This document shows positions 1 to 64,000 of a stretch of DNA of 64,000 nucleotides, in pieces (positions within the stretch are counted from its first letter, which is position 1; every line of letters begins with the position of its first letter). The notes under the pieces are model-generated. The model searched no databases. It was not told the origin of the DNA and saw nothing but the letters and a program-made list of their open reading frames with translations. This DNA comes from Neisseria musculi. GTDB taxonomy: Bacteria > Pseudomonadota > Gammaproteobacteria > Burkholderiales > Neisseriaceae. The DNA lies in the NCBI RefSeq assembly GCF_014297595.2, contig NZ_CP060414.2, forward strand, positions 1,736,001 through 1,800,000. The letters run 5' to 3'. The translations under genes and the position numbers were made by a program.

Positions 1-2
1 AT

Positions 3-755
3 ATCCAACTTGCCGCTGTTGAAGCCAAAACCGCCGATGCGTCCCACCAAGAAAAACACCACGGCCAACAATATTATCTGCGCACCAAGCGCGGCAGTAT
101 AGGCGGGCGTACACCGCGCCAAAACGGCTATATCCGCGCCCTGCTCAATCACGATGTGGTGTTCGGCCTGGGCCCTGCCGGCACGGGTAAAACTTATTTA
201 GCCGTGGCCGCCGCCGTTGATGCGGTGGAAAAACACCAAATCGAGCGCATTGTTTTGGTACGCCCTGCAGTGGAAGCCGGTGAAAAACTTGGTTTTCTGC
301 CCGGCGATCTGGCTCAGAAAGTCGATCCCTATCTGCGCCCGCTCTACGATGCGCTCTATGATTTGATGGGATTCGACCGCGTAACCAAGCTGTTGGAAAA
401 AGGGCTGATCGAAATCGCCCCTTTGGCCTATATGCGCGGCCGCACCCTCAACGGTGCCTATGTGATTTTAGACGAGGCACAAAACACCACACCCGAGCAG
501 ATGAAGATGTTTTTAACCCGCATCGGCTTCGGTGCCAAAGCCGTGATTACCGGCGACTTGAGCCAGATCGACCTGCCCCGCAACATCAAATCTGGCTTAA
601 AAGATGCCAGAGAAAAACTCGCCGGCATCGAAGGGCTGTATTTCCACACCTTTACCAGCGAAGATGTGGTACGCCACCCGTTGGTGCAGAAAATCGTGGA
701 GGCCTACGATGCCGCAGACGGGTGCGGAGAAAAGGCCGAAGGCACGCCGGCATAG
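3..755 (+). CDS. phoH: PhoH-like P-loop ATPase, 5' end outside window
   Basis: Cytoplasmic ATPase of the PhoH/YbeZ family, which usually sits beside the rRNA-maturation gene ybeY. The frame is open from the first bases of the window, so the N-terminus lies upstream and the ATG at 156 is internal. The Walker A motif GPAGTGKT is at about 171-194 and the Walker B stretch ILDEAQN at about 465-485, followed by the family's conserved ITGD segment. The protein ends normally at TAG 753-755. Family assignment is secure. The exact cellular role (RNA metabolism or ribosome maturation) is known only loosely for the family. Confidence 0.9.
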
Positions 756-838
756 TTTTGCGGAGCGGTTGCGCCTGCCTTTCACCGCCGCCGCTTTCCC
801 ACAATCACCGCATCAACCCGCACGGCAATCTAGCCAAC

Positions 839-982
839 CCGCTTTATTTTCGGTTTAAGGCACAAACCGCATGCCGTGAAAACAGTGGCAACCGGCTCTG
901 TTGCTGCCCGGGCGGTTTGTAAAACCGTTCACTTTAGGCTAAAGCGCACACGGCAACGCCGCAACGGAAATGAAGCGGATTT
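839..982 (-). repeat. Correia-like intergenic repeat, degenerate
   Basis: About 144 bp starting near CCGCTTTATTTTCGG and ending near GAAATGAAGCGGATT, so the two ends are imperfect inverted repeats. The interior (GTTGCGGCGTTGCC and GAACGGTTTTAC on the minus strand) recurs in other gaps of this window and resembles the core of Neisseria Correia elements as I remember it. The rest of the 756-1436 gap holds a terminator and a single DUS at about 1290, and no gene I can support. Confidence 0.6.
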
Positions 983-1200
983 AAGACGGCCGGTAAAATC
1001 TTCGCCTTGCCATGATTTTAAAGCGGACGGGCTCCCCCTTATTGCGCAATCATGCGGCCGCACTTTGCCGCCCGCTGCTGTTATCGGCTGCCGTGTCTCC
1101 ATTACCACTCAGGGGCTGATTTTATTCAGCCCCTGTTTTATGTAAACGGCTTTGATTCAAGGCTGCAAAATCCCCGCGCCAGCCTGCGTTCTGAAAACTC

Positions 1201-1232
1201 AAGGCCGTCTGAAAGAATATTCAGACGGCCTT
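1201..1232. terminator. Inverted DUS pair, bidirectional terminator
   Basis: A 13-bp perfect stem (AAGGCCGTCTGAA against TTCAGACGGCCTT) with a 6-base loop lies between the convergent phoH-like and hisB genes. Paired uptake sequences of this kind commonly double as Rho-independent terminators in Neisseria. Confidence 0.75.
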
Positions 1233-1436
1233 AGGCTTCTGTTTCACCATAAAATAAGGCAGGTTGAAATTTCGGTAAAAATACGCAGAGCCGTCTGAAA
1301 TGCCAGAAGCCGTTATTTTATCGGCGCAACTGTAAAACAGGGGCTTCATAACAATATCAAGATATTACAGACTTCCTTCGGAAATCGGGCGGCAGCCGCA
1401 GATGGCCGGCATTTTCCAATCAGACAGGCCCCGCCG

Positions 1437-2381
1437 TTATGCTTCGATGAGCATGCCTTTGGTGGAGGGTATCCGGCCGCCCATACGCGGATCAAATTCC
1501 ACTGCTGCACGCAGGGCACGGCCGAAAGCTTTGAACACGGTTTCGGCCTGATGGTGGGCGTTTTTGCCGCTCAAATTATCGATATGCAGCGTCATCATAC
1601 CGTGATTGACCAACCCTGTGAAAAATTCGCCGAACAAATCCACATCAAACCGCCCGATCAAGGCGCGGGTGAACTCGATGTTGTAAACCAAACCGGGGCG
1701 GCCGGACAAATCGATAACCACCCGGCTTAAGGCCTCATCGAGCGGCACATAGGCATGGCCGTAGCGGCGGATGCCCGCTTTGCCGCCCAACGCCTGTTTC
1801 AATGCCTGGCCGAAAGTGATACCGATGTCTTCTACAGTGTGGTGGTCATCGATATGCAGATCGCCCTTGCAGGTGATGTCGATGTCGATCAGGCTGTGGC
1901 GGGCAACTTGGTCGAGCATATGCTCCAAGAAAGGCACGCCGGTATCGAAACGGCTTTTGCCCGTACCGTCAAGATTAACGGCCACGGTAATTTGGGTTTC
2001 GCAGGTATTGCGGCTGACCACGGCCGTGCGGCCTTCGGCAGAGTCGAAACCAAGTGCCGGCGCAGAAGCAGCACCCTCCGCCTGCCCGGCTGCGGCCGCA
2101 CGGGCTGCGGCAACTTCTTTGCGGCGTTGTTCTGCTTCAGGATCGTGCTCGCGGTTCATCCAGCCTTTGCGCTTGCCCATGCCGGCTTCGAGCTTGGCCA
2201 ACAGCGAAGGGCGGATGCCCCTGCCGTTTTCGTCTTCCGACTGCTGCTCCAGGCGGCGTTTGATTTGCGAGAGCGAAGCCGAATTGTCGTAACCGCAGCG
2301 GCGTGCCAGCTCGACCATCGAGCCGGCCTCTTTGGCCAGCAGTTTCAGGTTGTTCAGGTGAAGTTGGGTTTTGTTCATCAT
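1437..2381 (-). CDS. hisB: Imidazoleglycerol-phosphate dehydratase with N-terminal extension
   Basis: Dehydrates imidazole glycerol phosphate to imidazole acetol phosphate in histidine synthesis. The catalytic domain fills the C-terminal ~195 residues and shows the metal-binding motifs [22 protein letters not shown] and AHHQAE. About 110 extra residues precede it. They contain a helix-turn-helix-like stretch ([20 protein letters not shown]) and an Ala/Glu-rich linker; meningococcal HisB carries a similar extension, from memory. The start is placed at the first of two adjacent ATGs (2381, 2378), behind AGAAAG at 5-base spacing; an in-frame codon at 2402 is less likely. It lies about 100 bp downstream of hisC on the same strand, so the two are probably co-transcribed. 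Confidence 0.95.
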
Positions 2382-2478
2382 ACAATCTTTCTGTTCACAC
2401 AATATTTATTAATGAAACCGGGCTGATGTATTCACACCGGACCGGTTTGCCGTCTGAAAACATCATCAGGCGGCTTTA

Positions 2479-3558
2479 TCAGGCATATAAATCGCGGATA
2501 ACGTTTAAAACCGCATTGTTTTGTTGCGGCGCACCCACAGTAAGGCGCAGGCATTGCGCCAGCAGCGGGTGCGAACCATGCAGTTTTTTCACCAAAATCT
2601 TATTGCGCTTTAAGGTTTCGTGCGCCGTGTCGGCACAAGGCACGCGCACGGTAATGAAATTGGCCTCGCTGGGAAACACTTTCAGACGGCCGATGGCAGA
2701 AAGCGCTTGAAACAGGCGTTCGCGCTCGACTTTCAAAACGGTCGTAGTCTGAGCAATTTTGTCTGCATGCCGCAGGGCAAATTTGGCCGTTGCCAAACAC
2801 AATTGGTTCATATTGTAGGGCGGCACGATTTTCGCCAACTCACGCATCACGCCCGCACAACCGCAGGCATACCCCACCCGCAGGCCGGCAAAGCCGATTT
2901 TGCTGATGGTGCGCATCACCACCAGATTTTCAATGCTGCCCGCCTGCGGCAGAAAACTGTCGCCGCTGAAAGCGCCGTAAGCCTCATCCACCACCACCAG
3001 TCCTTTGGCAGCGCAGATAACGGCCTGCACATCTTCGCGCTCGAAACCCGTGCCGGTGGGGTTGTTCGGATAGGCGATAAAAATCAGCGCGGGATTATGC
3101 TTTTCGACAGCAGCCAACACCGCCGGAAGATTGAGCGTGAAATCTTCGTTCAACGGCACACCGATATAATCCATACCGTATAAAGCAGCATTGTGCCGGT
3201 ACATCACAAAGCCCGGCTCCACCGCCAACATGGCCGCACCGGGCTTTGCCAGCAGCATGGCAAACAGCTGTATCAGCTCGTCCGAGCCGTTGCCCAACGC
3301 AATTTCGGCCGCCGGCGGAACGGCAAAGGCCTCGCGCAAAACCGCCTGCAGGCCGCTGGTTGCAGGGTTGGGATAAAGATGTATCGGCACATTTTTCAGC
3401 AGCCCCACCCATTCGTTTAATAACGCTTCATCATCGGCAAACGGATGATAAGGGCTTTCCATCGCATCAAGTTTGATAAAGCCTTCGGGCAAATCAGCCA
3501 CCCGATAGGCGGTTAAAGCCCGGATATCCGGGCGGATTAAATCGGAAAAAGCAGTCAT
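2479..3558 (-). CDS. hisC: Histidinol-phosphate aminotransferase
   Basis: PLP-dependent class I/II aminotransferase that converts imidazole acetol phosphate to histidinol phosphate, the step after HisB. Visible motifs are YPNNPTGTGF (substrate and PLP contacts), DEAYGAF (the PLP aspartate) and RTISKIGFAGLRVGY, with the Schiff-base lysine in SKIGFAG. The frame extends upstream to 3606, but the ATG at 3558 (MTAFSDLIRPDIRAL) has a GAG-type ribosome site and matches the usual family N-terminus. The product is 359 residues, a normal length. It is the first gene of a hisC-hisB pair. Confidence 0.95.
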   Translation of the reverse strand: MTAFSDLIRPDIRALTAYRVADLPEGFIKLDAMESPYHPFADDEALLNEWVGLLKNVPIHLYPNPATSGLQAVLREAFAVPPAAEIALGNGSDELIQLFAMLLAKPGAAMLAVEPGFVMYRHNAALYGMDYIGVPLNEDFTLNLPAVLAAVEKHNPALIFIAYPNNPTGTGFEREDVQAVICAAKGLVVVDEAYGAFSGDSFLPQAGSIENLVVMRTISKIGFAGLRVGYACGCAGVMRELAKIVPPYNMNQLCLATAKFALRHADKIAQTTTVLKVERERLFQALSAIGRLKVFPSEANFITVRVPCADTAHETLKRNKILVKKLHGSHPLLAQCLRLTVGAPQQNNAVLNVIRDLYA

Positions 3559-3839
3559 ATCTCGGCTTCTGTAAAAACCGGCGCAGCGGATTGAAACCGC
3601 ACGCATGGAAAATATAATATTCAGTCTCTCAGCATAACTTTCGATAAATATAACATATTTTTTTATTGAAAGTTAACGTTTCGTTTTATTTTTTCATAGA
3701 TTTATTTAAAGAAACCTTTAAGCATGGGTGATATGGCAAACCCTCTTCCTTTCCGTTATAGCATCTCTGCACCTTAGCCCAATAAAACCCAATTTCCAAA
3801 AGGAAAGCGGTTTCTGCGGTGTTGAAGTGCAACATCTGC

Positions 3840-4736
3840 CTAGCTTTCAGATACCCGGCTTTCAGACGGCGGTTCGGAGGCGCCGGCGGGGTGTTTGTAG
3901 CGGTTGTAGGCAAACAGATATTGGTGCGGGAAACGTTTGATCCAGTATTCCACATTGCTGTTTATCACCTGAGCATCGTGATCCTTGTTGCCGTTAAGCG
4001 CGCCCTGCAAAGGCTCGATGTGCAGCACAAAGCCCTGCCCTGCGGGCAAACGTTCGCCTGCAAAAAACAGCGCCCTCACGCCTTTTACCTGCGCGAGTTT
4101 GCCTGCCAGCGTCATCGTGTAGGCGGGCTTGCCGAAAAAACCGGCCCACACGCCTTCGCCGCCTTCTTGGGGATCGGGCACATGGTCGGGCAAAACGATG
4201 GTGGCCTCACCCGCGCGCAGGGCTTTGATAATCTGCTTCACCCCTTGGATATTGGCGGGGGCGGTGCGCCCTTTACCGCGCACTCTCCCGGCCTGCATCA
4301 CTTGGTCTAAAATCTTGATTTTCTGAGGCTTATACATGGCGGTGAGCGGAAACGGCAACTGCTCGCTGATATAGCGCCCAGCGATATCGTAGCTGCCGAT
4401 GTGCGGCGTGATAAGCAGCAGGCCTTCGCCTTTTTCCACCGCCTGCCGGATATGCTCCCAGCCGTGCGCAGCTTTGAACAGCCCGGCCACTTGTTGAGGC
4501 TGTCTGAAAAAAGCCACCGGCAGCTCCAGCCCGCCTTTGGCGGTTTCGCGCAGCACGGCTTTCACGGCGGCATCGCCGGCATCAAGGCCGGCAATCTGCA
4601 AATTGCTGCGTATCCGCTCGCGGTCTTTGCGGGCAAAATAAAAGCCCAAAACGCCCAATACATCGCCGATGGCGTGCAGCACGCGCAGAGGCAGCACGGC
4701 GGCAAGGCGGAACAGCAGAAAAACCAAAGTTTGCAT
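3840..4736 (-). CDS. lpxL: Lipid A secondary acyltransferase (LpxL/HtrB family)
   Basis: Inner-membrane enzyme that adds a secondary (lauroyl-type) acyl chain to Kdo2-lipid IVA or the Neisseria equivalent. The catalytic HX4D motif is HIGSYD, and the domain continues through IVLPDHVPDPQEGGEGV and FFGKPAYTMTL. Residues 1-25 form a hydrophobic membrane anchor if translation starts at ATG 4736 (MQTLVFLLFRLAAVLPLR). The longer frame to 4865 runs through DUS repeats and is probably not translated. The gene is divergent from metK, as in meningococci, where the neighbouring acyltransferase is called LpxL2 (recalled, not checked). The C-terminal ~15 residues are Ser/Glu/Pro-rich. Confidence 0.9.
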   Translation of the reverse strand: MQTLVFLLFRLAAVLPLRVLHAIGDVLGVLGFYFARKDRERIRSNLQIAGLDAGDAAVKAVLRETAKGGLELPVAFFRQPQQVAGLFKAAHGWEHIRQAVEKGEGLLLITPHIGSYDIAGRYISEQLPFPLTAMYKPQKIKILDQVMQAGRVRGKGRTAPANIQGVKQIIKALRAGEATIVLPDHVPDPQEGGEGVWAGFFGKPAYTMTLAGKLAQVKGVRALFFAGERLPAGQGFVLHIEPLQGALNGNKDHDAQVINSNVEYWIKRFPHQYLFAYNRYKHPAGASEPPSESRVSES

Positions 4737-5206
4737 AGCAGGCACCGGCGGATAAAAACGGCATTGTAATGGAAAAGGCTGCAGCACGGTGCGGCCGTCT
4801 GAAAGGACTTCGGGCAGGCTTTTCAGACGGCCTTTGCCCAACGGTGCAAGGGCAAAATGCGCCAAGCTGTTTTTCAGACGGCCGGATTAGATGGTGCGGC
4901 GGCAAAATGTTGCAAGCAGTTTTCAGACGGCCCCTGCCCTGCGGTATGACCGTCTGAAATGTCTGTCTAAACTCCTTTCATGGCTCGGGCTCGATTCCGC
5001 ATCGGGTAGGCGTATGTCATGCCGGCAAAGGGTTGTTTGCTGCGCGCAGCTTCCGCGCCCGCTTGCCCGCCCGTTTGCCGTTATCCGACCGCCGGGCTGC
5101 CGCCTCTGCACAAAGCCTGGCCAACCGCTTGACTCGATATTTATATCATTGAGTTTCAATGAAAAATTTAACGCCATGCACGGCAGGATTGATAGTGGTT
5201 GAAGCC
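4737..5206. other. DUS-rich intergenic region between lpxL and metK
   Basis: No gene is supported here. It holds an inverted DUS pair at 4794-4831 and further single copies near 4873, 4920 and 4950. Both flanking genes start from this region, so both promoters should be here. I see no convincing -10/-35 pair. Confidence 0.6.
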
Positions 5207-5286
5207 CCGCCGTTCATGGCGGTAGAATCCGCATTTGCCTGATAGGCGCAATGCCTGCCGTATCAGCCCCACGCGCGGAAATGCGC
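5207..5286 (+). promoter_or_regulatory. Structured leader upstream of metK
   Basis: Three consecutive potential hairpins precede metK: CCGCC/GGCGG at 5207-5222; a two-part stem at 5239-5266 (CTGATA and GGC, loop GCAAT, GCC, TGCCG, TATCAG); and a CGCGC-type stem near 5272-5286. This could be an RNA regulatory leader, but I do not recognise a known SAM riboswitch consensus. Confidence 0.3.
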
Positions 5287-5311
5287 GGTGTTAAAACATG
5301 AAAGTGTGTGT

Positions 5312-6481
5312 ATGAGCGAATATGTGTTTACTTCGGAATCTGTGTCGGAAGGCCACCCCGACAAAGTGGCCGACCAGATTTCCGATGCTGTTTTAGATGC
5401 CATTCTGGCGCAAGACTCTAAAGCCCGCGTGGCCGCCGAAACGCTGGTGGCCACTGATTTGTGTGTGCTGGCGGGGGAAATCACCACCACTGCCGAAGTC
5501 GATTACGAACAAACTGCCCGCGAAACCATCGCCCGCATCGGCTACAACAACCCCGAATGGGGCTTTTCGGCCGATTCCTGCAAAGTGGTGTTGAACTACG
5601 GCCGGCAGTCGCCCGACATTGCCCAAGGTGTAAACGAAGGCGAAGGCATAGACTTAAACCAGGGTGCGGGCGACCAGGGGCTGATGTTCGGCTATGCCTG
5701 TGATGAAACGCCTGCGCTGATGCCGTTTCCGATTTATTACAGCCACCGCCTGATGCAGCGCCAGAGCGAAGTGCGCAGAAGCGGCCTGCTGCCGTGGCTG
5801 CGCCCCGATGCCAAAGCCCAGCTCACCTGCGTGTACGACAGCGAAACCGGCAAGGTGAAACGCATCGACACGGTGGTGCTTTCCACCCAGCACAGCCCCG
5901 ACATCGGCCGGGAAGATTTGATTGATGCCGTGAAACAACACATTATCTTCCCCGTGCTGCCCAAAGAAATGCTCGCCAAAGAAACCAAATATCTGATCAA
6001 CCCCACCGGCAACTTCGTTATCGGCGGCCCGCAGGGCGACTGCGGTTTAACCGGCCGCAAAATCATTGTCGATACCTATGGCGGCGCGGCTCCGCACGGC
6101 GGCGGCGCGTTTTCCGGCAAAGACCCCACCAAAGTGGACCGCTCCGCCGCCTATGCCTGCCGCTATGTGGCCAAAAACATCGTGGCCGCAGGTTTGGCGC
6201 GCCAATGCCAGATTCAGATTTCCTACGCTATCGGCATTGCCGAACCGACCTCCATCGCCATCGACACCTTCGGCACCGGCGAATTAAACGAAGCCGAATT
6301 AATCAAACTGGTACGCGAACATTTCGATCTGCGCCCCAAAGGCATTATCCGAATGCTCGACCTGCTGCACCCGATTTACGGAAAATCCGCCGCCTACGGC
6401 CACTTCGGCCGCGAAGAGCCGGAATTCACCTGGGAGCGCACCGACAAAGCCGCCGCCTTAAAAGCCGCATCGGGCTGGTAA
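5312..6481 (+). CDS. metK: S-adenosylmethionine synthetase
   Basis: Makes S-adenosylmethionine from methionine and ATP in the cytosol. The N-terminal [19 protein letters not shown], central [12 protein letters not shown] and [19 protein letters not shown] motifs are the family's ATP, Mg/K and phosphate-binding signatures. Length is 389 residues, typical for the family. The frame is open from a GTG at 5288, but the ATG at 5312 gives the canonical [11 protein letters not shown] start. A DUS-pair terminator follows at 6502-6541. Confidence 0.97.
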
Positions 6482-6501
6482 AAAATCTGCCGCCCTTCTG
6501 C

Positions 6502-6541
6502 AAAGGCCGTCTGAAAGATTGATGTTTTTCAGACGGCCTTT
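6502..6541. terminator. Inverted DUS pair after metK
   Basis: A 15-bp stem (AAAGGCCGTCTGAAA with its complement) and a short loop, ending in a T run, lie 20 bp after the metK stop codon. Confidence 0.8.
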
Positions 6542-6564
6542 CACACCGGTCGCCGGTATGGTGG

Positions 6565-6700
6565 TTTCGCCCTTTATTTCCGTTACGGCATTGCTGCGCC
6601 TTGCTCGAAACACACGTCTTTGCCTGCCCAAGCAGCAGAATCGGGGCTGCGCCGTCTGTAGCTTACTGCCCTGCCTGAAAATAAAAAGCACCCTACCGTT
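6565..6700 (+). repeat. Correia-like intergenic repeat, degenerate
   Basis: The sequence CCTTTATTTCCGTTACGGCATTGCTGCGCCTTGCTCGAAA and a later GGGGCTGCGCCGTCTGTAG...AAAATAAAAAGCA match the order of segments in the other Correia-like copies. The element fills most of the metK-zapG gap. Confidence 0.55.
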
Positions 6701-6837
6701 AAATCGAAGCAACGCCCGGCAGCGGAAAAGCGGAAAACGGTTAGGCAACATCATGCGGCTGCCATTGTTTCCGCAGCCGTATCATTGGTAAGATACGGGC
6801 GGCAATTTCCGATTATCCACCGCCAAAGGAGAACAAA

Positions 6838-7422
6838 ATGAATGCGTTACCCTGGGAAATCCAACTCGCCGCAGCCTCCGTTACCGGCTTTGCCGCCGGC
6901 CTGCTGGTAATGTGGCTGGTTTTACGCCCGAAAACCGGCCGGCACAAACAGGAGCGCGAAATGCTGATGCAGGAGTTCGGCCGGTTCCGCCGCCAAGTAG
7001 ACGAACATTTCGTAGAAACCGCCGCCGCTGTCGATGAATTAAACCGCAGCTATCAAAAAGTTATCCGGCACTTAAGCAGCGGCGCCCACTCGCTGATGGA
7101 CAAAAAAACTCTGCAGGAACAACTCACCAAGCGCGGCAACGCTTCCATTACTGTGGCTTATCTGGCCGCCGAAGCCGCCGCAACGGCCGACACGCCCGAA
7201 ACCGCCGCCGTTACCGCCGATGCCGTTGCCGCTCCGCAGCCGGATGTCGATTTGGACGAGCAAACCCCTGTGAGCGATGCCCCGGTGATTACCCCGCCTC
7301 CGCTGGCCGGTGATGCTGCGCCGCCCGAAGCAGACCAAACCGGGGCTGCCAAACAAGAACATGCGGCTGAAACGGTGTCGGAACCCGCCGAATCCGAGCC
7401 GGCCTCCGCAAACACAGCATAA
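6838..7422 (+). CDS. zapG: Z-ring associated protein ZapG (YhcB, DUF1043 family)
   Basis: Membrane-anchored division and envelope protein of the YhcB family. Residues about 7-28 (IQLAAASVTGFAAGLLVMW) form one N-terminal membrane helix. A coiled-coil-like region follows (QEFGRFRRQVDEHFVETAAA, then VDELNRSYQKVIRHLSSGA, which are family hallmarks). Residues after ~110 are a low-complexity Ala/Pro/Glu tail. The start is supported by AAAGGAG seven bases upstream. It stands alone between repeat-filled gaps. Confidence 0.85.
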   Translation: MNALPWEIQLAAASVTGFAAGLLVMWLVLRPKTGRHKQEREMLMQEFGRFRRQVDEHFVETAAAVDELNRSYQKVIRHLSSGAHSLMDKKTLQEQLTKRGNASITVAYLAAEAAATADTPETAAVTADAVAAPQPDVDLDEQTPVSDAPVITPPPLAGDAAPPEADQTGAAKQEHAAETVSEPAESEPASANTA

Positions 7423-7562
7423 GTTTGCGGCAGATGAAAAGCGTGCGGCCGGGTTTGGTTTATGGTTACGGCTTTATTTTTATCAAGCAGCCGCACCCGG
7501 TTCTGTCCCGGGTATTTTGGTTCTAAAAATACGGCATGCCGATGCCTTGGAAAAAATACCCC

Positions 7563-7682
7563 GAGGCCGTCTGAAAAACTGATATACCGCCATTAGTTTC
7601 GCCGGTCCGCTGCGTTACCCTGCACAGCAGGCATCCGGTGAAAAGATTGAAATATCAGTCAACCCAACACTCAAATGCCAAC
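7563..7682 (+). repeat. DUS-anchored dispersed repeat, copy 1
   Basis: Begins with GAGGCCGTCTGAAAAACTGATAT and continues CCGCCATTAGTTTCGCCGGTCCGCTGCG, then GAAAAGATTGAAATAT. The same order of segments occurs at about 8041-8120, 13683-13750 and 25652-25790. I see no coding potential. Confidence 0.55.
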
Positions 7683-7691
7683 AACTGCGCG

Positions 7692-7842
7692 GGGCTGCTT
7701 CATTTCCGCTAAGGCATTGCTGCTGCCTTAGTTTTAGGCAAAAATGGTTTTGCCGGCCGCTTAAACGGCAACAGAATCGGCTCCATACCGTTTTGCGCTG
7801 CCTGCGGCCTGTTGTTTTACGCCAAAAATGAAGCGGGTTCGC
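7692..7842 (+). repeat. Correia-like intergenic repeat
   Basis: About 150 bp from GCTTCATTTCCGCTAAGG to AAAATGAAGCGGGTTC. It contains GGCATTGCTGCTGCCTTAG, GGCAACAGAATCGGCTCC and GCGCTGCCTGCGGCC in the order of the other copies. It is one of the most complete copies in the window. Confidence 0.6.
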
Positions 7843-8040
7843 GATGGTCAAACCGTGCCGGATGATGCAGGCGGGTTGCCCTGCCCGCCCCAACCCCGTT
7901 TCTGTCTCTGAAATTTTCCGCCTGCCCGGGCGGCAGCAGAACGGATTCTGCACTGCCCGCGCGGCCGCAATCCCGCTGCCTTGCCCTCTTCGATTCGGGT
8001 GCGGTTTCGTTATCCATGCTTTTGCAAATATGCCCGGGCC

Positions 8041-8169
8041 GAAACCTTTGCAAAACTACTTTAAGGCCGTCTGAAATGCTTAAATCCCGCCATTAGCTTC
8101 GCAAGTCTGCTACGCTGATGACGATTGTTGAATGGCTCAGACGGCCTAAATGAATTTTGCAAAGATTTC
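8041..8169 (+). repeat. MITE-like element with IS-type terminal repeats containing DUS
   Basis: The left end GAAACCTTTGCAAAAC runs on to AAGGCCGTCTGAA. The right end carries TCAGACGGCCT and closes with GAATTTTGCAAAGATTTC, the imperfect complement of the left end. The ~33-bp arms thus carry the DUS at their inner side. The outer sequence resembles the terminal repeats of neisserial IS5-family elements (IS1106 type) from memory. The 129-bp body has no transposase. Confidence 0.55.
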
Positions 8170-8170
8170 A

Positions 8171-8201
8171 GGCCGTCTGAAAATATGTTCAAACGGCCTG
8201 T
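8171..8201. terminator. DUS-based hairpin after miaB
   Basis: CAGGCCGTCTGAA faces an imperfect partner TTCAAACGGCCTG about 20 bp beyond the miaB stop codon (minus strand). One mismatch in the right arm destroys its DUS but keeps the stem. Confidence 0.6.
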
Positions 8202-8221
8202 TGTGATACAGACGGTGTATT

Positions 8222-9541
8222 TCAAACCCGTTCGCCGCGCAGCGAGAACGTGTAGGCTTCGGTGATTTTCAGATCAATCATTTGGTTGATCAAATCGGCG
8301 GAACCTGTGAAATTCACCACACGGTTGTTGGCGGTGCGCGCCTGCAGCTGGTCGGGATCTTTTTTAGAAATGCCTTCCACCAGGCAGCGCTGCACGGTGC
8401 CGATCATGGTTTGGTTGATGCGCGCGGTTTCGGCCTCGATCACTTCGTTGAGTGCCTCAAGGCGGCGCACTTTTTCTTCGTGCGGCGTGTCGTCGGGCAG
8501 GTTGGCGGCGGGCGTGCCGGGGCGCGGGCTGTAAATAAACACAAAGCTCAGATCGAAAGCCATGTCTTTCACCAGCTTTAAGGTTTGCTCGAACTCGGGC
8601 TCGGTTTCGCCGGGAAAACCGACAATAAAGTCGGAGCTCAAACACAAATCGGGGCGGATGGCGCGCAGTTTGCGGATGATGGATTTGTATTCCAGCGCAG
8701 TATAGCCGCGCTTCATTGCTGAAAGTACGCGGTCGGAACCGCTCTGAACCGGCAGGTGCAGGTGGGAAACCAGTTTGGGCAGATCGCGGTAGCACTCGAT
8801 GATGGCATCGGAAAATTCGCGCGGGTGGCTGGTGGTGAAGCGCATGCGCTCGATGCCGGGGATTTCGTGTACGATGCGCAACAAAGTGGCAAAATCGCAA
8901 ATTCCGCCGTTGTCTGTTTCACCGCGATAGGCGTTTACATTCTGCCCCAGCAGATTGATTTCTTTCACGCCCTGCTGGGCAAGATTGGCGATTTCGGTGA
9001 GCACATCGTTTAGGGGGCGCGAAAACTCTTCGCCGCGGGTGTAGGGCACCACGCAGAAGCTGCAATATTTGGAACAGCCCTCCATAATCGACACAAATGC
9101 GCTGCCGCCTTCCACGCGGGCGGGCGGCAGGTGGTCGAATTTTTCGATTTCGGGAAAGGAAATATCCACTTGCGAGAGGCCGGTGGTTTCTTTGTCGATA
9201 ATCATCTGCGGCAGGCGGTGCAGGGTTTGCGGGCCGAACACCACATCCACATAGGGCGCACGTTTCACGATGGCTTCGCCCTCCTGTGAGGCCACGCAGC
9301 CGCCCACGCCGATAATCAGGTTGGGTTTTTTGGCTTTCAGGGGTTTGACGCGGCCTAAATCCGAAAACACTTTTTCCTGCGCTTTTTCGCGCACGGAGCA
9401 AGTGTTGAAGAGAATGATGTCGGCCTCTTCGGCCTCGCCCACTTGCACCAAATCTTCTCCCTGAGCGAGCACGGAGAGCATTTTTTCGCTGTCGTATTCG
9501 TTCATCTGGCAGCCGAAGGTGCGGATAAATACTTTTTTCAT
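8222..9541 (-). CDS. miaB: tRNA-2-methylthio-N6-dimethylallyladenosine synthase
   Basis: Radical-SAM methylthiotransferase that adds the 2-methylthio group to i6A37 of tRNAs. The N-terminal domain holds the second Fe-S cluster cysteines ([38 protein letters not shown]). The radical-SAM cluster motif [15 protein letters not shown] is near residue 155, and a TRAM domain closes the protein ([14 protein letters not shown]). Its 439 residues are full length. The start lies 18 bp downstream of a small secreted-protein gene on the same strand, so the two are probably one transcript. Confidence 0.96.
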
Positions 9542-9559
9542 ATCAAACGGATAAATGGT

Positions 9560-9934
9560 TTACTGGCGGGCGGCACGCTGCTCGAAAGCCTGCTTTTCGG
9601 CATCGGTGAGCACCCAGATTTCGCTGATGTTGCCGGCTTCGTTGCGGCGCACGGCAACGGCTTTGCCGGTATGGCCAGTGAGCTTGCCGCGCACAATAAA
9701 GCGGTTGCGTTCGTCTTTGATGCGCAAATCATGGGTGGCGGTAAAGGTTTCGGCATTGCCGTCAATCCAGCCTAGAGTGAGGATTTTCAACCAAGAAAGG
9801 CCGCCGTTGCCCAATACAATCTGCGGGTATGCCACCTGCTTCAACACGGCCACATCCATATCGGCCGGCACGGTGCGTTGCGCCCAGGTTAGAGAAGAAA
9901 ACAATAAAATCAAAAGGGTAAATAATTTTTTCAT
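9560..9934 (-). CDS. Small secreted protein of unknown function upstream of miaB
   Basis: 124 residues with a clear Sec signal peptide (MKKLFTLLILLFSSLTWAQ) and no other membrane segment, so probably periplasmic. The mature part (VLKQVAYPQIVLGNGG, then WIDGNAETFTATHDLRIKD) reads like a small beta-rich domain. I do not recognise a family. It ends 18 bp before miaB and should be co-transcribed with it. Its upstream region holds a TATAAT box directly beside a run of nine C on the coding strand, so expression may be phase variable. Confidence 0.75.
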   Translation of the reverse strand: MKKLFTLLILLFSSLTWAQRTVPADMDVAVLKQVAYPQIVLGNGGLSWLKILTLGWIDGNAETFTATHDLRIKDERNRFIVRGKLTGHTGKAVAVRRNEAGNISEIWVLTDAEKQAFEQRAARQ

Positions 9935-9965
9935 GATATTTTTCTACCGTAATGTGAGTAATACA

Positions 9966-9985
9966 GCGGGGGGGGGATTATAACA
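9966..9985 (-). promoter_or_regulatory. TATAAT box beside a nine-base C tract (G9 on plus strand)
   Basis: On the minus strand TTATAAT is followed immediately by nine C (9968-9976), about 34 bp upstream of the secreted-protein start. No good -35 hexamer is visible at 17 bp. Homopolymer tracts near promoters are a standard phase-variation device in Neisseria. Confidence 0.5.
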
Positions 9986-10456
9986 TAGAGAAGCAAGGCG
10001 TAATCTTTGTTTCCAATAGAGATTTATCTTGGCGGCCGATTTGCTCCGGTTTGCCGGGGAGTGTCTTCGCCTGCCTCCCGTGTCGGCAAGATGGGAGCCT
10101 GCTACGGATAACGGGGGGCACAATGATGCAGAAGAGCCGGAAACAGGCCGTCTGAAAACAGTCTGCACAGAAAGTTTTGCCGATCCGTTGATACAGAATA
10201 TGGAATGACTCATTTGAACCACAGGGTAGGTTTGCCGTTTTTAAATATGCGCGGCGGCAGACGGTGTGCAGGCGGGCTGTATGATCTGCAACGGGTTCGG
10301 CGCGGCGGCTCTTGAAAATCCGAAAATCCGTCCTCAATAAGAACGTTCAGATTGAAGAACATTCGGGTTGGAAGCTGCTTCCCGCCTGCATTGCGGCGGC
10401 ATTTCAGACGGCCTGTCTGTGGAAATTGCAGCCTTTTGCCTGCATATTCTGCCGGT

Positions 10457-10584
10457 TATAGTCAGCCCGCTTTATTGCCGTTGCGGCATGGCTGCGCTCC
10501 AGCCCAAAGAATGGTTTTGCAAGCCGCCCAAACGGCAACAGAACCGGCTGCGGCTTGCCTTGCCGAAAATAAAGCGGATTCACT
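10457..10584 (+). repeat. Correia-like intergenic repeat upstream of selO
   Basis: About 128 bp from TATAGTCAGCCCGCTTTATT to AATAAAGCGGATTC. The TATAGT start and the inverted CCGCTTTAT/ATAAAGCGG ends fit the Correia pattern, and the interior shares GCGGCATGGCTGCGC and GGCAACAGAACCGGCTGCGG with the other copies. The rest of 9986-10456 contains a single DUS near 10148 and no supported gene. Confidence 0.6.
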
Positions 10585-10708
10585 GGTTATGGTTATTATG
10601 ATGCCGATGCCCGTTCCGGGAGCTTTGACACTTCGGCATACCAAACCGCGCGGTATACAAAAGCACCCAAACCAGCTCACTCCGACACCACCGACACCTG
10701 GATTGATT

Positions 10709-12178
10709 ATGCCGCACACCCTCCCGCTTACCGAGCCCGCCGTTGCCGGGCTGCCCGCAACCTTTTACCGCCGCATCCGCCCCGAGCCGCTCTCCCAACC
10801 TTATTGGGTGGCGCAAAATCACGCGCTGGCGGCAGAAATGGGCTTGAGGCCGTCTGAAATCTTCGACAACCCCGACAATCTGCTCTATCTGGCCGGCAGC
10901 GCGCCCGCCTACAACCCCACGCCCATCGCCACCGTGTACAGCGGCCACCAGTTCGGCGTGTATGTGCACCAACTCGGCGACGGGCGCGCGGCTTTGCTGG
11001 GCGAGAGCGGCAGCGGCGGGCAACGCTGGGAATGGCAGCTCAAAGGCATGGGCAAAACGCCCTATTCGCGCTTTGCAGACGGCCGCGCCGTGTTGCGTTC
11101 CAGCATACGCGAATACCTCTGCTGCGAAGCCATGCACGGCCTGGGTATCGCCACCACGCGCGCACTCGCGCTCACCGGCAGCAACGATGCGGTGTACCGA
11201 GAAGAAGCCGAAACCGCCGCCGTGCTCACGCGCATCGCCCCGAGCTTTATCCGCTTCGGCCACTTCGAATATCTCTACCACACCGGCCGGCACCACAACC
11301 TGCCCGTGCTGGCCGACTTTTTAATTGACCGCCACTTCCCCGAATGCCGCCGGGCCGATAACCCTTATTTGGCGTTTTTCCAAACCGTTTCGCAGCGCAC
11401 CGCCGCCCTGATAGCCGCCTGGCAGAGCGTGGGCTTCTGCCACGGTGTGATGAACACCGACAACATGTCGGCACTCGGGCTCACCATAGATTACGGCCCG
11501 TTCGGCTTTCTCGACCACTACGACCGCCACCATGTGTGCAACCATTCCGACCACGAAGGGCGCTATGCCTACAACGAGCAGCCCCATGTGGCACATTGGA
11601 ACCTGATCCGCTTCGCCTCCTGCCTGCTGCCGCTGGTGCCCGAAAGCGCACTAACCGATGAGTTGGAACGCTTTCCCGAAGCGTTCCAGACAGCCTATAC
11701 CGCCAGAATGCGCGCCAAAATCGGCCTGCAAACCGAAGAGCCTGCAGACCATGGGCTAATCGGCGATATGTTTGCCGCCCTGCAAGGCAGAAAAGTAGAT
11801 TTCACCCTGTTTTTCAGGCACTTGTCTAAAATCGGCAACACCCACGGCGAACCGCCGCCGCCCGAGCTGGCTTCCCTGTTTGAAGGTTCCGCCGATGCCT
11901 TTGTCCACTGGCTCGGCCGCTACCGGGGCAGGCTGCACGCCGAAAACAGCAACCCCGAAGCGCGCGCCGTGCGCATGAACGCCGTCAACCCGCTGTATAT
12001 CTTGAGAAACTATCTGCTCGAACAAGCCATCACACAAGCCAAAAACGGCGACTTCCGCGAAATCGAACGCCTGCACCGCTGCATGCAGAACCCGTTTGAA
12101 GAGCGGCAGGAATTTGCAGATTTTGCCGAACGGCCGCCGCAATGGGCAGGCGGCATCTGCGTGAGCTGTTCGAGTTAG
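10709..12178 (+). CDS. selO: Protein adenylyltransferase SelO (YdiU family)
   Basis: Pseudokinase-fold enzyme that transfers AMP to Ser/Thr/Tyr residues of proteins, linked to redox stress. Family signatures are YSGHQFGVYVHQLGDGRA, GKTPYSRFADGRAVLRSSIR, MNTDNMSALGLTIDYGPFGF and the C-terminal CVSCSS, where animal homologues carry selenocysteine. The open frame extends to 10352 through a Correia-like repeat. The ATG at 10709 (MPHTLPLTEPAV) gives 489 residues, the normal size, and has GGAT upstream. It is monocistronic, with a tandem repeat array downstream. Confidence 0.93.
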   Translation: MPHTLPLTEPAVAGLPATFYRRIRPEPLSQPYWVAQNHALAAEMGLRPSEIFDNPDNLLYLAGSAPAYNPTPIATVYSGHQFGVYVHQLGDGRAALLGESGSGGQRWEWQLKGMGKTPYSRFADGRAVLRSSIREYLCCEAMHGLGIATTRALALTGSNDAVYREEAETAAVLTRIAPSFIRFGHFEYLYHTGRHHNLPVLADFLIDRHFPECRRADNPYLAFFQTVSQRTAALIAAWQSVGFCHGVMNTDNMSALGLTIDYGPFGFLDHYDRHHVCNHSDHEGRYAYNEQPHVAHWNLIRFASCLLPLVPESALTDELERFPEAFQTAYTARMRAKIGLQTEEPADHGLIGDMFAALQGRKVDFTLFFRHLSKIGNTHGEPPPPELASLFEGSADAFVHWLGRYRGRLHAENSNPEARAVRMNAVNPLYILRNYLLEQAITQAKNGDFREIERLHRCMQNPFEERQEFADFAERPPQWAGGICVSCSS

Positions 12179-12212
12179 CCGCTTAGCCGCTGCGCCCGTT
12201 TCAAAAAGCCGC

Positions 12213-12627
12213 CGGCCGTCTGAAATACCCAACCGCTGCCGCACACGCGAGCCGAAATCCGATCTCGCCCTGCAAATGCCTAAAACACTTTTTCAGACGG
12301 CCTGCGTTTTTTGATACTGCCGTGCCTGTCTCATACCCAATCGGTTCATGGCAAAACTTTTTCAGACGGCCTCAGACTTTGCGCCACCCACTCAGGCCGT
12401 CTGAAATACCCAACTGCTGCCGCACACGCGAGCCGAAATCCGATCTCGCCCTGCAAACGCCTAAAACACTTTTTCAGACGGCCTGCGTTTTTTGATACTG
12501 CCGTGCTTGTCTCATACCCAATCGGTTCATGGCAAACTTTTTCAGACGGCTCCAACCTTTGCCCCCCGCTCAGGCCGTCTGAAATACCCAACCGCTGCCG
12601 CACACGCGAGCCGAAATCCAATCCCAA
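12213..12627 (+). repeat. Tandem ~180-bp repeat built on DUS, 2.3 copies
   Basis: Units begin at GCCGTCTGAAATACCCAAC (12215, 12396, 12574), giving periods of 181 and 178 bp. Each full unit carries one forward and two reverse DUS cores and the segments CGCACACGCGAGCCGAAATC and CTCATACCCAATCGGTTCAT. The third copy breaks off after ~53 bp. Copies differ by a few substitutions and small indels. It fills most of the selO-ruvC gap; no gene seen. Confidence 0.85.
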
Positions 12628-12792
12628 CTTCACACGTTATGGAATGTTGTTTTTTAAAATCCGCACCCGCCAGCGCGGGAACGGCGGCAAATAAAACGCT
12701 ATGATATTTTTGAATGATGCAAAAGCCCAGGGCTGCCGTTTATCCCTGCTATAATCCACATCTTTGCCCCCTGCCCCAGGCCGTCTGAAAAT

Positions 12793-13338
12793 ATGAATAC
12801 CCGCCCCACCCGCATTCTCGGCATCGACCCCGGCAGCCGCGTTACCGGCTTCGGCGTGGTGGACGTGCGCGGGCGCGGGCATTTCTATGTGGCCTCCGGC
12901 TGCATCAAAACCCCCCCGAATGCGCCGTTGGCCGAACGCATCTCCGTGATTGTGAAACACATCGATGAAATCATCACCGCCTACCGCCCGCAGCAGGCGG
13001 CGGTGGAGCAGGTGTTTGTGAACGTTAATCCTGCCGCCACGCTGATGCTCGGTCAAGCGCGCGGCGCAGCGCTCGCGGCGCTGGTGATGCACGGCCTGCC
13101 CACTTTCGAATACACCGCCCTGCAAGTCAAGCAGGCCGTAGTCGGCAAAGGCAAAGCCGCCAAAGAGCAGGTGCAGCACATGGTGGTGCAGATGCTGGCT
13201 TTGTCGGGCACGCCGCAGGCCGATGCTGCCGACGGCCTGGCCGTTGCCCTCACCCATGCACTGCGCAATCAAGGCCTGGCCGCACAACTGCAACAAGGCA
13301 GCCTGCAAATCAAGCGCGGGCGTTTTCAAAAAAAATAA
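12793..13338 (+). CDS. ruvC: Holliday junction resolvase RuvC
   Basis: Endonuclease that resolves Holliday junctions with RuvAB. The acidic active site is visible: ILGIDPGSR (first Asp), [16 protein letters not shown] (Glu) and [16 protein letters not shown] (the two C-terminal Asp). Its 181 residues match the family. A DUS (AGGCCGTCTGAAA) ends a few bases before the ATG. The ruvA and ruvB genes are not in this window. A run of seven C at 12911-12917 lies inside the coding sequence. Confidence 0.95.
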
Positions 13339-13469
13339 CCCGAAACGGAAACCGGCAGTTTCAGACGGCCGCAAAACCTGCAAACACCAACCTGCAAATC
13401 TGCACACATTTCATGGCAAATCCGATAAAACCCGGCACAAAGCAAACCGCAAAGAGCGTGAATTTTCTG

Positions 13470-13660
13470 ACACTGCCTCATTACATTGCTGCGCCTTAGC
13501 CCGAAGAGAACAGTGGACTCGGACCTTTTATTTGAGATTAATCCTATCATGATAGTAATAATGGATATACTCATATTTCAAGCCGCCAAAACAGCAACAA
13601 AACCAGTTCTGCACATTTTTCTGCGGCCTTCCGGTATTTGAAATATGTAGATTCACCATA
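13470..13660 (+). repeat. Correia-like repeat interrupted by AT-rich DNA
   Basis: ACATTGCTGCGCCTTAGCCC then GAAGAGAACAGTGGACTCGG matches the left half of the Correia-like copies. AAGCCGCCAAAACAGCAACA with CTGCGGCC and GTAGATTCACC matches the right half. About 50 AT-rich bases with short palindromes (ATCATGATAG) lie between them. Confidence 0.5.
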
Positions 13661-13673
13661 CCCGCCTCCTGTT

Positions 13674-13721
13674 TTCAGACGGCACCAAGCCTTTGCAAAA
13701 ATACTTGATGCCGTCTGAAAA
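13674..13721. repeat. Inverted DUS pair plus dispersed-repeat fragment
   Basis: TTTTCAGACGGC at 13674 and ATGCCGTCTGAAAA at about 13708-13721 face each other around GCCTTTGCAAAAATACTTG, the same context as the MITE-like element at 8041. The fragment CCGCCATTCTGCTGTAACGG follows to 13750. The remaining DNA to 14083 shows no gene. Confidence 0.5.
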
Positions 13722-14077
13722 ACCGAAATACCGCCATTCTGCTGTAACGGAAATAATGGTAAATAAATTTTTGGTGCTGTTTTTGAATCTTGCCTATTCT
13801 AAACCTACTTGCAGTAAAGCCGCACCGATTCACTACAAAACAAACGGTATTTAAGATGAGGCAGGCAGCTGTATCAAACGGAATATCTGCGGCAGGCCGC
13901 AGATACAAACCATATAGGGTGCGGCAGTGCTATAACTTTAAAACTAACCGGCTATCGCAGAAGCATTCCGCCCACGACACTGCAACCTCCGGCCGCTGCA
14001 GCGTATCCTGCAGAAACAATACGGCAAAGCCTGCGGCCTTTTGTTATACAATCCGCTTTTTTCCGAAACCACTGTAA

Positions 14078-14788
<711 letters not shown>

Positions 14789-14806
14789 GCGGCTTTGCCG
14801 AAAACT

Positions 14807-14842
14807 TCAGGCCGTCTGAAAAACCTGTTTTCAGACGGCCTG
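14807..14842. terminator. Inverted DUS pair after murU
   Basis: TCAGGCCGTCTGAAAA and its complement form a 16-bp stem with a 4-base loop. The insertion sequence target duplication (CCTGAGA, 14838-14844) overlaps the end of the right arm. Confidence 0.75.
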
Positions 14843-14844
14843 AG

Positions 14845-15720
14845 ATGTAAGAAATCCTCGCGTTGTTTACACAACAGGTTGAGAAAAATAAGCCTGTAAA
14901 ACCTCAAAAGGCGTATCGCCCTTCAAGCCCTTATGCGGCTTAACCGTATTATAAAAATTCACAAAACGGCACAATTCCTTCTGCCTGTGTTCCGAATCCA
15001 TAAACGGAACTTTGTCATGCCACATTTCCATCAGGGTGCGGATTACCCGTTCTGCCTTACCGTTGGTCTGCGGTCGGGCAATACGGGTAAACTTCTGGTT
15101 GATGTTGTTCTGCACACAGGCAACCGCAAACGGATGCGACGCATTGCCACGGTATTCCATGCCGTTGTCCGAATAGGCGCATTCGATGGTATAAGGACAA
15201 CAGTCAATCACATCACGCAAAAGGAACTTGACCGCACTAGCCGCTGTACGGTCGGGCAAAATGGCCGCATACAGTTCGCGGGAATAGTCGTCAATGGCGA
15301 CAAACAGGTAATCTCTCGAGGCGGTTGCTTTTTGGTTTTGCAACAAAGGCAGTCGTTTGGTGTCGAAATGCACCATTTCGCCGGGATAGGATTTGTTGTA
15401 GCGTTTGGCCTGTTTCTTGAGCTTTTCTTCGATATTTTTTTCCACTTTTGCCAAACGCTTCATTCCGTATTTGGCCTGTTTGAAACGTTGTTGGTGCTGT
15501 TTTGTGGTGCGAGCAGCTGCAGCCGTGCGGCCTTTAGGATGCGGTAAATGGTAACCCCGCTGACTTGGTATTGCCGGGCCAGTGAGGTAACGGTGATTTT
15601 ATCCTGCGTATAGGCGCGCCAAACGGCTTGGCGTTGGTGCGGGGTAAGGCGGGTCTTTTTATGGATGTTCATGGCAGTATTGTCTTTCAAATACTGTAAA
15701 CAACGCTAGAGTTTCTTACA
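14845..15720 (-). mobile_element. IS481-type insertion sequence with intact ends and 7-bp target duplication
   Basis: 876 bp bounded by imperfect 26-bp inverted repeats at 14845-14870 and 15695-15720, both opening TGTAAGAAA and ending GCGTTGTTTACA, with 4 differences. The direct repeat CCTGAGA flanks it on both sides (14838-14844 and 15721-15727), the footprint of transposition. One transposase gene fills the element but is frameshifted. Confidence 0.9.
14867..15672 (-). pseudogene. IS481-family DDE transposase, frameshifted
   Basis: The first part (from ATG 15672, MNIHKKTRLTPHQRQ) is a helix-turn-helix domain. The second part (to 14867) holds the RNase H-fold with Asp in EMVHFDTKRLP, Asp in AYSDNGMEY and Glu in NGKAERVIRTL. 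The two frames join near 15485-15490, where reading STNN then RFKQAKYG would need one more base. This points to a single-base deletion relative to intact relatives, as I remember them. Programmed frameshifting is possible but no slippery run is present, so the element is probably non-autonomous. Confidence 0.85.
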
Positions 15721-15766
15721 CCTGAGATTTTTGCAGAACTCCTTTCAATATCTTAAAACCCCTGCA

Positions 15767-15845
15767 TCATACCCGGGCTTGGCTCGGGCATCCTTTTTTT
15801 CAAAAGAAGTGCAGAGATACCCGGGTCAAGCCCGGGCATGACGGA
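15767..15845 (+). repeat. Palindromic CCCGGGC repeat
   Basis: ACCCGGGCTTGGCTCGGGCA and GATACCCGGGTCAAGCCCGG then GCATGACGGAA: two short palindromic modules about 45 bp apart. A similar pair occurs at 25530-25608. Function unknown; REP-like. Confidence 0.5.
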
Positions 15846-15868
15846 AAAGCCTTTTGTGATAGTTTTTT

Positions 15869-15886
15869 GAATTTTGCAAGGGTCCC
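15869..15886 (+). repeat. IS5-type terminal repeat remnant
   Basis: GAATTTTGCAAGGGTCCC is nearly the same as the right end of the MITE-like element at 8152-8169. It looks like an isolated element end. Confidence 0.4.
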
Positions 15887-15989
15887 AGCCCGCCTGCTTC
15901 CAAGCGGGCACGGTTCAAAATTTCCCGTACCCGGCAATCACATATTTGCCGGCGGTGTTTTAGACAGCGTTGCCGCCGCCATTCGGGAG

Positions 15990-16250
15990 CATCACGGTTT
16001 TAGCCGTTGATTTTCACCGAACCCGCGGTTGCCACATTGGCGGTCCGATTCATATCGGGCAGACCGATGCCCTTGGCCGCCGCATCGGGTTTGCCGCTCC
16101 AAACCCAAAATTGCGGGAATTTCCTGCCCTTATCGCTTTTACTCCGGTTAAAACGAATGCTTGCGGCACAGCAGGCGCAACCGGCGGGTGCGCCGCCTTT
16201 TATGGTCTGAACATGCCGCGCCGGTAAAATCGGGCATTGCATTTGCACAC
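15990..16250 (-). other. Possible decayed coding remnant
   Basis: The minus strand reads without stops from the lipoprotein gene downstream and ends ...GLPDMNRTANVATAGSVKING before a stop near 16000. The phrase looks protein-like, but no start, ribosome site or family is recognisable, and the upstream part is only a shadow of the lipoprotein gene. The remaining DNA between the insertion sequence and the lipoprotein gene shows no gene. Confidence 0.25.
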
Positions 16251-16268
16251 ACCGCGCCTGAAGAAAAC

Positions 16269-16298
16269 CAGGCCGTCTGAAACGTTTCAGACGGCCTG
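16269..16298. terminator. Inverted DUS pair after the lipoprotein gene
   Basis: A 14-bp stem (CAGGCCGTCTGAAA with its complement) and almost no loop, 26 bp beyond the stop codon of the minus-strand lipoprotein. Confidence 0.75.
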
Positions 16299-16324
16299 CT
16301 TCGCATGGGAACCGTGCCGGCACA

Positions 16325-17614
16325 CTAGGGTTTGCGCTGTTCAAACAGCCAATCGCGTATGCCTTCGATGGTGTAGGCGATGCGCCAGGTGTGAGTGTGG
16401 TTGGCCGCACTGCTGTCGGTTTGGCCGGCGGGCACCACCGTGCCTTTCTGCAAAACGGTGTAGTTGATGTCGGCATTTTGGCTGCCCACCGCCCGCGCTT
16501 CGGCATCAAACTCTGCGGCGGCAGACAGGCCGCTCCATATTGTACGCACCACTTTGGCACCGCCTTTTTCAAGAACGCCGGCAACAACGTTCATGCCCGG
16601 GTAGGCTTTTTCATCGCCTTCGGCAACCATCATCCACATTTTGCCTTTCGCCGGCAGAGCAGCTTTGACGGCATCCCACTGCGCAGCCACAATGTAAGAA
16701 GCGGCAAAGAAATCAGGGTGTTTGCCGCCCATCGCCATTACCGCCATGCCGCCTTCTGCCTGGCCGGTAGCGTAGCGGCGCGCAGTGTCGATGCTGTATC
16801 GTGTTTGCAGATGTTTGATAAGATTGATCACAGCATCCGCATCATTGGCGGCTGCAGTTTTGCCGTTTGCGGTTTGACGGCCGAACTGCGGTGCCAGCAC
16901 AAACGCTTCATTTTTGGCCTGCGACTCGGGCGAAGCCCAAACCACCGCACCCAAGCCCTGTTGCAGGGCGGCTTTAACATCGCTGCCGGCAATGCCCTCA
17001 TCGTGGATAAACAACACCAGCGGATAGGTTTTCTTCGGATTGTAATTTTTCGGCACAAACAAATTGTAATGAACGGTTGCACCGGTTTGCGGGTCGGCAA
17101 ACGAAGCCTGTTTGAAATCGTCCACCACCAGATTCACCGCCGTTTTGCTCTGCCGATCATTACCGTCGGCGGCAATGGTGTTACCCCTCGTGTCGGCAAT
17201 ATCGCCGGTTTGGGTAACTTTCAGCTCGGGCCTGCGGCGGATAATGTCGCGCCCTTCCATACCGAAGGCTACGGCATCTTCATCGTTTTTAGAAAGCTCC
17301 AGCACCACATAGCGGCCGTTTTTAGGCTGCTCGGCAGTAACCGGCGCATTGTTGGCATACACTTTGGTTACCGTTCGGTTTGCCACGGCGAAATCTTCAG
17401 ACTGCAACGAAGCATTGCTAATTTCGGCCGCGTATTTCACCACAGCAGCAGTAATTTTCTGGCCATCGCCGAACACTTCGGTTACCGCAGCCACTTCCTG
17501 CACAGGGTCGGCCGCAGCAGCATGCTCGGCAGGAAACACGGAAGATAAGGCCTGGCAACCCGACAAGGCCGCGACCAAACCGGCAGCAGCTAAAACAGCA
17601 GTGATTTTTTTCAT
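16325..17614 (-). CDS. Esterase-like lipoprotein with alpha/beta-hydrolase fold, nucleophile Ser missing
   Basis: 429 residues from ATG 17614. The signal peptide ends in the lipobox LSGC, so it should be a lipidated envelope protein. Residues ~25-185 form an N-terminal domain like that preceding some PHB-depolymerase/carboxylesterases. The hydrolase core follows (YPLVLFIHDEGIAGSDV, then YATGQAEGGMAVMAMGG). The nucleophile elbow, normally GxSxG, reads GQAEG, so Ser is replaced by Ala. The acid (VAEGDEKAYPG) and the His-bearing tail (ANHTHTWRIAYTIEGIRDW) remain. It may bind rather than cleave its ligand, or be an inactive enzyme. Confidence 0.8.
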   Translation of the reverse strand: MKKITAVLAAAGLVAALSGCQALSSVFPAEHAAAADPVQEVAAVTEVFGDGQKITAAVVKYAAEISNASLQSEDFAVANRTVTKVYANNAPVTAEQPKNGRYVVLELSKNDEDAVAFGMEGRDIIRRRPELKVTQTGDIADTRGNTIAADGNDRQSKTAVNLVVDDFKQASFADPQTGATVHYNLFVPKNYNPKKTYPLVLFIHDEGIAGSDVKAALQQGLGAVVWASPESQAKNEAFVLAPQFGRQTANGKTAAANDADAVINLIKHLQTRYSIDTARRYATGQAEGGMAVMAMGGKHPDFFAASYIVAAQWDAVKAALPAKGKMWMMVAEGDEKAYPGMNVVAGVLEKGGAKVVRTIWSGLSAAAEFDAEARAVGSQNADINYTVLQKGTVVPAGQTDSSAANHTHTWRIAYTIEGIRDWLFEQRKP

Positions 17615-17734
17615 AATCCATACTTTCAGAAAAACCGGCAGGGCATGATGTACCACTATAACCGCTCCCCCGAAGTTTGTGTGCACCACCATACGGAACG
17701 GCGGTTTTATCGCCTAAGCGTTAAAAAATCAAAA

Positions 17735-17762
17735 AAGCCGTCTGAATATTTCAGACGGCCTT
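17735..17762. terminator. Inverted DUS pair
   Basis: AAGCCGTCTGAA and TTCAGACGGCCTT with a 4-base loop lie between the lipoprotein start and the TM2 gene stop. It can end the TM2 transcript. Confidence 0.65.
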
Positions 17763-17862
17763 CCGTATCGTGAATCTGCACTTTTTCGATACTGTTAAGG
17801 CCGCCGGCAATGGGGGCGCGGGGATGGGGCAGCGGAATTGGGCGGATTCAATGTCCGGCCGC

Positions 17863-18111
17863 TCACACCACGATGGCGCCCAGCGAGTCGGTGGGTTTGA
17901 ATGCGGCAAATATACCCTCGATAATGCCGACAATGGTCGGGATAAACGTCCAACTGAGTAGAAAATATCCTATCCCCATCCACACCCGGCCGGCGCAGAA
18001 TTTGTGTACGCCGAAGGTGCCGAACAGCAGTGCCATCGCCACATAAAGGGCTTTGTTGCAGGTGTGCGGATAAGATGCGGCATAAGAAACAGGAACATTC
18101 GGGGCGTGCAT
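17863..18111 (-). CDS. TM2-domain membrane protein
   Basis: 82 residues with two membrane helices (ALYVAMALLFGTFGVHKFCAG and FLLSWTFIPTIVGIIEGIF) joined by a short turn, the TM2-domain pattern GxxGxHxFxxG. The start at 18111 is chosen because AAGGA lies 7 bases upstream; the frame is open to 18201. TM2 proteins are inner-membrane proteins of unsettled function. It sits between the esterase-like lipoprotein and trpC, same strand, with no obvious link to either. Confidence 0.8.
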   Translation of the reverse strand: MHAPNVPVSYAASYPHTCNKALYVAMALLFGTFGVHKFCAGRVWMGIGYFLLSWTFIPTIVGIIEGIFAAFKPTDSLGAIVV

Positions 18112-18262
18112 GGTTTTTCCTTGCGTTGTGGGGTGTTTGAACATTTTCCAAATGGTGTGCGCGGCTTTAAATTCAAAGTGTTTTTTCGTAAAAACAGGCA
18201 AACGCGCTGGTTTAATTTTGAAATCCGCCCTGAAACGGAAAGCCGGTTTGGCCGGTGCTTTT

Positions 18263-18289
18263 GGCCGTCTGAAAGTTTTCAGACGGCCT
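18263..18289. terminator. Inverted DUS pair after trpC
   Basis: GGCCGTCTGAAA and its complement with a 3-base loop end 6 bp before the trpC stop codon, on the downstream side. Confidence 0.75.
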
Positions 18290-18294
18290 CGGTA

Positions 18295-19077
18295 TCAAAA
18301 CAGAGCCTTCACCGCTGCTTCGATATTGCCGGCACGCATAAAGGTTTCGCCGATGAGAAAGGTGTGTACGCCGTGGTTTTGCATCAGGGTTACGTCTTCT
18401 TTATTGCGGATGCCGCTTTCGGTGATGACGGTTTTGCCTGCAAGTGCGGGCAGCAGCTCGAGCGTTTGCTGCAGCGACACATCAAATGTGTGCAGATTGC
18501 GGTTGTTTACGCCCCAAAGCGGTGTAGTGAGGTTGCGGCATTTTTCCAGCTCGGCGGGGTGGTGCAGCTCCAGCAGCACCGCCATGCCCAATTCGTGTGC
18601 AGTGTGTTCGAACTGCTCCAATTCGTGCGCCTTAAGCGCGGCGGCAATCAGCAGCACTGCATCGGCACCCCAGGCGCGCGCTTGGTAAAGCTGATAGTTG
18701 TCGATGATGAAATCTTTGCGCAACACGGGCAGGGTCGCGGCGGCCTTCGCTTGTTTGAGGTAGTTTGGCGAGCCTTGGAAATATTGCTCATCGGTGAGCA
18801 CCGACAAGCAGGCTGCGCCGGCACGCTGATACGCCTGCGCAATGGCGGCGGGGTCGAAATCGGGGCGGATCAAACCTTTAGACGGGCTGGCTTTTTTCAC
18901 TTCGGCAATCACTGCCGGCAAGCCGGCGGCATGTTTGGCCGCGATGGCTTCGACAAATCCGCGCGCCGGTTCGGCCGCCTGCGCCTGTGGCTTAAGCTCG
19001 TTTAGCGGCAACGCGGCTCGGGCGGCGGCGACTTCTTCGGCTTTGGTGGCGAGAATTTTGTTTAAGATGTCGGACAT
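18295..19077 (-). CDS. trpC: Indole-3-glycerol-phosphate synthase
   Basis: TIM-barrel enzyme that closes the indole ring in tryptophan synthesis. [18 protein letters not shown] carries the catalytic Lys, and [54 protein letters not shown] and [11 protein letters not shown] follow in family order. Its 260 residues are typical. It is monofunctional, with no fused TrpF. No other trp gene is adjacent. Confidence 0.96.
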
Positions 19078-20053
19078 GGCAAACTTTCGGTCAGATAGGT
19101 TTTCAGACGGCCGCCTGCATCAGGCCGTCTGAAACGGCGCGGAATCGGCAGATATTGGCAAACAGATGCCGAAGTATAAAAGATAAGGCCGTTGGAAAGC
19201 CACCGTTTCAGACGGCCGGCACCCACACGCCGAAAGGTTCGCCCCCCGACAGGCAACACCCGCACACCGGTGTCGGCAAACGCCGCCGCACATACCGCTC
19301 CGCTCTGCCAACGCCGCCAACCCGCGCCTGCAAACGCTTACAGTTTGAATCTCCATACCGACAGCAAAAGTGATGCCGGTTAACCGCCGGGCTGCATTTC
19401 GGGCAAACATTACCGATGTGTGGCCGACAACATCATGCCGCTATCGTGAATTTACTGTATTTTCGGCGCAGGGCAAGCCCCAAACCATACAGGCAGTACA
19501 AAATTTTGACGAGGATTCAGCAGCGCATAAAACCGTTCTCTTTGAGACGGGATGGCGGCACCATCATGGAAATGCAGCGGGCTCTCCATAGCGGCGGGCG
19601 GAGGGTATAACTGCCACTGCGCGCCCATATCCGGCCGTTTGCACACACCGGCCGTGCAACCGTGTGGTAGCGGCGGTGCCGATAATATGGCTGCATTCGC
19701 GATAACCCGTGGAAAAAAGCATCATAAAAAATGTAGAAAAACCCGGCTTGGTTTGCACTTTCCGTATTCAGTCTGAAAACCCGTGTCAGGGTTGTGAAAA
19801 GCTGCAAGAAACACCGAAAAGTACGGCAAAGCCGTGTAGTGCTTGGGGATACTCAAAATTACGGAACCGCCGTTACTGCAAAAACAAGCCGTTTGACACA
19901 AACAGCGCAAACAGCCCGACTTTTCCGACACACAAAACAAACAAGCCGTCTGAAATATTCTGCCGCAGAGCCTTGCGCACGGCTATAATCGGCCGCACCA
20001 TGTGATTTTTAACGATTCAGACGGCCTGAACCGGCGCCGTCCCGGAAGCCCCT
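19078..20053. other. Long gap between trpC and the RlmL-like gene
   Basis: About 975 bp without a supportable gene on either strand. An inverted DUS pair lies at about 19101-19134, with further single copies near 19210, 19940 and 20017. Open frames here lack ribosome sites and protein-like composition. No recognisable repeat unit was found in 19230-19930. Confidence 0.55.
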
Positions 20054-21196
20054 ATGACCCACTATTCCCTCTTCGCCACCTGCCCGCGCGGCCTTGAAAG
20101 CGTTTTACAGCAAGAGCTGCTCGCGCTGGGCTGCGGCCAAATCAAACCCACAGACGGCGGTGCAGCCTGCAAAGGAGCGCTGGAACAGGTTTACCGCATC
20201 AATCTGCATTCGCGCACCGCCGGCCGCGTGCTGCTGCAGCTGGCCGAAGGCGGCTACCGCAGCGAAGCCGACATTTACACCCTCGCCCGCAATATCCGTT
20301 GGAGCAGCTGGTTCGGGCTGGAACACACCTTCAAAGTGAAAGTGGAAGGCAGGCACGCGCGGGTGAAAAGCCTTGATTTTACCGCCCTGAAAATTAAAGA
20401 TGCCCTGTGTGATGCATTCCGCGATGCGCTCGGCTCACGCCCCAGTGTCAGCAAAACCCGACCCGATGTGCGCATACACGCCTTTATCGGCGGGCAAACC
20501 GCGCAGATTTTTATCGACACCAGCGGCGAAGCCCTGTTCAAACGCGGCTACCGCCAAGACACGGGCGAAGCCCCCCTGCGCGAAAACCTCGCCGCCGGCC
20601 TGCTGCAGCTGGCGGGCTATAACGGCACGCAGCCGTTTCAAGACCCCTTTTGCGGCAGCGGCACCCTCGCCATCGAAGCGGCCTGGATTGCCCTGCGCCG
20701 CGCCCCCGGCCTGATGCGCCGTTTCGGCTTTGAAAAACTCGCCAACTTCGATGCCGCCCTGTGGCAGAGCCTGCGCAGCGAAGCAGAGCGGCAGATTCTG
20801 CCGCAAACGCCCGCGCCAATCGCGGGCAGCGACAACGACCGCCGCATCATCGGCACCGCCCAAGCCAACGCCGAAGCCGCCGGCGCGGGCAGCCTGATTC
20901 GCTGGAGCGTGCAGGAAGCTCAGTCTGCCCGCCCCAACGGCGCAAACGGCATCATGGTTTCCAACCCGCCCTACGGCGTGCGGCTGGCCGAAGTGCAGGC
21001 GCTGCACGCGCTTTACCCGCAGCTGGGCACGTGGCTCAAACAGCACTACGCGGGCTGGCGCGCCGGCATGTTCACCGCCGACCGCGACATGCCCAAACTG
21101 ATGCGCCTCTCGCCCAAACGCAAAATTCCGCTGTTTAACGGCAATCTCGACTGCCGCCTGTTTCTGCTCGATATGGTGGCGGGGTCGAACCGTTAA
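20054..21196 (+). CDS. rlmL: 23S rRNA guanine-N2 methyltransferase, RlmL-like (THUMP + MTase)
   Basis: 380 residues: an N-terminal ferredoxin-like and THUMP region ([20 protein letters not shown] to about residue 160), then a class I SAM-dependent methyltransferase with [14 protein letters not shown] (SAM site) and the catalytic NPPYGVRL. This equals the RlmL half of E. coli RlmKL, which makes m2G2445. The RlmK half is absent, which is usual in this family outside enterics. The exact target base is inferred from homology. Confidence 0.85.
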
Positions 21197-21204
21197 GGCT
21201 GTCC

Positions 21205-21345
21205 TATCCCCTTTTCCGTTACGGCGTTGTGCGCCGCAACTCCAAAATAACGGTTTTACCGGCACGGGCGGTTATAAAACCGGTTCCGCATTATCCGCGC
21301 TGCCTGCGGCCTTGCACGAGAATAAAGGGATCCGCCTAACAGAGA
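21205..21345 (+). repeat. Correia-like intergenic repeat, well preserved
   Basis: About 140 bp from TATCCCCTTTTCCGTTACGG to AATAAAGGGATCCGCC. GTTACGGCGTTGTGCGCCGC, CCGGTTCCGCATTATC and GCGCTGCCTGCGGCCTTG follow each other as in the Neisseria Correia core. Ends AAGG/CCTT-type are inverted. Confidence 0.65.
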
Positions 21346-21626
21346 ATGTAAAAATGCCCCCTTTTCACGGGGTGCAATATATCAGGCCGTCTGAAACCCA
21401 AACCGGCCTGCGCCGCACCAAATATCCGAAACATCATTCAGGCTAAGGTTCCGGCAAAACCCGGCCGTCTGAAATGCCCTTTTTCATCATTCCCGGGCGG
21501 CACCGCTCCGATGGCGCAACACACCGAAACCAAGCAGGGGAAGCGCAAGGCCGTGCTGTATCGTTTCTGTATCGTTTTATGATGTTTTGCCGTAAACCTA
21601 TTACCCATAAAAAATTATCCATAAAA

Positions 21627-21673
21627 AACTGCACCCCGAAAATGGCTTGGAAGCCGATTTTCGGAGTGCAGTT
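21627..21673. repeat. Long imperfect hairpin repeat
   Basis: AACTGCACCCCGAAAATGGC then TT, two G, and AAGCCGATTTTCGGAGTGCA then GTT. The arms are ~22 bp with two mismatches around a 2-base loop. It lies ~100 bp beyond the stop codon of the minus-strand glycine-zipper gene and could act as its terminator, or be the end of a lost mobile element. Confidence 0.55.
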
Positions 21674-21772
21674 CATCGCAGACAGACCCGCTTTCCATAT
21701 CAAAAAAGCCGCACTTTGATGTTGAACCTGCGGAAATTTTCAATCTGCGCGCGGACACCGTTAAGCAAGCGG

Positions 21773-22141
21773 TTAATGGTGGTGCCGGTGGCCGCGTCCG
21801 CCGTGATGTTTGTAATGCGCGTGCGGCGGGCCGTAGTGGCGTTTGTTACCGTGGCCGTAATAATGATGATGGTGGTGCGTTATATCGCGGTAAACCACGC
21901 GCTCGGCCGCCTTGCGCTTTTGGTTGCGTTTGGCGTAGAGATTGCCCGCCGTACCGCCCAATGCCGCGCCGATCAGCGTGCTTTCCATATTGTTGCCGGC
22001 AGCACTGCCGATTACGCCGCCCACGGCAGCACCCACAATCGTAGCCGTGGTGCGGTCGGACATCCGCGCCTGCGCCAGCGGCGCCAGCACCAGCGCCGAA
22101 GCAGCCAACACGGTTATCATAGATTTGCGGACCATATTCAT
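21773..22141 (-). CDS. Glycine-zipper 2TM-type envelope protein with His-rich tail
   Basis: 122 residues with a signal peptide (MITVLAASALVLAPLAQA). A glycine-zipper block follows, IVGAAVGGVIGSAAGNN and LIGAALGGTAGNLYAKR, as in the 17-kDa/2TM surface antigen family. After residue ~85 the tail is strikingly rich in His, Tyr and Gly (HHHHHYYGHG, ending GHRHHH), suggesting Ni, Zn or Cu binding. The start is backed by GGAGAG. The gene stands alone. Confidence 0.8.
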   Translation of the reverse strand: MNMVRKSMITVLAASALVLAPLAQARMSDRTTATIVGAAVGGVIGSAAGNNMESTLIGAALGGTAGNLYAKRNQKRKAAERVVYRDITHHHHHYYGHGNKRHYGPPHAHYKHHGGRGHRHHH

Positions 22142-22374
22142 AAAACACTCTCCGTATTGTTTCGGGAAAACGGTTGCCTTTTACCACACAATGCGGCAAC
22201 ACCCGATAAAATGCCGACAAACGGCCTGTTTCGGCCACCGGCTGCATCATACCTGCAATCTATTTAAAGATATGCACACACAATGTAATATTGCGCAGCC
22301 CCCGGCTACACTGCGCCTTCCATACCGAACCGCCGCCTTCAGACGGCCGGCACCTTACAACGGAAACCCAAACC

Positions 22375-23424
22375 ATGCCCTACTGCTACCGCCGCACCCT
22401 GCCCGCCGCACCACTCGACATCATCGGCGATGTTCACGGTGAAATCGACGCCCTGCAAGCACTGCTGCACCATCTCGGCTACCGTGAAAACGGCAGCCAC
22501 CCCAAAGGCAGAAAACTCGTGTTCGCAGGCGATCTGTGCGACCGCGGCCCCGACAGCCCGGCCGTGCTCGCATGGTTTTGGGAAATGCACGATGCAGGCA
22601 ACGCCTTCACCGTTTTGGGCAACCACGAACTCAACGCCCTGATGCACGACCCCAAAGACGGATCCGGCTGGTTTTTTCCCGAGCGCGCCGCCAAAGATGC
22701 CGCCCTTTACGCCCCCTGGCACACCCTGCCCGCCCACGCGCGCCACGCGCTCGAAAGCCGCCTGGCCGAGCAACCGCTGATATGGGCGCGCAGCGATGTG
22801 CGCATCGTCCACGCCGCCTGGCTGCCGCACACCTTTTCCCGGCTGGAAGAAGCGCGCGGCGAAAGCCTCACCCAACAATACCGCCGCTTCGACCGCGAGC
22901 TGGACGCGCAACTGCAAACCGCCCCCTGGTATGCCGACTATCTGCGCGAACAGCAGCGTTACGCCGAAGCCGCCCAAAACCCGCATCAGACACCGCCGCC
23001 CATGCCCGCCACCGCACAATACGAGCTCAACCGCAGCCGCCTGCACCCCATACGCGCGCTCACCAGCGGCATCGAGCAGCCCGCACCGCAACCGTTTTAC
23101 GCAGGCGGCCGCTGGCGTTACACCGCCCGCTGCGGCTGGTGGAACAGCTACCGCGAATCCGTGCCCGTGTTAATCGGCCATTACTGGCGCAGCTGGCGGC
23201 CGCAGCCGGGCAAGTCCGGCCGCGAAAACATTCTGCCCGCAGCGGGCAATGCCTGGCACGGCGCAAAGCGAAATGTGTTTTGCACCGACTTTTCCGCCGG
23301 CGCGCGCTGGCGCGACCGCAAACAGGGCATCCCGCCCGCACAATCGCAGTTCCGCCTGGCGGCTATGTGCTGGCCGGAGCGGGTGTTGGTGTTCGACAAC
23401 GGCGATATCGAGCAAACGGTTTAA
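22375..23424 (+). CDS. Metallophosphoesterase (calcineurin-like, ApaH/PrpE type)
   Basis: 349 residues from ATG 22375; the frame is open to 22291 but that part lacks family sequence. The metal-binding motifs IIGDVHGEID, AGDLCDRGPDSP and LGNHELNAL appear in order near the N-terminus, with VHAAWLP and IGHYWR further on providing the later His ligands. Related enzymes hydrolyse phosphoproteins or dinucleoside polyphosphates; the substrate cannot be told from sequence. Arg/Trp-rich C-terminal half. A DUS terminator follows. Confidence 0.85.
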   Translation: MPYCYRRTLPAAPLDIIGDVHGEIDALQALLHHLGYRENGSHPKGRKLVFAGDLCDRGPDSPAVLAWFWEMHDAGNAFTVLGNHELNALMHDPKDGSGWFFPERAAKDAALYAPWHTLPAHARHALESRLAEQPLIWARSDVRIVHAAWLPHTFSRLEEARGESLTQQYRRFDRELDAQLQTAPWYADYLREQQRYAEAAQNPHQTPPPMPATAQYELNRSRLHPIRALTSGIEQPAPQPFYAGGRWRYTARCGWWNSYRESVPVLIGHYWRSWRPQPGKSGRENILPAAGNAWHGAKRNVFCTDFSAGARWRDRKQGIPPAQSQFRLAAMCWPERVLVFDNGDIEQTV

Positions 23425-23440
23425 GGGTTTGGCCACGATA

Positions 23441-23474
23441 CAGGCCGTCTGAAATCATGTTTTCAGACGGCCTG
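23441..23474. terminator. Inverted DUS pair after the metallophosphoesterase
   Basis: CAGGCCGTCTGAAA and its complement, 14-bp stem, 6-base loop, 17 bp past the stop codon. Confidence 0.75.
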
Positions 23475-23535
23475 AGTGTTGCAAAAGGCTGGGTTGCAGA
23501 ATGCAGAAAACTCTGCAAGAAGTTTATCGGCCGTT

Positions 23536-23555
23536 ATTCCCACACAGGCGGAAAT
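23536..23555 (+). repeat. dRS3-like 20-bp repeat, degenerate
   Basis: ATTCCCACACAGGCGGAAAT resembles the neisserial dRS3 unit ATTCCC-N8-GGGAAT with one mismatch in the right arm. It is the only clear copy seen. Confidence 0.4.
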
Positions 23556-23796
23556 CCAAATGTTCGGCATCTGCGCATCTGTTTTAACCGATATTTCAAA
23601 CTCTCATCCCCATTGCTGCACGCGCCGGAACAGCGTTATGGCGGAAACAACGGTATTTCAGCCTTTCAGACGGCCTGAGGTATTTCTGCAAAGCCCCCGG
23701 CCTATATCATTCGAAACAGGGTTGCCCTAGCGGGAAACCTATGTTTTCAAGTTTGGAACGGTTGGCTTGAAGCGGTTTTTGTGAAAAGGATTCAAA

Positions 23797-23852
23797 CGAT
23801 AACACAGCAGGCCGTCTGAAAAAAAGCTTTCAGACGGCCTGCTGTGTTATCG
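23797..23852. terminator. Extended perfect DUS palindrome after pta
   Basis: The two DUS cores sit inside a longer perfect inverted repeat (CGATAACACAGCAGGCCGTC at the left, its complement at the right), about 25 bp per arm. It ends 10 bp from the pta stop codon. Confidence 0.8.
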
Positions 23853-23861
23853 TCGAGTTGT

Positions 23862-25373
23862 TTATCCGACCATCTGAACAGCCTGAATGGCGGTAAGCGC
23901 AATGGTGTAAACGATGTCGTCCACCAAAGCGCCGCGCGACAGGTCGTTTACGGGCTTGCGCAAGCCTTGCAGCATCGGGCCCACGCTCAACACGTTGGCG
24001 TTGCGCTGCACGGCTTTATAGGTGCAGTTGCCGGTGTTGAGGTCGGGGAACACCAACACGGTGGCCTGGCCGGCCACTTTGCTGTCGGGTGCTTTGGATT
24101 TGGCCACGCTGGGCACGGTGGCGGCATCGTATTGCAGCGGGCCGTCCACATCGATATCGGGGCGTTTTTCGCGCACGAGGGCGGTGGCCTGCGCCACTTT
24201 TTCCACGGCGGGGCCTGCGCCTGAGGTGCCGGTTGAGTAGGAAATCATCGCCACTTTGGGCTCAATGCCGAAGGCTTTGGCTGAATCGGCAGATTGGATG
24301 GCGATGTCGGCCAGCTGCTCGGAGGTAGGCTCGGGATTGACCGCGCAGTCGCCATACACCAGCACTTGATTGGGCAGCAGCATAAAGAATACGCTGGAAA
24401 CCAGGCTGGCGCCGGGGGCGGTTTTAATCAGTTGCAGGGCGGGGCGGATGGTGTTGGCGGTGGTATGTACGGCGCCGGACACCAGGCCGTCCACATGGTT
24501 TTGCGCCATCATCATGGTGCCCAACACCACGGTGTCTTGCAGCTGTTCGCGTGCCTGCTCGGGGGTTAGGCCTTTGCTCTTGCGCAGTTCGCACATCGGC
24601 TCGACATATTGCTCGACCAGGGTGGCGGGATCGATGATTTCCAATGAATCGGGCAGGGTGATGTGGCGTTCTTTGGCAACGGCCTCCACTTCTGCGCGCG
24701 GTGCCAGCAACACGCAGCGGGCGATGCCTTTTTCGTGGCAGATGGCGGCGGCCTGCACGGTGCGCGGCTCTGCTCCTTCGGGCAATACGATGCGTTTGTC
24801 GGCACGGCGGGCGGATTCCATCATGTTGACGCGGAATTGCGCAGGCGACATACGGCCGGTTTTCTTCAGCAGCAAATCGGTGTCGGTAACGTTTTGCGAA
24901 GAGCCGAAACAGGCCAGGCCGGTTTTTTCGGCCACGGCGGCCCCTACGCCCGCATCGGCATTGCCGTCAAGAATAAAACCCGCCAGCACGCCCGGCGCGG
25001 TGGCATAGGCTTGTTTGGCGATGTTCAGCTTGTTGGTGAGATGTTCGATGTCTTCGTTGTCGGAAAACACGGAAAACACCACGTTGGCATCAAGCGACAG
25101 GGCCAGTTCGAGATTGCGGGTGGAAAGAAACAGTTTTTCCGCATCGGGTTTGATGCCTTTGATAACGATATTTTCGGCGTTTACTTGGGTAACGCGCGAC
25201 ACCAGCATATCGAGCCAATCATCGTATTTGCCGGCACACAGCATTTTTTCGGCTTCGCCGCTTTCGTCAAGCGCGCGGAAAACGGCGGCATCGGGCAGGG
25301 CGGCGGCAACGGCCTGGGTTACGGCCCAGCCGTCTGAACGGGCAGATACGGGAACAATCAATACGGTAGCCAT
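23862..25373 (-). CDS. pta: Phosphate acetyltransferase
   Basis: Interconverts acetyl-CoA and acetyl phosphate. Residues ~185-503 form the catalytic PTA_PTB domain ([66 protein letters not shown]). The N-terminal ~180 residues are a CobB/CobQ-like P-loop-type domain. At 503 residues the protein is shorter than the ~700-residue enteric form and appears to lack the middle DRTGG domain. AAAGGAT precedes the ATG. No ackA is adjacent. Confidence 0.93.
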
Positions 25374-25529
25374 AAATAATCCTTTTAGAAACTGAAACCG
25401 GAAAGGGAAAATCGGGAGTTATTTTATCACTTTGATTAGGCGGTTTATACCCGTAATTTTTGCGCGGCCGCACTCAGTTTGCTTTATTGTTTGAAATCAA
25501 GCCGCTGTGACGGGCGGAAAAAGTATACG

Positions 25530-25608
25530 CCATACCCGGGCTTGAAGCGGTTGTCTCGGGTTACCGTAAGCTTTGAGATACCCGAGTCAGGCCCGGGGAT
25601 GACGGAAC
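25530..25608 (+). repeat. Palindromic CCCGGGC repeat, second copy
   Basis: CATACCCGGGCTTGAAGCGG and GATACCCGAGTCAGGCCCGG then GGATGACGGAA, the same two-module layout as 15767-15845. Confidence 0.5.
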
Positions 25609-25628
25609 GGCTACTGAGCAAGCGGTTT

Positions 25629-25868
25629 GAGATCTTGGCAACCATGCCTTAACAGGCCGTCTGAAAAAAGACGTCTGAAATATTTGAATCCCGCCATCGG
25701 TTTCGCAAGCCCGCTGCGCTGCCCTTTCGCCGGCAGGAATCCGGGTTGAAAAGTTGAAGTATTGTTTAAACAGACACTTGAATACCAAACGTCTGAATTC
25801 CCGCCCTGCTCTAAAATGACGGTGAACGGGTATTTCAGACGGCCTCAATAACTTGCAAAGGTTTCGAT
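25629..25868 (+). repeat. DUS-anchored dispersed repeat, long copy
   Basis: Left part AACAGGCCGTCTGAAA then CCGCCATCGGTTTCGCAAGC and GTTGAAAAGTTGAAGTATTG matches the copy at 7563-7682. The right end reads TTTCAGACGGCCTC...CTTGCAAAGGTTTCG, the complement of the element end seen at 8041. The 240-bp unit is thus bounded by facing DUS copies. Confidence 0.5.
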
Positions 25869-25887
25869 TTTAACTTTTTAACTATGG

Positions 25888-26010
25888 GCAGAATCACGCT
25901 GTGAAGTTTACGGCACACCTGCCCGGTGAGTCGGCCGCCTTCTCTGCAGCCGCATAGCGGGGCGCACCAATCATGCGGGCAACGGCGTGTTTTTCCATGT
26001 ATTCCGACAT
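25888..26010 (-). pseudogene. clpB: clpB fragment
   Basis: On the minus strand RIDMSEYMEKHAVARMIGAP can be read, the exact type of sequence found before the second nucleotide-binding domain of ClpB. It is followed by a degraded stretch whose bases still align with the usual PGYVGYEEGG...LTEAVRRKPYSVIL coding sequence (for example GGCGGCC.ACTCACCG and CACAGCGTGATTCTG). No start and no flanking ClpB sequence remain. It lies immediately downstream of aroB and is either a recombination scar or a relic of a lost gene. Confidence 0.75.
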
Positions 26011-26052
26011 ATCGATGCGGAATTCGCCGCCGCCGGGCGGTTGCAGTTTTTT

Positions 26053-27132
26053 TTATAGATAGGGCTGCAGGGTTGTGCGCAGGATTTCCATATCGGTGAT
26101 TTCGGTGATATTGGCTTCGCCCAAGCGGTTCAGCCCGATAAAACGCATGGTGCCGTTATCTACTTTTTTATCGTGCCGCATATGTTCTATCCACTTTTCA
26201 AAGGCAAAACGGGGCGGGGCAGCGGGCAGGCCGGCCTGTTTCAGCAGGTTGGCAATGCGTTGGGTGTCGGCAGGTTTCAGACGGCCTAAAGTTTCCGACA
26301 GGCGACAGGCCAGCACCATGCCTGCGGCCACGGCTTCGCCGTGCAGCCATACGCCGTAACCCATTTCGGCTTCGATGGCATGGCCGAAAGTGTGCCCCAG
26401 GTTGAGCCATGCACGGATGCCTTGTTCGGTTTCGTCTCGGGCAACAATATCGGCTTTCATTTTGCAGCAATGATACACGGCCTCCGCCAACAGAACGGGC
26501 TCCTGCCGCATGAGCGCGGGCATATGCTCTTCCAGCCAGGCGATAAAATCACAGTCGCCCAATGCGCCGTATTTGATAACTTCGGCCATGCCGGCGGAAA
26601 GCTCGCGTGCAGGCAGGGTGGCGAGTGTGCTTAAGTCGGCAAGCACCGCGCGCGGTTGGTAAAACGCACCAATCATGTTTTTACCCAACGGATGATTAAT
26701 GGCAGTTTTGCCGCCTACCGATGAATCGACTTGGCTCAGCAGGGTAGTGGGCACTTGGATAAACGGTATGCCGCGTTGGTAGGCGGCAGCCGCAAAGCCG
26801 GCGATGTCGCCGATCACGCCGCCCCCGAGGGCGATTAACGTGGTTTTGCGGTCGGCACGGTTTTGCATCAAACCATCAAAAATCAGGTTGAGGGTTTGCC
26901 AGTTTTTATACTGCTCTCCATCGGGCAGCACAATATCGAAATACCCGATGCCAAGCCTGCTTAAAGCCGTCTGAAAAGCGGGCAGATGCAGCGCTGCAAC
27001 GGTTTCGTTGGTAACGATGGCGGCTTTTTGGCTTAAGTAAGGTTTGAGCAGGATGTCGGCTTGGGCAATCAGGTTCCTGCCAATAAAAATGGGGTATTGG
27101 CGAGTGGGGGTGGCTACGGTCAGGGTTTGCAC
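26053..27132 (-). CDS. aroB: 3-dehydroquinate synthase
   Basis: NAD- and metal-dependent cyclisation of DAHP to dehydroquinate, second step of the shikimate pathway. Motifs: [30 protein letters not shown] (NAD site), [57 protein letters not shown] and [11 protein letters not shown] (zinc His). The start codon is GTG at 27132 with ACGGAG upstream. Its 359 residues are normal. It follows aroK on the same strand, as in other Neisseria pil-aro clusters, with 168 bp and a DUS-like hairpin between. Confidence 0.96.
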
Positions 27133-27299
27133 GATGGCGGCTCCGTTTCTATCGGGTTACGGAAAATACAACAACAGGGCTGCGGTTATCAGGCATGCCG
27201 TCTGAAACCTTATCGTGTTTCAAACGGCTTTTAAGATATTTTCCAAAGGTATCGGCCTATTATGCCGCACATTTCGACTGCGCCCTAAAAGCCGTTTGC

Positions 27300-27851
27300 T
27301 TATTTTTTATCGTTGCAAACGGATGATGCAGGCGGCTGCGTCCACGCCTGCAACAGATATTCGGCGTTTTTATGGCAGCTTTGCCGGTTGGCTTCGATAA
27401 TGATGTGCGCGGCGGAGCGGTAAACACTGTCGCGCAGATTGTACAGCTCCCGCAATTTGGCCAGGGGATCTGCCACTTGCAGCAGCGGGCGGTTGGTGTC
27501 GCAGCGGGTACGCTCGATCAGCACCTCGGGGCAGGCGTGCAGATAAACCACGGTGCCGCGCTCACGCAGCCTGCGGCGGTTTTCCTCACGCAGCACCGCG
27601 CCGCCGCCGGTGGCCAGCACGATGTTATCCAACGCGCTCAACTCGTTTATCACTGCGGTTTCACGATCGCGGAAGCCCTGCTCGCCTTCCAATTCGAAAA
27701 TGGTCGGAACCGACACGCCGGTGCGCCTGCAGATTTCTTGATCGCTGTCGTAAAAAGGGCGGTTCAGCATTTGGGCTATATGCCTGCCCAATGTGGTTTT
27801 GCCCGCCCCCATCAAACCGATTAAAAATAAATTGCCTGCTATGTTTTCCAT
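27300..27851 (-). CDS. aroK: Shikimate kinase
   Basis: Phosphorylates shikimate with [18 protein letters not shown] is the P-loop, [11 protein letters not shown] the shikimate/Mg site, [13 protein letters not shown] the substrate loop and [10 protein letters not shown] the LID arginine region. Start choice is uncertain: ATG 27851 (MENIAGNLF) fits the family best, ATG 27860 and TTG 27881 are also in frame, and none has a clear ribosome site. A perfect 11-bp inverted repeat covers both ATGs. Placed after pilQ and the small secreted-protein gene and before aroB. Confidence 0.93.
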
Positions 27852-27859
27852 AGCAGGCA
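27833..27859 (-). promoter_or_regulatory. Perfect hairpin over the aroK start codon
   Basis: TGCCTGCTATG and CATAGCAGGCA, 11-bp arms with a TTTTC loop on the plus strand. In aroK mRNA the stem would enclose the ATG at 27851 and most of the ATG at 27860, so it could hold translation low. Confidence 0.5.
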
Positions 27860-27897
27860 TTGTAAACGAAAATATACGCAAAGTATTTATTTAAATT

Positions 27898-28161
27898 TTA
27901 ACCCAAGGTCCATGCAGAAGGACAATGACTATTAATTACTTGTATCATTTTTAACTCATTTTGAAGTGATCCATATCCATCCTTATATCTGCTACGTTGA
28001 TATTCACATATTGTTAGCTGTTGGAAGCCCCCAATGAATGCGGTTCTTGAACCCGTAAACCACCATTGTCCATATCGGATATTTTCTGTTAGTGCAAAGC
28101 TTAAGTCTGAAAAAGCAATTAACATAAATGATAATATGAATGAGTGTGTAAATTTTTTCAT
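27898..28161 (-). CDS. Small secreted protein between pilQ and aroK, unrecognised
   Basis: 87 residues: signal peptide to about residue 23 (FILSFMLIAFSDLSFA), then a mature part rich in Tyr, Trp and Arg (YGQWWFTGSRTAFIGGFQQL) with two Cys that could pair. AAGGAG lies 10 bases before the ATG, and the gene starts 27 bp after the pilQ stop, so translation is plausible and it would ride on the pil operon transcript. Base composition is AT-rich like the end of pilQ and unlike aroK. I know no family for it. Confidence 0.7.
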   Translation of the reverse strand: MKKFTHSFILSFMLIAFSDLSFALTENIRYGQWWFTGSRTAFIGGFQQLTICEYQRSRYKDGYGSLQNELKMIQVINSHCPSAWTLG

Positions 28162-28188
28162 AATATAGCAGCTCCTTTTGTATTAGAT

Positions 28189-30342
28189 TTAGTACCTCAG
28201 ATTACTACCAACATTATCTACGATACGTGGTGTAATAAAAATAAGCAGTTCTTTTCGAGTTTCTTTTCGGGCACGCGATTTAAACAGATTACCTAATACA
28301 GGTATATCTCCTAACACAGGTACTTTAGAGATAGTGTTACTATTATCTTCTTCATAAATGCCCCCAACAATTAGAGTTCCTCCATCTTCGACCATAGTTT
28401 GAGTTTGGAGGCGCTTAGTACTAATACAGGGTTCACCAGATTGATTACATGAAAAATTTGGTGAATCTTTGTTGATTTTTACGCTCATGATTATATGCCC
28501 ATCAGGTGTAATATTAGGTGTTACAGTTAATCCCAATACAGCCTTTTTAAATGAAGTAGATGTCGCTCCACTTGAAGTTGCTTCTTGATAGGGAATATCC
28601 GTCCCCGATTCAATGGTGGCTTCATTTCGATCTTGAGTCAGTACACGAGGATTCGAAATAATCTTACCCCTTCCTTGTTCTTGCATTGCAGCCAACTCCA
28701 AGCCCAGCGCACCCGATGAAACCGCACGAACCAGCGCAATGCTGGAAGTGGCGGCAGAAACCGGCAGGCTGATATTCGGATTCATGGCCAGCGGCGAGGC
28801 AGAAGGAATCGTATTCGAGCCGCTGAGAATCGTATTGGCTCTTGCCAGGTTGTTGTTATAGTTGGTTGTGGTGTTGCCGGTTGCATCCGCCCAATTGGAA
28901 GCCCATGAGGAGCGGCCGTTAATCCCGGTATAGCCGAATTTGACGCCGATGTTCCGTGAGAAACTATCTTCTGCTTCAACAATCCGGGCCTCCACCATCA
29001 CTTGGCGGGTGGGCACATCAAGCTCGTCAATCAGCTTTTGGAATTTTTGGATAACCGTGCGGTTATCGGTAATAATCAAGGTGTTGGTGGCCGGGTCGAT
29101 TAACGCGCTGCCGCGTCCGCTCAACAATGTGTTGCGGTCGCTGCTGCTGCCGCTTTCGTCTAAACGCAGGATTTTGCGGAACTCTTCTACGTTTTTATAT
29201 TTCAACTGGAATGTTTGCGACAACAAGGGGCCGAGATCATCGATTTCTTTTTGCGCCTGCAAGGTGGCTTTATCTTTAGCCAACAGCTCTTCACGGGGCG
29301 CAACATTAATGATATTGCCCTGGCGGCGCATATCGAGATTGCGCGCCTGCATCACCAAATCCAATGCCTGATCCCACGGCACATCTTTCAAGGAAAGCGT
29401 CATTTTGCCGTTAACGGTGTCGCTGGCAACGATATTCATACCGGATTCTTTGGCGAGAATCTGCAGAATGGTACGCACTTCCACATCTTGGAAATCTAAA
29501 GAAATTTTGCGGCCGTTAAACGATTTGTTGGGTGTAGCAGACAAACCCTGCGAAGCGATGTTGGCTTTGCGGCTGATTTCAAAACTGAAGCGGCCATTGG
29601 CGGATTGTGTGTCTACATCCCAGCTGCCTTGGTTGCGGATAACCAGTTGGGTATCGTTGCCGATGCGTTTCATGGTTACGTTGCGGACGGGGGTGTTGAA
29701 ATCGCTTACATCCAAGCTGCGTTGCGCCTGGGCAGGCAGCGGGTAGTTTTTCAGCGTAACGGTGATGCGGTCGTTCTGTTTTTTGATATCCGGCTGGCCG
29801 GTAAAGCCCAAGGCATTCAACTCAACAATGCCTGAGTTGCGGACACCTTTACGGAAATCGATATTGGCAGATGCAACCGCCTGCTCGCGGCGGGGCGGAT
29901 GAACTGCAGCAGATGCGGCCGGGTTGGCGGGTTGTTGCGGGGTCCGGGTGGTTTGGCCGGCCGCCTCACTCACATACACCCACACTTCATTGCCTTTGAT
30001 TTCGGTGTTGTATTGGCCGGCTTTGTTCAAACCCAACAGAATACGGGTACGGTCATTGTTTTGGGCGGCTGTGATTTGGTTAATCAACGGATCGGCGTAT
30101 TCCAACACAGGCTGCGGCAATTGCACGTTGGTGTTGCTGAAATCCAGAGCGATACGCGCAGGTGTGGTGGTAATGAAGCCGCGCGGAGTGGCTGCATCTT
30201 TATCAAATTTGATTTTGATGATTTTCTGGTTATTTGGCAAAGACGATACGTTGATATCGGTAATGTTGCCTGCAAAGGCCGTCTGAACGGCAAAGCCGAT
30301 GCTGATGGCGGCAAATATTTTTTTAATGTTGCGTGAGTTCAT
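28189..30342 (-). CDS. pilQ: Type IV pilus secretin PilQ
   Basis: Outer-membrane secretin through which pili extrude and transforming DNA enters. 717 residues: signal peptide (to ~AFA, residue 24), two AMIN domains (residues ~27-260, peptidoglycan binding), N0/N1 secretin domains ([20 protein letters not shown] and following) and the C-terminal secretin ring ([50 protein letters not shown]). The linker has few of the Pro/Lys small repeats known from meningococcal PilQ. The last ~165 codons are AT-rich and use different codons from the rest, suggesting recombination near 28.68 kb. Confidence 0.96.
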
Positions 30343-30356
30343 GAGTAAGCCCCTTG

Positions 30357-30887
30357 TTATTTGTTGGTTTGAGCGGCGTTATTGTCTGCACTGCTGCTCA
30401 ACGGTAGTTCTGCTTTTCGGTAAGTCCAGTTGCCGTAGGTATCTTCTACAAGCTCTGTAATCGTAATCAGGTCGGCTGTGATGCTTTGAATCCGACCGTG
30501 GTTTTGGCCGATGTAGTTGCCGGGTTGTACGGTATAAACATGGCCGTCGGCCTCCACATAACCGGTAACCCGGTTTCCTTTGCTTAAAGTGCCTACATAT
30601 TTCAGCGTTTCCAAGCTAAAGTTTTCCAACACTTCTTTCGGACGGCTGGCATTCGGTGCGTTAGCCCCTTGTTGCGCGGCATTCAAACGCTTGCTGTCGA
30701 AAGCATTCAGGCCGCTGTGGTTAGGCGGTGTATAGGTTTTGGCCTGGCTGACTGAAGGCGCTTCAAAGGGAATCACTTTCAATTTGGATTGCTGGCGGGT
30801 TTCGTTCATCCATTGGTTCAAATCTTCGTGAGCCGGGGTGCAGGCGGATAACGCCAATATGCCTGCGAGCAGTATTTTGTTTTTCAT
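30357..30887 (-). CDS. pilP: Type IV pilus assembly lipoprotein PilP
   Basis: Inner-membrane lipoprotein that links PilN/PilO to the PilQ secretin. The signal peptide ends in the lipobox LSAC (residue 16). A disordered region to ~75 is followed by the beta-sandwich domain ([36 protein letters not shown]). Its 176 residues are normal. It begins 17 bp after pilO and ends 14 bp before pilQ. Confidence 0.95.
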
Positions 30888-30904
30888 GATGGTTCTCTCA
30901 GGAG

Positions 30905-31546
30905 TTATTGGGGTTTCTGTGCTTCGCTGGCTGCTTTGGCTGCTTCAAGCTCGGCTGCCACTTCTTCGGCAGGGCGAGCTTTATAAGTATTGGCCGTGGC
31001 ACTCAGGGTCAGCAGGTTGCTTTTGTCGTCTTTATTGCTGATTTTTAATGACTCCAAAGTAATAATCCGCGAAAGAGTGCCGACATCTCGAGCAAATTGG
31101 CTGATTTGGCTGTATTTTCCGGTGATGGCGATTTCATACGGCAAAACCTGGATAGGCCCGTCATTAACCGAGGCTCCGGGGGCAACGCTGTCCATACGCA
31201 GCCCGTTGGTGGCGCCTGCCTGATGAAGCTCCTGAATCAGATTGGGAATTTCGGCATCGGTGGGCAATTGCTTAAGCAAAACGTTGAACGATGAGCGGAT
31301 GGCATCCAATTCAGCTTTCAGGTTATCCAAGTTTGCCGCTTCGATACTTTTTTTAGTGTAGGTTTCTTTCAACTCGATTTCTTTGGCGCTGGCAGCGTCC
31401 AAAGCTTCCAATTGAGAACGGAAAAGGGCAACGTAGCCCAAAACCAAAACACCTGCGACCACCAAACCTGCCAAAGCCAGCTTGCTAGGCATATTCAGCA
31501 AATGGAGCGTTTTAATGTCTAGGTTTTTAAGTGAGTTTGCAGCCAT
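30905..31546 (-). CDS. pilO: Type IV pilus assembly protein PilO
   Basis: Bitopic inner-membrane protein of the pilus alignment complex. One membrane helix at residues ~20-45 (LALAGLVVAGVLVLGYVALF), then a periplasmic coiled coil (LEALDAASAKEIELKETYTK) and a ferredoxin-like domain (LPYEIAITGKYSQISQFARD). Partner of PilN. It starts 3 bp after pilN. Its 213 residues are normal. Confidence 0.95.
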   Translation of the reverse strand: MAANSLKNLDIKTLHLLNMPSKLALAGLVVAGVLVLGYVALFRSQLEALDAASAKEIELKETYTKKSIEAANLDNLKAELDAIRSSFNVLLKQLPTDAEIPNLIQELHQAGATNGLRMDSVAPGASVNDGPIQVLPYEIAITGKYSQISQFARDVGTLSRIITLESLKISNKDDKSNLLTLSATANTYKARPAEEVAAELEAAKAASEAQKPQ

Positions 31547-31549
31547 GTT

Positions 31550-32158
31550 TTATTTCCCTTGTGCGGCGGTTTCGGCTTGGGCGGGAGCCTGGCCGTTTGC
31601 TGCCGATAATGTGTAATAAGCTTGGTTTAAAAGTACTTTCAATGTAAATTCTTGTGCGTTATCCACTTTTTTGATGTTTAGCAGCTCCGGTTGCATGAAG
31701 ATGCCCGTACTGGGGATGGAACGCATAAACATGGCGATTTTGTTGTCGCTGGTGGCTTTGCCGCTGACAGTATAGGTAGTCGGATTCTCGGCATTAATGG
31801 CTGTCAGGTAAGTGCCTTCGGGAATCAATACATTGAGCGTGTCAATAATATAGGCCGCCTGAAACCTTTTTTCCTGAAGCTCTTCTACCTTTTGCTTTCT
31901 GGCAAGAAAATCTTCTTTCTCTTTTTGCAGCTTGTTGATTTCAAGCAAGTCTTCTTCCAACTTGGTAATCTGCCGGCTTAAGAATTCATTACGCTCTTCC
32001 TGGCTGCTCACGGCGTTGCCGATACCTAAATAAGTAAGTGCCGACAAACCGATACCTGCCAACAAGGCAAACAGCATCAGCGTTTTAAACTGTTGCTTTT
32101 TCTTTTGCTGAATCTCTTCACGATAAGGAAGAAGATTAATCTTGGTTAATTCAATCAT
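31550..32158 (-). CDS. pilN: Type IV pilus assembly protein PilN
   Basis: Inner-membrane protein with the conserved cytoplasmic N-terminus (MIELTKINLLPYREE) that docks into PilM, one membrane helix (residues ~25-45), a periplasmic coiled coil and a ferredoxin-like domain. Its 202 residues are normal. It starts 1 bp after the pilM stop. Confidence 0.95.
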   Translation of the reverse strand: MIELTKINLLPYREEIQQKKKQQFKTLMLFALLAGIGLSALTYLGIGNAVSSQEERNEFLSRQITKLEEDLLEINKLQKEKEDFLARKQKVEELQEKRFQAAYIIDTLNVLIPEGTYLTAINAENPTTYTVSGKATSDNKIAMFMRSIPSTGIFMQPELLNIKKVDNAQEFTLKVLLNQAYYTLSAANGQAPAQAETAAQGK

Positions 32159-32159
32159 G

Positions 32160-33257
32160 TTACAGTCCCCTTAATGCCAAGCCAAAGGCCAGTGTTAAAG
32201 TCGGTGCATCTATTTGTAGTTGTGGGATATCTACTTTACTGCTGTTATTTGCATACAGAATCGGGTGCACACATTCGGTGGCAGTATTGGTATGCGAGAA
32301 AATGGTTTCAGCCAAGCCTGGTTGCTGTGATGCGGTGCCGGTAAGCAGGATGTGTTTTACGTTGGAATATTGTTCGCTCGATTGCGTAGCATAGTAAAAC
32401 TGCAATACCCGTTGTATTTCTTGAGCCACTTGGATATTGAAGCGGTCGGCAACAGCACTTTGGTAATCAGAGGGCTTGGCAGAGGCATTCATCATTTGGG
32501 CGGCTTTTTCTTCGGTAACCTGATAAGTGCGCTGAATGAGCTGGTTGAGCTGTTCTGTGCTCACCGGCGTTTCCTGCCGGTAAAGAATTTGGCCGTTTTG
32601 GGCGATCACCGCGTACATTTGGGTGGCATGAATGCCGAAAACAGCAATTTTTTCATGCTCGAGCTCGGGAGCATGCTGGTTAATCCAAAAAGAAAAGGCA
32701 TTGTTTTGCGCGAATAAGTCAATATCCATGGCCGCAAGCGGCAAATCTGCACTCTCAAAGGCTTCGATGCGCGGCTCTATGTCGTCTTTACGGGCAGCGG
32801 TCAGCAAAACACGTTGCCCTGCAGGTATAACGGAAGTGCCGACTGTTTGATAATCGAAGTTCATTTCTTCAATAGGCGCAACTTGGGAAACTTCGAACTC
32901 CGCAAAACCGTCCAAATCCAAATCGGTTTCTTTCGCGTTATAAACAACGTTTTCAATGGTAGCCAAGCTCTGTGGCAAAGCTGCAACAAAGTTCTTGGCA
33001 GAAGCGTGAAGCTGCGCATAGGAATGTTGCAGATATGTAACAAGCTGTTCGTAGTCTTGTATTTTATTGCCCTTGATAATATTTTTAGGCAGCTTGGTGA
33101 TAACGTATTTTTCCAACTGGATTTGGTTTAAACTACGCCCTGATAATTGCACCATCTTGATGGCGTGTTGGCCGATATCGATACCGACCGCTGAGCGGTG
33201 GCTGAGGTTGGATGACGTTTTACTATTTGTATTCTTTTGTTTTTTTGCTAATTGCAT
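32160..33257 (-). CDS. pilM: Type IV pilus assembly ATPase-like protein PilM
   Basis: Actin/FtsA-like cytoplasmic protein that binds PilN. SAVGIDIGQHAIKMVQLSG is the phosphate-1 region and LLTGTASQQPGLAETI a later nucleotide-site segment. 365 residues. It is first in the pilMNOPQ operon and divergent from ponA with a 150-bp shared promoter region, the arrangement seen across Neisseria. Confidence 0.95.
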   Translation of the reverse strand: MQLAKKQKNTNSKTSSNLSHRSAVGIDIGQHAIKMVQLSGRSLNQIQLEKYVITKLPKNIIKGNKIQDYEQLVTYLQHSYAQLHASAKNFVAALPQSLATIENVVYNAKETDLDLDGFAEFEVSQVAPIEEMNFDYQTVGTSVIPAGQRVLLTAARKDDIEPRIEAFESADLPLAAMDIDLFAQNNAFSFWINQHAPELEHEKIAVFGIHATQMYAVIAQNGQILYRQETPVSTEQLNQLIQRTYQVTEEKAAQMMNASAKPSDYQSAVADRFNIQVAQEIQRVLQFYYATQSSEQYSNVKHILLTGTASQQPGLAETIFSHTNTATECVHPILYANNSSKVDIPQLQIDAPTLTLAFGLALRGL

Positions 33258-33407
33258 GATGTAACGTCCCTGTTATGTGGAGTGAGTAACAGTTGTATCT
33301 TCCGTAACGGATTTCATACGGGTTTACAAAAACATAACCTTGTATTGATGAATCTTTACCTATTTTACTTGATTTGATGCTTTTAATGGTAACTTTATTA
33401 ATTAGTC
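33258..33407. promoter_or_regulatory. Divergent pilM / ponA promoter region
   Basis: 150 AT-rich bases between the two start codons must hold both promoters. I see AT-rich stretches (TTGATTTGATGC, TAACTTTATTAAT) but cannot assign boxes with confidence. Confidence 0.4.
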
Positions 33408-35834
33408 ATGATTAAAAAAATTATAACGACCTGTATAGGTTTGATTTTGGGCTTGGTTTTGTTTGTTGTAGGTTTGGTTGCAATAGCTATTTTGGTTACC
33501 TACCCCAAACTGCCTTCATTAGATGCCGTACAACACTACCAACCCAAAATGCCGCTGACGGTTTATTCTTCCGATGGCGAGGTTATCGGTGTTTATGGCG
33601 AGGAAAGGCGGTCTTTCACCAGAATCGGCGATTTTCCGCAGGTGTTGAAAAACGCTGTGGTCGCCGCCGAAGACAAACGTTTTTATGACCACTGGGGCGT
33701 GGACGTTATCGGCGTGATGCGCGCGGCGGTAGGAAATCTGACCGGCGGTGTGCAGTCGGGGGCAAGCACCATCACCCAGCAGGTGGCACGCAATTTTTAT
33801 CTGAGCAACGAGCGTACCTTCACCCGTAAATTCAACGAAGCGTTGCTTGCTTATAAAATCGAGCAGTCATTAAGCAAAGATCAGATTCTCGAGCTTTATT
33901 TCAACCAAATTTATCTGGGGCAGCGCGCCTATGGTTTCGCGGCCGCTTCACAAATTTATTTCAATAAAGATGTCAAAGATTTAACCTTGGCCGAGGCCAC
34001 AATTTTAGCCGGCTTGCCGAAGGCTCCGTCAACATTCAATCCGATTGTCAATCCTGAGCGTGCCCAATTGCGCCAGAAATATATTCTCAACAATATGGTT
34101 GGGGAAAAGATGATTACACCGCAGGAACGCGATGCGGCTTTGGCAGAAGAGCTGCACTACAAGCGTTATGTGCAGAAAATCAACCAAAACGCCTTGTATG
34201 TGGCTGAAATGGTCCGCCAAGAGTTATACGACAAATATGGCGAAGAAGCTTATACACAAGGTTTCAGGGTATATACCACGGTAAACTCCGCCAATCAGCG
34301 CGCAGCAACCGAAGCATTGCGCAAAACTTTGCGCGGTTTCGACCGCGGCAGCAGCTACCGCGGTGCGGAACATTATTTGGACCTGAGTAAAACCGATGAT
34401 GCCGAAGAAACAGCGGGGCAATATCTGTCAACGCTTTACACGGTTGACGGCATGATGCCGGCAGTAGTGCTTGAAGCTTCCCGAAAAGGAGTGAAAATCC
34501 AACTGCCCAACGGCAAGCAACCCACATTAGACACGGCCGCGCTCGGTTTTGCGGTCAAGGCCGTAAACAACAAGAAAATGGGCGATGCGCAAATACGCCG
34601 CGGTGCAGTGATCAGGGTGAAGCAAAACGGCAAACGCTGGTCGGTGGGGCAGGAACCCCTGCTGCAGGGTGCCTTGGTGTCGCTCGAAGCCAAAACCGGA
34701 GCCGTCCGCGCGCTGGTAGGCGGTTACGATTTCCACAGCAGAGCGTTTAACCGCGCCACACAAGCACAGCGCCAGCCCGGGTCGTCTTTCAAACCTTTTG
34801 TTTACTCGGCAGGCCTGGCCAAAGGCATGACCATGGCCACCTCCATCAACGATGCGCCGATCAACCTGCCGGGGCAGGGTAAAAACGGCACGGTTTGGAG
34901 CCCGAAAAATTCAGACGGCCGTTACGCCGGCTTTATCACTCTGCGCCAAGCCCTAACCGCCTCGAAAAATATGGTTTCTATCCGTATTCTGATGTCTATC
35001 GGCGTGGGCTATGCGCAAGAATACATCCAACGCTTCGGCTTCAGGCCGTCTGAAATACCCGCAGGGCTTTCGATGGCATTGGGCACGGGCGAAACCACGC
35101 CGATCAAAATGGCTGAGGGCTATACCGTATTTGCCAACGGCGGGTATAAAGTGTCTTCTTATGTTATCGACCGGATTTACGATGGACAAGGCCGTCTGCG
35201 CGCCCAGATGCAGCCGCTGGAAGCCGGACGCAATGCCCCTCAGACGATTGATCCGCGCAACGCCTTTATCATGTATAAAATGATGCAGGACGTTGTGCGT
35301 TCGGGCACCGCCGCCGGAGCCAGGGCATTGGGCCGTTCGGATATTGCCGGCAAAACCGGCACCACCAACGACAACAAAGACGCATGGTTTGTGGGCTTCA
35401 ACCCCGATATAGTAACAGCGGTATATATCGGTTACGACAAACCGCGCAGCATGGGCAATGCGGGCTACGGCGGCAGAATCGCCCTACCCGTGTGGGTGGA
35501 ATATATGCGTTTCGCGCTCAAAGGCGTGCCTGCTGTCGGCATGAAGGCTCCCGACGGCCTGGTTGCCCGCGGCGGCGACTTCTTCTTGAAAGAACGCCAA
35601 ACTACCAACCCCGACCTGCCGTTGGATAACCGTTCGAGCCGCCCCGTGCGCAGTGACGAACGCGACACCGAGGTGGGCGAAGGCAGACAACGCCCCTCTG
35701 CGCCGCAATACCGCCCGATAGAAACTCCGGTGGAGCCCTTAAACAGAGAAAGCGGAGAACGGGGCGAAAGCGGTGCCGACCAAGCTCCCGCAAGGCCGCC
35801 GGCACAGTCTTCACAGTTGGATAACTTATTCTGA
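33408..35834 (+). CDS. ponA: Penicillin-binding protein 1A, bifunctional transglycosylase/transpeptidase
   Basis: Inner-membrane class A PBP that polymerises and crosslinks peptidoglycan. Membrane anchor at residues ~8-30. Glycosyltransferase motifs AAEDKRFYDHWGVD and GASTITQQVARNFYLS. An OB-like insert follows, then the transpeptidase with PGSSFKPFVYSAG (SxxK serine), SKNMVS (SxN) and GKTGTTNDNKDAWF (KTG). A disordered acidic and Pro-rich tail starts at ~740. 808 residues, close to meningococcal PBP1. Resistance-associated positions cannot be judged without alignment. Confidence 0.96.
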   Translation: MIKKIITTCIGLILGLVLFVVGLVAIAILVTYPKLPSLDAVQHYQPKMPLTVYSSDGEVIGVYGEERRSFTRIGDFPQVLKNAVVAAEDKRFYDHWGVDVIGVMRAAVGNLTGGVQSGASTITQQVARNFYLSNERTFTRKFNEALLAYKIEQSLSKDQILELYFNQIYLGQRAYGFAAASQIYFNKDVKDLTLAEATILAGLPKAPSTFNPIVNPERAQLRQKYILNNMVGEKMITPQERDAALAEELHYKRYVQKINQNALYVAEMVRQELYDKYGEEAYTQGFRVYTTVNSANQRAATEALRKTLRGFDRGSSYRGAEHYLDLSKTDDAEETAGQYLSTLYTVDGMMPAVVLEASRKGVKIQLPNGKQPTLDTAALGFAVKAVNNKKMGDAQIRRGAVIRVKQNGKRWSVGQEPLLQGALVSLEAKTGAVRALVGGYDFHSRAFNRATQAQRQPGSSFKPFVYSAGLAKGMTMATSINDAPINLPGQGKNGTVWSPKNSDGRYAGFITLRQALTASKNMVSIRILMSIGVGYAQEYIQRFGFRPSEIPAGLSMALGTGETTPIKMAEGYTVFANGGYKVSSYVIDRIYDGQGRLRAQMQPLEAGRNAPQTIDPRNAFIMYKMMQDVVRSGTAAGARALGRSDIAGKTGTTNDNKDAWFVGFNPDIVTAVYIGYDKPRSMGNAGYGGRIALPVWVEYMRFALKGVPAVGMKAPDGLVARGGDFFLKERQTTNPDLPLDNRSSRPVRSDERDTEVGEGRQRPSAPQYRPIETPVEPLNRESGERGESGADQAPARPPAQSSQLDNLF

Positions 35835-35848
35835 AAAACCATCAAACC

Positions 35849-35880
35849 AAGGCCGTCTGAAAAGTTTCAGACGGCCTTTT
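35849..35880. terminator. Inverted DUS pair after ponA
   Basis: AAGGCCGTCTGAAA with its complement, short loop and T run, 15 bp past the ponA stop. Confidence 0.8.
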
Positions 35881-35989
35881 TCAGACGACTCCGATGATTC
35901 CCCCGCCAATTCCGCCTACATTAATCATATTTACAAAACCGATATAGCGAATCCCCCTTCATTTCCCGTGCCGGACGCAAACCTCAAAC

Positions 35990-36090
35990 CATGCGTAACA
36001 GGCTCTGTGCTTGGGCGGCCGGCCAAAACCTCCTCCTTTGCGCCGAGGTGCGGCAACGCCGCAACAAAAATAAAGCGAATCCGCCACCGC
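35990..36090 (-). repeat. Correia-like repeat fragment
   Basis: GGCTCTGTGCTTGGGCGGCC, GTGCGGCAACGCCGC and AAAATAAAGCGAATCCGCC match the copy at 839-982 in the same orientation. The left part is missing. The rest of the ponA-farR gap holds single DUS copies only. Confidence 0.5.
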
Positions 36091-36324
36091 CCGCAGCTGC
36101 CGTTCAGACGGCTGGCATAATTGCAAAAACGCCCGCTTACCGGGCCGCCCGGCCAAGCAGGATGCCGGGAGGAAATTCACAGGCGGCAGATTTTAAACCG
36201 GGCCGTCTGAAAGCCTGTTTTCAATGCTTCTGCAAATAGCATTGAGATTCACAGCGTATTGGAATAATATTAGCCGCTAAACAGCCGATATACCATTACA
36301 TCAGAAAAACAACGGAGAACCGTC

Positions 36325-36768
36325 ATGCCCCACCCCTCGAAACACGCATCTATGAACATCAGCCTGATTCAGGCGCGTGAAGCCCTGATGACGCAGTTCC
36401 GCCCCATTCTGCACAACGCCGGCCTAACCGACCAACAATGGCGCATCATCCGCCTTTTGGCCGAAAACGGTACTTTGGATTTCCAAGATTTAGCCAACCA
36501 AGCCTGCATCCTGCGCCCCAGCCTCACCGGTATTCTCACCCGTCTTGAAAAAGCCGGACTGCTGGTGCGCCTGAAACCTTCCAACGACCAACGCCGCGTT
36601 TATCTGAAACTCACCGCCGAAGGCGGGCAGCTTTACCATTCGCTCGGTGCCGAAGTCGATAAGTGCTACGACCGCATCGAAACCGTGTTTTCAAAAGAAA
36701 AAATGCGGCAACTGCAAAGCCTTTTGACCGAACTCTCCCGCATCAGCGGGCATCTCGACCAACCATAA
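36325..36768 (+). CDS. farR: MarR-family regulator FarR/NadR (HpaR type)
   Basis: Winged-helix dimeric repressor. MNISLIQAREALMTQFRPIL is the dimerisation helix and LDFQDLANQACILRPSLTGI then TRLEKAGLLVRLKPSNDQRR form the recognition helix and wing. The sequence is nearly that of meningococcal FarR, also called NadR, which represses farAB, nadA and maf genes and is released by 4-hydroxyphenylacetate (known for that protein, inferred here). GGAGA precedes the start. The HpaC-like reductase gene follows after 8 bp. Confidence 0.92.
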   Translation: MPHPSKHASMNISLIQAREALMTQFRPILHNAGLTDQQWRIIRLLAENGTLDFQDLANQACILRPSLTGILTRLEKAGLLVRLKPSNDQRRVYLKLTAEGGQLYHSLGAEVDKCYDRIETVFSKEKMRQLQSLLTELSRISGHLDQP

Positions 36769-36776
36769 TCCCACCC

Positions 36777-37286
36777 ATGACCGACACACACACCGCAACA
36801 CACCCCCTGCAACAGCCCTTTCGCGATGCTATGGCCTCATTCGCCGCCGGCGTTCACGTTATCACCACAGACGGCAACGCGGGGCGCTACGGCATCACCA
36901 TGACCGCTGTCGCCCCCATCACCGACCAGCCGCCCACCATGCTGCTGTGCATTAACCGCCAATCGGCCATCATTCCCATACTTTCCGCCAACAACCACTT
37001 GTGTATCAATGTGCTATCTGCCGGCCAGCAAGACATCGCCGAACACTTCGCCGGCCTTACCCCGCTGTCGCCCGAAGAACGCTTCAAATACCATATCTGG
37101 CACCGCGGCCAAACCGGCCAACTGCAGGTGGAAGGCGCGCCCGCCCACCTGCACGGCAAAATCACCGCCCGGCACGAAATCGGCACCCATCATGTGTTTT
37201 ACGTGGAAATCAACGAAATCAAAATAAGCAACACCACCGAACCGGTGCTGGTTTACCTCCGCAGAAACTTCAACAGCCTGAAATAA
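36777..37286 (+). CDS. hpaC: Flavin reductase, HpaC-like
   Basis: 169 residues of the FMN-binding split-barrel family that supply reduced flavin to two-component monooxygenases such as 4-hydroxyphenylacetate 3-monooxygenase. Motifs: FRDAMASFAAGVHVITTDG, GITMTAVAPITDQPP and NHLCINVLSAGQQDIAEHFA. The start at 36777 is 8 bp after farR; the frame runs into farR but that part is an overlap artefact. No oxygenase subunit (hpaB) is in the window, so its partner is unknown. Confidence 0.85.
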   Translation: MTDTHTATHPLQQPFRDAMASFAAGVHVITTDGNAGRYGITMTAVAPITDQPPTMLLCINRQSAIIPILSANNHLCINVLSAGQQDIAEHFAGLTPLSPEERFKYHIWHRGQTGQLQVEGAPAHLHGKITARHEIGTHHVFYVEINEIKISNTTEPVLVYLRRNFNSLK

Positions 37287-37289
37287 AGC

Positions 37290-37323
37290 AAGGCCGTCTG
37301 AAAAAATGTTTTCAGACGGCCTT
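37290..37323. terminator. Inverted DUS pair, convergent genes
   Basis: AAGGCCGTCTGAAA and its complement with a 6-base loop, between the flavin reductase and the convergent ABC transporter gene. Confidence 0.75.
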
Positions 37324-37335
37324 ATGGCAATTTCC

Positions 37336-39453
37336 CTATTCTGCCGAATGCTGCGCCTTATGCTGCAAAGCTTCCATATCAATAACCCTGTCGGCCGACT
37401 CTATCGTTTCCTTGCGGTGCGCCACCATGATTTTGGTGATATTCAGAAACTTCAAATTGTTATTAATCGCCTGCTCGTTTTCCATATCTAGATGGCTGGT
37501 TGCTTCGTCGAGAAACAGGATTTTCGGCTCGCGGTAAAGTGCCCGCGCCAGAATAATCCGCTGCTTCTGCCCGCCCGATAGGGCGTTGCCCATGTCGCCG
37601 ATCAGGGTTTCGTAACCCATCGGCATCTGCATGATGTCTTCGTGTATCATCGCCATCGCCGCGCATTGCACGATTTTCTGCTGGTCGGGCGTTTCGTCGA
37701 AAAAGCAGATGTTTTCGCTGATGGAGCCGGCAAACAATACGTCATCCTGCGTTACGGTGCCGCTCAGGCCGCGGATAAAGCGCGGTGAAAGTTGGTGGAT
37801 GTCGTGGCCGTTAACCAGCACTTTGCCGGATTCGGGCGTAAGGTTGCCGATTAAGATATTCATCAGCGTGGTTTTGCCGCAACCCGAACTGCCGATAAAC
37901 GCCAGCGATTCGCCTTGTTTGATATTCAGACTGATGTTTTTCAAAATATACGGCTCGGTTTCGGAATAGCGGAATGATACATCGTCTACCACAATATCGA
38001 TATCGCCTTCGATCTCGGGGATATAGATTTCCTTGGTTTTTTCCGTTTCGGTTTCGGTAAGCACAATGTCGGCCAAACGCTCGGCATGCAGGCTGAGCAT
38101 GCGGATTTTGATGTATTGGTCGACCAACTCGCCCACGCGGGTTTCAAATTGGTTTTTATACGCCCAGAAAGCGGTCAGCGCACCAACGGTAAAGCCGCCG
38201 TCCAAGATTTTATCTGCGCCTAGGTAAACAATCAGAATACCTTCCACTCCAAATAAAAGCTTGTTGGCGAAATCGAAGATGTTGGTCAGCTTTTGTTTGG
38301 TTAAATCGGTATTCACCGTATCGACAAACAGGGTCATCCAAGAGCTGTGCCGCTGTTCGTTTTTTTCAAACAGCTTCACCGTGTGGATGCCACGCACTGT
38401 TTCCATAAAATAAGTGTTCTGCTTGGCATCGTGCACAATGTTTTCTTCGGTGGCGTTGCGCAACGGATAGTAAGCGGCAATGCGGATAATGATGTATAAA
38501 ACCAAAGCGATTAACACCACCGCGGTCAGCAGCCAACTGTAATAAAACATCAACACCAGCGTAAATACCGCCATAATGCCGCTCAACACGCTTTTGAAGG
38601 CGGTTGAGGTTAGAGTTTCCTGAATATTATCGATGGCCCCGAAACGGGAAATCACATCGCCCAAATGGCGCTTGGTGAAATAATCGGCAGGCAATTCCAG
38701 CAATCTTTTGAATATATTAGCTTTCCACTGCACATTCAGGGTGGTGGTCAGATGCATGTTTACCCATGCCTGCAACAGGCCGGTAAGCTGTTCCAGTATT
38801 TTGAGAAGACCGAAGCCCAACGCCAGCGTTATCAGCAAGTTTCTATCGGCGGTAACGATCACATGGTCGATTACCCACTGCATCAGAAACGGGCTGGCCA
38901 AGCCGAAAATTTCCAGCGCAAATGCCAACAGCAACACCTGCGCCAGCGAGCGCTTGATACCGGTAACACCCTTCAATAAAGTGAGGATTTTGATTTTCTG
39001 TTTGTCTTCTTTGGCCTCGAAATGCGTGTTCGGCCACAACTCCAGCGCAATACCGGTAAACTTCTGCGATACCTCTTCCTGCTTGATTTTACGCATCCCC
39101 ACAGCGGGATCCATAATCATAATGCCGTCTTTAACCACCTCTTTCAGCACCACAAAATGGTTTAAGTCCCAGTGCAGGATACAGGGCGTACGCAAATTGG
39201 GCAGATCATCCAAATCCAGGCGCAGGGCGCGCGAAGTCAGGTTCAAATCATTGGCGAAACGCACGATGTCGGCCAGTGTCAGCCCTTTTTGCGACAAAGA
39301 ATATTTCTGCCGCATCGTGCGCAAATCGCTATGGTAGCCGTGATAGCCGGCAATCGCAGTCAAGCAGGCCAAGCCGCATTCGGCGATTTCGGTCTGCAAA
39401 ACAATCGGCAGTTTTTTGCTGAAACCGAAAGACAAACGTTCTACATAACTCAT
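37336..39453 (-). CDS. C39-peptidase ABC exporter (PCAT) for double-glycine peptides
   Basis: 705 residues. Residues ~1-130 are a C39 peptidase: catalytic Cys in QTEIAECGLACLTAIAG, His in HWDLNHFVVLKE and Asp in IMDPA, so it should cut leaders after GG while exporting. A six-helix membrane domain follows (~165-435), then the ATPase with GSSGCGKTT (Walker A), LSGGQKQR (signature) and ILFLDEATSHLD (Walker B). It resembles CvaB of colicin V export. The start ATG 39453 overlaps the adaptor stop codon as ATGA, so the two are translationally coupled. Cargo is presumably the peptide array upstream. Confidence 0.93.
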   Translation of the reverse strand: MSYVERLSFGFSKKLPIVLQTEIAECGLACLTAIAGYHGYHSDLRTMRQKYSLSQKGLTLADIVRFANDLNLTSRALRLDLDDLPNLRTPCILHWDLNHFVVLKEVVKDGIMIMDPAVGMRKIKQEEVSQKFTGIALELWPNTHFEAKEDKQKIKILTLLKGVTGIKRSLAQVLLLAFALEIFGLASPFLMQWVIDHVIVTADRNLLITLALGFGLLKILEQLTGLLQAWVNMHLTTTLNVQWKANIFKRLLELPADYFTKRHLGDVISRFGAIDNIQETLTSTAFKSVLSGIMAVFTLVLMFYYSWLLTAVVLIALVLYIIIRIAAYYPLRNATEENIVHDAKQNTYFMETVRGIHTVKLFEKNEQRHSSWMTLFVDTVNTDLTKQKLTNIFDFANKLLFGVEGILIVYLGADKILDGGFTVGALTAFWAYKNQFETRVGELVDQYIKIRMLSLHAERLADIVLTETETEKTKEIYIPEIEGDIDIVVDDVSFRYSETEPYILKNISLNIKQGESLAFIGSSGCGKTTLMNILIGNLTPESGKVLVNGHDIHQLSPRFIRGLSGTVTQDDVLFAGSISENICFFDETPDQQKIVQCAAMAMIHEDIMQMPMGYETLIGDMGNALSGGQKQRIILARALYREPKILFLDEATSHLDMENEQAINNNLKFLNITKIMVAHRKETIESADRVIDMEALQHKAQHSAE

Positions 39454-40745
39454 CGCGTCAATTTCCCCGTGATACTGTAAAGCGGGTCGAGCACCCATTC
39501 ATAAAGCTTTTTACGCTCGTGCAGAATATCGGCCTCGGCCACCATACCGATTTGCAGCGGCTTTTCTTGGCCGTACACCTTTACCGTTTGTTTTGCCAAT
39601 TTTACCCTCACCAAATACACCGGCTCGTTTGCCTGCGCCTGTATCACCTGGTTTTCACTGTCGGCAGACACGCCGCCCAAACTGGCCAGCTCCTGCTTGC
39701 CCAAAGCCGTTTTCGCAATCGAAATAATCTTGCCCTCTGCATGGCCGAACTTTTGGTAAGGATAAGCCTGATAGCGCAGCACCACCCTATCGTTGGGATT
39801 GATAAACCCCGCAGCCCGGCTCGGCACATACAGGTTCGCCACCAACTCGGTTTTACCCGGCACAATACTCATCAACAATTGTGAAGGGCTAACCTGCTGC
39901 CCCACTTCCACATTGGAAGTGCTCACATAACCCGACTTGCTGGCATGAATCGTCTGCTCCTGCTGCAAATCCAGATTCAACCCTTCCTGAGTGATTTCCG
40001 ATACCGTACGGTTAAGCTGGCTAAGCTCCGTTTTCTGTTTGTCCGGTAAATCCGCCAGCGTCTGCCTTTGCGTATTCAATTCGCGCAACACGCCCGCCTC
40101 TTCCCGCTTGAGCGCATCCAACTGCGATTCCTGATTCAAATGCTCGTTTTCATATTCGATCATCTGCTGCTCGGAAATAAAGCCCTTTTTCAGCAAAGGC
40201 CGGTATTTTCCGATAATCTGCGCCGCCAGCTCCACCCGCTTGGCCTGCCCTTTAATCTGGCTGCGCACATCGGCCAACTGGCTCTCCAACCTCGCCACCG
40301 CATCGGTTAACGAGCGTGCCTCACCCTGCTGCACCTTTTTCTGCCGCTCGATTTCCTGCAACAGCATATCCTTCTTCATTTCCGCCTCTTTAACCAATCT
40401 GGCGCGCACATCTCCGCCGCCGCTGTATCTCGGCATAGAAACCGTCAGCAACTCGTCTCCCTGCTTTACATAATCGCCGTCATTAACCTTTTTGGTCGTT
40501 ACCACACCCGTATCCGGCGCATACACCCGCACCATCCCCGACACAGGCAAAAGCTGCCCCTCCACCGTGGTTTTGCGCGTATAGCTGCCGAAAAAAGCGA
40601 AAATAATCAACACAAACGCCCCTGCCGCCGCGCAGCCCGTTAAAAACACAAAAGAAAACGGCCGCGACAACACCACATGCCCCGTCCACTTATTCTTCTT
40701 CGCCTCGAAAATTTCGGGGCGGAAAAAACTGTTGTTTTCAGCCAT
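39450..40745 (-). CDS. HlyD-family periplasmic adaptor of the peptide exporter
   Basis: 431 residues from ATG 40745. N-terminal cytoplasmic stretch, one membrane helix (FSFVFLTGCAAAGAFVLIIF), a barrel/lipoyl half (VEGQLLPVSGMVRVYAPDTG), a long alpha-hairpin (residues ~110-260, KDMLLQEIERQKKVQQGEAR onward), the second lipoyl half (IHASKSGYVSTSNVEVGQQV) and a C-terminal beta barrel. It resembles CvaA. It bridges the ABC exporter to a TolC channel. The open frame to 40793 begins with TTG and is not preferred. Confidence 0.92.
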   Translation of the reverse strand: MAENNSFFRPEIFEAKKNKWTGHVVLSRPFSFVFLTGCAAAGAFVLIIFAFFGSYTRKTTVEGQLLPVSGMVRVYAPDTGVVTTKKVNDGDYVKQGDELLTVSMPRYSGGGDVRARLVKEAEMKKDMLLQEIERQKKVQQGEARSLTDAVARLESQLADVRSQIKGQAKRVELAAQIIGKYRPLLKKGFISEQQMIEYENEHLNQESQLDALKREEAGVLRELNTQRQTLADLPDKQKTELSQLNRTVSEITQEGLNLDLQQEQTIHASKSGYVSTSNVEVGQQVSPSQLLMSIVPGKTELVANLYVPSRAAGFINPNDRVVLRYQAYPYQKFGHAEGKIISIAKTALGKQELASLGGVSADSENQVIQAQANEPVYLVRVKLAKQTVKVYGQEKPLQIGMVAEADILHERKKLYEWVLDPLYSITGKLTR

Positions 40746-40942
40746 TTGCAATACCCGAAAGCCTAATAATCGAAAACTTGAAAAACCAAACAAGGTTCAG
40801 ACCGAAAAAAATGGGCATTGGTTCAAATTAATTTTTAAATAAGAAAAAGCATATGAAAAACGGAAAATCAAAGCAACAAAACTATACCTTATAAAAATAT
40901 TTCACTCATCACAAACCGCCTGCCGGAGAGGCAGATACATGA

Positions 40943-40972
40943 AGGCCGTCTGAAAAGTTTTCAGACGGCCTC
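40943..40972. terminator. Inverted DUS pair between peptide array and exporter genes
   Basis: GAAGGCCGTCTGAAAA faces its complement; it would stop peptide-gene transcripts before the adaptor gene, so the exporter probably has its own promoter in 40746-40942, an AT-rich stretch with no clear boxes. Confidence 0.7.
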
Positions 40973-40978
40973 CGATAA

Positions 40979-41062
40979 CGTAGGGTGTGCGGCAAAGCCG
41001 CGTACGCGACATTACCAAGGTTCAAAACAGTGTGTACGCGCCCGAGGGCACACACCTACGCT
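40979..41062. repeat. Long inverted repeat GGGTGTGC...GCACACACC
   Basis: CGTAGGGTGTGCGGCAAAGC then CGCGTACGCG faces GTGTACGCGCCCGAGGGCAC then ACACCTACG across ~25 bases. It looks like a small mobile repeat inserted beside the array. Confidence 0.5.
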
Positions 41063-41094
41063 TGCTTACTAAACTTGCTTAATACATATATGTC

Positions 41095-41261
41095 TTAACC
41101 AAGCCAACGTGCAAGGCCATAACCAGCAGCAAAGCCAGCGCCACCACCTGCAATTATTCCTCCCACAATTGCAACAGCAGGAACAACTCCACCAGAAATA
41201 TTTTTAAATCAATATTTTACAGCTCATACGCATTTTTGAAATTTGTTACACTTGAAGTCAT
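41095..41261 (-). pseudogene. Double-glycine microcin precursor, inactivated
   Basis: Starts at ATG 41261 after a strong AAAGGAAT site: MTSSVTNFKNAYEL then a TAA stop, and later the frame shifts by one in a run of five A. Reading across both lesions gives NIDLKNISGG followed by VVPAVAIVGGIIAGGGAGFA and AGYGLARWLG to the stop at 41095. The intact ancestor would be a ~25-residue leader plus a ~30-residue glycine-rich hydrophobic peptide. Two independent lesions argue that the gene is dead, not a sequencing slip. Confidence 0.75.
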
Positions 41262-41288
41262 AATATAATTCCTTTATCAAAATTTGAG

Positions 41289-41408
41289 TTACTTTAGACT
41301 ATTCAATCCTACAACAATTCCAGCTAAGAAGCCTACAATAATTGCAACGCCTATAGCTATTGAAGCTCTATATTCATAACATTCTTTAATAAAATTAGAT
41401 TTAGGCAT
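41289..41408 (-). CDS. 39-residue single-helix membrane protein, possible immunity
   Basis: MPKSNFIKECYEYRAS followed by one hydrophobic helix (IAIGVAIIVGFLAGIVVG) and a short NSLK tail. No double glycine before the helix, so it is unlikely to be cargo. It lies between two microcin-type genes on the same strand. The ribosome site is weak. Immunity function is a guess from size, topology and place. Confidence 0.5.
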   Translation of the reverse strand: MPKSNFIKECYEYRASIAIGVAIIVGFLAGIVVGLNSLK

Positions 41409-41468
41409 AACATAGACCCAAAAAATAGAACTAATATACTAAAATTGAAATTTTAGCATTTATTCAGA

Positions 41469-41612
41469 TTATCCCTTGGTTCTATTTACATGGTTCAACC
41501 CAACGGAAATACCACCTGCAAATTCAGCAGCAGCACCCCACAAGGCCCAAATAGCAACAGGAATGACACCACCTGTTACTTTATCCAACTCAAAGTGATT
41601 CAACTCTTTCAT
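41469..41612 (-). CDS. Double-glycine peptide precursor, hydrophobic 32-residue product
   Basis: 47 residues. Leader MKELNHFELDKVTGG has the textbook pattern of class II microcin leaders (hydrophobic at -4, -7 and -12, GG at -1/-2). The mature part begins VIPVAIWALWGAAAEFAGG and ends KG; it is hydrophobic with two Trp and GG/AA small-residue steps, suited to membrane insertion. The AGTATGATT spacing gives a weak ribosome site. Confidence 0.75.
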   Translation of the reverse strand: MKELNHFELDKVTGGVIPVAIWALWGAAAEFAGGISVGLNHVNRTKG

Positions 41613-41832
41613 AATCATACTCCTAATATAAAGTTAAAGTTTAAACAAGCTCTCAATTATTTTTGAGAACTTGCCTATTTGACTCCGTAATTTAAAATTT
41701 GTTCTACTTTTATTTATTTTTTTTGCAAATTTTATTTATTTATTGTTTACTGATATGTCAAATTAAATTAGATATTTCAAATAGTTAATATATAAATTTA
41801 ATAATATGGATTTATATCCGGTTATAAAATAT
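41613..41832. other. AT-rich spacer inside the peptide array
   Basis: Strongly AT-rich DNA without a supportable gene; it probably carries the promoter for the 41469-41612 peptide gene. Confidence 0.4.
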
Positions 41833-41868
41833 ACAGGCCGTCTGAAAAGGTTTTCAGACGGCCTGTAC
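41833..41868. terminator. Inverted DUS pair inside the peptide array
   Basis: TACAGGCCGTCTGAAAA and its complement, ~17-bp stem with a 2-base loop, 20 bp after the stop of the 29-residue peptide gene on the minus strand. Confidence 0.75.
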
Positions 41869-41888
41869 AGTTAGAAACAAAGAGAAGG

Positions 41889-41978
41889 CTACCAAGGCCA
41901 GCGTATTTTGGGAACACACCCGCCTTCCCCAATTCCGCCTGCTGCCTTTACCAGATCTTTTCTACTGATTTCTCTCAT
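41889..41978 (-). CDS. Double-glycine mini-precursor, 14-residue product
   Basis: 29 residues in all: leader MREISRKDLVKAAGG and predicted product IGEGGCVPKIRWPW. AAAGGAG lies 9 bases before the ATG. The product has a single Cys and a WPW end. It is far below normal gene-calling limits, but leader, ribosome site and company make it credible. Confidence 0.7.
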   Translation of the reverse strand: MREISRKDLVKAAGGIGEGGCVPKIRWPW

Positions 41979-42046
41979 TTAAATGCTCCTTTCAATTCTT
42001 TGAAAATGCTGTTTGGGCAAATATTTTGCCAAGCCCGAAATTTCTC

Positions 42047-42154
42047 TTACCGGCTCCAAGCAAATCTTTTCCATTTCCAAAAACCCGGGGGAGGAAGGGG
42101 AAGAAAGCGGCCTCCTGATACTTGGTTCAATTCATTTTGATTCAATATTTTCAT
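42047..42154 (-). CDS. Double-glycine mini-precursor, Trp/Pro/Arg-rich 20-residue product
   Basis: 35 residues: leader MKILNQNELNQVSGG and predicted product RFLPLPPPGFWKWKRFAWSR, with net charge about +5, three Trp and a PLPPP segment. It resembles in composition the Trp-rich host-defence peptides such as indolicidin. The ribosome site GGAG lies 8 bases upstream. Confidence 0.75.
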   Translation of the reverse strand: MKILNQNELNQVSGGRFLPLPPPGFWKWKRFAWSR

Positions 42155-42291
42155 GTCGATACTCCTAAATAAAGACTGTGAAAGAAATATTAAAAATTGC
42201 TGCTCTAACAGTAACAATACACTAACAATAGCAGCGGCTATTTCAAATAGAAAAATTTATTTGCTTTAAGGATAAACTCCCTTGGCCGATG

Positions 42292-42411
42292 CTATCTTAA
42301 CCACCATGGGAAAATCAGATTTTGCTTCTGCAAACGCAAAATGTTCTCCCATGAAAAGAGATTGGTTCCGCCGGTTACATTCTTGAGCTCTCTCACATTC
42401 AACTCTTTAAT
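42292..42411 (-). CDS. Double-glycine precursor with ATT start codon
   Basis: Reads IKELNVRELKNVTGG and then a 24-residue product beginning TNLFSWENILRLQ and ending FPWWLR, with stop TAG at 42292. The leader is a near copy of the MKELN leaders of its neighbours, but its first codon is ATT. AAGAGG lies 6 bases upstream of that ATT, where the start should be. A GTG at residue 6 would give a 10-residue leader. It may use ATT poorly or be silenced by a start-codon mutation. Confidence 0.55.
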   Translation of the reverse strand: MKELNVRELKNVTGGTNLFSWENILRLQKQNLIFPWWLR

Positions 42412-42443
42412 AAATAGCCTCTTTTCTAAAATAAATTAAATTA

Positions 42444-42635
42444 TCAATACCGCGAATGCTTAAACGCCAAAGTAGTGATATTGCTGCCTCCGGTGGGTGT
42501 GGAAAGCTTTACTTTACCGCTCAGCAAATCCTGCCTGTTCGGACTGTCTACTACATTGCCGTCGGCGATGCTGCGGAAAAACACCACTCCGCCGCCCGAT
42601 ATGTAACATTCTTCGGATTTTTTCAATTCCTTCAT
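42444..42635 (-). CDS. Double-glycine precursor, 48-residue product
   Basis: 63 residues from ATG 42635, behind AAGGAG. Leader MKELKKSEECYISGG, then a mature part GVVFFRSIADGNVVDS...KHSRY that is polar, Ser/Thr/Gly-rich and without Cys. The frame extends upstream to 42821 over the neighbouring gene, but the internal ATG has the ribosome site. The product resembles none of the others in the array. Confidence 0.75.
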   Translation of the reverse strand: MKELKKSEECYISGGGVVFFRSIADGNVVDSPNRQDLLSGKVKLSTPTGGSNITTLAFKHSRY

Positions 42636-42721
42636 TATCAAACTCCTTTCCATCTGCTTGAATATGAAGCCGCCTACATCTAAATAACATAGTTTCAAAC
42701 AGTCTCTAAATTTATCAATAC

Positions 42722-42904
42722 CTACATCAATTCCGGCCTGGGAATCGGTCTTGGCAAAGGAATTTCCCGCCCCGGGGGAATACGCGGGTTTCTGATAATA
42801 ATCGGCAGTTTGTCCAGCCAATCTAATAATGATGGCGGATAGGATAGGGAAACCAATCCGCCTGCAACTTGGCTGATTTCATCATTTCGAATAAGCTCTT
42901 TCAT
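42722..42904 (-). CDS. Double-glycine precursor, proline/arginine-rich product
   Basis: 60 residues from the second of two adjacent ATGs (42904; the first is 42907), with AAGGAG 6 bases upstream. Leader MKELIRNDEISQVAGG. The 44-residue product starts LVSLSYPPSLLDWLDKLP and ends with a Pro/Arg pattern, RIPPGREIPLPRPIPRPELM, that recalls insect proline-rich antimicrobial peptides. No Cys. Confidence 0.75.
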   Translation of the reverse strand: MKELIRNDEISQVAGGLVSLSYPPSLLDWLDKLPIIIRNPRIPPGREIPLPRPIPRPELM

Positions 42905-42996
42905 CATAATCTCCTTCTAGTTAGTTAAATATCCAAACCGGATTTGCCAATTTAATTGTTTCATCACAAACACTCTCCAAAAAACGGCCTTGTTTG

Positions 42997-43239
42997 TTAT
43001 GGTGCAGGTTTTGAATACCGCCCGTGAAGTTTGGCTGAAAACAAAGTAAACACAGCAGAAACAGCAATCGTTGCAAACAACGAGCAAAACGGAACGGCAA
43101 AACGCCCCATAGCTGCAACAGAGTCAATTTCAAAATAAGCGGTAAAATGTCGGCATAATAAAAACCATACCGATAAAAATAAAAAAGATCGCCATAGATA
43201 TTTTGTGCAAACGAATTGGCGGGAGCCGGCATTTTCCAT
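42997..43239 (-). CDS. 80-residue small membrane protein, possible immunity
   Basis: Two hydrophobic segments (WRSFLFLSVWFLLCRHF and FAVPFCSLFATIAVSAVFTL) with a basic C-terminus. It follows the glycine-rich microcin gene on the same strand with a hairpin between. Size and topology resemble small microcin immunity proteins. No ribosome site is evident, so confidence is limited. A shorter overlapping frame (MAIFFIFIGMVFIMP...) raises the chance that a frameshift has occurred. Confidence 0.45.
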   Translation of the reverse strand: MENAGSRQFVCTKYLWRSFLFLSVWFLLCRHFTAYFEIDSVAAMGRFAVPFCSLFATIAVSAVFTLFSAKLHGRYSKPAP

Positions 43240-43277
43240 AAAAATTCATGGGATAAACTCTTGTTACCAAGCCGGCA

Positions 43278-43307
43278 ATCAGCTTCCGTTCTACAACGGA
43301 AGCTGAT
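43278..43307. terminator. Hairpin between microcin gene and possible immunity gene
   Basis: ATCAGCTTCCGTT and AACGGAAGCTGAT form a perfect 13-bp stem with a CTAC loop, 11 bp past the microcin stop codon. The T run lies on the plus-strand side, so on the minus strand it may serve for processing or attenuation. Confidence 0.55.
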
Positions 43308-43318
43308 CTCTTTTTGGC

Positions 43319-43585
43319 TTACCAGTCGTTCCAACCAGCAACAAAACCTCCGATGGCACCTAGGGCTCCGAAGCCTATACCACCTACTGTTGCACCTACG
43401 CCTGCGCCTGCGGGTCCGCCGGTAAAAAAGCCTATTGCTCCTCCGCCGGCTGCGCCAACAGCAGCTCCCGCACCAGCACCGTTAGCCGCACTACCGATTG
43501 CATCTGTCCATCTGCCGCCACCTGAAACAATATCAAGCTCAGACAAAGATAATTCATGCATATTGTTTAAAGTTAATGTTGGCAT
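43319..43585 (-). CDS. Glycine-rich class II microcin precursor (colicin V-like)
   Basis: 88 residues. AGGAGG lies 6 bases before ATG 43585. The leader is 23 residues and contains a complete shorter leader, MHELSLSELDIVSGG, inside it. The ~65-residue product starts GRWTDAIGSAANGAGAGAA and continues with GxxxG repeats (FFTGGPAGAGVGATVGGIGF) to a GWNDW end. This is the composition of colicin V and other membrane-targeting microcins. Best candidate for the main toxin of the locus. Confidence 0.85.
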   Translation of the reverse strand: MPTLTLNNMHELSLSELDIVSGGGRWTDAIGSAANGAGAGAAVGAAGGGAIGFFTGGPAGAGVGATVGGIGFGALGAIGGFVAGWNDW

Positions 43586-43621
43586 TTCAAACCTCCTATA
43601 ATTGACTACAATTTAAATTGA

Positions 43622-43819
43622 CTACAATTTAAGATAATGACAGATAGCCCAATATGAAAAGAAACTAAATCCTAAGAATGTCAGAAACGATACTGAAAAA
43701 ACTACCGTGCTTTTCCATGCAAACCCATCGGTAAAAGACTCATAAAGCCAGGCTAACGGTGTTGCTACGGTAAAGGCAATAAAAAGATACATACATACCA
43801 AGAGAATGGTTTTAGTCAT
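43622..43819 (-). CDS. 65-residue two-helix membrane protein, possible immunity
   Basis: MTKTILLVCMYLFIAFTVAT and VVFSVSFLTFLGFSFFSYWA are two membrane helices joined by a polar loop (YESFTDGFAWKS). GGGAACG lies upstream of ATG 43819. It sits between the 43936-44109 peptide gene and the glycine-rich microcin gene, so it could protect against either. No family recognised. Confidence 0.6.
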   Translation of the reverse strand: MTKTILLVCMYLFIAFTVATPLAWLYESFTDGFAWKSTVVFSVSFLTFLGFSFFSYWAICHYLKL

Positions 43820-43935
43820 AATCGTTCCCATCCATAAGCAAGTCAACGCAGAATGTAAGACACAGCCGTACACGCGGTATCAGGATTCAGATATTGTGGC
43901 GTACCCTATAATCACACATCCTATCGTTTATCAAA

Positions 43936-44109
43936 TCAATTATTACGTACAGCATCACGGGCGTTTTTCCAAGCATCGCTCAGATTGTTACCAGCTTCTG
44001 AAAAACCGTTGCCGATTTCTCCCCAAAAGTCTTTCCAGTCTTTGCGGAAATCATCAAAGTTGTAACCGCCGGCTACTTGTTCCATTTCATGTTGGTTCAG
44101 CTTTTTCAT
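43936..44109 (-). CDS. Double-glycine precursor, 42-residue amphipathic product
   Basis: 57 residues: leader MKKLNQHEMEQVAGG, product YNFDDFRKDWKDFWGEIGNG and FSEAGNNLSDAWKNARDAVR plus NN. GGAGATGATT gives a ribosome site. The product has aromatic and acidic residues at helical spacing and could form an amphipathic helix. It is the first gene of the array on this strand. Confidence 0.75.
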   Translation of the reverse strand: MKKLNQHEMEQVAGGYNFDDFRKDWKDFWGEIGNGFSEAGNNLSDAWKNARDAVRNN

Positions 44110-44530
44110 AATCATCTCCTTAAAAATAAAGTATTAAAAATCAAAAAACAGGCAACCCGTTAATCAGATGCCTTGGTTTGTATGATGATTTTTGTTTGAC
44201 TTTGTTCGTTAGATTTTTTTAGTTTCTGCAAAAAGAAAATCAATTAATTTACATGTCGAAGAAATAATAAAAATACAACAGAATATATAATCAACAATGA
44301 TTTATAGTTTAAATCACAGCATGACGGGCGATACGACATGCGGGCAATCCCATGTAAATGTAAAACCGAAAACTTGTAAATTATTTTCTAAAAAATATAT
44401 TTTTTATTAAATTTGAACTGAGTTACATATTCAATCCTTCGTATTACATTTAGATTACCCGAAAAAATTGAACTATTTCGAGAGAAAATGCTCTAAAATA
44501 TTTGCTCGTATTCCATAATCATTAATTCCT
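44110..44530. promoter_or_regulatory. Divergent promoter region of peptide array and tolC-like gene
   Basis: 421 very AT-rich bases between divergent start codons. A 37-codon frame beginning ATGATTTATAGT is present but has no ribosome site or leader. Many TATAAT-like words occur, so no single promoter can be called. Confidence 0.45.
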
Positions 44531-45853
44531 ATGCCGAAATTAAAACCCCTGCCGTTGATTTTTTCGCTTGCGTTTATCGCACCTGTTGCCAACGCTTTTA
44601 CACTGCTGGATGCCTGGCGGGCCGCTCTGGATTATTCCGCCGATTATTCCGCTGCCAAACACGAGCGCGATGCGGAATCGGAGAAGAAAAATCAGGCACG
44701 GGCAGCGCTTCTGCCGCAAGTTAATGCCAATGCAAGCTACCAACGACAGCCCTATTCTCTTTCGTCCACAACCAAAAGCTACGGCTGGAACGTGCAAGCC
44801 ACGCAGGTTTTGTTCGATAGAACGCGCTTTGCTCAATATAAGCAAGGCAAGATTGCTGCCGAAATGGCAGATTCACGCTTAGACGGCAAGGAAGACCAAT
44901 TGAGAATGGATGTGGCGAAAGCCTATTTCGATATTTTGCTGAATAAAGACAAACTCGCGGCCATCAATGATGAAAAAGCTGCTTATGCCCGCCAGCTTGA
45001 GCGGGCGCAGGAAATGTTTAAACAAGGTGCAGCCACCATTTTGGATACCCATGAGGCCAAATCAGGATACGATGCGGCTCTGGCAAAAGAAATCGATACC
45101 ATGACCCAATTGCAAGTGGCTGAAAACACTTTGACCAATCTCACCGGCTTGGATCCCGGCTCAATCAGCCCGGTGAAAAACGATAAGGCTTTATTCGATT
45201 TGATCGGCGAAACGCAAGAGCAGGAATGGCAGGCTTTGGCCGAACTGCACAATCCAGAATGGCAGTTGCAGCGCAAAACGCTGGACGATGCAACCCAAGC
45301 GTTAAAGGCCGCCAAAGGCAGCCGCCTGCCCACACTAACTGTTAACGGTGGTTATCAAGACAACTACAACACTTACCGCACCCAAGATTATTTCGGTAAC
45401 AACTTTGATGTAGACTACCGCAGCAAAGGCGGTATGCTTAATGTACAACTGAGCGTGCCGCTATTTAGCGGCGGTAAAATTTCCAGCCAGATTCGCGAAG
45501 CCGCCTCACGGGAAATGCAGAATAAAGACCTGCTCACCGCCACCGAACGCAAAATACGGTTAGCAGTAAGGCAGGCTTATCAAACCACCCGCAGCAGTAA
45601 AATCCAAACGCTTGCCCAACAACGCCTTTTGGAAACCAACCGCGCCAAACTGGAAGCCACCCAACTGGGACGGCAGGTAGGAGTTCGTAACAATTTGGAA
45701 GAAACCCAAGCACAGCAGGAAAAAGCCGATGCAGAACAGAAACTTGCCGAAGCCAAATACACCTATATCCAGGCTTATTTGCAATTGCTGCAAAACGCCG
45801 GAGTGTTGGGGGACGAAGAGAAAATAAGCAAAGTAGGCACAATGCTGTTTTAA
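44531..45853 (+). CDS. tolC: TolC-family outer-membrane channel
   Basis: 440 residues: signal peptide to ~residue 22 (VANAFTLLDAW), then two OEP repeats (residues ~25-215 and ~230-430) with the coiled-coil segments typical of TolC trimers. The equatorial and barrel strands contain SYGWNVQATQVLFD and MLNVQLSVPLFSGGK. It lies divergent from the peptide array and completes a type I secretion set with the adaptor and ABC exporter. It may also serve efflux pumps. Confidence 0.9.
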   Translation: MPKLKPLPLIFSLAFIAPVANAFTLLDAWRAALDYSADYSAAKHERDAESEKKNQARAALLPQVNANASYQRQPYSLSSTTKSYGWNVQATQVLFDRTRFAQYKQGKIAAEMADSRLDGKEDQLRMDVAKAYFDILLNKDKLAAINDEKAAYARQLERAQEMFKQGAATILDTHEAKSGYDAALAKEIDTMTQLQVAENTLTNLTGLDPGSISPVKNDKALFDLIGETQEQEWQALAELHNPEWQLQRKTLDDATQALKAAKGSRLPTLTVNGGYQDNYNTYRTQDYFGNNFDVDYRSKGGMLNVQLSVPLFSGGKISSQIREAASREMQNKDLLTATERKIRLAVRQAYQTTRSSKIQTLAQQRLLETNRAKLEATQLGRQVGVRNNLEETQAQQEKADAEQKLAEAKYTYIQAYLQLLQNAGVLGDEEKISKVGTMLF

Positions 45854-46030
45854 ATTTAAAAGTTATAATCTTAACTATTACCCATCTTTCCATTTATTTT
45901 CAGGCAGACTTATGAATATAAATACAACTCTTGTCTTTTTGCCTGCAAAACCGAAAAAACCTTACAAACTATGCGGCAAGAGTGTGTTTACGCTACAATC
46001 GCTCCAACCACCACCAGCCGTGCAACGCAT

Positions 46031-46498
46031 ATGAAATGCCCTTTTTGCCACCACTCCAACACCCAGGTTACCGACTCGCGGCTTTTAGAGGAAAGCAACA
46101 GCATCCGCCGCCGCCGCCGCTGCCCTGCCTGCGGTCAGCGCTTCGGCACCTTCGAAACCATCGAAATGCGTATGCCGCAAATCATCAAAAGCACCGGCAG
46201 CCGCGTGCCGTTCAACCCCCACAAACTGCGCACCAGCCTGGAGCGCGCGCTGCACAAACGCCCGATAGACGATGAAACCATAGACGACACCGTCGCCCTT
46301 ATCGAACAGCGTCTTTACCGCCTGGGCCATAAAGAAGTGTCTTCGCAACTGGTGGGCGAAATGGCGATGGAAGAATTGGCAAAAATCGACCAAGTGGCCT
46401 ATGTGCGCTTTGCCTCGGTGTATAAAAGTTTCAACGACGTGTCGGAATTCACCCAGGCCATCGCCACCCTGCCCCAAGAGAGTGCAGGCAAGCGTTAA
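46031..46498 (+). CDS. nrdR: Transcriptional repressor NrdR
   Basis: ATP/dATP-sensing repressor of ribonucleotide reductase genes. From ATG 46031: zinc ribbon MKCPFCHHSNTQVTDSRLLE with RRRRCPACGQRFGTFE (CxxC pairs), then an ATP-cone (PFNPHKLRTSLERALHKRPI). 155 residues, normal. The frame is open to 45971 but lacks family sequence there. Confidence 0.95.
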   Translation: MKCPFCHHSNTQVTDSRLLEESNSIRRRRRCPACGQRFGTFETIEMRMPQIIKSTGSRVPFNPHKLRTSLERALHKRPIDDETIDDTVALIEQRLYRLGHKEVSSQLVGEMAMEELAKIDQVAYVRFASVYKSFNDVSEFTQAIATLPQESAGKR

Positions 46499-46557
46499 GC
46501 CTTTAAGTTTGATATACTGCCAACCGTTTTTTTACCCCACTTACGGAACCTGATTTG

Positions 46558-47118
46558 ATGAAACCCTATGCTTTTGCTTTGGCTGCCGCCGCCCTGTTGG
46601 GGTTATGCGCCTGCGGTCAAAAAGCCGAAACTTCCGTGCCTGCCGACAGCGCGCAGGTATCCGCAGCCTCCGATGCCGATGCCGTGCAAACCCTCACCGG
46701 CAGCGATGGCAAAATCAGCATCGTGATTCAGGGCAGCCATTTTGCCGATGCCTCGGGCGGCGATCTGCCCAATGGCGTTGATACCGGAGAACTCACGCTG
46801 CTGCAGCGCGATGAATCCAGCGGCATCACGATTTATGTTGCCAATCTCGGCACCCCCAAAACCGATGCCGCAACCTACTTCGCCAACCTGAAAGCCGCAC
46901 TTCATGCCGACAAATCTCTGAGCCAAGTGCAAACCGGCGCCGCCACCGACACGCGCATGAACTACCGCTTCACCCAAAACAGCGCCGATACGCAGTTGCA
47001 CGAAAACTGCATCGCCATTTACGAAACTGCCGCCCTCTATAACGTGTGCGCTTTGAGCAACACCGCCGGCCGCGAAGATTTGGCCGCCGTGCTGAAAGAA
47101 GTGAATTTAACGAAATAA
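46558..47118 (+). CDS. Small lipoprotein of unknown function
   Basis: 186 residues. The signal peptide ends in LCAC, a good lipobox, followed by a Ser/Ala/Asp-rich linker and a ~120-residue domain (KISIVIQGSHFADASGGDLP, ITIYVANLGTPKTDAATYFA). Two Cys in the C-terminal part (NCIAIYE, NVCALSN) could pair. It lies between nrdR and ribD. I do not recognise a functional family. Confidence 0.75.
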   Translation: MKPYAFALAAAALLGLCACGQKAETSVPADSAQVSAASDADAVQTLTGSDGKISIVIQGSHFADASGGDLPNGVDTGELTLLQRDESSGITIYVANLGTPKTDAATYFANLKAALHADKSLSQVQTGAATDTRMNYRFTQNSADTQLHENCIAIYETAALYNVCALSNTAGREDLAAVLKEVNLTK

Positions 47119-47265
47119 CGCCATTTGAGCCGTCTGAAACCGCAAACGCAACGGCAAAACACTTCGACAAAATGTAGCACTGCCGCAAGAAAACCGTTTC
47201 GCAGATATACCGCCTGCTTTCAGACGGCCTGAGATTCCCCCCTTACAACCGAGGCCGTCTGAAAA

Positions 47266-48360
47266 ATGTTTGACGCAAACGACACCGCCATGATGCACAC
47301 CGCCCTTGCGCTTGCCCGCCAAGGGCGTTTTTCCACTTCGCCCAATCCGCGCGTGGGCTGCGTGGTGGCACACGGCACACAAATCGTGGGGCAGGGTTTC
47401 CATGTGCGCGCGGGCGAACCCCATGCCGAAGTGCACGCCCTACGCCAGGCCGGTGAAATGGCTCGCGGTGCCGCCGCCTATGTTACGCTGGAGCCCTGCA
47501 GCCACCACGGCCGCACCCCGCCCTGCGCCGAAGCACTAATTCAGGCAGGCGTAACACGCGTGGTCGCCGCCATGTCCGACCCTAATCCCCAAGTGGCAGG
47601 GCAAGGCTTGGCAAGGCTGCGCGAAGCAGGCATAGCAGTACAATGCGGCCTGCTCGAAACCGAAGCGCGCGCGCTCAACCGCGGCTTTCTTTCGCGTATC
47701 GAACGCGGCAGGCCGTTTGTTCGCCTCAAATGTGCGGCAAGCCTTGATGGCAAAACCGCGCTTTCAGACGGCCGCAGCCAATGGATTACCGGCCCCGAAG
47801 CCCGCGCCGATGTTCAGATATTGCGCGCCGAGAGCTGCGCCGTGATAACGGGGGCAGGCACTATTTTGGCGGATAATCCGCAATTGAATGTGCGCGCTTT
47901 CCCCACCCTGCGCCAGCCTGCCCGCGTGGTGCTCGACAGCCGTCTGAAAACCCCGCTCGAAAGCCGCGTGGTGCAGGACGGCGGCAGCCCCACCCTTATC
48001 GCCACTTTAAATAACCAACCGAAATCTTTACAAAAATACACAAACCACCAGCATCTGCAAATTCTAAGGCCATCTGAACTCAACGGGCGCATCAACCTCC
48101 ACAGCCTGCTGGCTCTGCTGGCAGAGCGGGGGTTCGGCGAAGTGATGGTGGAGGCCGGCGCCACCCTGGCAGGCGCATTCATCGAAGCCGGCCTGATAGA
48201 CGAAATCGTGTGCTACCAATCGCCCAAAATTTTGGGCGGGCAAGGTAAAGGTTTGTTTTCAATCAAAGAAAACCCACAGATGCTCGCCGCGCAGCCAAGC
48301 TGGAAAACCACGCTGCTGGAGCCTTGCGGCCAAGACATCAAATGGGTTTTGCAAAAATAA
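47266..48360 (+). CDS. ribD: Riboflavin biosynthesis deaminase/reductase RibD
   Basis: Bifunctional enzyme for the second and third steps of riboflavin synthesis from GTP. Residues 1-~145 are the CMP/dCMP-type deaminase (GEPHAEVHALRQAG and EPCSHHGRTPPCAEALI, zinc ligands). Residues ~150-364 are the reductase (LKCAASLDGKTALSDG, SQWITGPEARADVQ, GFGEVMVEAGATLAGAF). A DUS immediately precedes the start. 364 residues, normal. Confidence 0.95.
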   Translation: MFDANDTAMMHTALALARQGRFSTSPNPRVGCVVAHGTQIVGQGFHVRAGEPHAEVHALRQAGEMARGAAAYVTLEPCSHHGRTPPCAEALIQAGVTRVVAAMSDPNPQVAGQGLARLREAGIAVQCGLLETEARALNRGFLSRIERGRPFVRLKCAASLDGKTALSDGRSQWITGPEARADVQILRAESCAVITGAGTILADNPQLNVRAFPTLRQPARVVLDSRLKTPLESRVVQDGGSPTLIATLNNQPKSLQKYTNHQHLQILRPSELNGRINLHSLLALLAERGFGEVMVEAGATLAGAFIEAGLIDEIVCYQSPKILGGQGKGLFSIKENPQMLAAQPSWKTTLLEPCGQDIKWVLQK

Positions 48361-48710
48361 CTTATTTTATTGTAAATATTCTGCAATATCACTCAAACTG
48401 CGCTTTTGCTGCCGAAGCGGCGAAAATTTTTGTAAACCCTGCCGGCTGCTTCAATCAGGCGGGCTGCCCGCAACCGAATCAAACGGCCCCTGCCTTTCCG
48501 AAGCAGTTTATCCTTTTGCAATATCTATTCAAATATTTATCACATATGCAAATACCGCCCCGCGCCGCCTCGTTGCGCCGCAGGCGGCATTTTCTGCCGC
48601 CCCGCCCCATGCACCCGCCCCTCCTGTTTTGTTGGTTTTGTGTAAATCCCGCCCTGCACCCGTACTCTAACGAAACCGCCGCCGCTGTAAACAGTCATAA
48701 TAATATGCAT
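48361..48710. other. Gap before the glycan locus
   Basis: No gene supported. It is GC-rich in the middle and AT-rich near both ends; the promoter of wbpA should lie at its right edge. Confidence 0.5.
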
Positions 48711-48742
48711 TTGTAAAATCTTTCTTTTGTAAAATCTTTCTT
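48711..48742 (+). repeat. Tandem 16-bp duplication upstream of wbpA
   Basis: TTGTAAAATCTTTCTT occurs twice in a row, 29 bp before the wbpA ATG. Each copy holds a TGTAAAAT word resembling an extended -10 box. Confidence 0.8.
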
Positions 48743-48771
48743 TCCCTGTCCATTTACTCAGAGAATCTTCC

Positions 48772-50076
48772 ATGAAAAATACCACCATAGAGAAATTTGC
48801 CGACAAATCAGCCAAAATCGGCATTGTCGGCTTGGGTTATGTCGGCCTGCCGCTGATGCTGCGTTATGTGGACATCGGCTATCAAGTGTTGGGCTTCGAC
48901 ATAGACGGCGAAAAAGTGCGCAAACTCAACAACGGCGAGAGCTATATCGAGCATATTCCCGCCGGCAAAATCGCCGCTGCCGCCGGCAGCCTGTTTGAAG
49001 CCACCACCGATTTCTCGCGCATCGGCGAAGTGGAAGCGGTCATTCTGTGCGTGCCCACCCCGCTCAACAAATACCGCGAGCCGGATATGAGCTTTGTTAT
49101 CGACACCACCGATGCCGTAAAACCTTATCTGCGCGCCGGCCAGGTGTTGTCGCTGGAATCCACCACCTACCCGGGCACCACCGAAGAAGAGTTGTTGCCG
49201 CGCGTGGAAGAAGGCGGCCTGAAAGTGGGCGAAAACGTATTCTTGGTGTATTCGCCCGAGCGCGAAGATCCGGGCAACCCCGATTTTGAAACCCGCACCA
49301 TTCCGAAAGTGATCGGCGGCCACACCCCTGCCTGCTTGGAAGTGGGCATCGCGCTTTACCAACCGGCCATCGACAAAGTGGTGCCGGTAAGCTCCACCAA
49401 AGCAGCCGAGCTGACCAAGCTGCTGGAAAACATCCACCGCGCCGTCAATATCGGCCTGGTGAACGAGATGAAAATCGTGGCCGACAAAATGGATATCGAC
49501 ATTCACGAAGTGATTGCCGCCGCCGCCACCAAACCGTTCGGCTTCGTGGCCTACTACCCCGGCCCCGGCTTGGGCGGTCACTGCATTCCCATCGACCCCT
49601 TCTATTTAACCTGGAAAGCGCGCGAATACGGCGTGAACACCCGCTTCATCGAATTGGCGGGCGAAGTAAACTCGGCCATGCCCGAATATGTGGTCAACAA
49701 AACCGCGCTCGCGCTCAACGACCACAACCGCTCCATCAAAGGCAGCAAAATTCTGGTTTTGGGCATCGCCTACAAGAAAAACGTAGACGATATGCGCGAG
49801 AGCCCCTCGGTCGAAGTGATGGAACTTTTGCGCGGCTTGGGCGCGGAAGTGTCGTACAGCGACCCGCACGTGCCCGTGTTCCCCAAAATGCGCGAACACA
49901 CATTCGACCTGAAAAGCGAGCCCTTAACAGCTGAAAACATCGCAAAATTCGACTGCGTAGTGTTGGCCACCGACCACGACAAATTCGACTATGCCCTGCT
50001 CAAACAGCACGCCAAGCTGATTATCGACACCCGCGGCAAATACCAGGGCAAAGCCGCCAATGTTGTGAAAGCATAA
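48772..50076 (+). CDS. wbpA: UDP-N-acetylglucosamine 6-dehydrogenase (WbpA type)
   Basis: NAD-dependent oxidation of UDP-GlcNAc to UDP-GlcNAcA, first step to diacetamido uronic acids. NAD-binding [33 protein letters not shown], the catalytic Cys in [16 protein letters not shown] and the C-terminal domain [18 protein letters not shown]. 434 residues. It is the first gene of the glycan locus and is separated from wbpB by a terminator and a Correia-like element. Confidence 0.92.
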
Positions 50077-50085
50077 ACCCGGAGA

Positions 50086-50154
50086 GAGGCCGTCTGAAAA
50101 GGCTTGTTTTGAACAGCATCATTTTATGGCTCCATTCATTTTTCAGACGGCCTC
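50086..50154. terminator. Widely spaced inverted DUS pair after wbpA
   Basis: GAGGCCGTCTGAAAA and its complement are about 40 bp apart, 10 bp past the wbpA stop. The long loop makes it a weaker terminator than the others. Confidence 0.55.
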
Positions 50155-50341
50155 CTATAGTGGATTCACTTCATTCCCCCTATTTTCGGCGTAGGCAGCA
50201 GGCAAAAAACAGTCTGAATCAGATACAAACAGCCCAAACAATAGGAAGCCGGCGCTGTTGCCGCCCAAACAGTTAAAAAACCGCGCTCCCCGAGCCAAAG
50301 CACAGCGACGCCATAACGGCAGTCAAGCGGATTCACGCCAA
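50155..50341 (+). repeat. Correia-like element between wbpA and wbpB
   Basis: Opens with TATAGTGGATTCACTTCATT, almost the classic Correia end TATAGTGGATTA, and closes GCGGATTCACGCC. The interior has GCGACGCCATAACGGCAG and CTGTTGCCGCCCAAAC in keeping with the other copies. It ends within a few bases of the wbpB start region and may supply its promoter. Confidence 0.6.
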
Positions 50342-50367
50342 ACAGGATGAACACAGGATTAAGCCCG

Positions 50368-51420
50368 ATGTACGAAACCATCAAAAACCGAAAAATCAAA
50401 TTTGCGCTGGCCGGCTGCGGCCGCATTTCCAACAACCATTTCGGCTCGTTCGAAACCCTGAAAGACGATTGCGAAGTGGTGGCCGTGTGCGACACCGACC
50501 CTGAAAACCTGCAAAAAGCCATATCGCGCACCGGCGCCAAAGGCTACGCCTCCTACACCGAAATGCTGGCTGCCACCGATGCCGACATCATCGTGCTCAC
50601 CACCCCCTCCGGCCAGCACCCCGAACAGGCCGTACAGGCTCTGGAAGCCGGTTTCCATGTGGTTACCGAAAAACCGATGGCCACCCGCCTTCACGATGGC
50701 GAGCGCATGGTGAAAGCAGCCGACAAAGCAGGCAAACGGCTGTTTGTGGTAAAACAAAACCGCCTCAACGCCACTTTGCAACTGCTCAAACGCGCCGTAG
50801 AAGAAAAACGCTTCGGCAAAATCTGCATGGTGCACCTGAATGTGTTTTGGACGCGCCCGCAGGAATATTACGACCAGGGCGGCGGCTGGCGCGGCACTTG
50901 GGAATTTGACGGCGGCGCGTTTATGAACCAGGCCAGCCATTATGTCGATCTGATGGAATGGCTCATCGGCCCGGTTCAAGACGTGCAGGCGATGATTTCC
51001 ACCCACCGCGACATCGAAACCGAAGACACCGGCGTGGTCAACATCCGCTGGCGCAACGGCGCGCTCGGCTCGATGGCCGTTACCATGTGCACCTACCCCA
51101 AAAACCTCGAAGGCTCGATTACCATTTTGGGCGAAACCGGCACCGTGCGCATCGGCGGCGTGGCGGTTAACGAAATCCAAGAATGGAACTTTGCCGACAC
51201 GCGCGGCTACGATGAGCAGGTAAAAGCCGCCAACTACGAAACCACTTCGGTTTACGGCTTCGGCCACCCGCTCTATTATAAAAACGTGATCGATGTGATG
51301 CGCGGAGAAGCCGAGCCGGTTACAGACGGCCGCGAAGGTTTGAAATCGCTCGAGCTCTTGATTGCCGCCTATCTTTCCGCGCGCGACAACAAAACCGTGT
51401 CGCTGCCTTTGGTTTACTGA
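50368..51420 (+). CDS. wbpB: UDP-N-acetyl-2-amino-2-deoxyglucuronate 3-dehydrogenase (WbpB/WlbA type)
   Basis: Gfo/Idh/MocA oxidoreductase that oxidises C3 of UDP-GlcNAcA; known homologues recycle NADH with 2-oxoglutarate. FALAGCGRISNNH is the Rossmann turn, VTEKPMATR the catalytic Lys motif, and WRGTWEFDGGAFMNQASHYV the substrate domain. Start ATG 50368 (MYETIKNRKIKF) is preferred over ATG 50347, which abuts the Correia-like element. ~350 residues. The next gene begins 15 bp later. Confidence 0.9.
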   Translation: MYETIKNRKIKFALAGCGRISNNHFGSFETLKDDCEVVAVCDTDPENLQKAISRTGAKGYASYTEMLAATDADIIVLTTPSGQHPEQAVQALEAGFHVVTEKPMATRLHDGERMVKAADKAGKRLFVVKQNRLNATLQLLKRAVEEKRFGKICMVHLNVFWTRPQEYYDQGGGWRGTWEFDGGAFMNQASHYVDLMEWLIGPVQDVQAMISTHRDIETEDTGVVNIRWRNGALGSMAVTMCTYPKNLEGSITILGETGTVRIGGVAVNEIQEWNFADTRGYDEQVKAANYETTSVYGFGHPLYYKNVIDVMRGEAEPVTDGREGLKSLELLIAAYLSARDNKTVSLPLVY

Positions 51421-51435
51421 CAAGGCCGTCCGGAT

Positions 51436-52476
51436 ATGAAAATCGCCGTAGCCGGCGCAGGCATCATCGGCGCGTGCACCGCCTGGGCGGCCGCCAAACA
51501 AGGCCACAGCGTTACGCTCTTTGAGCAGGACACCGCAATGGCGCACACCAGCCGCTCGTCTTCCAAGCTGCTCCACGGCGGCCTGCGCTACCTGGAAACC
51601 GGCCAGTTTGCGCTGGTGAAAAAAGCCCTGCACGCGCGCCGTTTCTGGCTGAAACACGCCCCCGATTTATGCAGGCCGCTGGAATTGCTGTTTCCCATTT
51701 ATGCCCGGCGCGGCCGCCCCAAGTGGCAGGTCGGCATCGGCACCCGGCTTTACGACTTTTTGGCCGCCGGCAGCGGCTTTCCGTACAGCGCATGGCTCGG
51801 CAAAGCCGAAACACTGGCGCGCTGCCCTACCCTGCTTTCAGACGGCCTCAAAGGCGCATTTTCGTTTTACGATGCACAAATGGACGATTACGCGCTGGGG
51901 CAGCGGGTAGTGGAGCAATGCCGCCGCCTGGGCGTGAGCGTGGCCGAGCACCACAAAATCGAAAGTTTCGGCCAACTGGCAGAATTTGAACGCATCGCCA
52001 ACGCCGCCGGCCCGTGGGCGATGGCGCTGCGCAGCCTTCAGGGCGGCACCCCCGCCTACGCTATCGACTGGGTGCGCGGCAGCCACATCTTTATCGACCG
52101 CTTCCAACCGCAGGCGCTGATGCTGCCGGTGCCGCAGGAAAAACGGATTTTCTTTGTGCTGCCCTATCAAGGCAAAACGCTTATCGGCACCACCGAAGTG
52201 CGCCAAAGCCACCCTGATGCGCAAAGGCCGTCTGAAACCGAAACCGCCTACCTTTTGGCCGCCTACAATGCCTACCACAGCGAAAAACTCACCGCAAACG
52301 ACATCAGCGGCAGCTTTTCGGGCGTGCGCCCGCTGATTAAAAGTGCCGCCGACCCCAGCAATGCCACCCGCGAATGGGCATTCGAGCGCGTGGGCAACGT
52401 GCTGCACATCTACGGCGGCAAATGGACCACCGCGCAGCTTCAGGGAGAAGCCGCGCTACAGGAGTTATTGAAATGA
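51436..52476 (+). CDS. FAD-dependent oxidoreductase related to GlpD, in the glycan operon
   Basis: 346 residues of the DAO superfamily. [20 protein letters not shown] is the FAD dinucleotide site. [20 protein letters not shown] is the hallmark of aerobic glycerol-3-phosphate dehydrogenases. The substrate-domain end reads [14 protein letters not shown] and IYGGKWTTA. It lacks the ~130-residue C-terminal domain of GlpD. It lies tightly between wbpB and wbpD, overlapping wbpD by ATGA, so it is a true operon member. Substrate unknown: glycerol-3-phosphate, or an alpha-hydroxy acid such as the 2-hydroxyglutarate made by WbpB. Confidence 0.8.
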
Positions 52477-53054
52477 GCCACTACACCGCACACCCCAGCG
52501 CCATCATCGATGAAGGCGCAAAAATCGGCGCAGGCTGCCGCATCTGGCATTTCGTGCACATCTGCGGCGGCGCCGAAATCGGCCAAAACTGCTCGCTCGG
52601 GCAAAACGTGTTTGTGGGCAACCGCGTGAAAATCGGCGACAACTGCAAAATCCAAAACAATGTTTCGGTTTACGACAATGTTTATCTCGAAGAAGGCGTG
52701 TTCTGCGGCCCCAGCATGGTGTTTACCAATGTCTATAACCCGCGCTCGCTGATCGAGCGCAAAAGCGAATACCGCGACACCCTGGTGAAGAAAGGCGCAA
52801 CCCTGGGCGCCAACTGCACCGTTGTGTGCGGCGTTACCATCGGCCGCTTTGCCTTTATCGGCGCAGGCGCGGTGGTAAACCGGGATGTGCCCGATTATGC
52901 GCTGATGATGGGCGTGCCCGCCCGCCAAACCGGCTGGATGAGCGAATACGGCGAGCGGCTCAACCTGCCCGTAAACGGCAGCGGCCGCGCCGTCTGCCCC
53001 CACACCGGTGCCGTTTATACCCTTTCAGACGGCCGCTTGAGCAAATCAGAATAA
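52473..53054 (+). CDS. wbpD: UDP-GlcNAc(3NH2)A N-acetyltransferase (WbpD type)
   Basis: 193-residue left-handed beta-helix acetyltransferase; hexapeptide repeats run through [56 protein letters not shown] and [20 protein letters not shown]. It acetylates the 3-amino group to give UDP-GlcNAc(3NAc)A. The start ATG 52473 overlaps the stop of the oxidoreductase gene. The conserved His of WbpD-type enzymes is in WHFVHI. Confidence 0.92.
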
Positions 53055-53084
53055 CCCGGATTCCAACACGCGAAAGAAAACACC

Positions 53085-54167
53085 ATGCAGTTTATCGACC
53101 TTGCCGCGCAACAGGCGCGCATCAAGCCGCAAATCGATGCCAATATTCAAAAAGTGCTGGCCCACGGCCAATATATCCTCGGCCCCGAAGTGGCCGAACT
53201 CGAAGAAAAGCTGGCCGCCTATTGCGGCGCGAAATACTGCATCAGCACCGCCAACGGCACCGATGCGCTGCAAATTGCGCTGATGGCGCTGGGCGTGGGT
53301 GCGGGCGACGAAGTCATCACCCCCGGCTTCACCTACATCGCCACCGCCGAAACCGTGGCACTGCTGGGCGCAAAGCCGGTTTATGTGGATATCGATGCAG
53401 ACACCTACAACATCAACCCCGCCAAAATCGAAGCCGCCGTTACCCCGCGCACCCGCGCCATTATCCCCGTTTCGCTCTACGGCCAATGCGCCGACTTCGA
53501 CACCATCAACGAAATCGCCGCCCGGCACGGCCTGCCCGTGATTGAAGACGCGGCACAGAGTTTCGGCGCAAGCTATAAAGGGCGCAGATCCTGCAATCTC
53601 ACCACCATCGCCTGCACCAGCTTTTTCCCCAGCAAACCGCTGGGCTGCTACGGCGACGGCGGCGCGGTGTTTACCAACGATGAAGGGCTGGCAACCGTTA
53701 TCCGCCAGATTGCCCGCCACGGCCAAGACCGCCGCTACCACCATATCCGCGTGGGCGTAAACAGCCGTCTCGACACCTTGCAGGCCGCCGTTTTGCTGCC
53801 CAAGCTGGCTATTTTTGAAGAAGAAATGCAGCTACGCCGGCAGGCTGCCGCCTGGTATGCTGCCGCCCTTGCCGAAGCCGGCATTGCCGCGCCGTTTATC
53901 GAAGCCCACAACCAAAGTGCCTACGCGCAATACACCGTGCGCGTGAAAAACCGCGATGCCGTTCAGACGGCCTTGCAGGCAGCAGGCATACCCACCGCCG
54001 TGCATTATCCGATTCCGCTCAACAAACAGCCCGCCGTGGCCGATGATGATGCCGTGCTGCCCGTGGGCGACCAAGCCGCCGCAGAAGTGATGAGCCTGCC
54101 CATGCACCCCTATCTGACCGAAGCGCAGGTGCGCCGGGTGGCCGAAGCACTCAAAGCCGCCGTTTGA
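53085..54167 (+). CDS. wbpE: UDP-3-oxo-GlcNAcA aminotransferase (WbpE type)
   Basis: PLP enzyme of the DegT/DnrJ/EryC1 family that installs the C3 amino group with glutamate. NGTDALQIALMALGVGAGDE, ITPGFTYIATAETVALLGAK, VIEDAAQSFGASYKGR and the Schiff-base Lys in FFPSKPLGCYGDGGA are in order. 360 residues. With WbpA, WbpB and WbpD it completes UDP-GlcNAc(3NAc)A. No WbpI-type epimerase is in the window. Confidence 0.93.
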   Translation: MQFIDLAAQQARIKPQIDANIQKVLAHGQYILGPEVAELEEKLAAYCGAKYCISTANGTDALQIALMALGVGAGDEVITPGFTYIATAETVALLGAKPVYVDIDADTYNINPAKIEAAVTPRTRAIIPVSLYGQCADFDTINEIAARHGLPVIEDAAQSFGASYKGRRSCNLTTIACTSFFPSKPLGCYGDGGAVFTNDEGLATVIRQIARHGQDRRYHHIRVGVNSRLDTLQAAVLLPKLAIFEEEMQLRRQAAAWYAAALAEAGIAAPFIEAHNQSAYAQYTVRVKNRDAVQTALQAAGIPTAVHYPIPLNKQPAVADDDAVLPVGDQAAAEVMSLPMHPYLTEAQVRRVAEALKAAV

Positions 54168-54458
54168 CGGTTTCAGACGGCCTGCAAACCCATGAGGACA
54201 GCTTTGCTTTCAACAACCGCCGTAATGCGCAAACCAATCCTGCAGGCCGTCTGAAAGCCTTAAAAAAGCAAGCACGGTTGTTATAAAAACTTCCACAAGC
54301 CCCTGCGAAGCCGTTTCAGACGGCCGCACGCGTTACAGACAGGTTTCAGGCCGCACGGTATATTCAGACGGCCTGATAAAATACGCAAACCGGCTTGAAA
54401 CCGGCGGTAAAACAGGTGCTGCCGTGCAAACGGCAGTTTACAATCATCAGGATTTTTG
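54168..54458. other. DUS-rich gap between wbpE and wzx
   Basis: Five DUS cores in both orientations (near 54173, 54245, 54315 and 54365) within 290 bp, no gene. It may end the wbp transcript and start the wzx one. Confidence 0.5.
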
Positions 54459-55877
54459 ATGAATGCACGAACATTACTGGGCTATGCGCTGGGGCCCATC
54501 GGCGGAGCCGCTGTCGGCATCGTTTCGCTGCCGCTGATTTCCTGGTATTACCCCGCCGAAGACATCGGCCGCACGGTGCTGCTGCAAACCGTTGCCTCGC
54601 TGATGCTGACATTGGCCGGCTTGGGCTTGGACCAATCGTATGTGCGCGAATACCACGCTGCCGCCGATAAGGCCGCCCTGCTTAAAGCCATTCTTTCGCT
54701 GCCGCTGCTCATCACTTTGATAGTGTGCGGCGGTTTGGCATGGCAACGCACGGCATGGCCGTCTGAAATAATATTGGCAATCAGCGATGGCACTTTAGGG
54801 CTGCTGTGTTTGATGTTTTTGGCCGGCACGGTGTTTTCGCGTTATCTGCTGCTGATTTTGCGGATGCAGGATAAGGCTTTCGCTTTTTCGCTCGGCCAGC
54901 TCTCGCCCAAAGTGTTGATTTTGGTGTTGGTGCTGGTTTATGTGGCCGCCGGCCTGCCCACCGGCACCTTCACGCTGATACTGGCCTATGTTTTGGCTCA
55001 GGCCGTTACCATCGTTGTGCTGCTTTGGCAGACGCGCCGCGAGTTGAAGGCCGCCGCCGCCGCGCCGTTTTCCACGCAGCAATTGAAAGAAAGCCTCCGT
55101 TACGGTGTGCCGCTGGCTTTGGGCGGGTTGGCCTATTGGGGCTTCACTTCGATAGACCGCTTTCTGCTGAAAGAATTGGCCGGATTATCGGAATTGGGCA
55201 TCTATTCGATGGCGGTGAGTTTCGGCGCGGCGGCGCTGATTGTTCAGAATATTTTTTCAGTGATTTGGGCGCCGATGGTGTTCAGATGGGTGAACGAAAA
55301 CACCCACTTGGATAAAATAGGCGGCATTGCCGCCACCATGGCCGATTTGGTAGCCGCGCTCATCTGCATCGTGGGGATTTTTTCGCCGCTGGTTACTTGG
55401 GTATTGCCCGAGAAATACGCACCCGTGCAGTTTATCCTGCTCTCGAGTATGCTGTTTCCGCTGCTTTACACCTTAACCGAAGTAACCGGCATCGGCATCA
55501 ACGTGAGCAGAAAAACTTGGTTGGTTACGGTGTTTTCGCTCACCGCCCTGCTGGTAAATGCCGCGCTTTTATATGTGTTGGCACCTGCGCTGGGTGCCAA
55601 AGGTGCGGCCATATCTACCGCTGTGGCTTTTTGGGTATTTTCGGTGTTGAAAAGCGAGGCTTCGGCACGGCTGTGGCTGCCGCTGCCGCGCGCCGGAATC
55701 TACGGCACCGTGTCGGCCTGTTTGGCCGTGTGCCTGGCCTACACTTACAGCGGCAACAGCAGCAATTATTATATTTTTGCCCTGCTCTGGCTGGCTGCAT
55801 TGACCGCCCTATATCGGAAACACCGTGCCGCCATCGGCTCTTTGGCGGCGAAGGTGAAAGGCCGTCTGAAAAAATAG
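54459..55877 (+). CDS. wzx: Wzx-type lipid-linked oligosaccharide flippase
   Basis: 472 residues of the MOP/polysaccharide synthase superfamily with about 12-14 membrane helices. First helix LLGYALGPIGGAAVGIVSLP; a conserved mid-protein segment is LRYGVPLALGGLAYWGFTSI followed by DRFLLKELAGLSELGIYSMA. It flips undecaprenyl-linked glycan to the periplasm. AGGAT lies 6 bases before ATG 54459. Confidence 0.88.
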   Translation: MNARTLLGYALGPIGGAAVGIVSLPLISWYYPAEDIGRTVLLQTVASLMLTLAGLGLDQSYVREYHAAADKAALLKAILSLPLLITLIVCGGLAWQRTAWPSEIILAISDGTLGLLCLMFLAGTVFSRYLLLILRMQDKAFAFSLGQLSPKVLILVLVLVYVAAGLPTGTFTLILAYVLAQAVTIVVLLWQTRRELKAAAAAPFSTQQLKESLRYGVPLALGGLAYWGFTSIDRFLLKELAGLSELGIYSMAVSFGAAALIVQNIFSVIWAPMVFRWVNENTHLDKIGGIAATMADLVAALICIVGIFSPLVTWVLPEKYAPVQFILLSSMLFPLLYTLTEVTGIGINVSRKTWLVTVFSLTALLVNAALLYVLAPALGAKGAAISTAVAFWVFSVLKSEASARLWLPLPRAGIYGTVSACLAVCLAYTYSGNSSNYYIFALLWLAALTALYRKHRAAIGSLAAKVKGRLKK

Positions 55878-55914
55878 CTGTAAACACACTGGAACAATAA
55901 CAAGGTAACGCCCT

Positions 55915-57084
55915 ATGCATGTTTTAATCATACCTTCCTGGTATCCTGCCACCGCTGAAGATGTTGACGGTATTTTTTTCCGCCAGCAGGCGCAGGCTTT
56001 GCAGCGTTCCGGTTTGCAGGTGGGCGTTATCGCGCCGCTTTTCCGTTCGCTGCGCCGCACCAAAACCATCTTGACCGGCGGCTACGGTATACGCAGTTAT
56101 ATTGAAGAAGCAATACCGACTTATGTGTATAAAAGTATGTATTTCTTTCCGCGCCTGCCGCCGGATCGTGCCCGCTGGGTTAAGGCAGGCAAAAAACTGT
56201 TTGAGCGTTATGTGCGCGAGCATGGGCGGCCGGACATTATCCACGCCCACGCCATGAACTTCGGCGGCATATTGGCTTATGAAATCCACAGTGAAACCGG
56301 CATTCCTTTTGTGATAACCGAACACAGCTCGACTTATGCGCGAAAACTGATTCACGATTGGCAATGGGCCGCCATGCACCGCTCTGCTGCCGCCTGTGCC
56401 GGCCGCATCGCGGTCAGCAAACACTTTTGCGGACTGCTGCGCACCGAATACCGGGGTTTGGATTGGAAATATATTCCCAATATGCTGTCGGCCAAGGCTG
56501 CCGCGCCTTTTAACCCCGCCGAAAAACCGCGCGGCAACCATTTTACTTTCTGCTCGGTTGCCCACCTGAATTTCAATAAAGGCTTCGATATTCTGCTGCC
56601 GGCTTTTGCCCAAGCCCTGAAAACACACCCCGGCCTCAAACTGCAAATCGGCGGCACGGGTATGGCCGATGCAGAATTGCACGCCTTGTCCGAAAAGCTC
56701 GGCCTGCAAAATGCCGTTACTTTTCTCGGCGCACTGAAATATGATGAAGTGTTGGATTTGATGCGCCGCTCTGACGCTTTCGTGCTGGCCAGCCGCAATG
56801 AAACGTTCGGCGTGGTTTATATTGAGGCACTCTCACAGGGTTTGCCGGTGGTTGCCACCCGCTGCGGCGGCCCCGAATCCATCGTTACCCCTGAAAACGG
56901 CCTGCTGGTGCCCAAAGAAAATGTGCAGGCACTCACTCAGGCTTTAATCGATATCTATGAAAACCGCAGCCGCTACGATGCGGCAACGCTTCGGAACAAC
57001 TGCCTGAAAGAATTCAGCGAAAAGAGCGTGGTATCGCAAATTACCGAAGAATACCGCCGAATCTTACCGGCAACCCCAGTTTAG
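55915..57084 (+). CDS. GT4-family glycosyltransferase
   Basis: 389 residues with GT-B fold. N-terminal MHVLIIPSWYPATAEDVDGI and ITEHSSTYARK, then the donor domain FCSVAHLNFNKGFDILLPAF, FVLASRNETFGVVYIEALSQ (EX7E motif) and GLPVVATRCGGPESI. It transfers one sugar from a nucleotide donor at the cytoplasmic face. Donor and acceptor cannot be told. AAGGTAA precedes the start. Confidence 0.9.
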   Translation: MHVLIIPSWYPATAEDVDGIFFRQQAQALQRSGLQVGVIAPLFRSLRRTKTILTGGYGIRSYIEEAIPTYVYKSMYFFPRLPPDRARWVKAGKKLFERYVREHGRPDIIHAHAMNFGGILAYEIHSETGIPFVITEHSSTYARKLIHDWQWAAMHRSAAACAGRIAVSKHFCGLLRTEYRGLDWKYIPNMLSAKAAAPFNPAEKPRGNHFTFCSVAHLNFNKGFDILLPAFAQALKTHPGLKLQIGGTGMADAELHALSEKLGLQNAVTFLGALKYDEVLDLMRRSDAFVLASRNETFGVVYIEALSQGLPVVATRCGGPESIVTPENGLLVPKENVQALTQALIDIYENRSRYDAATLRNNCLKEFSEKSVVSQITEEYRRILPATPV

Positions 57085-57097
57085 GCAGACGGCCGAT

Positions 57098-58396
57098 ATG
57101 AAAATCAAAAGCCAGAATCTTTATATTTTTATGATATACGGCATGCTTTGCGCCTATATGGCAGGGCCCATGCTGTCGTTTTTGGCGGGCGTTCCGCGCA
57201 TAGACAACCCGTTGTCGATGGTGTTTGTGCTTTCCACGCTGATGATTGCATTTTTTGAAAACAAACGCTTCAACAGTACCATTGCTTTCACACTCTTGAG
57301 CCTGGCCGTCATGGCCGGATGGGCTTCGATACACTTTTTTATCTCATCGCTTACCGCTTCCAACTATGCAGATTTAACGTTTTTTATAACGGTTCCCTGC
57401 TTTTTCTATCTGCTGCAATCCATTTTGCTGCACCACCCAAACAGGCTGCAATTCATACGCAGGCTGATTTTGGTGATGACTTTGTTTATCTCTGTGCCGC
57501 CCGTGTTTGAACTGCTTGCGGGCATACCGCTGGTGAAGGGCGATGAAGTTATCGCGCTGGAATCGGGCGTTATCAAAGGTTTGTTTTTCAACCCCAACAA
57601 CTTGGGCACCACCGCGTTGTGTTTTGCCCCTGCCGTGCTGTTTTTTTTCAACCTGCAAAGCCGCTCTTCCAAAGACACGCTTACCGGTTGGCTGCTGTTT
57701 CTGTTGCTGGGCTTTATCATCATCATCAGCGCCTCGCGCACGGCCACCATGCTTTATCTGCTGCTGTTTTTGGGCAACCTGATGTATCGCGGCAATGCCT
57801 TGATAACGTTTATTGCCGTTTTTCTGGCGGCTGTCGGCCTGTATTCCGTTCCTACCGAATGGATTAAAGAATTTCTGCTCTCGCTTTACGGCAATCCGTT
57901 TTTAGAAAACATTTCCTCACGCCTTTATTTGTTTTTATTTGATTTGGAAAGCGACAACTCCGTATCCTACCGGCAGGAAATTTACCACTATTTCTGGAAC
58001 CACCCGCCTTTGCTGATCACCGGCTACGGCCCCAAAAACTTCCAGGAATATTTCGGCGGCCATCTCAGCGGCAGTTTGGGGTTCAACAACCCCCACAGTT
58101 TCATTATCGAGCTTTATCTGGGTTTCGGCGTCATATCGCTGTTAGGGTTTGCCGGATATGTGGCGGCCTATACGGCAGCACTGATTTCCGCCCGCTTGGA
58201 TAACAGACAGCGCTTTTTCGGCTTGTTCTGCATGGTAGTTTTTTTAATTGGCGGCTTTATCCCCTCTTCGATTCTGCGCCTGCCTTTTATCTGGCTGCCC
58301 TGCATTTTGATTTTGATTGATACTGTTTACCGTTTTACCCCCGCCCATGCCCCACCATACCGATACCGACCCTACAGCGCAGCAAACAGGCAATAA
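57098..58396 (+). CDS. Wzy-type polymerase or O-antigen ligase
   Basis: 432 residues, about 10-12 membrane helices, with the periplasmic loop carrying GYGPKNFQEYFGG and FNNPHSFIIELYLGFGVISL, the pattern of the Wzy/WaaL family (NPHS...E). It polymerises or ligates lipid-linked glycan. The choice between polymerase, LPS ligase and PglL-like oligosaccharyltransferase cannot be made here. It starts 13 bp after the preceding glycosyltransferase. Confidence 0.85.
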   Translation: MKIKSQNLYIFMIYGMLCAYMAGPMLSFLAGVPRIDNPLSMVFVLSTLMIAFFENKRFNSTIAFTLLSLAVMAGWASIHFFISSLTASNYADLTFFITVPCFFYLLQSILLHHPNRLQFIRRLILVMTLFISVPPVFELLAGIPLVKGDEVIALESGVIKGLFFNPNNLGTTALCFAPAVLFFFNLQSRSSKDTLTGWLLFLLLGFIIIISASRTATMLYLLLFLGNLMYRGNALITFIAVFLAAVGLYSVPTEWIKEFLLSLYGNPFLENISSRLYLFLFDLESDNSVSYRQEIYHYFWNHPPLLITGYGPKNFQEYFGGHLSGSLGFNNPHSFIIELYLGFGVISLLGFAGYVAAYTAALISARLDNRQRFFGLFCMVVFLIGGFIPSSILRLPFIWLPCILILIDTVYRFTPAHAPPYRYRPYSAANRQ

Positions 58397-58397
58397 C

Positions 58398-59485
58398 ATG
58401 GAAAAAATCGTTTTAGCCACTTCGATGAGCGGTTTGGGCGGCACCGAAAACGCCACTTTCCGCTAGGCCGGCTGCTGCGCCGATACGGCCACCCCGTCGT
58501 GTTGGCTTCTTCAAACGGCCCCTTGATAGAGCAGGCCCGCAATTTGGGTATCGGCTGGTATCCCATCGATTTTTACAGCGGCGGAAAAACCGGCCATCTG
58601 AAAAGCATGTGGGCATTTGCCAAAATGCTCAAACGCGAGCGGCCCGACATCATACACTGCCAAATGGCGCGCATCGTGCCGGCCTGCACCATTGCCGCCA
58701 AACTGGTTTCACCCGAAACCAAGGTGTTTTACCACGCCCGCGGCCTGCGCGCGGAAACTTATCCGAAAATCGCCTCATGGTTCGACAGGCTGGGGGTCAA
58801 CATTATTGCCAACTGCAAAACCGAGCGCGACAAAATCATCCGCTACGGCTTTCCGGCAAACCGCATCACCTACACCTATAATGCTTTGCACAAAGTAGAA
58901 TCGGTGCCTGAAAAAACCGTTAAAGACCATGTGGTTTTAGGCACATTGTCGCGCTTGGACAAACACCGCGCCGTGCATCTGATGTTGGATATTTTCAAAA
59001 CGCTGGTAAACGAACGCAGCCTGCCCGTCAGGCTCTTGGTGGCCGGCAACGGCGAAGAGGCCGGCAACCTCAAAGCCCAAGCACACCGGTTGGGCATTGC
59101 CGGCAAAGTTACCTTTCTCGGCGGCATTCATGATTTGGGCGCTTTTTTCAGAGAAGTGGATATCTTGGTCAGCACACCGTTTTTTCAGGGCGACTACGGT
59201 GCCGGCGTGGGCAACAATGTTTTGGAGGCCGCACTCTATAACACACCGGTTGTAACCTACAATATGTCGGGCGTGTCGGAAATCGTGACCAACGGAGAAA
59301 ACGGCTACTGCATTGCCACCGGCGACAGTGCCGCTTTCGTTGAAGCAGTGGAAACGCTGGTTTACAACCCGGATTTACGCACCCGCATGGGCAAAGCGCT
59401 GCACCAGCGTGTCACATCACTGTGTTCCGATGAAGAAATCTACCGCACCACCATGAAAGCCTACCAAATGGAGAACAACCGATGA
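58398..59485 (+). pseudogene. GT4-family glycosyltransferase with a single-base frameshift
   Basis: ATG 58398 opens MEKIVLATSMSGLGGTENAT then FR and a TAG at 58464. One extra base (CGCCTAGG for CGCTAGG) would continue LGRLLRRYGHPVVLASSNG into the long frame that runs to 59485. The rest is an intact GT-B donor domain (VLGTLSRLDKHRAVHLM, GAGVGNNVLEAALYNTPVV). It is a clear paralogue of the next gene. No homopolymer is present, so it is a deletion or a sequence error and not a phase switch. An internal start at 58499 would lack the first strand. Confidence 0.85.
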
Positions 59486-60552
59486 AAATCATTCTAACCT
59501 CTTCCATGAGCGGTTTGGGCGGCACAGAAAACGCCACCTTCCGTTTGGCCCGCCTGCTCCACCAACACGGCCACCATGTTATTCTGGCCTCTTCAGACGG
59601 CCCCCTGGTGCAGGATACTAAAGATTTGGGGATTTCCTGGCGCCCTATCGATTTCTACCAAAGCGGAAAAACCGGTTATCTGAAAGCCGCACTGGCCTAT
59701 ACCAAACTGCTGGCGCAGGAAAAACCCGATATCGTGCACTGCCAAATGGCGCGGATTGTTCCCGCCTGTGCCGCTGCCGCCAAACTGGCATCACCGAAAA
59801 CCAAAGTGTTCTACCACGCCCGCGGCCTTGACCCCGAAACCTACCCGAAAATTGCCAAGCTGTTCGACACGCTCGGCGTTTATATCATCGGCAACTGCAA
59901 ACACGAGCAGGCCAAGCTCATCCGCCACGGCTTTCCCGCTTCGCGCATCAGCTACACCTACAACGCCCTGCCCAAACCAAACGGCAGCCCGCAGAAAACC
60001 GAACGCAGCCAAGTGGTGCTCGGCACGCTCTCGCGCTTGGACAAAGTGCGCGCAGTGGATTTGACGCTCGATGTATTCAAAATCCTAACCGACAGGGGGT
60101 TGAACGTGCGCCTGCACATCGCCGGAATCGGCGAAGAAGAAGGCCGGCTGAAACAGCAGGCTCAAGATTTGGGCATTGCCGACAAAATTGCCTTTCTCGG
60201 CGGCATACGCGACTTAAACGCCTATTTTCAAGAAATCGACATTTTGCTCAATACACTCAACTGTGAAGGCGATCACGGCGCCGGTGTCGGCAACAATATT
60301 TTAGAAGCCGGCATATACGAAACCGCCGTAGTCAGCTATGGCGTTATCGGCATTCCCGAGATGATTATTCATGGCGAAACCGGTTTCTGCACCCCCTTGC
60401 GCGACCAGGAAAAATTTGCCGATGCCGTAGAAAAACTGGTTCGCGACCCGGCCTTGCGCACACGCATGGGCAAAGCCCTCAGGCAGCACGTTGAAGCCCT
60501 GTGTTCCGATGAAGAAATCTACCGCGCCACGATGGCGGCCTACCGTATGTGA
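59482..60552 (+). CDS. GT4-family glycosyltransferase, paralogue of the preceding gene
   Basis: 356 residues: MKIILTSSMSGLGGTENATF, then IVHCQMARIVPACAAAAKLA and the donor domain LGTLSRLDKVRAVDLTLDVF, GDHGAGVGNNILEAGIYETA. The ATG overlaps the stop of the frameshifted copy. The two proteins share long near-identical runs and arose by tandem duplication. The usual EX7E glutamates are in this LEAG region. Confidence 0.9.
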   Translation: MKIILTSSMSGLGGTENATFRLARLLHQHGHHVILASSDGPLVQDTKDLGISWRPIDFYQSGKTGYLKAALAYTKLLAQEKPDIVHCQMARIVPACAAAAKLASPKTKVFYHARGLDPETYPKIAKLFDTLGVYIIGNCKHEQAKLIRHGFPASRISYTYNALPKPNGSPQKTERSQVVLGTLSRLDKVRAVDLTLDVFKILTDRGLNVRLHIAGIGEEEGRLKQQAQDLGIADKIAFLGGIRDLNAYFQEIDILLNTLNCEGDHGAGVGNNILEAGIYETAVVSYGVIGIPEMIIHGETGFCTPLRDQEKFADAVEKLVRDPALRTRMGKALRQHVEALCSDEEIYRATMAAYRM

Positions 60553-60561
60553 GGCAGAATC

Positions 60562-61734
60562 ATGAACATTACCATTGTCGCCCCCTATTGCTCCCTGCCC
60601 TCCGAGCCGCACTTCAACCGTTTCTGGTATCTTGCCGAACTGTTGTCGCAAGAACACGATGTGTTGCTGATTACCAGCAACTTCAGGCATTACGACAAAT
60701 CTTTCAGACGGCCGGAAGATGCCGCAAATGCCTCAACAGGCCGTCTGAACGTGCTGCTGCTGAATGAAAGCGGCTACACTCAAAACGTGTCGCTTGCGCG
60801 CGTGCAGAGCCACCGCGTGTTCGTGAAACACTTTGAGCAATGGCTCGGGCAATGCCGGCCCGGCAGGCAGGATATTGTGTATTCCGCCTACCCGCTGATT
60901 GCCACCAATATCCTGCTGGGCAGGCACAAAGCGCGTTTGGGCTACAAACTGATTATCGATGTGCAGGACGTTTGGCCGGAATCGTTTTCATCGGTTATCC
61001 CCGCGCTGAAAAAAATCCCACACAACCTGCTGCCGTTTGCCTCACGCGCCAACGCTGCCTATGCCGCTGCCGATGCCCTGGTGGCCGTGTCGCAAACCTA
61101 TCTGGCACGCGCCCAAGAAGCCAATCCCCGCGCGCCCGGTGAAGTGGTCTATATCGGCGCCGACTACGACAAACTCGCCAAAGCCGAACCCCGCCCGTTT
61201 CACGGCGGCAAAACGCGCTTCTTTTATTTGGGCACCTTAAGCTACAGCTACGATATGCAAACCGTGTGCCAAGGCATCAACCGGCTGGCGCAAACCGACA
61301 AAAGCATCGAGCTGCACATCATGGGCGGCGGCCCCGATTTGGAAAAACTCAAACAATACGAATCCGAAGCGGTGAAGTTTTACGGCTATATCCCCTACGC
61401 CGAAATGATGTCGGTGGCCAAAAGCTGCGATATCGCCGTCAATCCCATCCACTCATACGCCATGCAGTCGGTAACCAACAAACTTTCCGACTATATGGCA
61501 CTGGGCAAGCCGGTATTGAACAGCCAGCAAGGCAGCGAAACCAACGAAATCCTCACCCTACTGCCGCACGAAAACTACCGCTCGGGCGATGTGGAGGGCT
61601 TTGTTGCCGCCGCCCGCCGAATCCTGCAACGCAAAAACGATCCGGTAAACAGCGAAGCAATCATGCACCGTTTCAAACGCAGCATGGCCTATCAGAAAAT
61701 TGTCCGCCTGGTGGAAGAATTAGGAAGCCGATAA
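60562..61734 (+). CDS. GT4-family glycosyltransferase (WbuB/WcaI-like)
   Basis: 390 residues: N-terminal MNITIVAPYCSLPSEPHFNR, then LGYKLIIDVQDVWPESFSSV (a motif of WbuB-type fucosaminyl or rhamnosyl transferases), ADALVAVSQTYLARA and the donor domain FFYLGTLSYSYDMQTVCQGI, HIMGGGPDLEKL, NPIHSYAMQSVTNKLSDYMA. It contains two DUS cores in frame near residue 50. It starts 9 bp after the previous gene. Confidence 0.88.
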   Translation: MNITIVAPYCSLPSEPHFNRFWYLAELLSQEHDVLLITSNFRHYDKSFRRPEDAANASTGRLNVLLLNESGYTQNVSLARVQSHRVFVKHFEQWLGQCRPGRQDIVYSAYPLIATNILLGRHKARLGYKLIIDVQDVWPESFSSVIPALKKIPHNLLPFASRANAAYAAADALVAVSQTYLARAQEANPRAPGEVVYIGADYDKLAKAEPRPFHGGKTRFFYLGTLSYSYDMQTVCQGINRLAQTDKSIELHIMGGGPDLEKLKQYESEAVKFYGYIPYAEMMSVAKSCDIAVNPIHSYAMQSVTNKLSDYMALGKPVLNSQQGSETNEILTLLPHENYRSGDVEGFVAAARRILQRKNDPVNSEAIMHRFKRSMAYQKIVRLVEELGSR

Positions 61735-61735
61735 C

Positions 61736-62353
61736 ATGAATATGCTGATAAAACGCCTTTTCGACATTGCCGCCTCAGCCGCCGCGCTGGTTCTGCTTGC
61801 GCCCGTGTTTTTAGTGTTGGTTTATCTGATACGCAAAAACCTCGGATCGCCGGTGTTTTTCACCCAGGAGCGGCCGGGCAGAAACGGCAAACCGTTTAAA
61901 ATGATTAAATTCCGCTCCATGCGCGATGCAGCCGATGCAAGCGGCAAGCCGCTTCCCGACAGCGAACGGCTCACCCCGTTCGGCAGAAAGCTGCGCGCCA
62001 CCAGCCTCGATGAGCTGCCCGAATTGTGGAACGTGCTCAAAGGCGACATGAGCCTGGTCGGCCCGCGCCCGCTGCTGATGCACTACCTTCCGCTGTATAA
62101 CGCATTCCAATACCGCCGCCACGAAATGAAGCCCGGCATCACCGGCTGGGCGCAGGTAAACGGGCGCAACGCCATTTCGTGGGACGACAAATTCAAATAT
62201 GATGTATGGTATATCGACAACCACAGCTTTTGGCTGGATATCAAAATTTTATGCCTGACCGTTAAAAAAGTGTTTGTACGGGAAGGTATTTCTGCCGAAG
62301 GCGAAGCCACCATGCCTTATTTCACGGGAAACAACCATCATGAAAAAAAATAA
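61736..62353 (+). CDS. pglC: Monotopic phosphoglycosyl transferase (PglC-like)
   Basis: 205 residues: membrane-embedded N-terminal helix (FDIAASAAALVLLAPVFLVL), then VFFTQERPGRNGKPFKMIKF, the catalytic Asp-Glu in SLDELPELWNVLKGDMSLVG, and the PRPLL and PGITGWAQVNGRN motifs. It loads the first phospho-sugar onto undecaprenyl phosphate and so starts the glycan. In Neisseria the equivalent domain is normally fused in PglB or PglB2; here it stands alone. It overlaps the ATP-grasp gene by 14 bp. Confidence 0.88.
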   Translation: MNMLIKRLFDIAASAAALVLLAPVFLVLVYLIRKNLGSPVFFTQERPGRNGKPFKMIKFRSMRDAADASGKPLPDSERLTPFGRKLRATSLDELPELWNVLKGDMSLVGPRPLLMHYLPLYNAFQYRRHEMKPGITGWAQVNGRNAISWDDKFKYDVWYIDNHSFWLDIKILCLTVKKVFVREGISAEGEATMPYFTGNNHHEKK

Positions 62354-63302
62354 CATACTCATTTTATCCGCCGGCCGCCGCGTAGAGTTGGTGCAGAATT
62401 TCCAAACCGAAGCCGCCCGGTTTTCAGACGGCATCCAAGTGCTTGCTACCGACCTCAACCCCCGCATGTCTCCCGCCTGCCACGCGGCAGACGGCGCATT
62501 CAGCGTGCCGCCGATTGCCGCCGCAAACTATATCGACAACATTTTCGATTTGGCGCGGCAACAGGGCATCGGCCTGATTATCCCCACCATCGACACGGAG
62601 CTGCAAAAGCTCGCCGATGCCCGCAGCCGCTTTGAAGAAGCGGGCATTCATATTGTTGTTTCAGATTCCGAACTGGTGGCCCTCTGCCGCGACAAACGCG
62701 CCACCGCCGGCCTGTTTGAACGCTGCGGCATCGCCACCCCCGAAATCTACGGGCGCGAAAACCTCACCTTCCCCTGCTTTGCCAAACCTTATGACGGCAG
62801 CCGCAGCATAGGCGCGAAATATATCCACACCGCCGAAGATTTGTCTTACGATTTGCTCAAAGACCCGAAAACCATCTTCTGCCAATACATCGACATCACC
62901 AACAAATTTACCGAATTCACCGTTGACCTGTATTACGACCGCTCAGGCCGTCTGAAATGCGCCGTGCCGCGCGAAAGGCTTGAAGTGCGCTCCGGCGAAG
63001 TGAGCAAGGGTGCCACCCGCCGCAACGGCCTTTACACCCTGCTGGCCGGCAAAATGGCGCATCTCGAAGGCGCGCGCGGCTGTATCACCGCCCAGTTTTT
63101 CTACAACGGCAGCACGCTTTACGGCATCGAAATCAACCCCCGCTTCGGCGGCGGCTTTCCGCTCACCTATGCCGCCGGCGGCAACTACCCCGGCTGGCTG
63201 ATAAGCGAATACCTCTACGGCGGCGCAATTCCGTTTTTCGACCAATGGGAAAACAACCTGATTATGCTGCGCTACGATGCGAAAGTATTGGTACATGAAT
63301 AA
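62340..63302 (+). CDS. ATP-grasp ligase of the glycan locus
   Basis: 320 residues from ATG 62340. The N-terminal Rossmann-like part is NNILILSAGRRVELVQNFQT. The ATP-grasp fold follows, with CFAKPYDGSRSIGAKYI and the metal-binding YGIEINPRFGGGFPLTYAAG. It resembles carbamoyl-phosphate-synthase-like ligases that couple an acid to an amino sugar. Eight A directly follow the ATG, a possible slippage site. It overlaps both neighbours. Confidence 0.85.
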   Translation: MKKNNILILSAGRRVELVQNFQTEAARFSDGIQVLATDLNPRMSPACHAADGAFSVPPIAAANYIDNIFDLARQQGIGLIIPTIDTELQKLADARSRFEEAGIHIVVSDSELVALCRDKRATAGLFERCGIATPEIYGRENLTFPCFAKPYDGSRSIGAKYIHTAEDLSYDLLKDPKTIFCQYIDITNKFTEFTVDLYYDRSGRLKCAVPRERLEVRSGEVSKGATRRNGLYTLLAGKMAHLEGARGCITAQFFYNGSTLYGIEINPRFGGGFPLTYAAGGNYPGWLISEYLYGGAIPFFDQWENNLIMLRYDAKVLVHE

Positions 63303-63972
63303 ACCCATCCGCCCCGCCCAAACCGTGTTGGTATTGGATCTCGATGACACCCTCTATGCCGAACAGCACTACAAACGCTCCGGCATCGAAGCCGTGTGCC
63401 GCCACATTGCCGAGCTTTACCCGCAGCACACCGCAGAGGGCCTGATGGCGCAAACCGATCCCGAAAGCAGCCGCTGGCTCGAGCAGCTTTGCGCCTTCTG
63501 CGGCTTCAACGACAGCGAAAAACAGTCGCTGTTGTGGGTATACCGGCTGCACCGGCCGAACTTAACCGGCTGTATGCCGTCTGAAAAACTGAAGCAGCTG
63601 ATGCAGCCGTTTGCCGCCCGCGTGCTGATTTCAGACGGCCGCAGCCTCAGCCAGCGCCGCAAGCTCTCCGCGCTGGGGCTGCTCGATGCCTTCGAACACA
63701 TCATGATTTCCGAGGCTTGGCAAAGCGAAAAGCCCGATGCCCGCCGCTTTCTCGCCGTTGAAGCGGCCTACCCGGGCAAAACCTGCATTTATGTGGGCGA
63801 CAACACCAAAAAAGATTTTCTCGCCCCCAACCGTTTGGGCTGGCTCACTATCGGCATTCTGCCGCAGGCGCACCATATCCACCGCCACCGCCCGCAGGAT
63901 TTCGATGCCGCCAGCCAACCCGCCCTCTGGCTGGACAATATCGGCAGCCTGGCAAATCTGATCGCGGCGTAA
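63295..63972 (+). CDS. HAD-superfamily hydrolase
   Basis: 225 residues: VLVLDLDDTLYAEQHYKRSG (DxD nucleophile), AARVLISDGRSLSQRRKLSA (motif II Ser), then SEKPDARRF (Lys) and IYVGDNTKKDFLAPNRLG (acidic pair). A C1-capped HAD phosphatase, probably acting on a sugar phosphate or phosphoglycerate-like intermediate of the ATP-grasp step. It overlaps the ATP-grasp stop by 8 bp. The window ends 28 bp later. Confidence 0.87.
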   Translation: MNKPIRPAQTVLVLDLDDTLYAEQHYKRSGIEAVCRHIAELYPQHTAEGLMAQTDPESSRWLEQLCAFCGFNDSEKQSLLWVYRLHRPNLTGCMPSEKLKQLMQPFAARVLISDGRSLSQRRKLSALGLLDAFEHIMISEAWQSEKPDARRFLAVEAAYPGKTCIYVGDNTKKDFLAPNRLGWLTIGILPQAHHIHRHRPQDFDAASQPALWLDNIGSLANLIAA

Positions 63973-64000
63973 GCCCGATTGTAAATACACCCATCCAAGC

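Follow-up and report, generated by a model that had tools for sequence, protein, structure and literature searches.

An island of about 8.6 kb (37329..45968) lies within the window analysed here, a stretch of 64,000 nucleotides from Neisseria musculi, and combines the genes of a type I export machine with an array of small genes for peptides carrying double-glycine (GG) leaders (Table 1). Alignment of the flanks places 53 bp at the same position in a sister species (G012), and by this comparison the island is absent from the corresponding site there, through either gain or loss. The GC content of the array is 38.1% against 53.5%, and the density of DUS is 0.46/kb within the island versus 1.63/kb outside it. 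A promoter scan returned 13 candidates where 10.8 were expected from shuffled sequence, and there were no Rfam matches between 36 and 48 kb.

Table 1. Features of the island, numbered as in the window.
Feature	Position	Strand	Remarks
C39-peptidase ABC exporter, 705 aa	37336..39453	-	Pfam PF03412 (C39), PF00664 (ABC_membrane), PF00005 (ABC_tran)
HlyD-type periplasmic adaptor	39450..40745	-	Pfam PF13437/PF16576; ATGA-coupled to exporter
Broken GG-peptide remnant	41098..41270	-	Core similar to L044/L046 peptides (ALPA... family)
Membrane peptide of 39 aa lacking a GG leader; may be an immunity or partner gene	41289..41408	-	C-terminus similar in G043
GG peptide #8, class IIb cerein 7B-like	41469..41618	-	NCBIfam TIGR03949, E 6e-7, above cut-off
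Terminator-like inverted repeat of DUS, with T-run	41830..41869	-	Divides array
GG peptide #7, 14-aa product IGEGGCVPKIRWPW	41889..41978	-	Weak leader score, 6.6
GG peptide #6, 20-aa Trp/Pro/Arg-rich product	42047..42154	-	Leader score 39.4; TIGR01847 above cut-off
GG peptide #5	42292..42411	-	Leader score 32; TIGR01847 above cut-off
GG peptide #4, strongly conserved	42444..42635	-	In 3 of 46 genomes searched
GG peptide #3, Pro-rich	42722..42907	-	SD by eye
GG peptide #2, long Gly-rich, ColV-like	43319..43585	-	Leader score 30.1
Membrane protein of 65 aa, putative immunity gene for #2	43622..43819	-	Homologue adjoins #2 homologue in G043
GG peptide #1, amphipathic helix	43936..44115	-	Sole invariant member; moment 0.61
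TolC-type outer membrane channel	44531..45853	+ (divergent)	Pfam PF02321

The first-pass annotation had described a C39-ABC exporter, a coupled HlyD adaptor and a divergent TolC channel, and the Pfam domains, the sequence motifs and the gene overlap bear this out. The exporter is intact, with the catalytic residues C26, H99 and D115 and the ATP-binding motifs all present, and solved chains bearing the names ABC-type bacteriocin transporter, ComA and HlyB align with nearly the whole of it. Since the stop of the adaptor gene and the start of the exporter gene overlap as ATGA at 39450-39453, the exporter start is set at 39453 rather than 39498. TIGR03796, the model of the NHLP bacteriocin exporter (NHLM), was the best among the NCBIfam exporter models shown, yet its 485 bits fall well below its cut-off of 853 and that assignment was rejected; the remaining models were also under their cut-offs. 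The genome has no match to the JmjC_2 oxygenase at E <= 1e-10, which places the locus outside the JmjC-associated GG peptide subsystem. Elsewhere in the genus, relatives of the adaptor (54-99% identity) occur in 12 other genomes, one of them with an internal stop, and in a thirteenth as split pieces; relatives of the TolC channel were found at E <= 1e-60 in 10 of the 45 other genomes. Two records that carry the label N. gonorrhoeae contain a 69% match to the exporter, and fragments of the exporter are present in four other genomes of the genus.

Eight GG-leader genes on one strand, and one broken remnant, lie between the adaptor and TolC genes. An initial count of "at least nine small genes" is thereby corrected to eight, the ninth being broken. 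Of the eight, #5 lacks a standard start: ATT occupies the expected place, with no ATG, GTG or TTG there, and the gene is possibly decayed. The other seven begin with ATG, and SD sequences are seen by eye ahead of most of the array genes. The remnant retains core matches at 41098-41217 (E of about 1e-5), and no open frame across 41098..41270 connects this core to a leader start. Among the products, #1 is acidic and strongly amphipathic, #6 has a charge of +4.8, and #8 also scores above the cut-off of the bacteriocin leader model TIGR01847 and has a relative in locus L044. One peptide of locus L042 likewise exceeds the cut-off of the class IIb model TIGR03949. Peptide #6 resembles a product of L042 at E 3e-9 with the leader included (the cores alone do not join them), and #7 has two relatives there (E 2e-10 and 1e-9 including the leader; z 6.6 and 10.1 for the cores alone). 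The core of #5 found no relative in the core-family comparison. Against PHROGs, the best of the eight products was the Gly-rich #2, which matched a family of unknown function at E 1.3e-4; the others gave E 0.019 or weaker, or no match.

A 15-residue leader profile, built from 18 leaders of four other loci and applied at a score of at least 6, gave seven matches in the 64 kb window, every one inside the array; Markov shuffles of the 5 kb gave 0.1 matches per shuffle, with a best score of 12.7. Six array leaders scored 25.9-39.4, and the leader of #3, one residue longer, was missed by the profile. The score of #7 is within the range of chance, and its assignment depends on its relatives in genome G011. 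A 40-leader profile run on the whole genome placed seven of its 11 matches in the array, a test that is not independent since six of the 40 leaders came from the window itself. Selection was computed against G011 or G021 for three of the eight genes; comparison with G011 gave dN 0.12 and dS 1.08 for #1, dN 0.13 and dS 0.29 for #3, and dN 0.014 and dS 0.25 for #4, so that the orthologues of these three are under purifying selection. For #2 the sole comparison, with G043, gave dN 0.29 and dS 0.72. The leader profile and the selection results together rule out a reading of the array as spurious ORFs.

Candidate immunity genes are few. The homologue of #2 in G043 adjoins a homologous membrane ORF, and between this ORF and its counterpart at 43622..43819 dN is 0.43 and dS 3.9 (saturated); neither this protein nor the one at 41289..41408 has a family match. 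Counting ATG ORFs of at least 38 aa with a hydrophobic stretch, which would miss other kinds of immunity protein, we found at most three places in the window versus eight peptides and at most two doubtful ORFs in G011 versus 17 peptides; in G043 the membrane ORFs are about as numerous as the peptides.

The locus in this form occurs in seven of 46 genomes of the genus, with two to 17 GG-peptide candidates each, and #1 is present in exactly the seven that carry short-peptide arrays. The 51 peptides of the seven loci fall into 27 core families, of which only that of #1 is common to all; this count excludes L049, L050, four loci without TolC and an L043 ORF judged spurious (8102-8248), and includes one merge, of L045_8640 with the ALPA group, that looks wrong. 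The exporter block is 95% identical to G011 at the DNA level, and the arrays beside it are largely different, that of the window matching G011 only in pieces. Four more candidate GG precursors are dispersed elsewhere in the genome, in which no second C39-ABC exporter was found. The early description of the array as "cassette-like" agrees with this presence/absence turnover, with the empty site and with the dispersed copies, but fares less well for exchange between leaders and cores. In two peptide pairs, both members have in common about 200 nt of 5' sequence up to the GG codons and carry unlike cores, which suggests swapping in these two; averaged over paralogue pairs, upstream similarity was near background, as was codon identity at same-residue places (43%), and a general claim of swapping was therefore dropped.

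The precursors are below 10 kDa with double-glycine leaders, and they are accompanied by a C39-ABC exporter, an adaptor and an outer membrane channel, as is the rule for class II microcins. The anatomy and the co-export of the peptides are very likely. The original proposal, in which unlike products behind a single leader type leave through a dedicated C39 type I exporter in one class II microcin-type unit, is supported, with strong turnover between species, and we regard a multi-peptide system of this type as the probable identity of the island. The C39 domain would cut each precursor after the GG, and the tripartite machine would release the core peptides to the exterior. Those products that are long and Gly-rich or resemble class IIb peptides (#2 and #8) would most likely be bacteriocins against related bacteria, with the small membrane proteins as putative immunity against products of this kind; the invariant, amphipathic #1 may be a core part of the system, as a helper or lytic partner; and the very short, Trp/Pro/Arg-rich #5-#7 would form a repertoire that turns over quickly, probably acts on membranes and often lacks dedicated immunity. 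Array content would change as whole units are gained and lost while the ends stay conserved (TolC and #1 on one side, the exporter on the other), units that probably moved by natural transformation, and the same exporter probably also serves the scattered precursors. The peptides probably serve the bacterium as weapons or messengers, in a set that can change, and we lean somewhat towards the killing of other bacteria, the "arsenal" of the first-pass annotation, as the predicted main function.

The scarcity of immunity-like genes and the precedent of the gonococcal Nap peptides speak against a plain weapons reading. The Nap peptides have GG leaders, are encoded in an island of 38% GC, and in the published account promote gonococcal autolysis with no killing of competitors (PMC11798529). 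By analogy, cationic and amphipathic peptides such as #6 and #1 might cause the producer population itself to lyse and release DNA; the similar GC content of the array and its few immunity-like genes would suit this, but the C39-ABC type I export is unlike the C39 peptidase NapP and FapF-like channel of the Nap system, the pairing of #2 with an immunity-like gene and the class IIb match suit bacteriocins, and turnover suits antagonism. We consider such self- or kin-directed lysis unlikely as the main explanation. A related view, which we put forward tentatively, is that the short Trp/Pro-rich products are a new secreted repertoire and not immunity-protected bacteriocins: one exporter, an amphipathic peptide that is invariant and hypervariable peptides of 13-30 residues behind a fixed leader might target the producer's kin (through lysis, DNA release or recognition), be exchanged between species by transformation and have the exporter as hub for scattered precursors.

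Other roles appear more distant. A role in density sensing for one or more products as pheromones, foremost #1, is in line with the role proposed for meningococcal GG polypeptides (PMC2784325), with the single member conserved across all seven loci and with weak matches to the BlpC pheromone model, far under its cut-off both for #2 (E 0.058) and for N. wadsworthii L033:7986-8177 (E 0.001). Neither match belongs to the #1 family, however, inspection by eye of the larger ORFs that flank the short-array loci revealed no histidine kinase, response regulator or receptor-kinase pair, and many unlike products fit signals poorly; we judge this role very improbable. A part in the biofilm matrix, by analogy with the cyanobacterial EbfG1-4, GG peptides that are required for biofilm and whose efficient secretion requires the C39 cysteine of PteB (PMC4997328), would seem less probable still: structural parts are expected to be conserved, and most peptides of this array are very short, unlike one another and rapidly replaced. 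The lack of a standard start in #5, the broken ninth gene and the exporter fragments elsewhere in the genus might point to a decaying relic with most short ORFs unexpressed, yet the exporter, adaptor and TolC are intact, dN is well under dS for #1 and #4, and SD sequences are seen by eye, which leaves this the least probable reading.

Enterobacterial class II microcins of the MccV type combine a GG leader with a C39-ABC exporter, an MFP and TolC, and for these the first-pass statement, that known systems usually have one or two peptides, is reasonable. Escherichia coli assemblies with microcins have one to five matches each, counting the best match per contig only (PMC9746304). The statement does not extend to meningococcus, where strain 8013 has five small Gly-rich GG polypeptides with two secretion units (PMC2784325). 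Both there and here, a Neisseria combines a C39-ABC exporter and an adaptor with a number of GG polypeptides, whereas the TolC-like gene of the meningococcal units, NMV_0625, is sited elsewhere as judged by its number (PMC2784325) and the island has its own; the invariant #1 and the many very short Trp/Pro-rich products also set the island apart.

The meningocin genes NMB0097 and NMB0098 are required for growth inhibition, and their products are not identified in that account (PMC9263626); the present locus family supplies named candidate products and could help to identify the long-sought Neisseria bacteriocins. The mcbABCI locus of Moraxella catarrhalis plasmid pLQ510 likewise has HlyD, C39-ABC (55% identical to the exporter here) and a GG peptide, and its exporter is required for a demonstrated bacteriocin activity (PMC2761928). 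It differs in having a single bacteriocin and a single immunity gene (PMC2761928), both downstream of the exporter, and a JmjC_2 gene upstream. The gonococcal nap island is also AT-rich and encodes several cationic GG peptides in a Neisseria, but pairs autolytic peptides with NapP and a FapF-like channel (PMC11798529), and the words "ABC transporter" are absent from the main text of that paper. Export of the nap type is excluded here by the fusion of C39 to ABC and by the TolC-type channel.

Streptococcal blp/pnc loci too have GG leaders and one C39 exporter. They share a variable bacteriocin set with the island, but are Gram-positive and pheromone-regulated, and their immunity genes outnumber bacteriocins, with means of 6.74 putative blp immunity genes versus 4.29 bacteriocins in pneumococcal genomes (PMC4860687). 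With up to 17 GG-peptide candidates per exporter and strong turnover between species, the Neisseria arrays would parallel, in Gram-negative bacteria, the diversity of pneumococcal blp loci, and very short Trp/Pro-rich peptides could be drawn from them.

The window covers positions 1,736,001-1,800,000 of contig C1 in a Neisseria genome. The locus in it combines a C39-ABC exporter, an HlyD adaptor and a TolC-type channel with eight genes for short GG-leader peptides, numbered #1 to #8 from the TolC side toward the exporter. The exporter retains C26, H99 and D115 together with the Walker A, signature and Walker B motifs, whose roles we take to be those of known C39 peptidases and ABC proteins. 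The first-pass annotation had counted at least nine peptide genes; a ninth, at about 41.1-41.27 kb, is broken, and #5 has ATT at the position where the other genes have ATG. A 15-residue leader profile trained on 18 leaders from four other loci gave seven matches in the 64 kb, all seven inside the array; six array genes scored 25.9-39.4 and #7 only 6.6, the top score in 40 shuffles of the 5 kb array being 12.7.

Positions and properties of the locus and of related features (window scale, or positions in fetched stretches, L; core, product after GG)
Feature	Position	Strand	Remarks
C39-ABC exporter	37336-39453	-	
HlyD adaptor	39450-40745	-	ATGA overlap with exporter
TolC-type channel	44531-45853		divergent from exporter, adaptor and peptide genes
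GG-leader genes (n=8)		-	same strand as exporter and adaptor
#1 core			42 aa, amphipathic, charge -2.2
#2 core			65 aa, 23 Gly
#3 core			44 aa, 11 Pro
#4 core			48 aa
#5 core			24 aa
#6 core			20 aa, charge +4.8, 3 Trp, 4 Pro
#7 core			14 aa
#8 core			32 aa
Leaderless peptide	41289-41408		39 aa, membrane, C-terminal VGLNSLK
Transposase-like ORF, G011	L042:13292-14296		between exporter and flavin reductase gene
Scattered GG-precursor candidates	L081 about 3010; L082 about 1970-2010; L084 about 1500; L083 about 1495		
Standalone C39 peptidase, window genome	L059:5477-6145	-	222 aa
Protein near standalone peptidase	L059:7666-8112	-	148 aa
Sister-subsystem loci, genus relatives	L051:5519-6673, L052, L047, L049, L050, L053		
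Sister-subsystem loci, further	L075, L076, L034		

Several of the peptide genes bear the mark of coding sequence, dN being lower than dS in orthologous pairs of #1 (0.12/1.08 against G011, 0.18/1.83 against G021), #2 (0.29/0.72 against G043), #3 (0.13/0.29 against G011) and #4 (0.014/0.25 against G011, 0.20/2.36 against G021), although these pairs are short and part of the dS values saturated; the VMI pair of G006 and G040 is near neutral (0.34/0.43). The cores of at most 48 aa from the window and six relatives (47 of 51) contain 5.5% Trp and 8.2% Pro; the values for five larger proteins of the window are 0.8% and 3.7%. Peptides #5, #6 and #8 exceed the cut-off of a bacteriocin leader model, and #8 also scores above the cut-off with the class IIb cerein 7B model.

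An exporter of at least 66% identity and nearly full length is found in 11 of the 45 other genus genomes, at 12 loci (in three of which a single stop interrupts the match), and fragments occur in four more. The adaptor has relatives at E <= 1e-60 in 28 of 399 genomes sampled from the order; 25 of the 28 lie outside the genus, and there identity is at most 42%. Nine loci, including that of the window, share the order TolC, peptide region, HlyD, ABC; in four others the HlyD-ABC distance is larger and TolC was not found within the fetched stretch. The set of genomes with #1 (7 of 46) is exactly that with the short-peptide form, with GG-peptide candidates numbering 8 in the window genome (G000), 17 in G011, 4 in G021, 8 in G006, 5 in G040, 7 in G043 and 2 in G008, counts that include a few without ATG and omit one ORF of L043. 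Core similarity sorts 51 peptides into 27 families, 16 of them singletons, and only the #1 family is common to all seven loci. A plasmid collection also contains an exporter relative of 69% identity in two records of chromosome size that are labelled N. gonorrhoeae (H1 and H2); no feature is annotated beneath it in the collection's gene table, which is incomplete.

The two genes that flank the island adjoin in G012, where 53 bp correspond to the 8,640 bp of 37329-45968 in the window. From the look of their sequences, we presume the genes of the flanks to include nrdR, ribD, a flavin reductase, a MarR-type and a PBP gene. The island occupies the same site in G011, and the five remaining short-array loci have, by eye, different neighbors. 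Identity to G011 is 95.2% across the exporter block (3.8 kb), 94.5% in TolC and 88.6-91.2% in four flanking genes, but the array matches only piecewise. GC content is 38.1% in the array versus 53.5% in the window, and DUS words number 0.46/kb in the island (n=4) versus 1.63/kb outside (n=90). The transposase-like ORF and flavin reductase gene of G011 (table) are likewise presumptive names.

Across the 2.93 Mb genome, a profile of 40 leaders, six of them from the window itself, gave 11 matches, seven in the array and four scattered (E-values 1.8e-4, 0.009, 0.037 and 0.25); the leader is followed by a Gly-rich core in three of the four and by a short GA-type core in the other. These scattered precursors may be exported in trans by the array's exporter. 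One of them has a transposase-like ORF and a small membrane protein as neighbors. The genome contains two PF03412 matches, the array's exporter and the standalone peptidase; the 148-aa protein near the latter begins like a signal peptide and contains a GG/GA-like site followed by a Gly-rich part, and the two are possibly a unit resembling nap/Fap.

As to function, we lean toward antagonism as the main role of the array, because a Moraxella exporter, 55% identical to that of the window, serves a demonstrated bacteriocin (PMC2761928), because the pairing of the #2 gene with that of a 65-aa membrane protein recurs in G043, and because the turnover fits antagonism. Lysis directed at the producer itself or its kin seems improbable to us, yet two points speak for it and against antagonism: Nap peptides, of the gonococcal GG-peptide island, act on their producer (PMC11798529), and immunity-like ORFs are few in the window locus and G011, though not in G043. 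The blp loci of pneumococcal genomes carry on average 4.29 bacteriocins and 6.74 putative immunity genes per genome (PMC4860687), an excess of immunity genes that is reversed in the window and G011 loci. The end of the leaderless 39-aa peptide closely resembles an L044 peptide core and a G043 ORF; judged by this likeness, its gene may have arisen from a bacteriocin core and now confer immunity.

A JmjC_2/ROXA-like oxygenase gene marks a sister subsystem beside the same adaptor/exporter family. It is full length in 8 of the 46 genus genomes, always about 6 kb or less from that family, with no match in the short-array loci, and the GG precursors beside it are long. A scan found 13 related C-terminal tails (e.g., GNNYDGTDY) across five of six oxygenase-bearing Neisseria loci, with none in L053 (G004 and G020 lay outside the scan). 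One such tail occurs in an A. baumannii plasmid, and none was found in Moraxella pLQ510 or A. pittii L034, both of which have the oxygenase. These sequences suggest an oxygenase-modified microcin-like peptide; a literature search on microcin and JmjC found nothing on the subsystem by title and abstract start.

No Neisseria bacteriocin has been characterized according to one review (PMC9263626), and among the titles and abstract starts listed from the open-access literature none describes the short-peptide array. Meningococcal GG polypeptide units (PMC2784325) and the gonococcal nap island (PMC11798529) have already been described; the kind of system is known, and the short-peptide array of the window is a new version of it.
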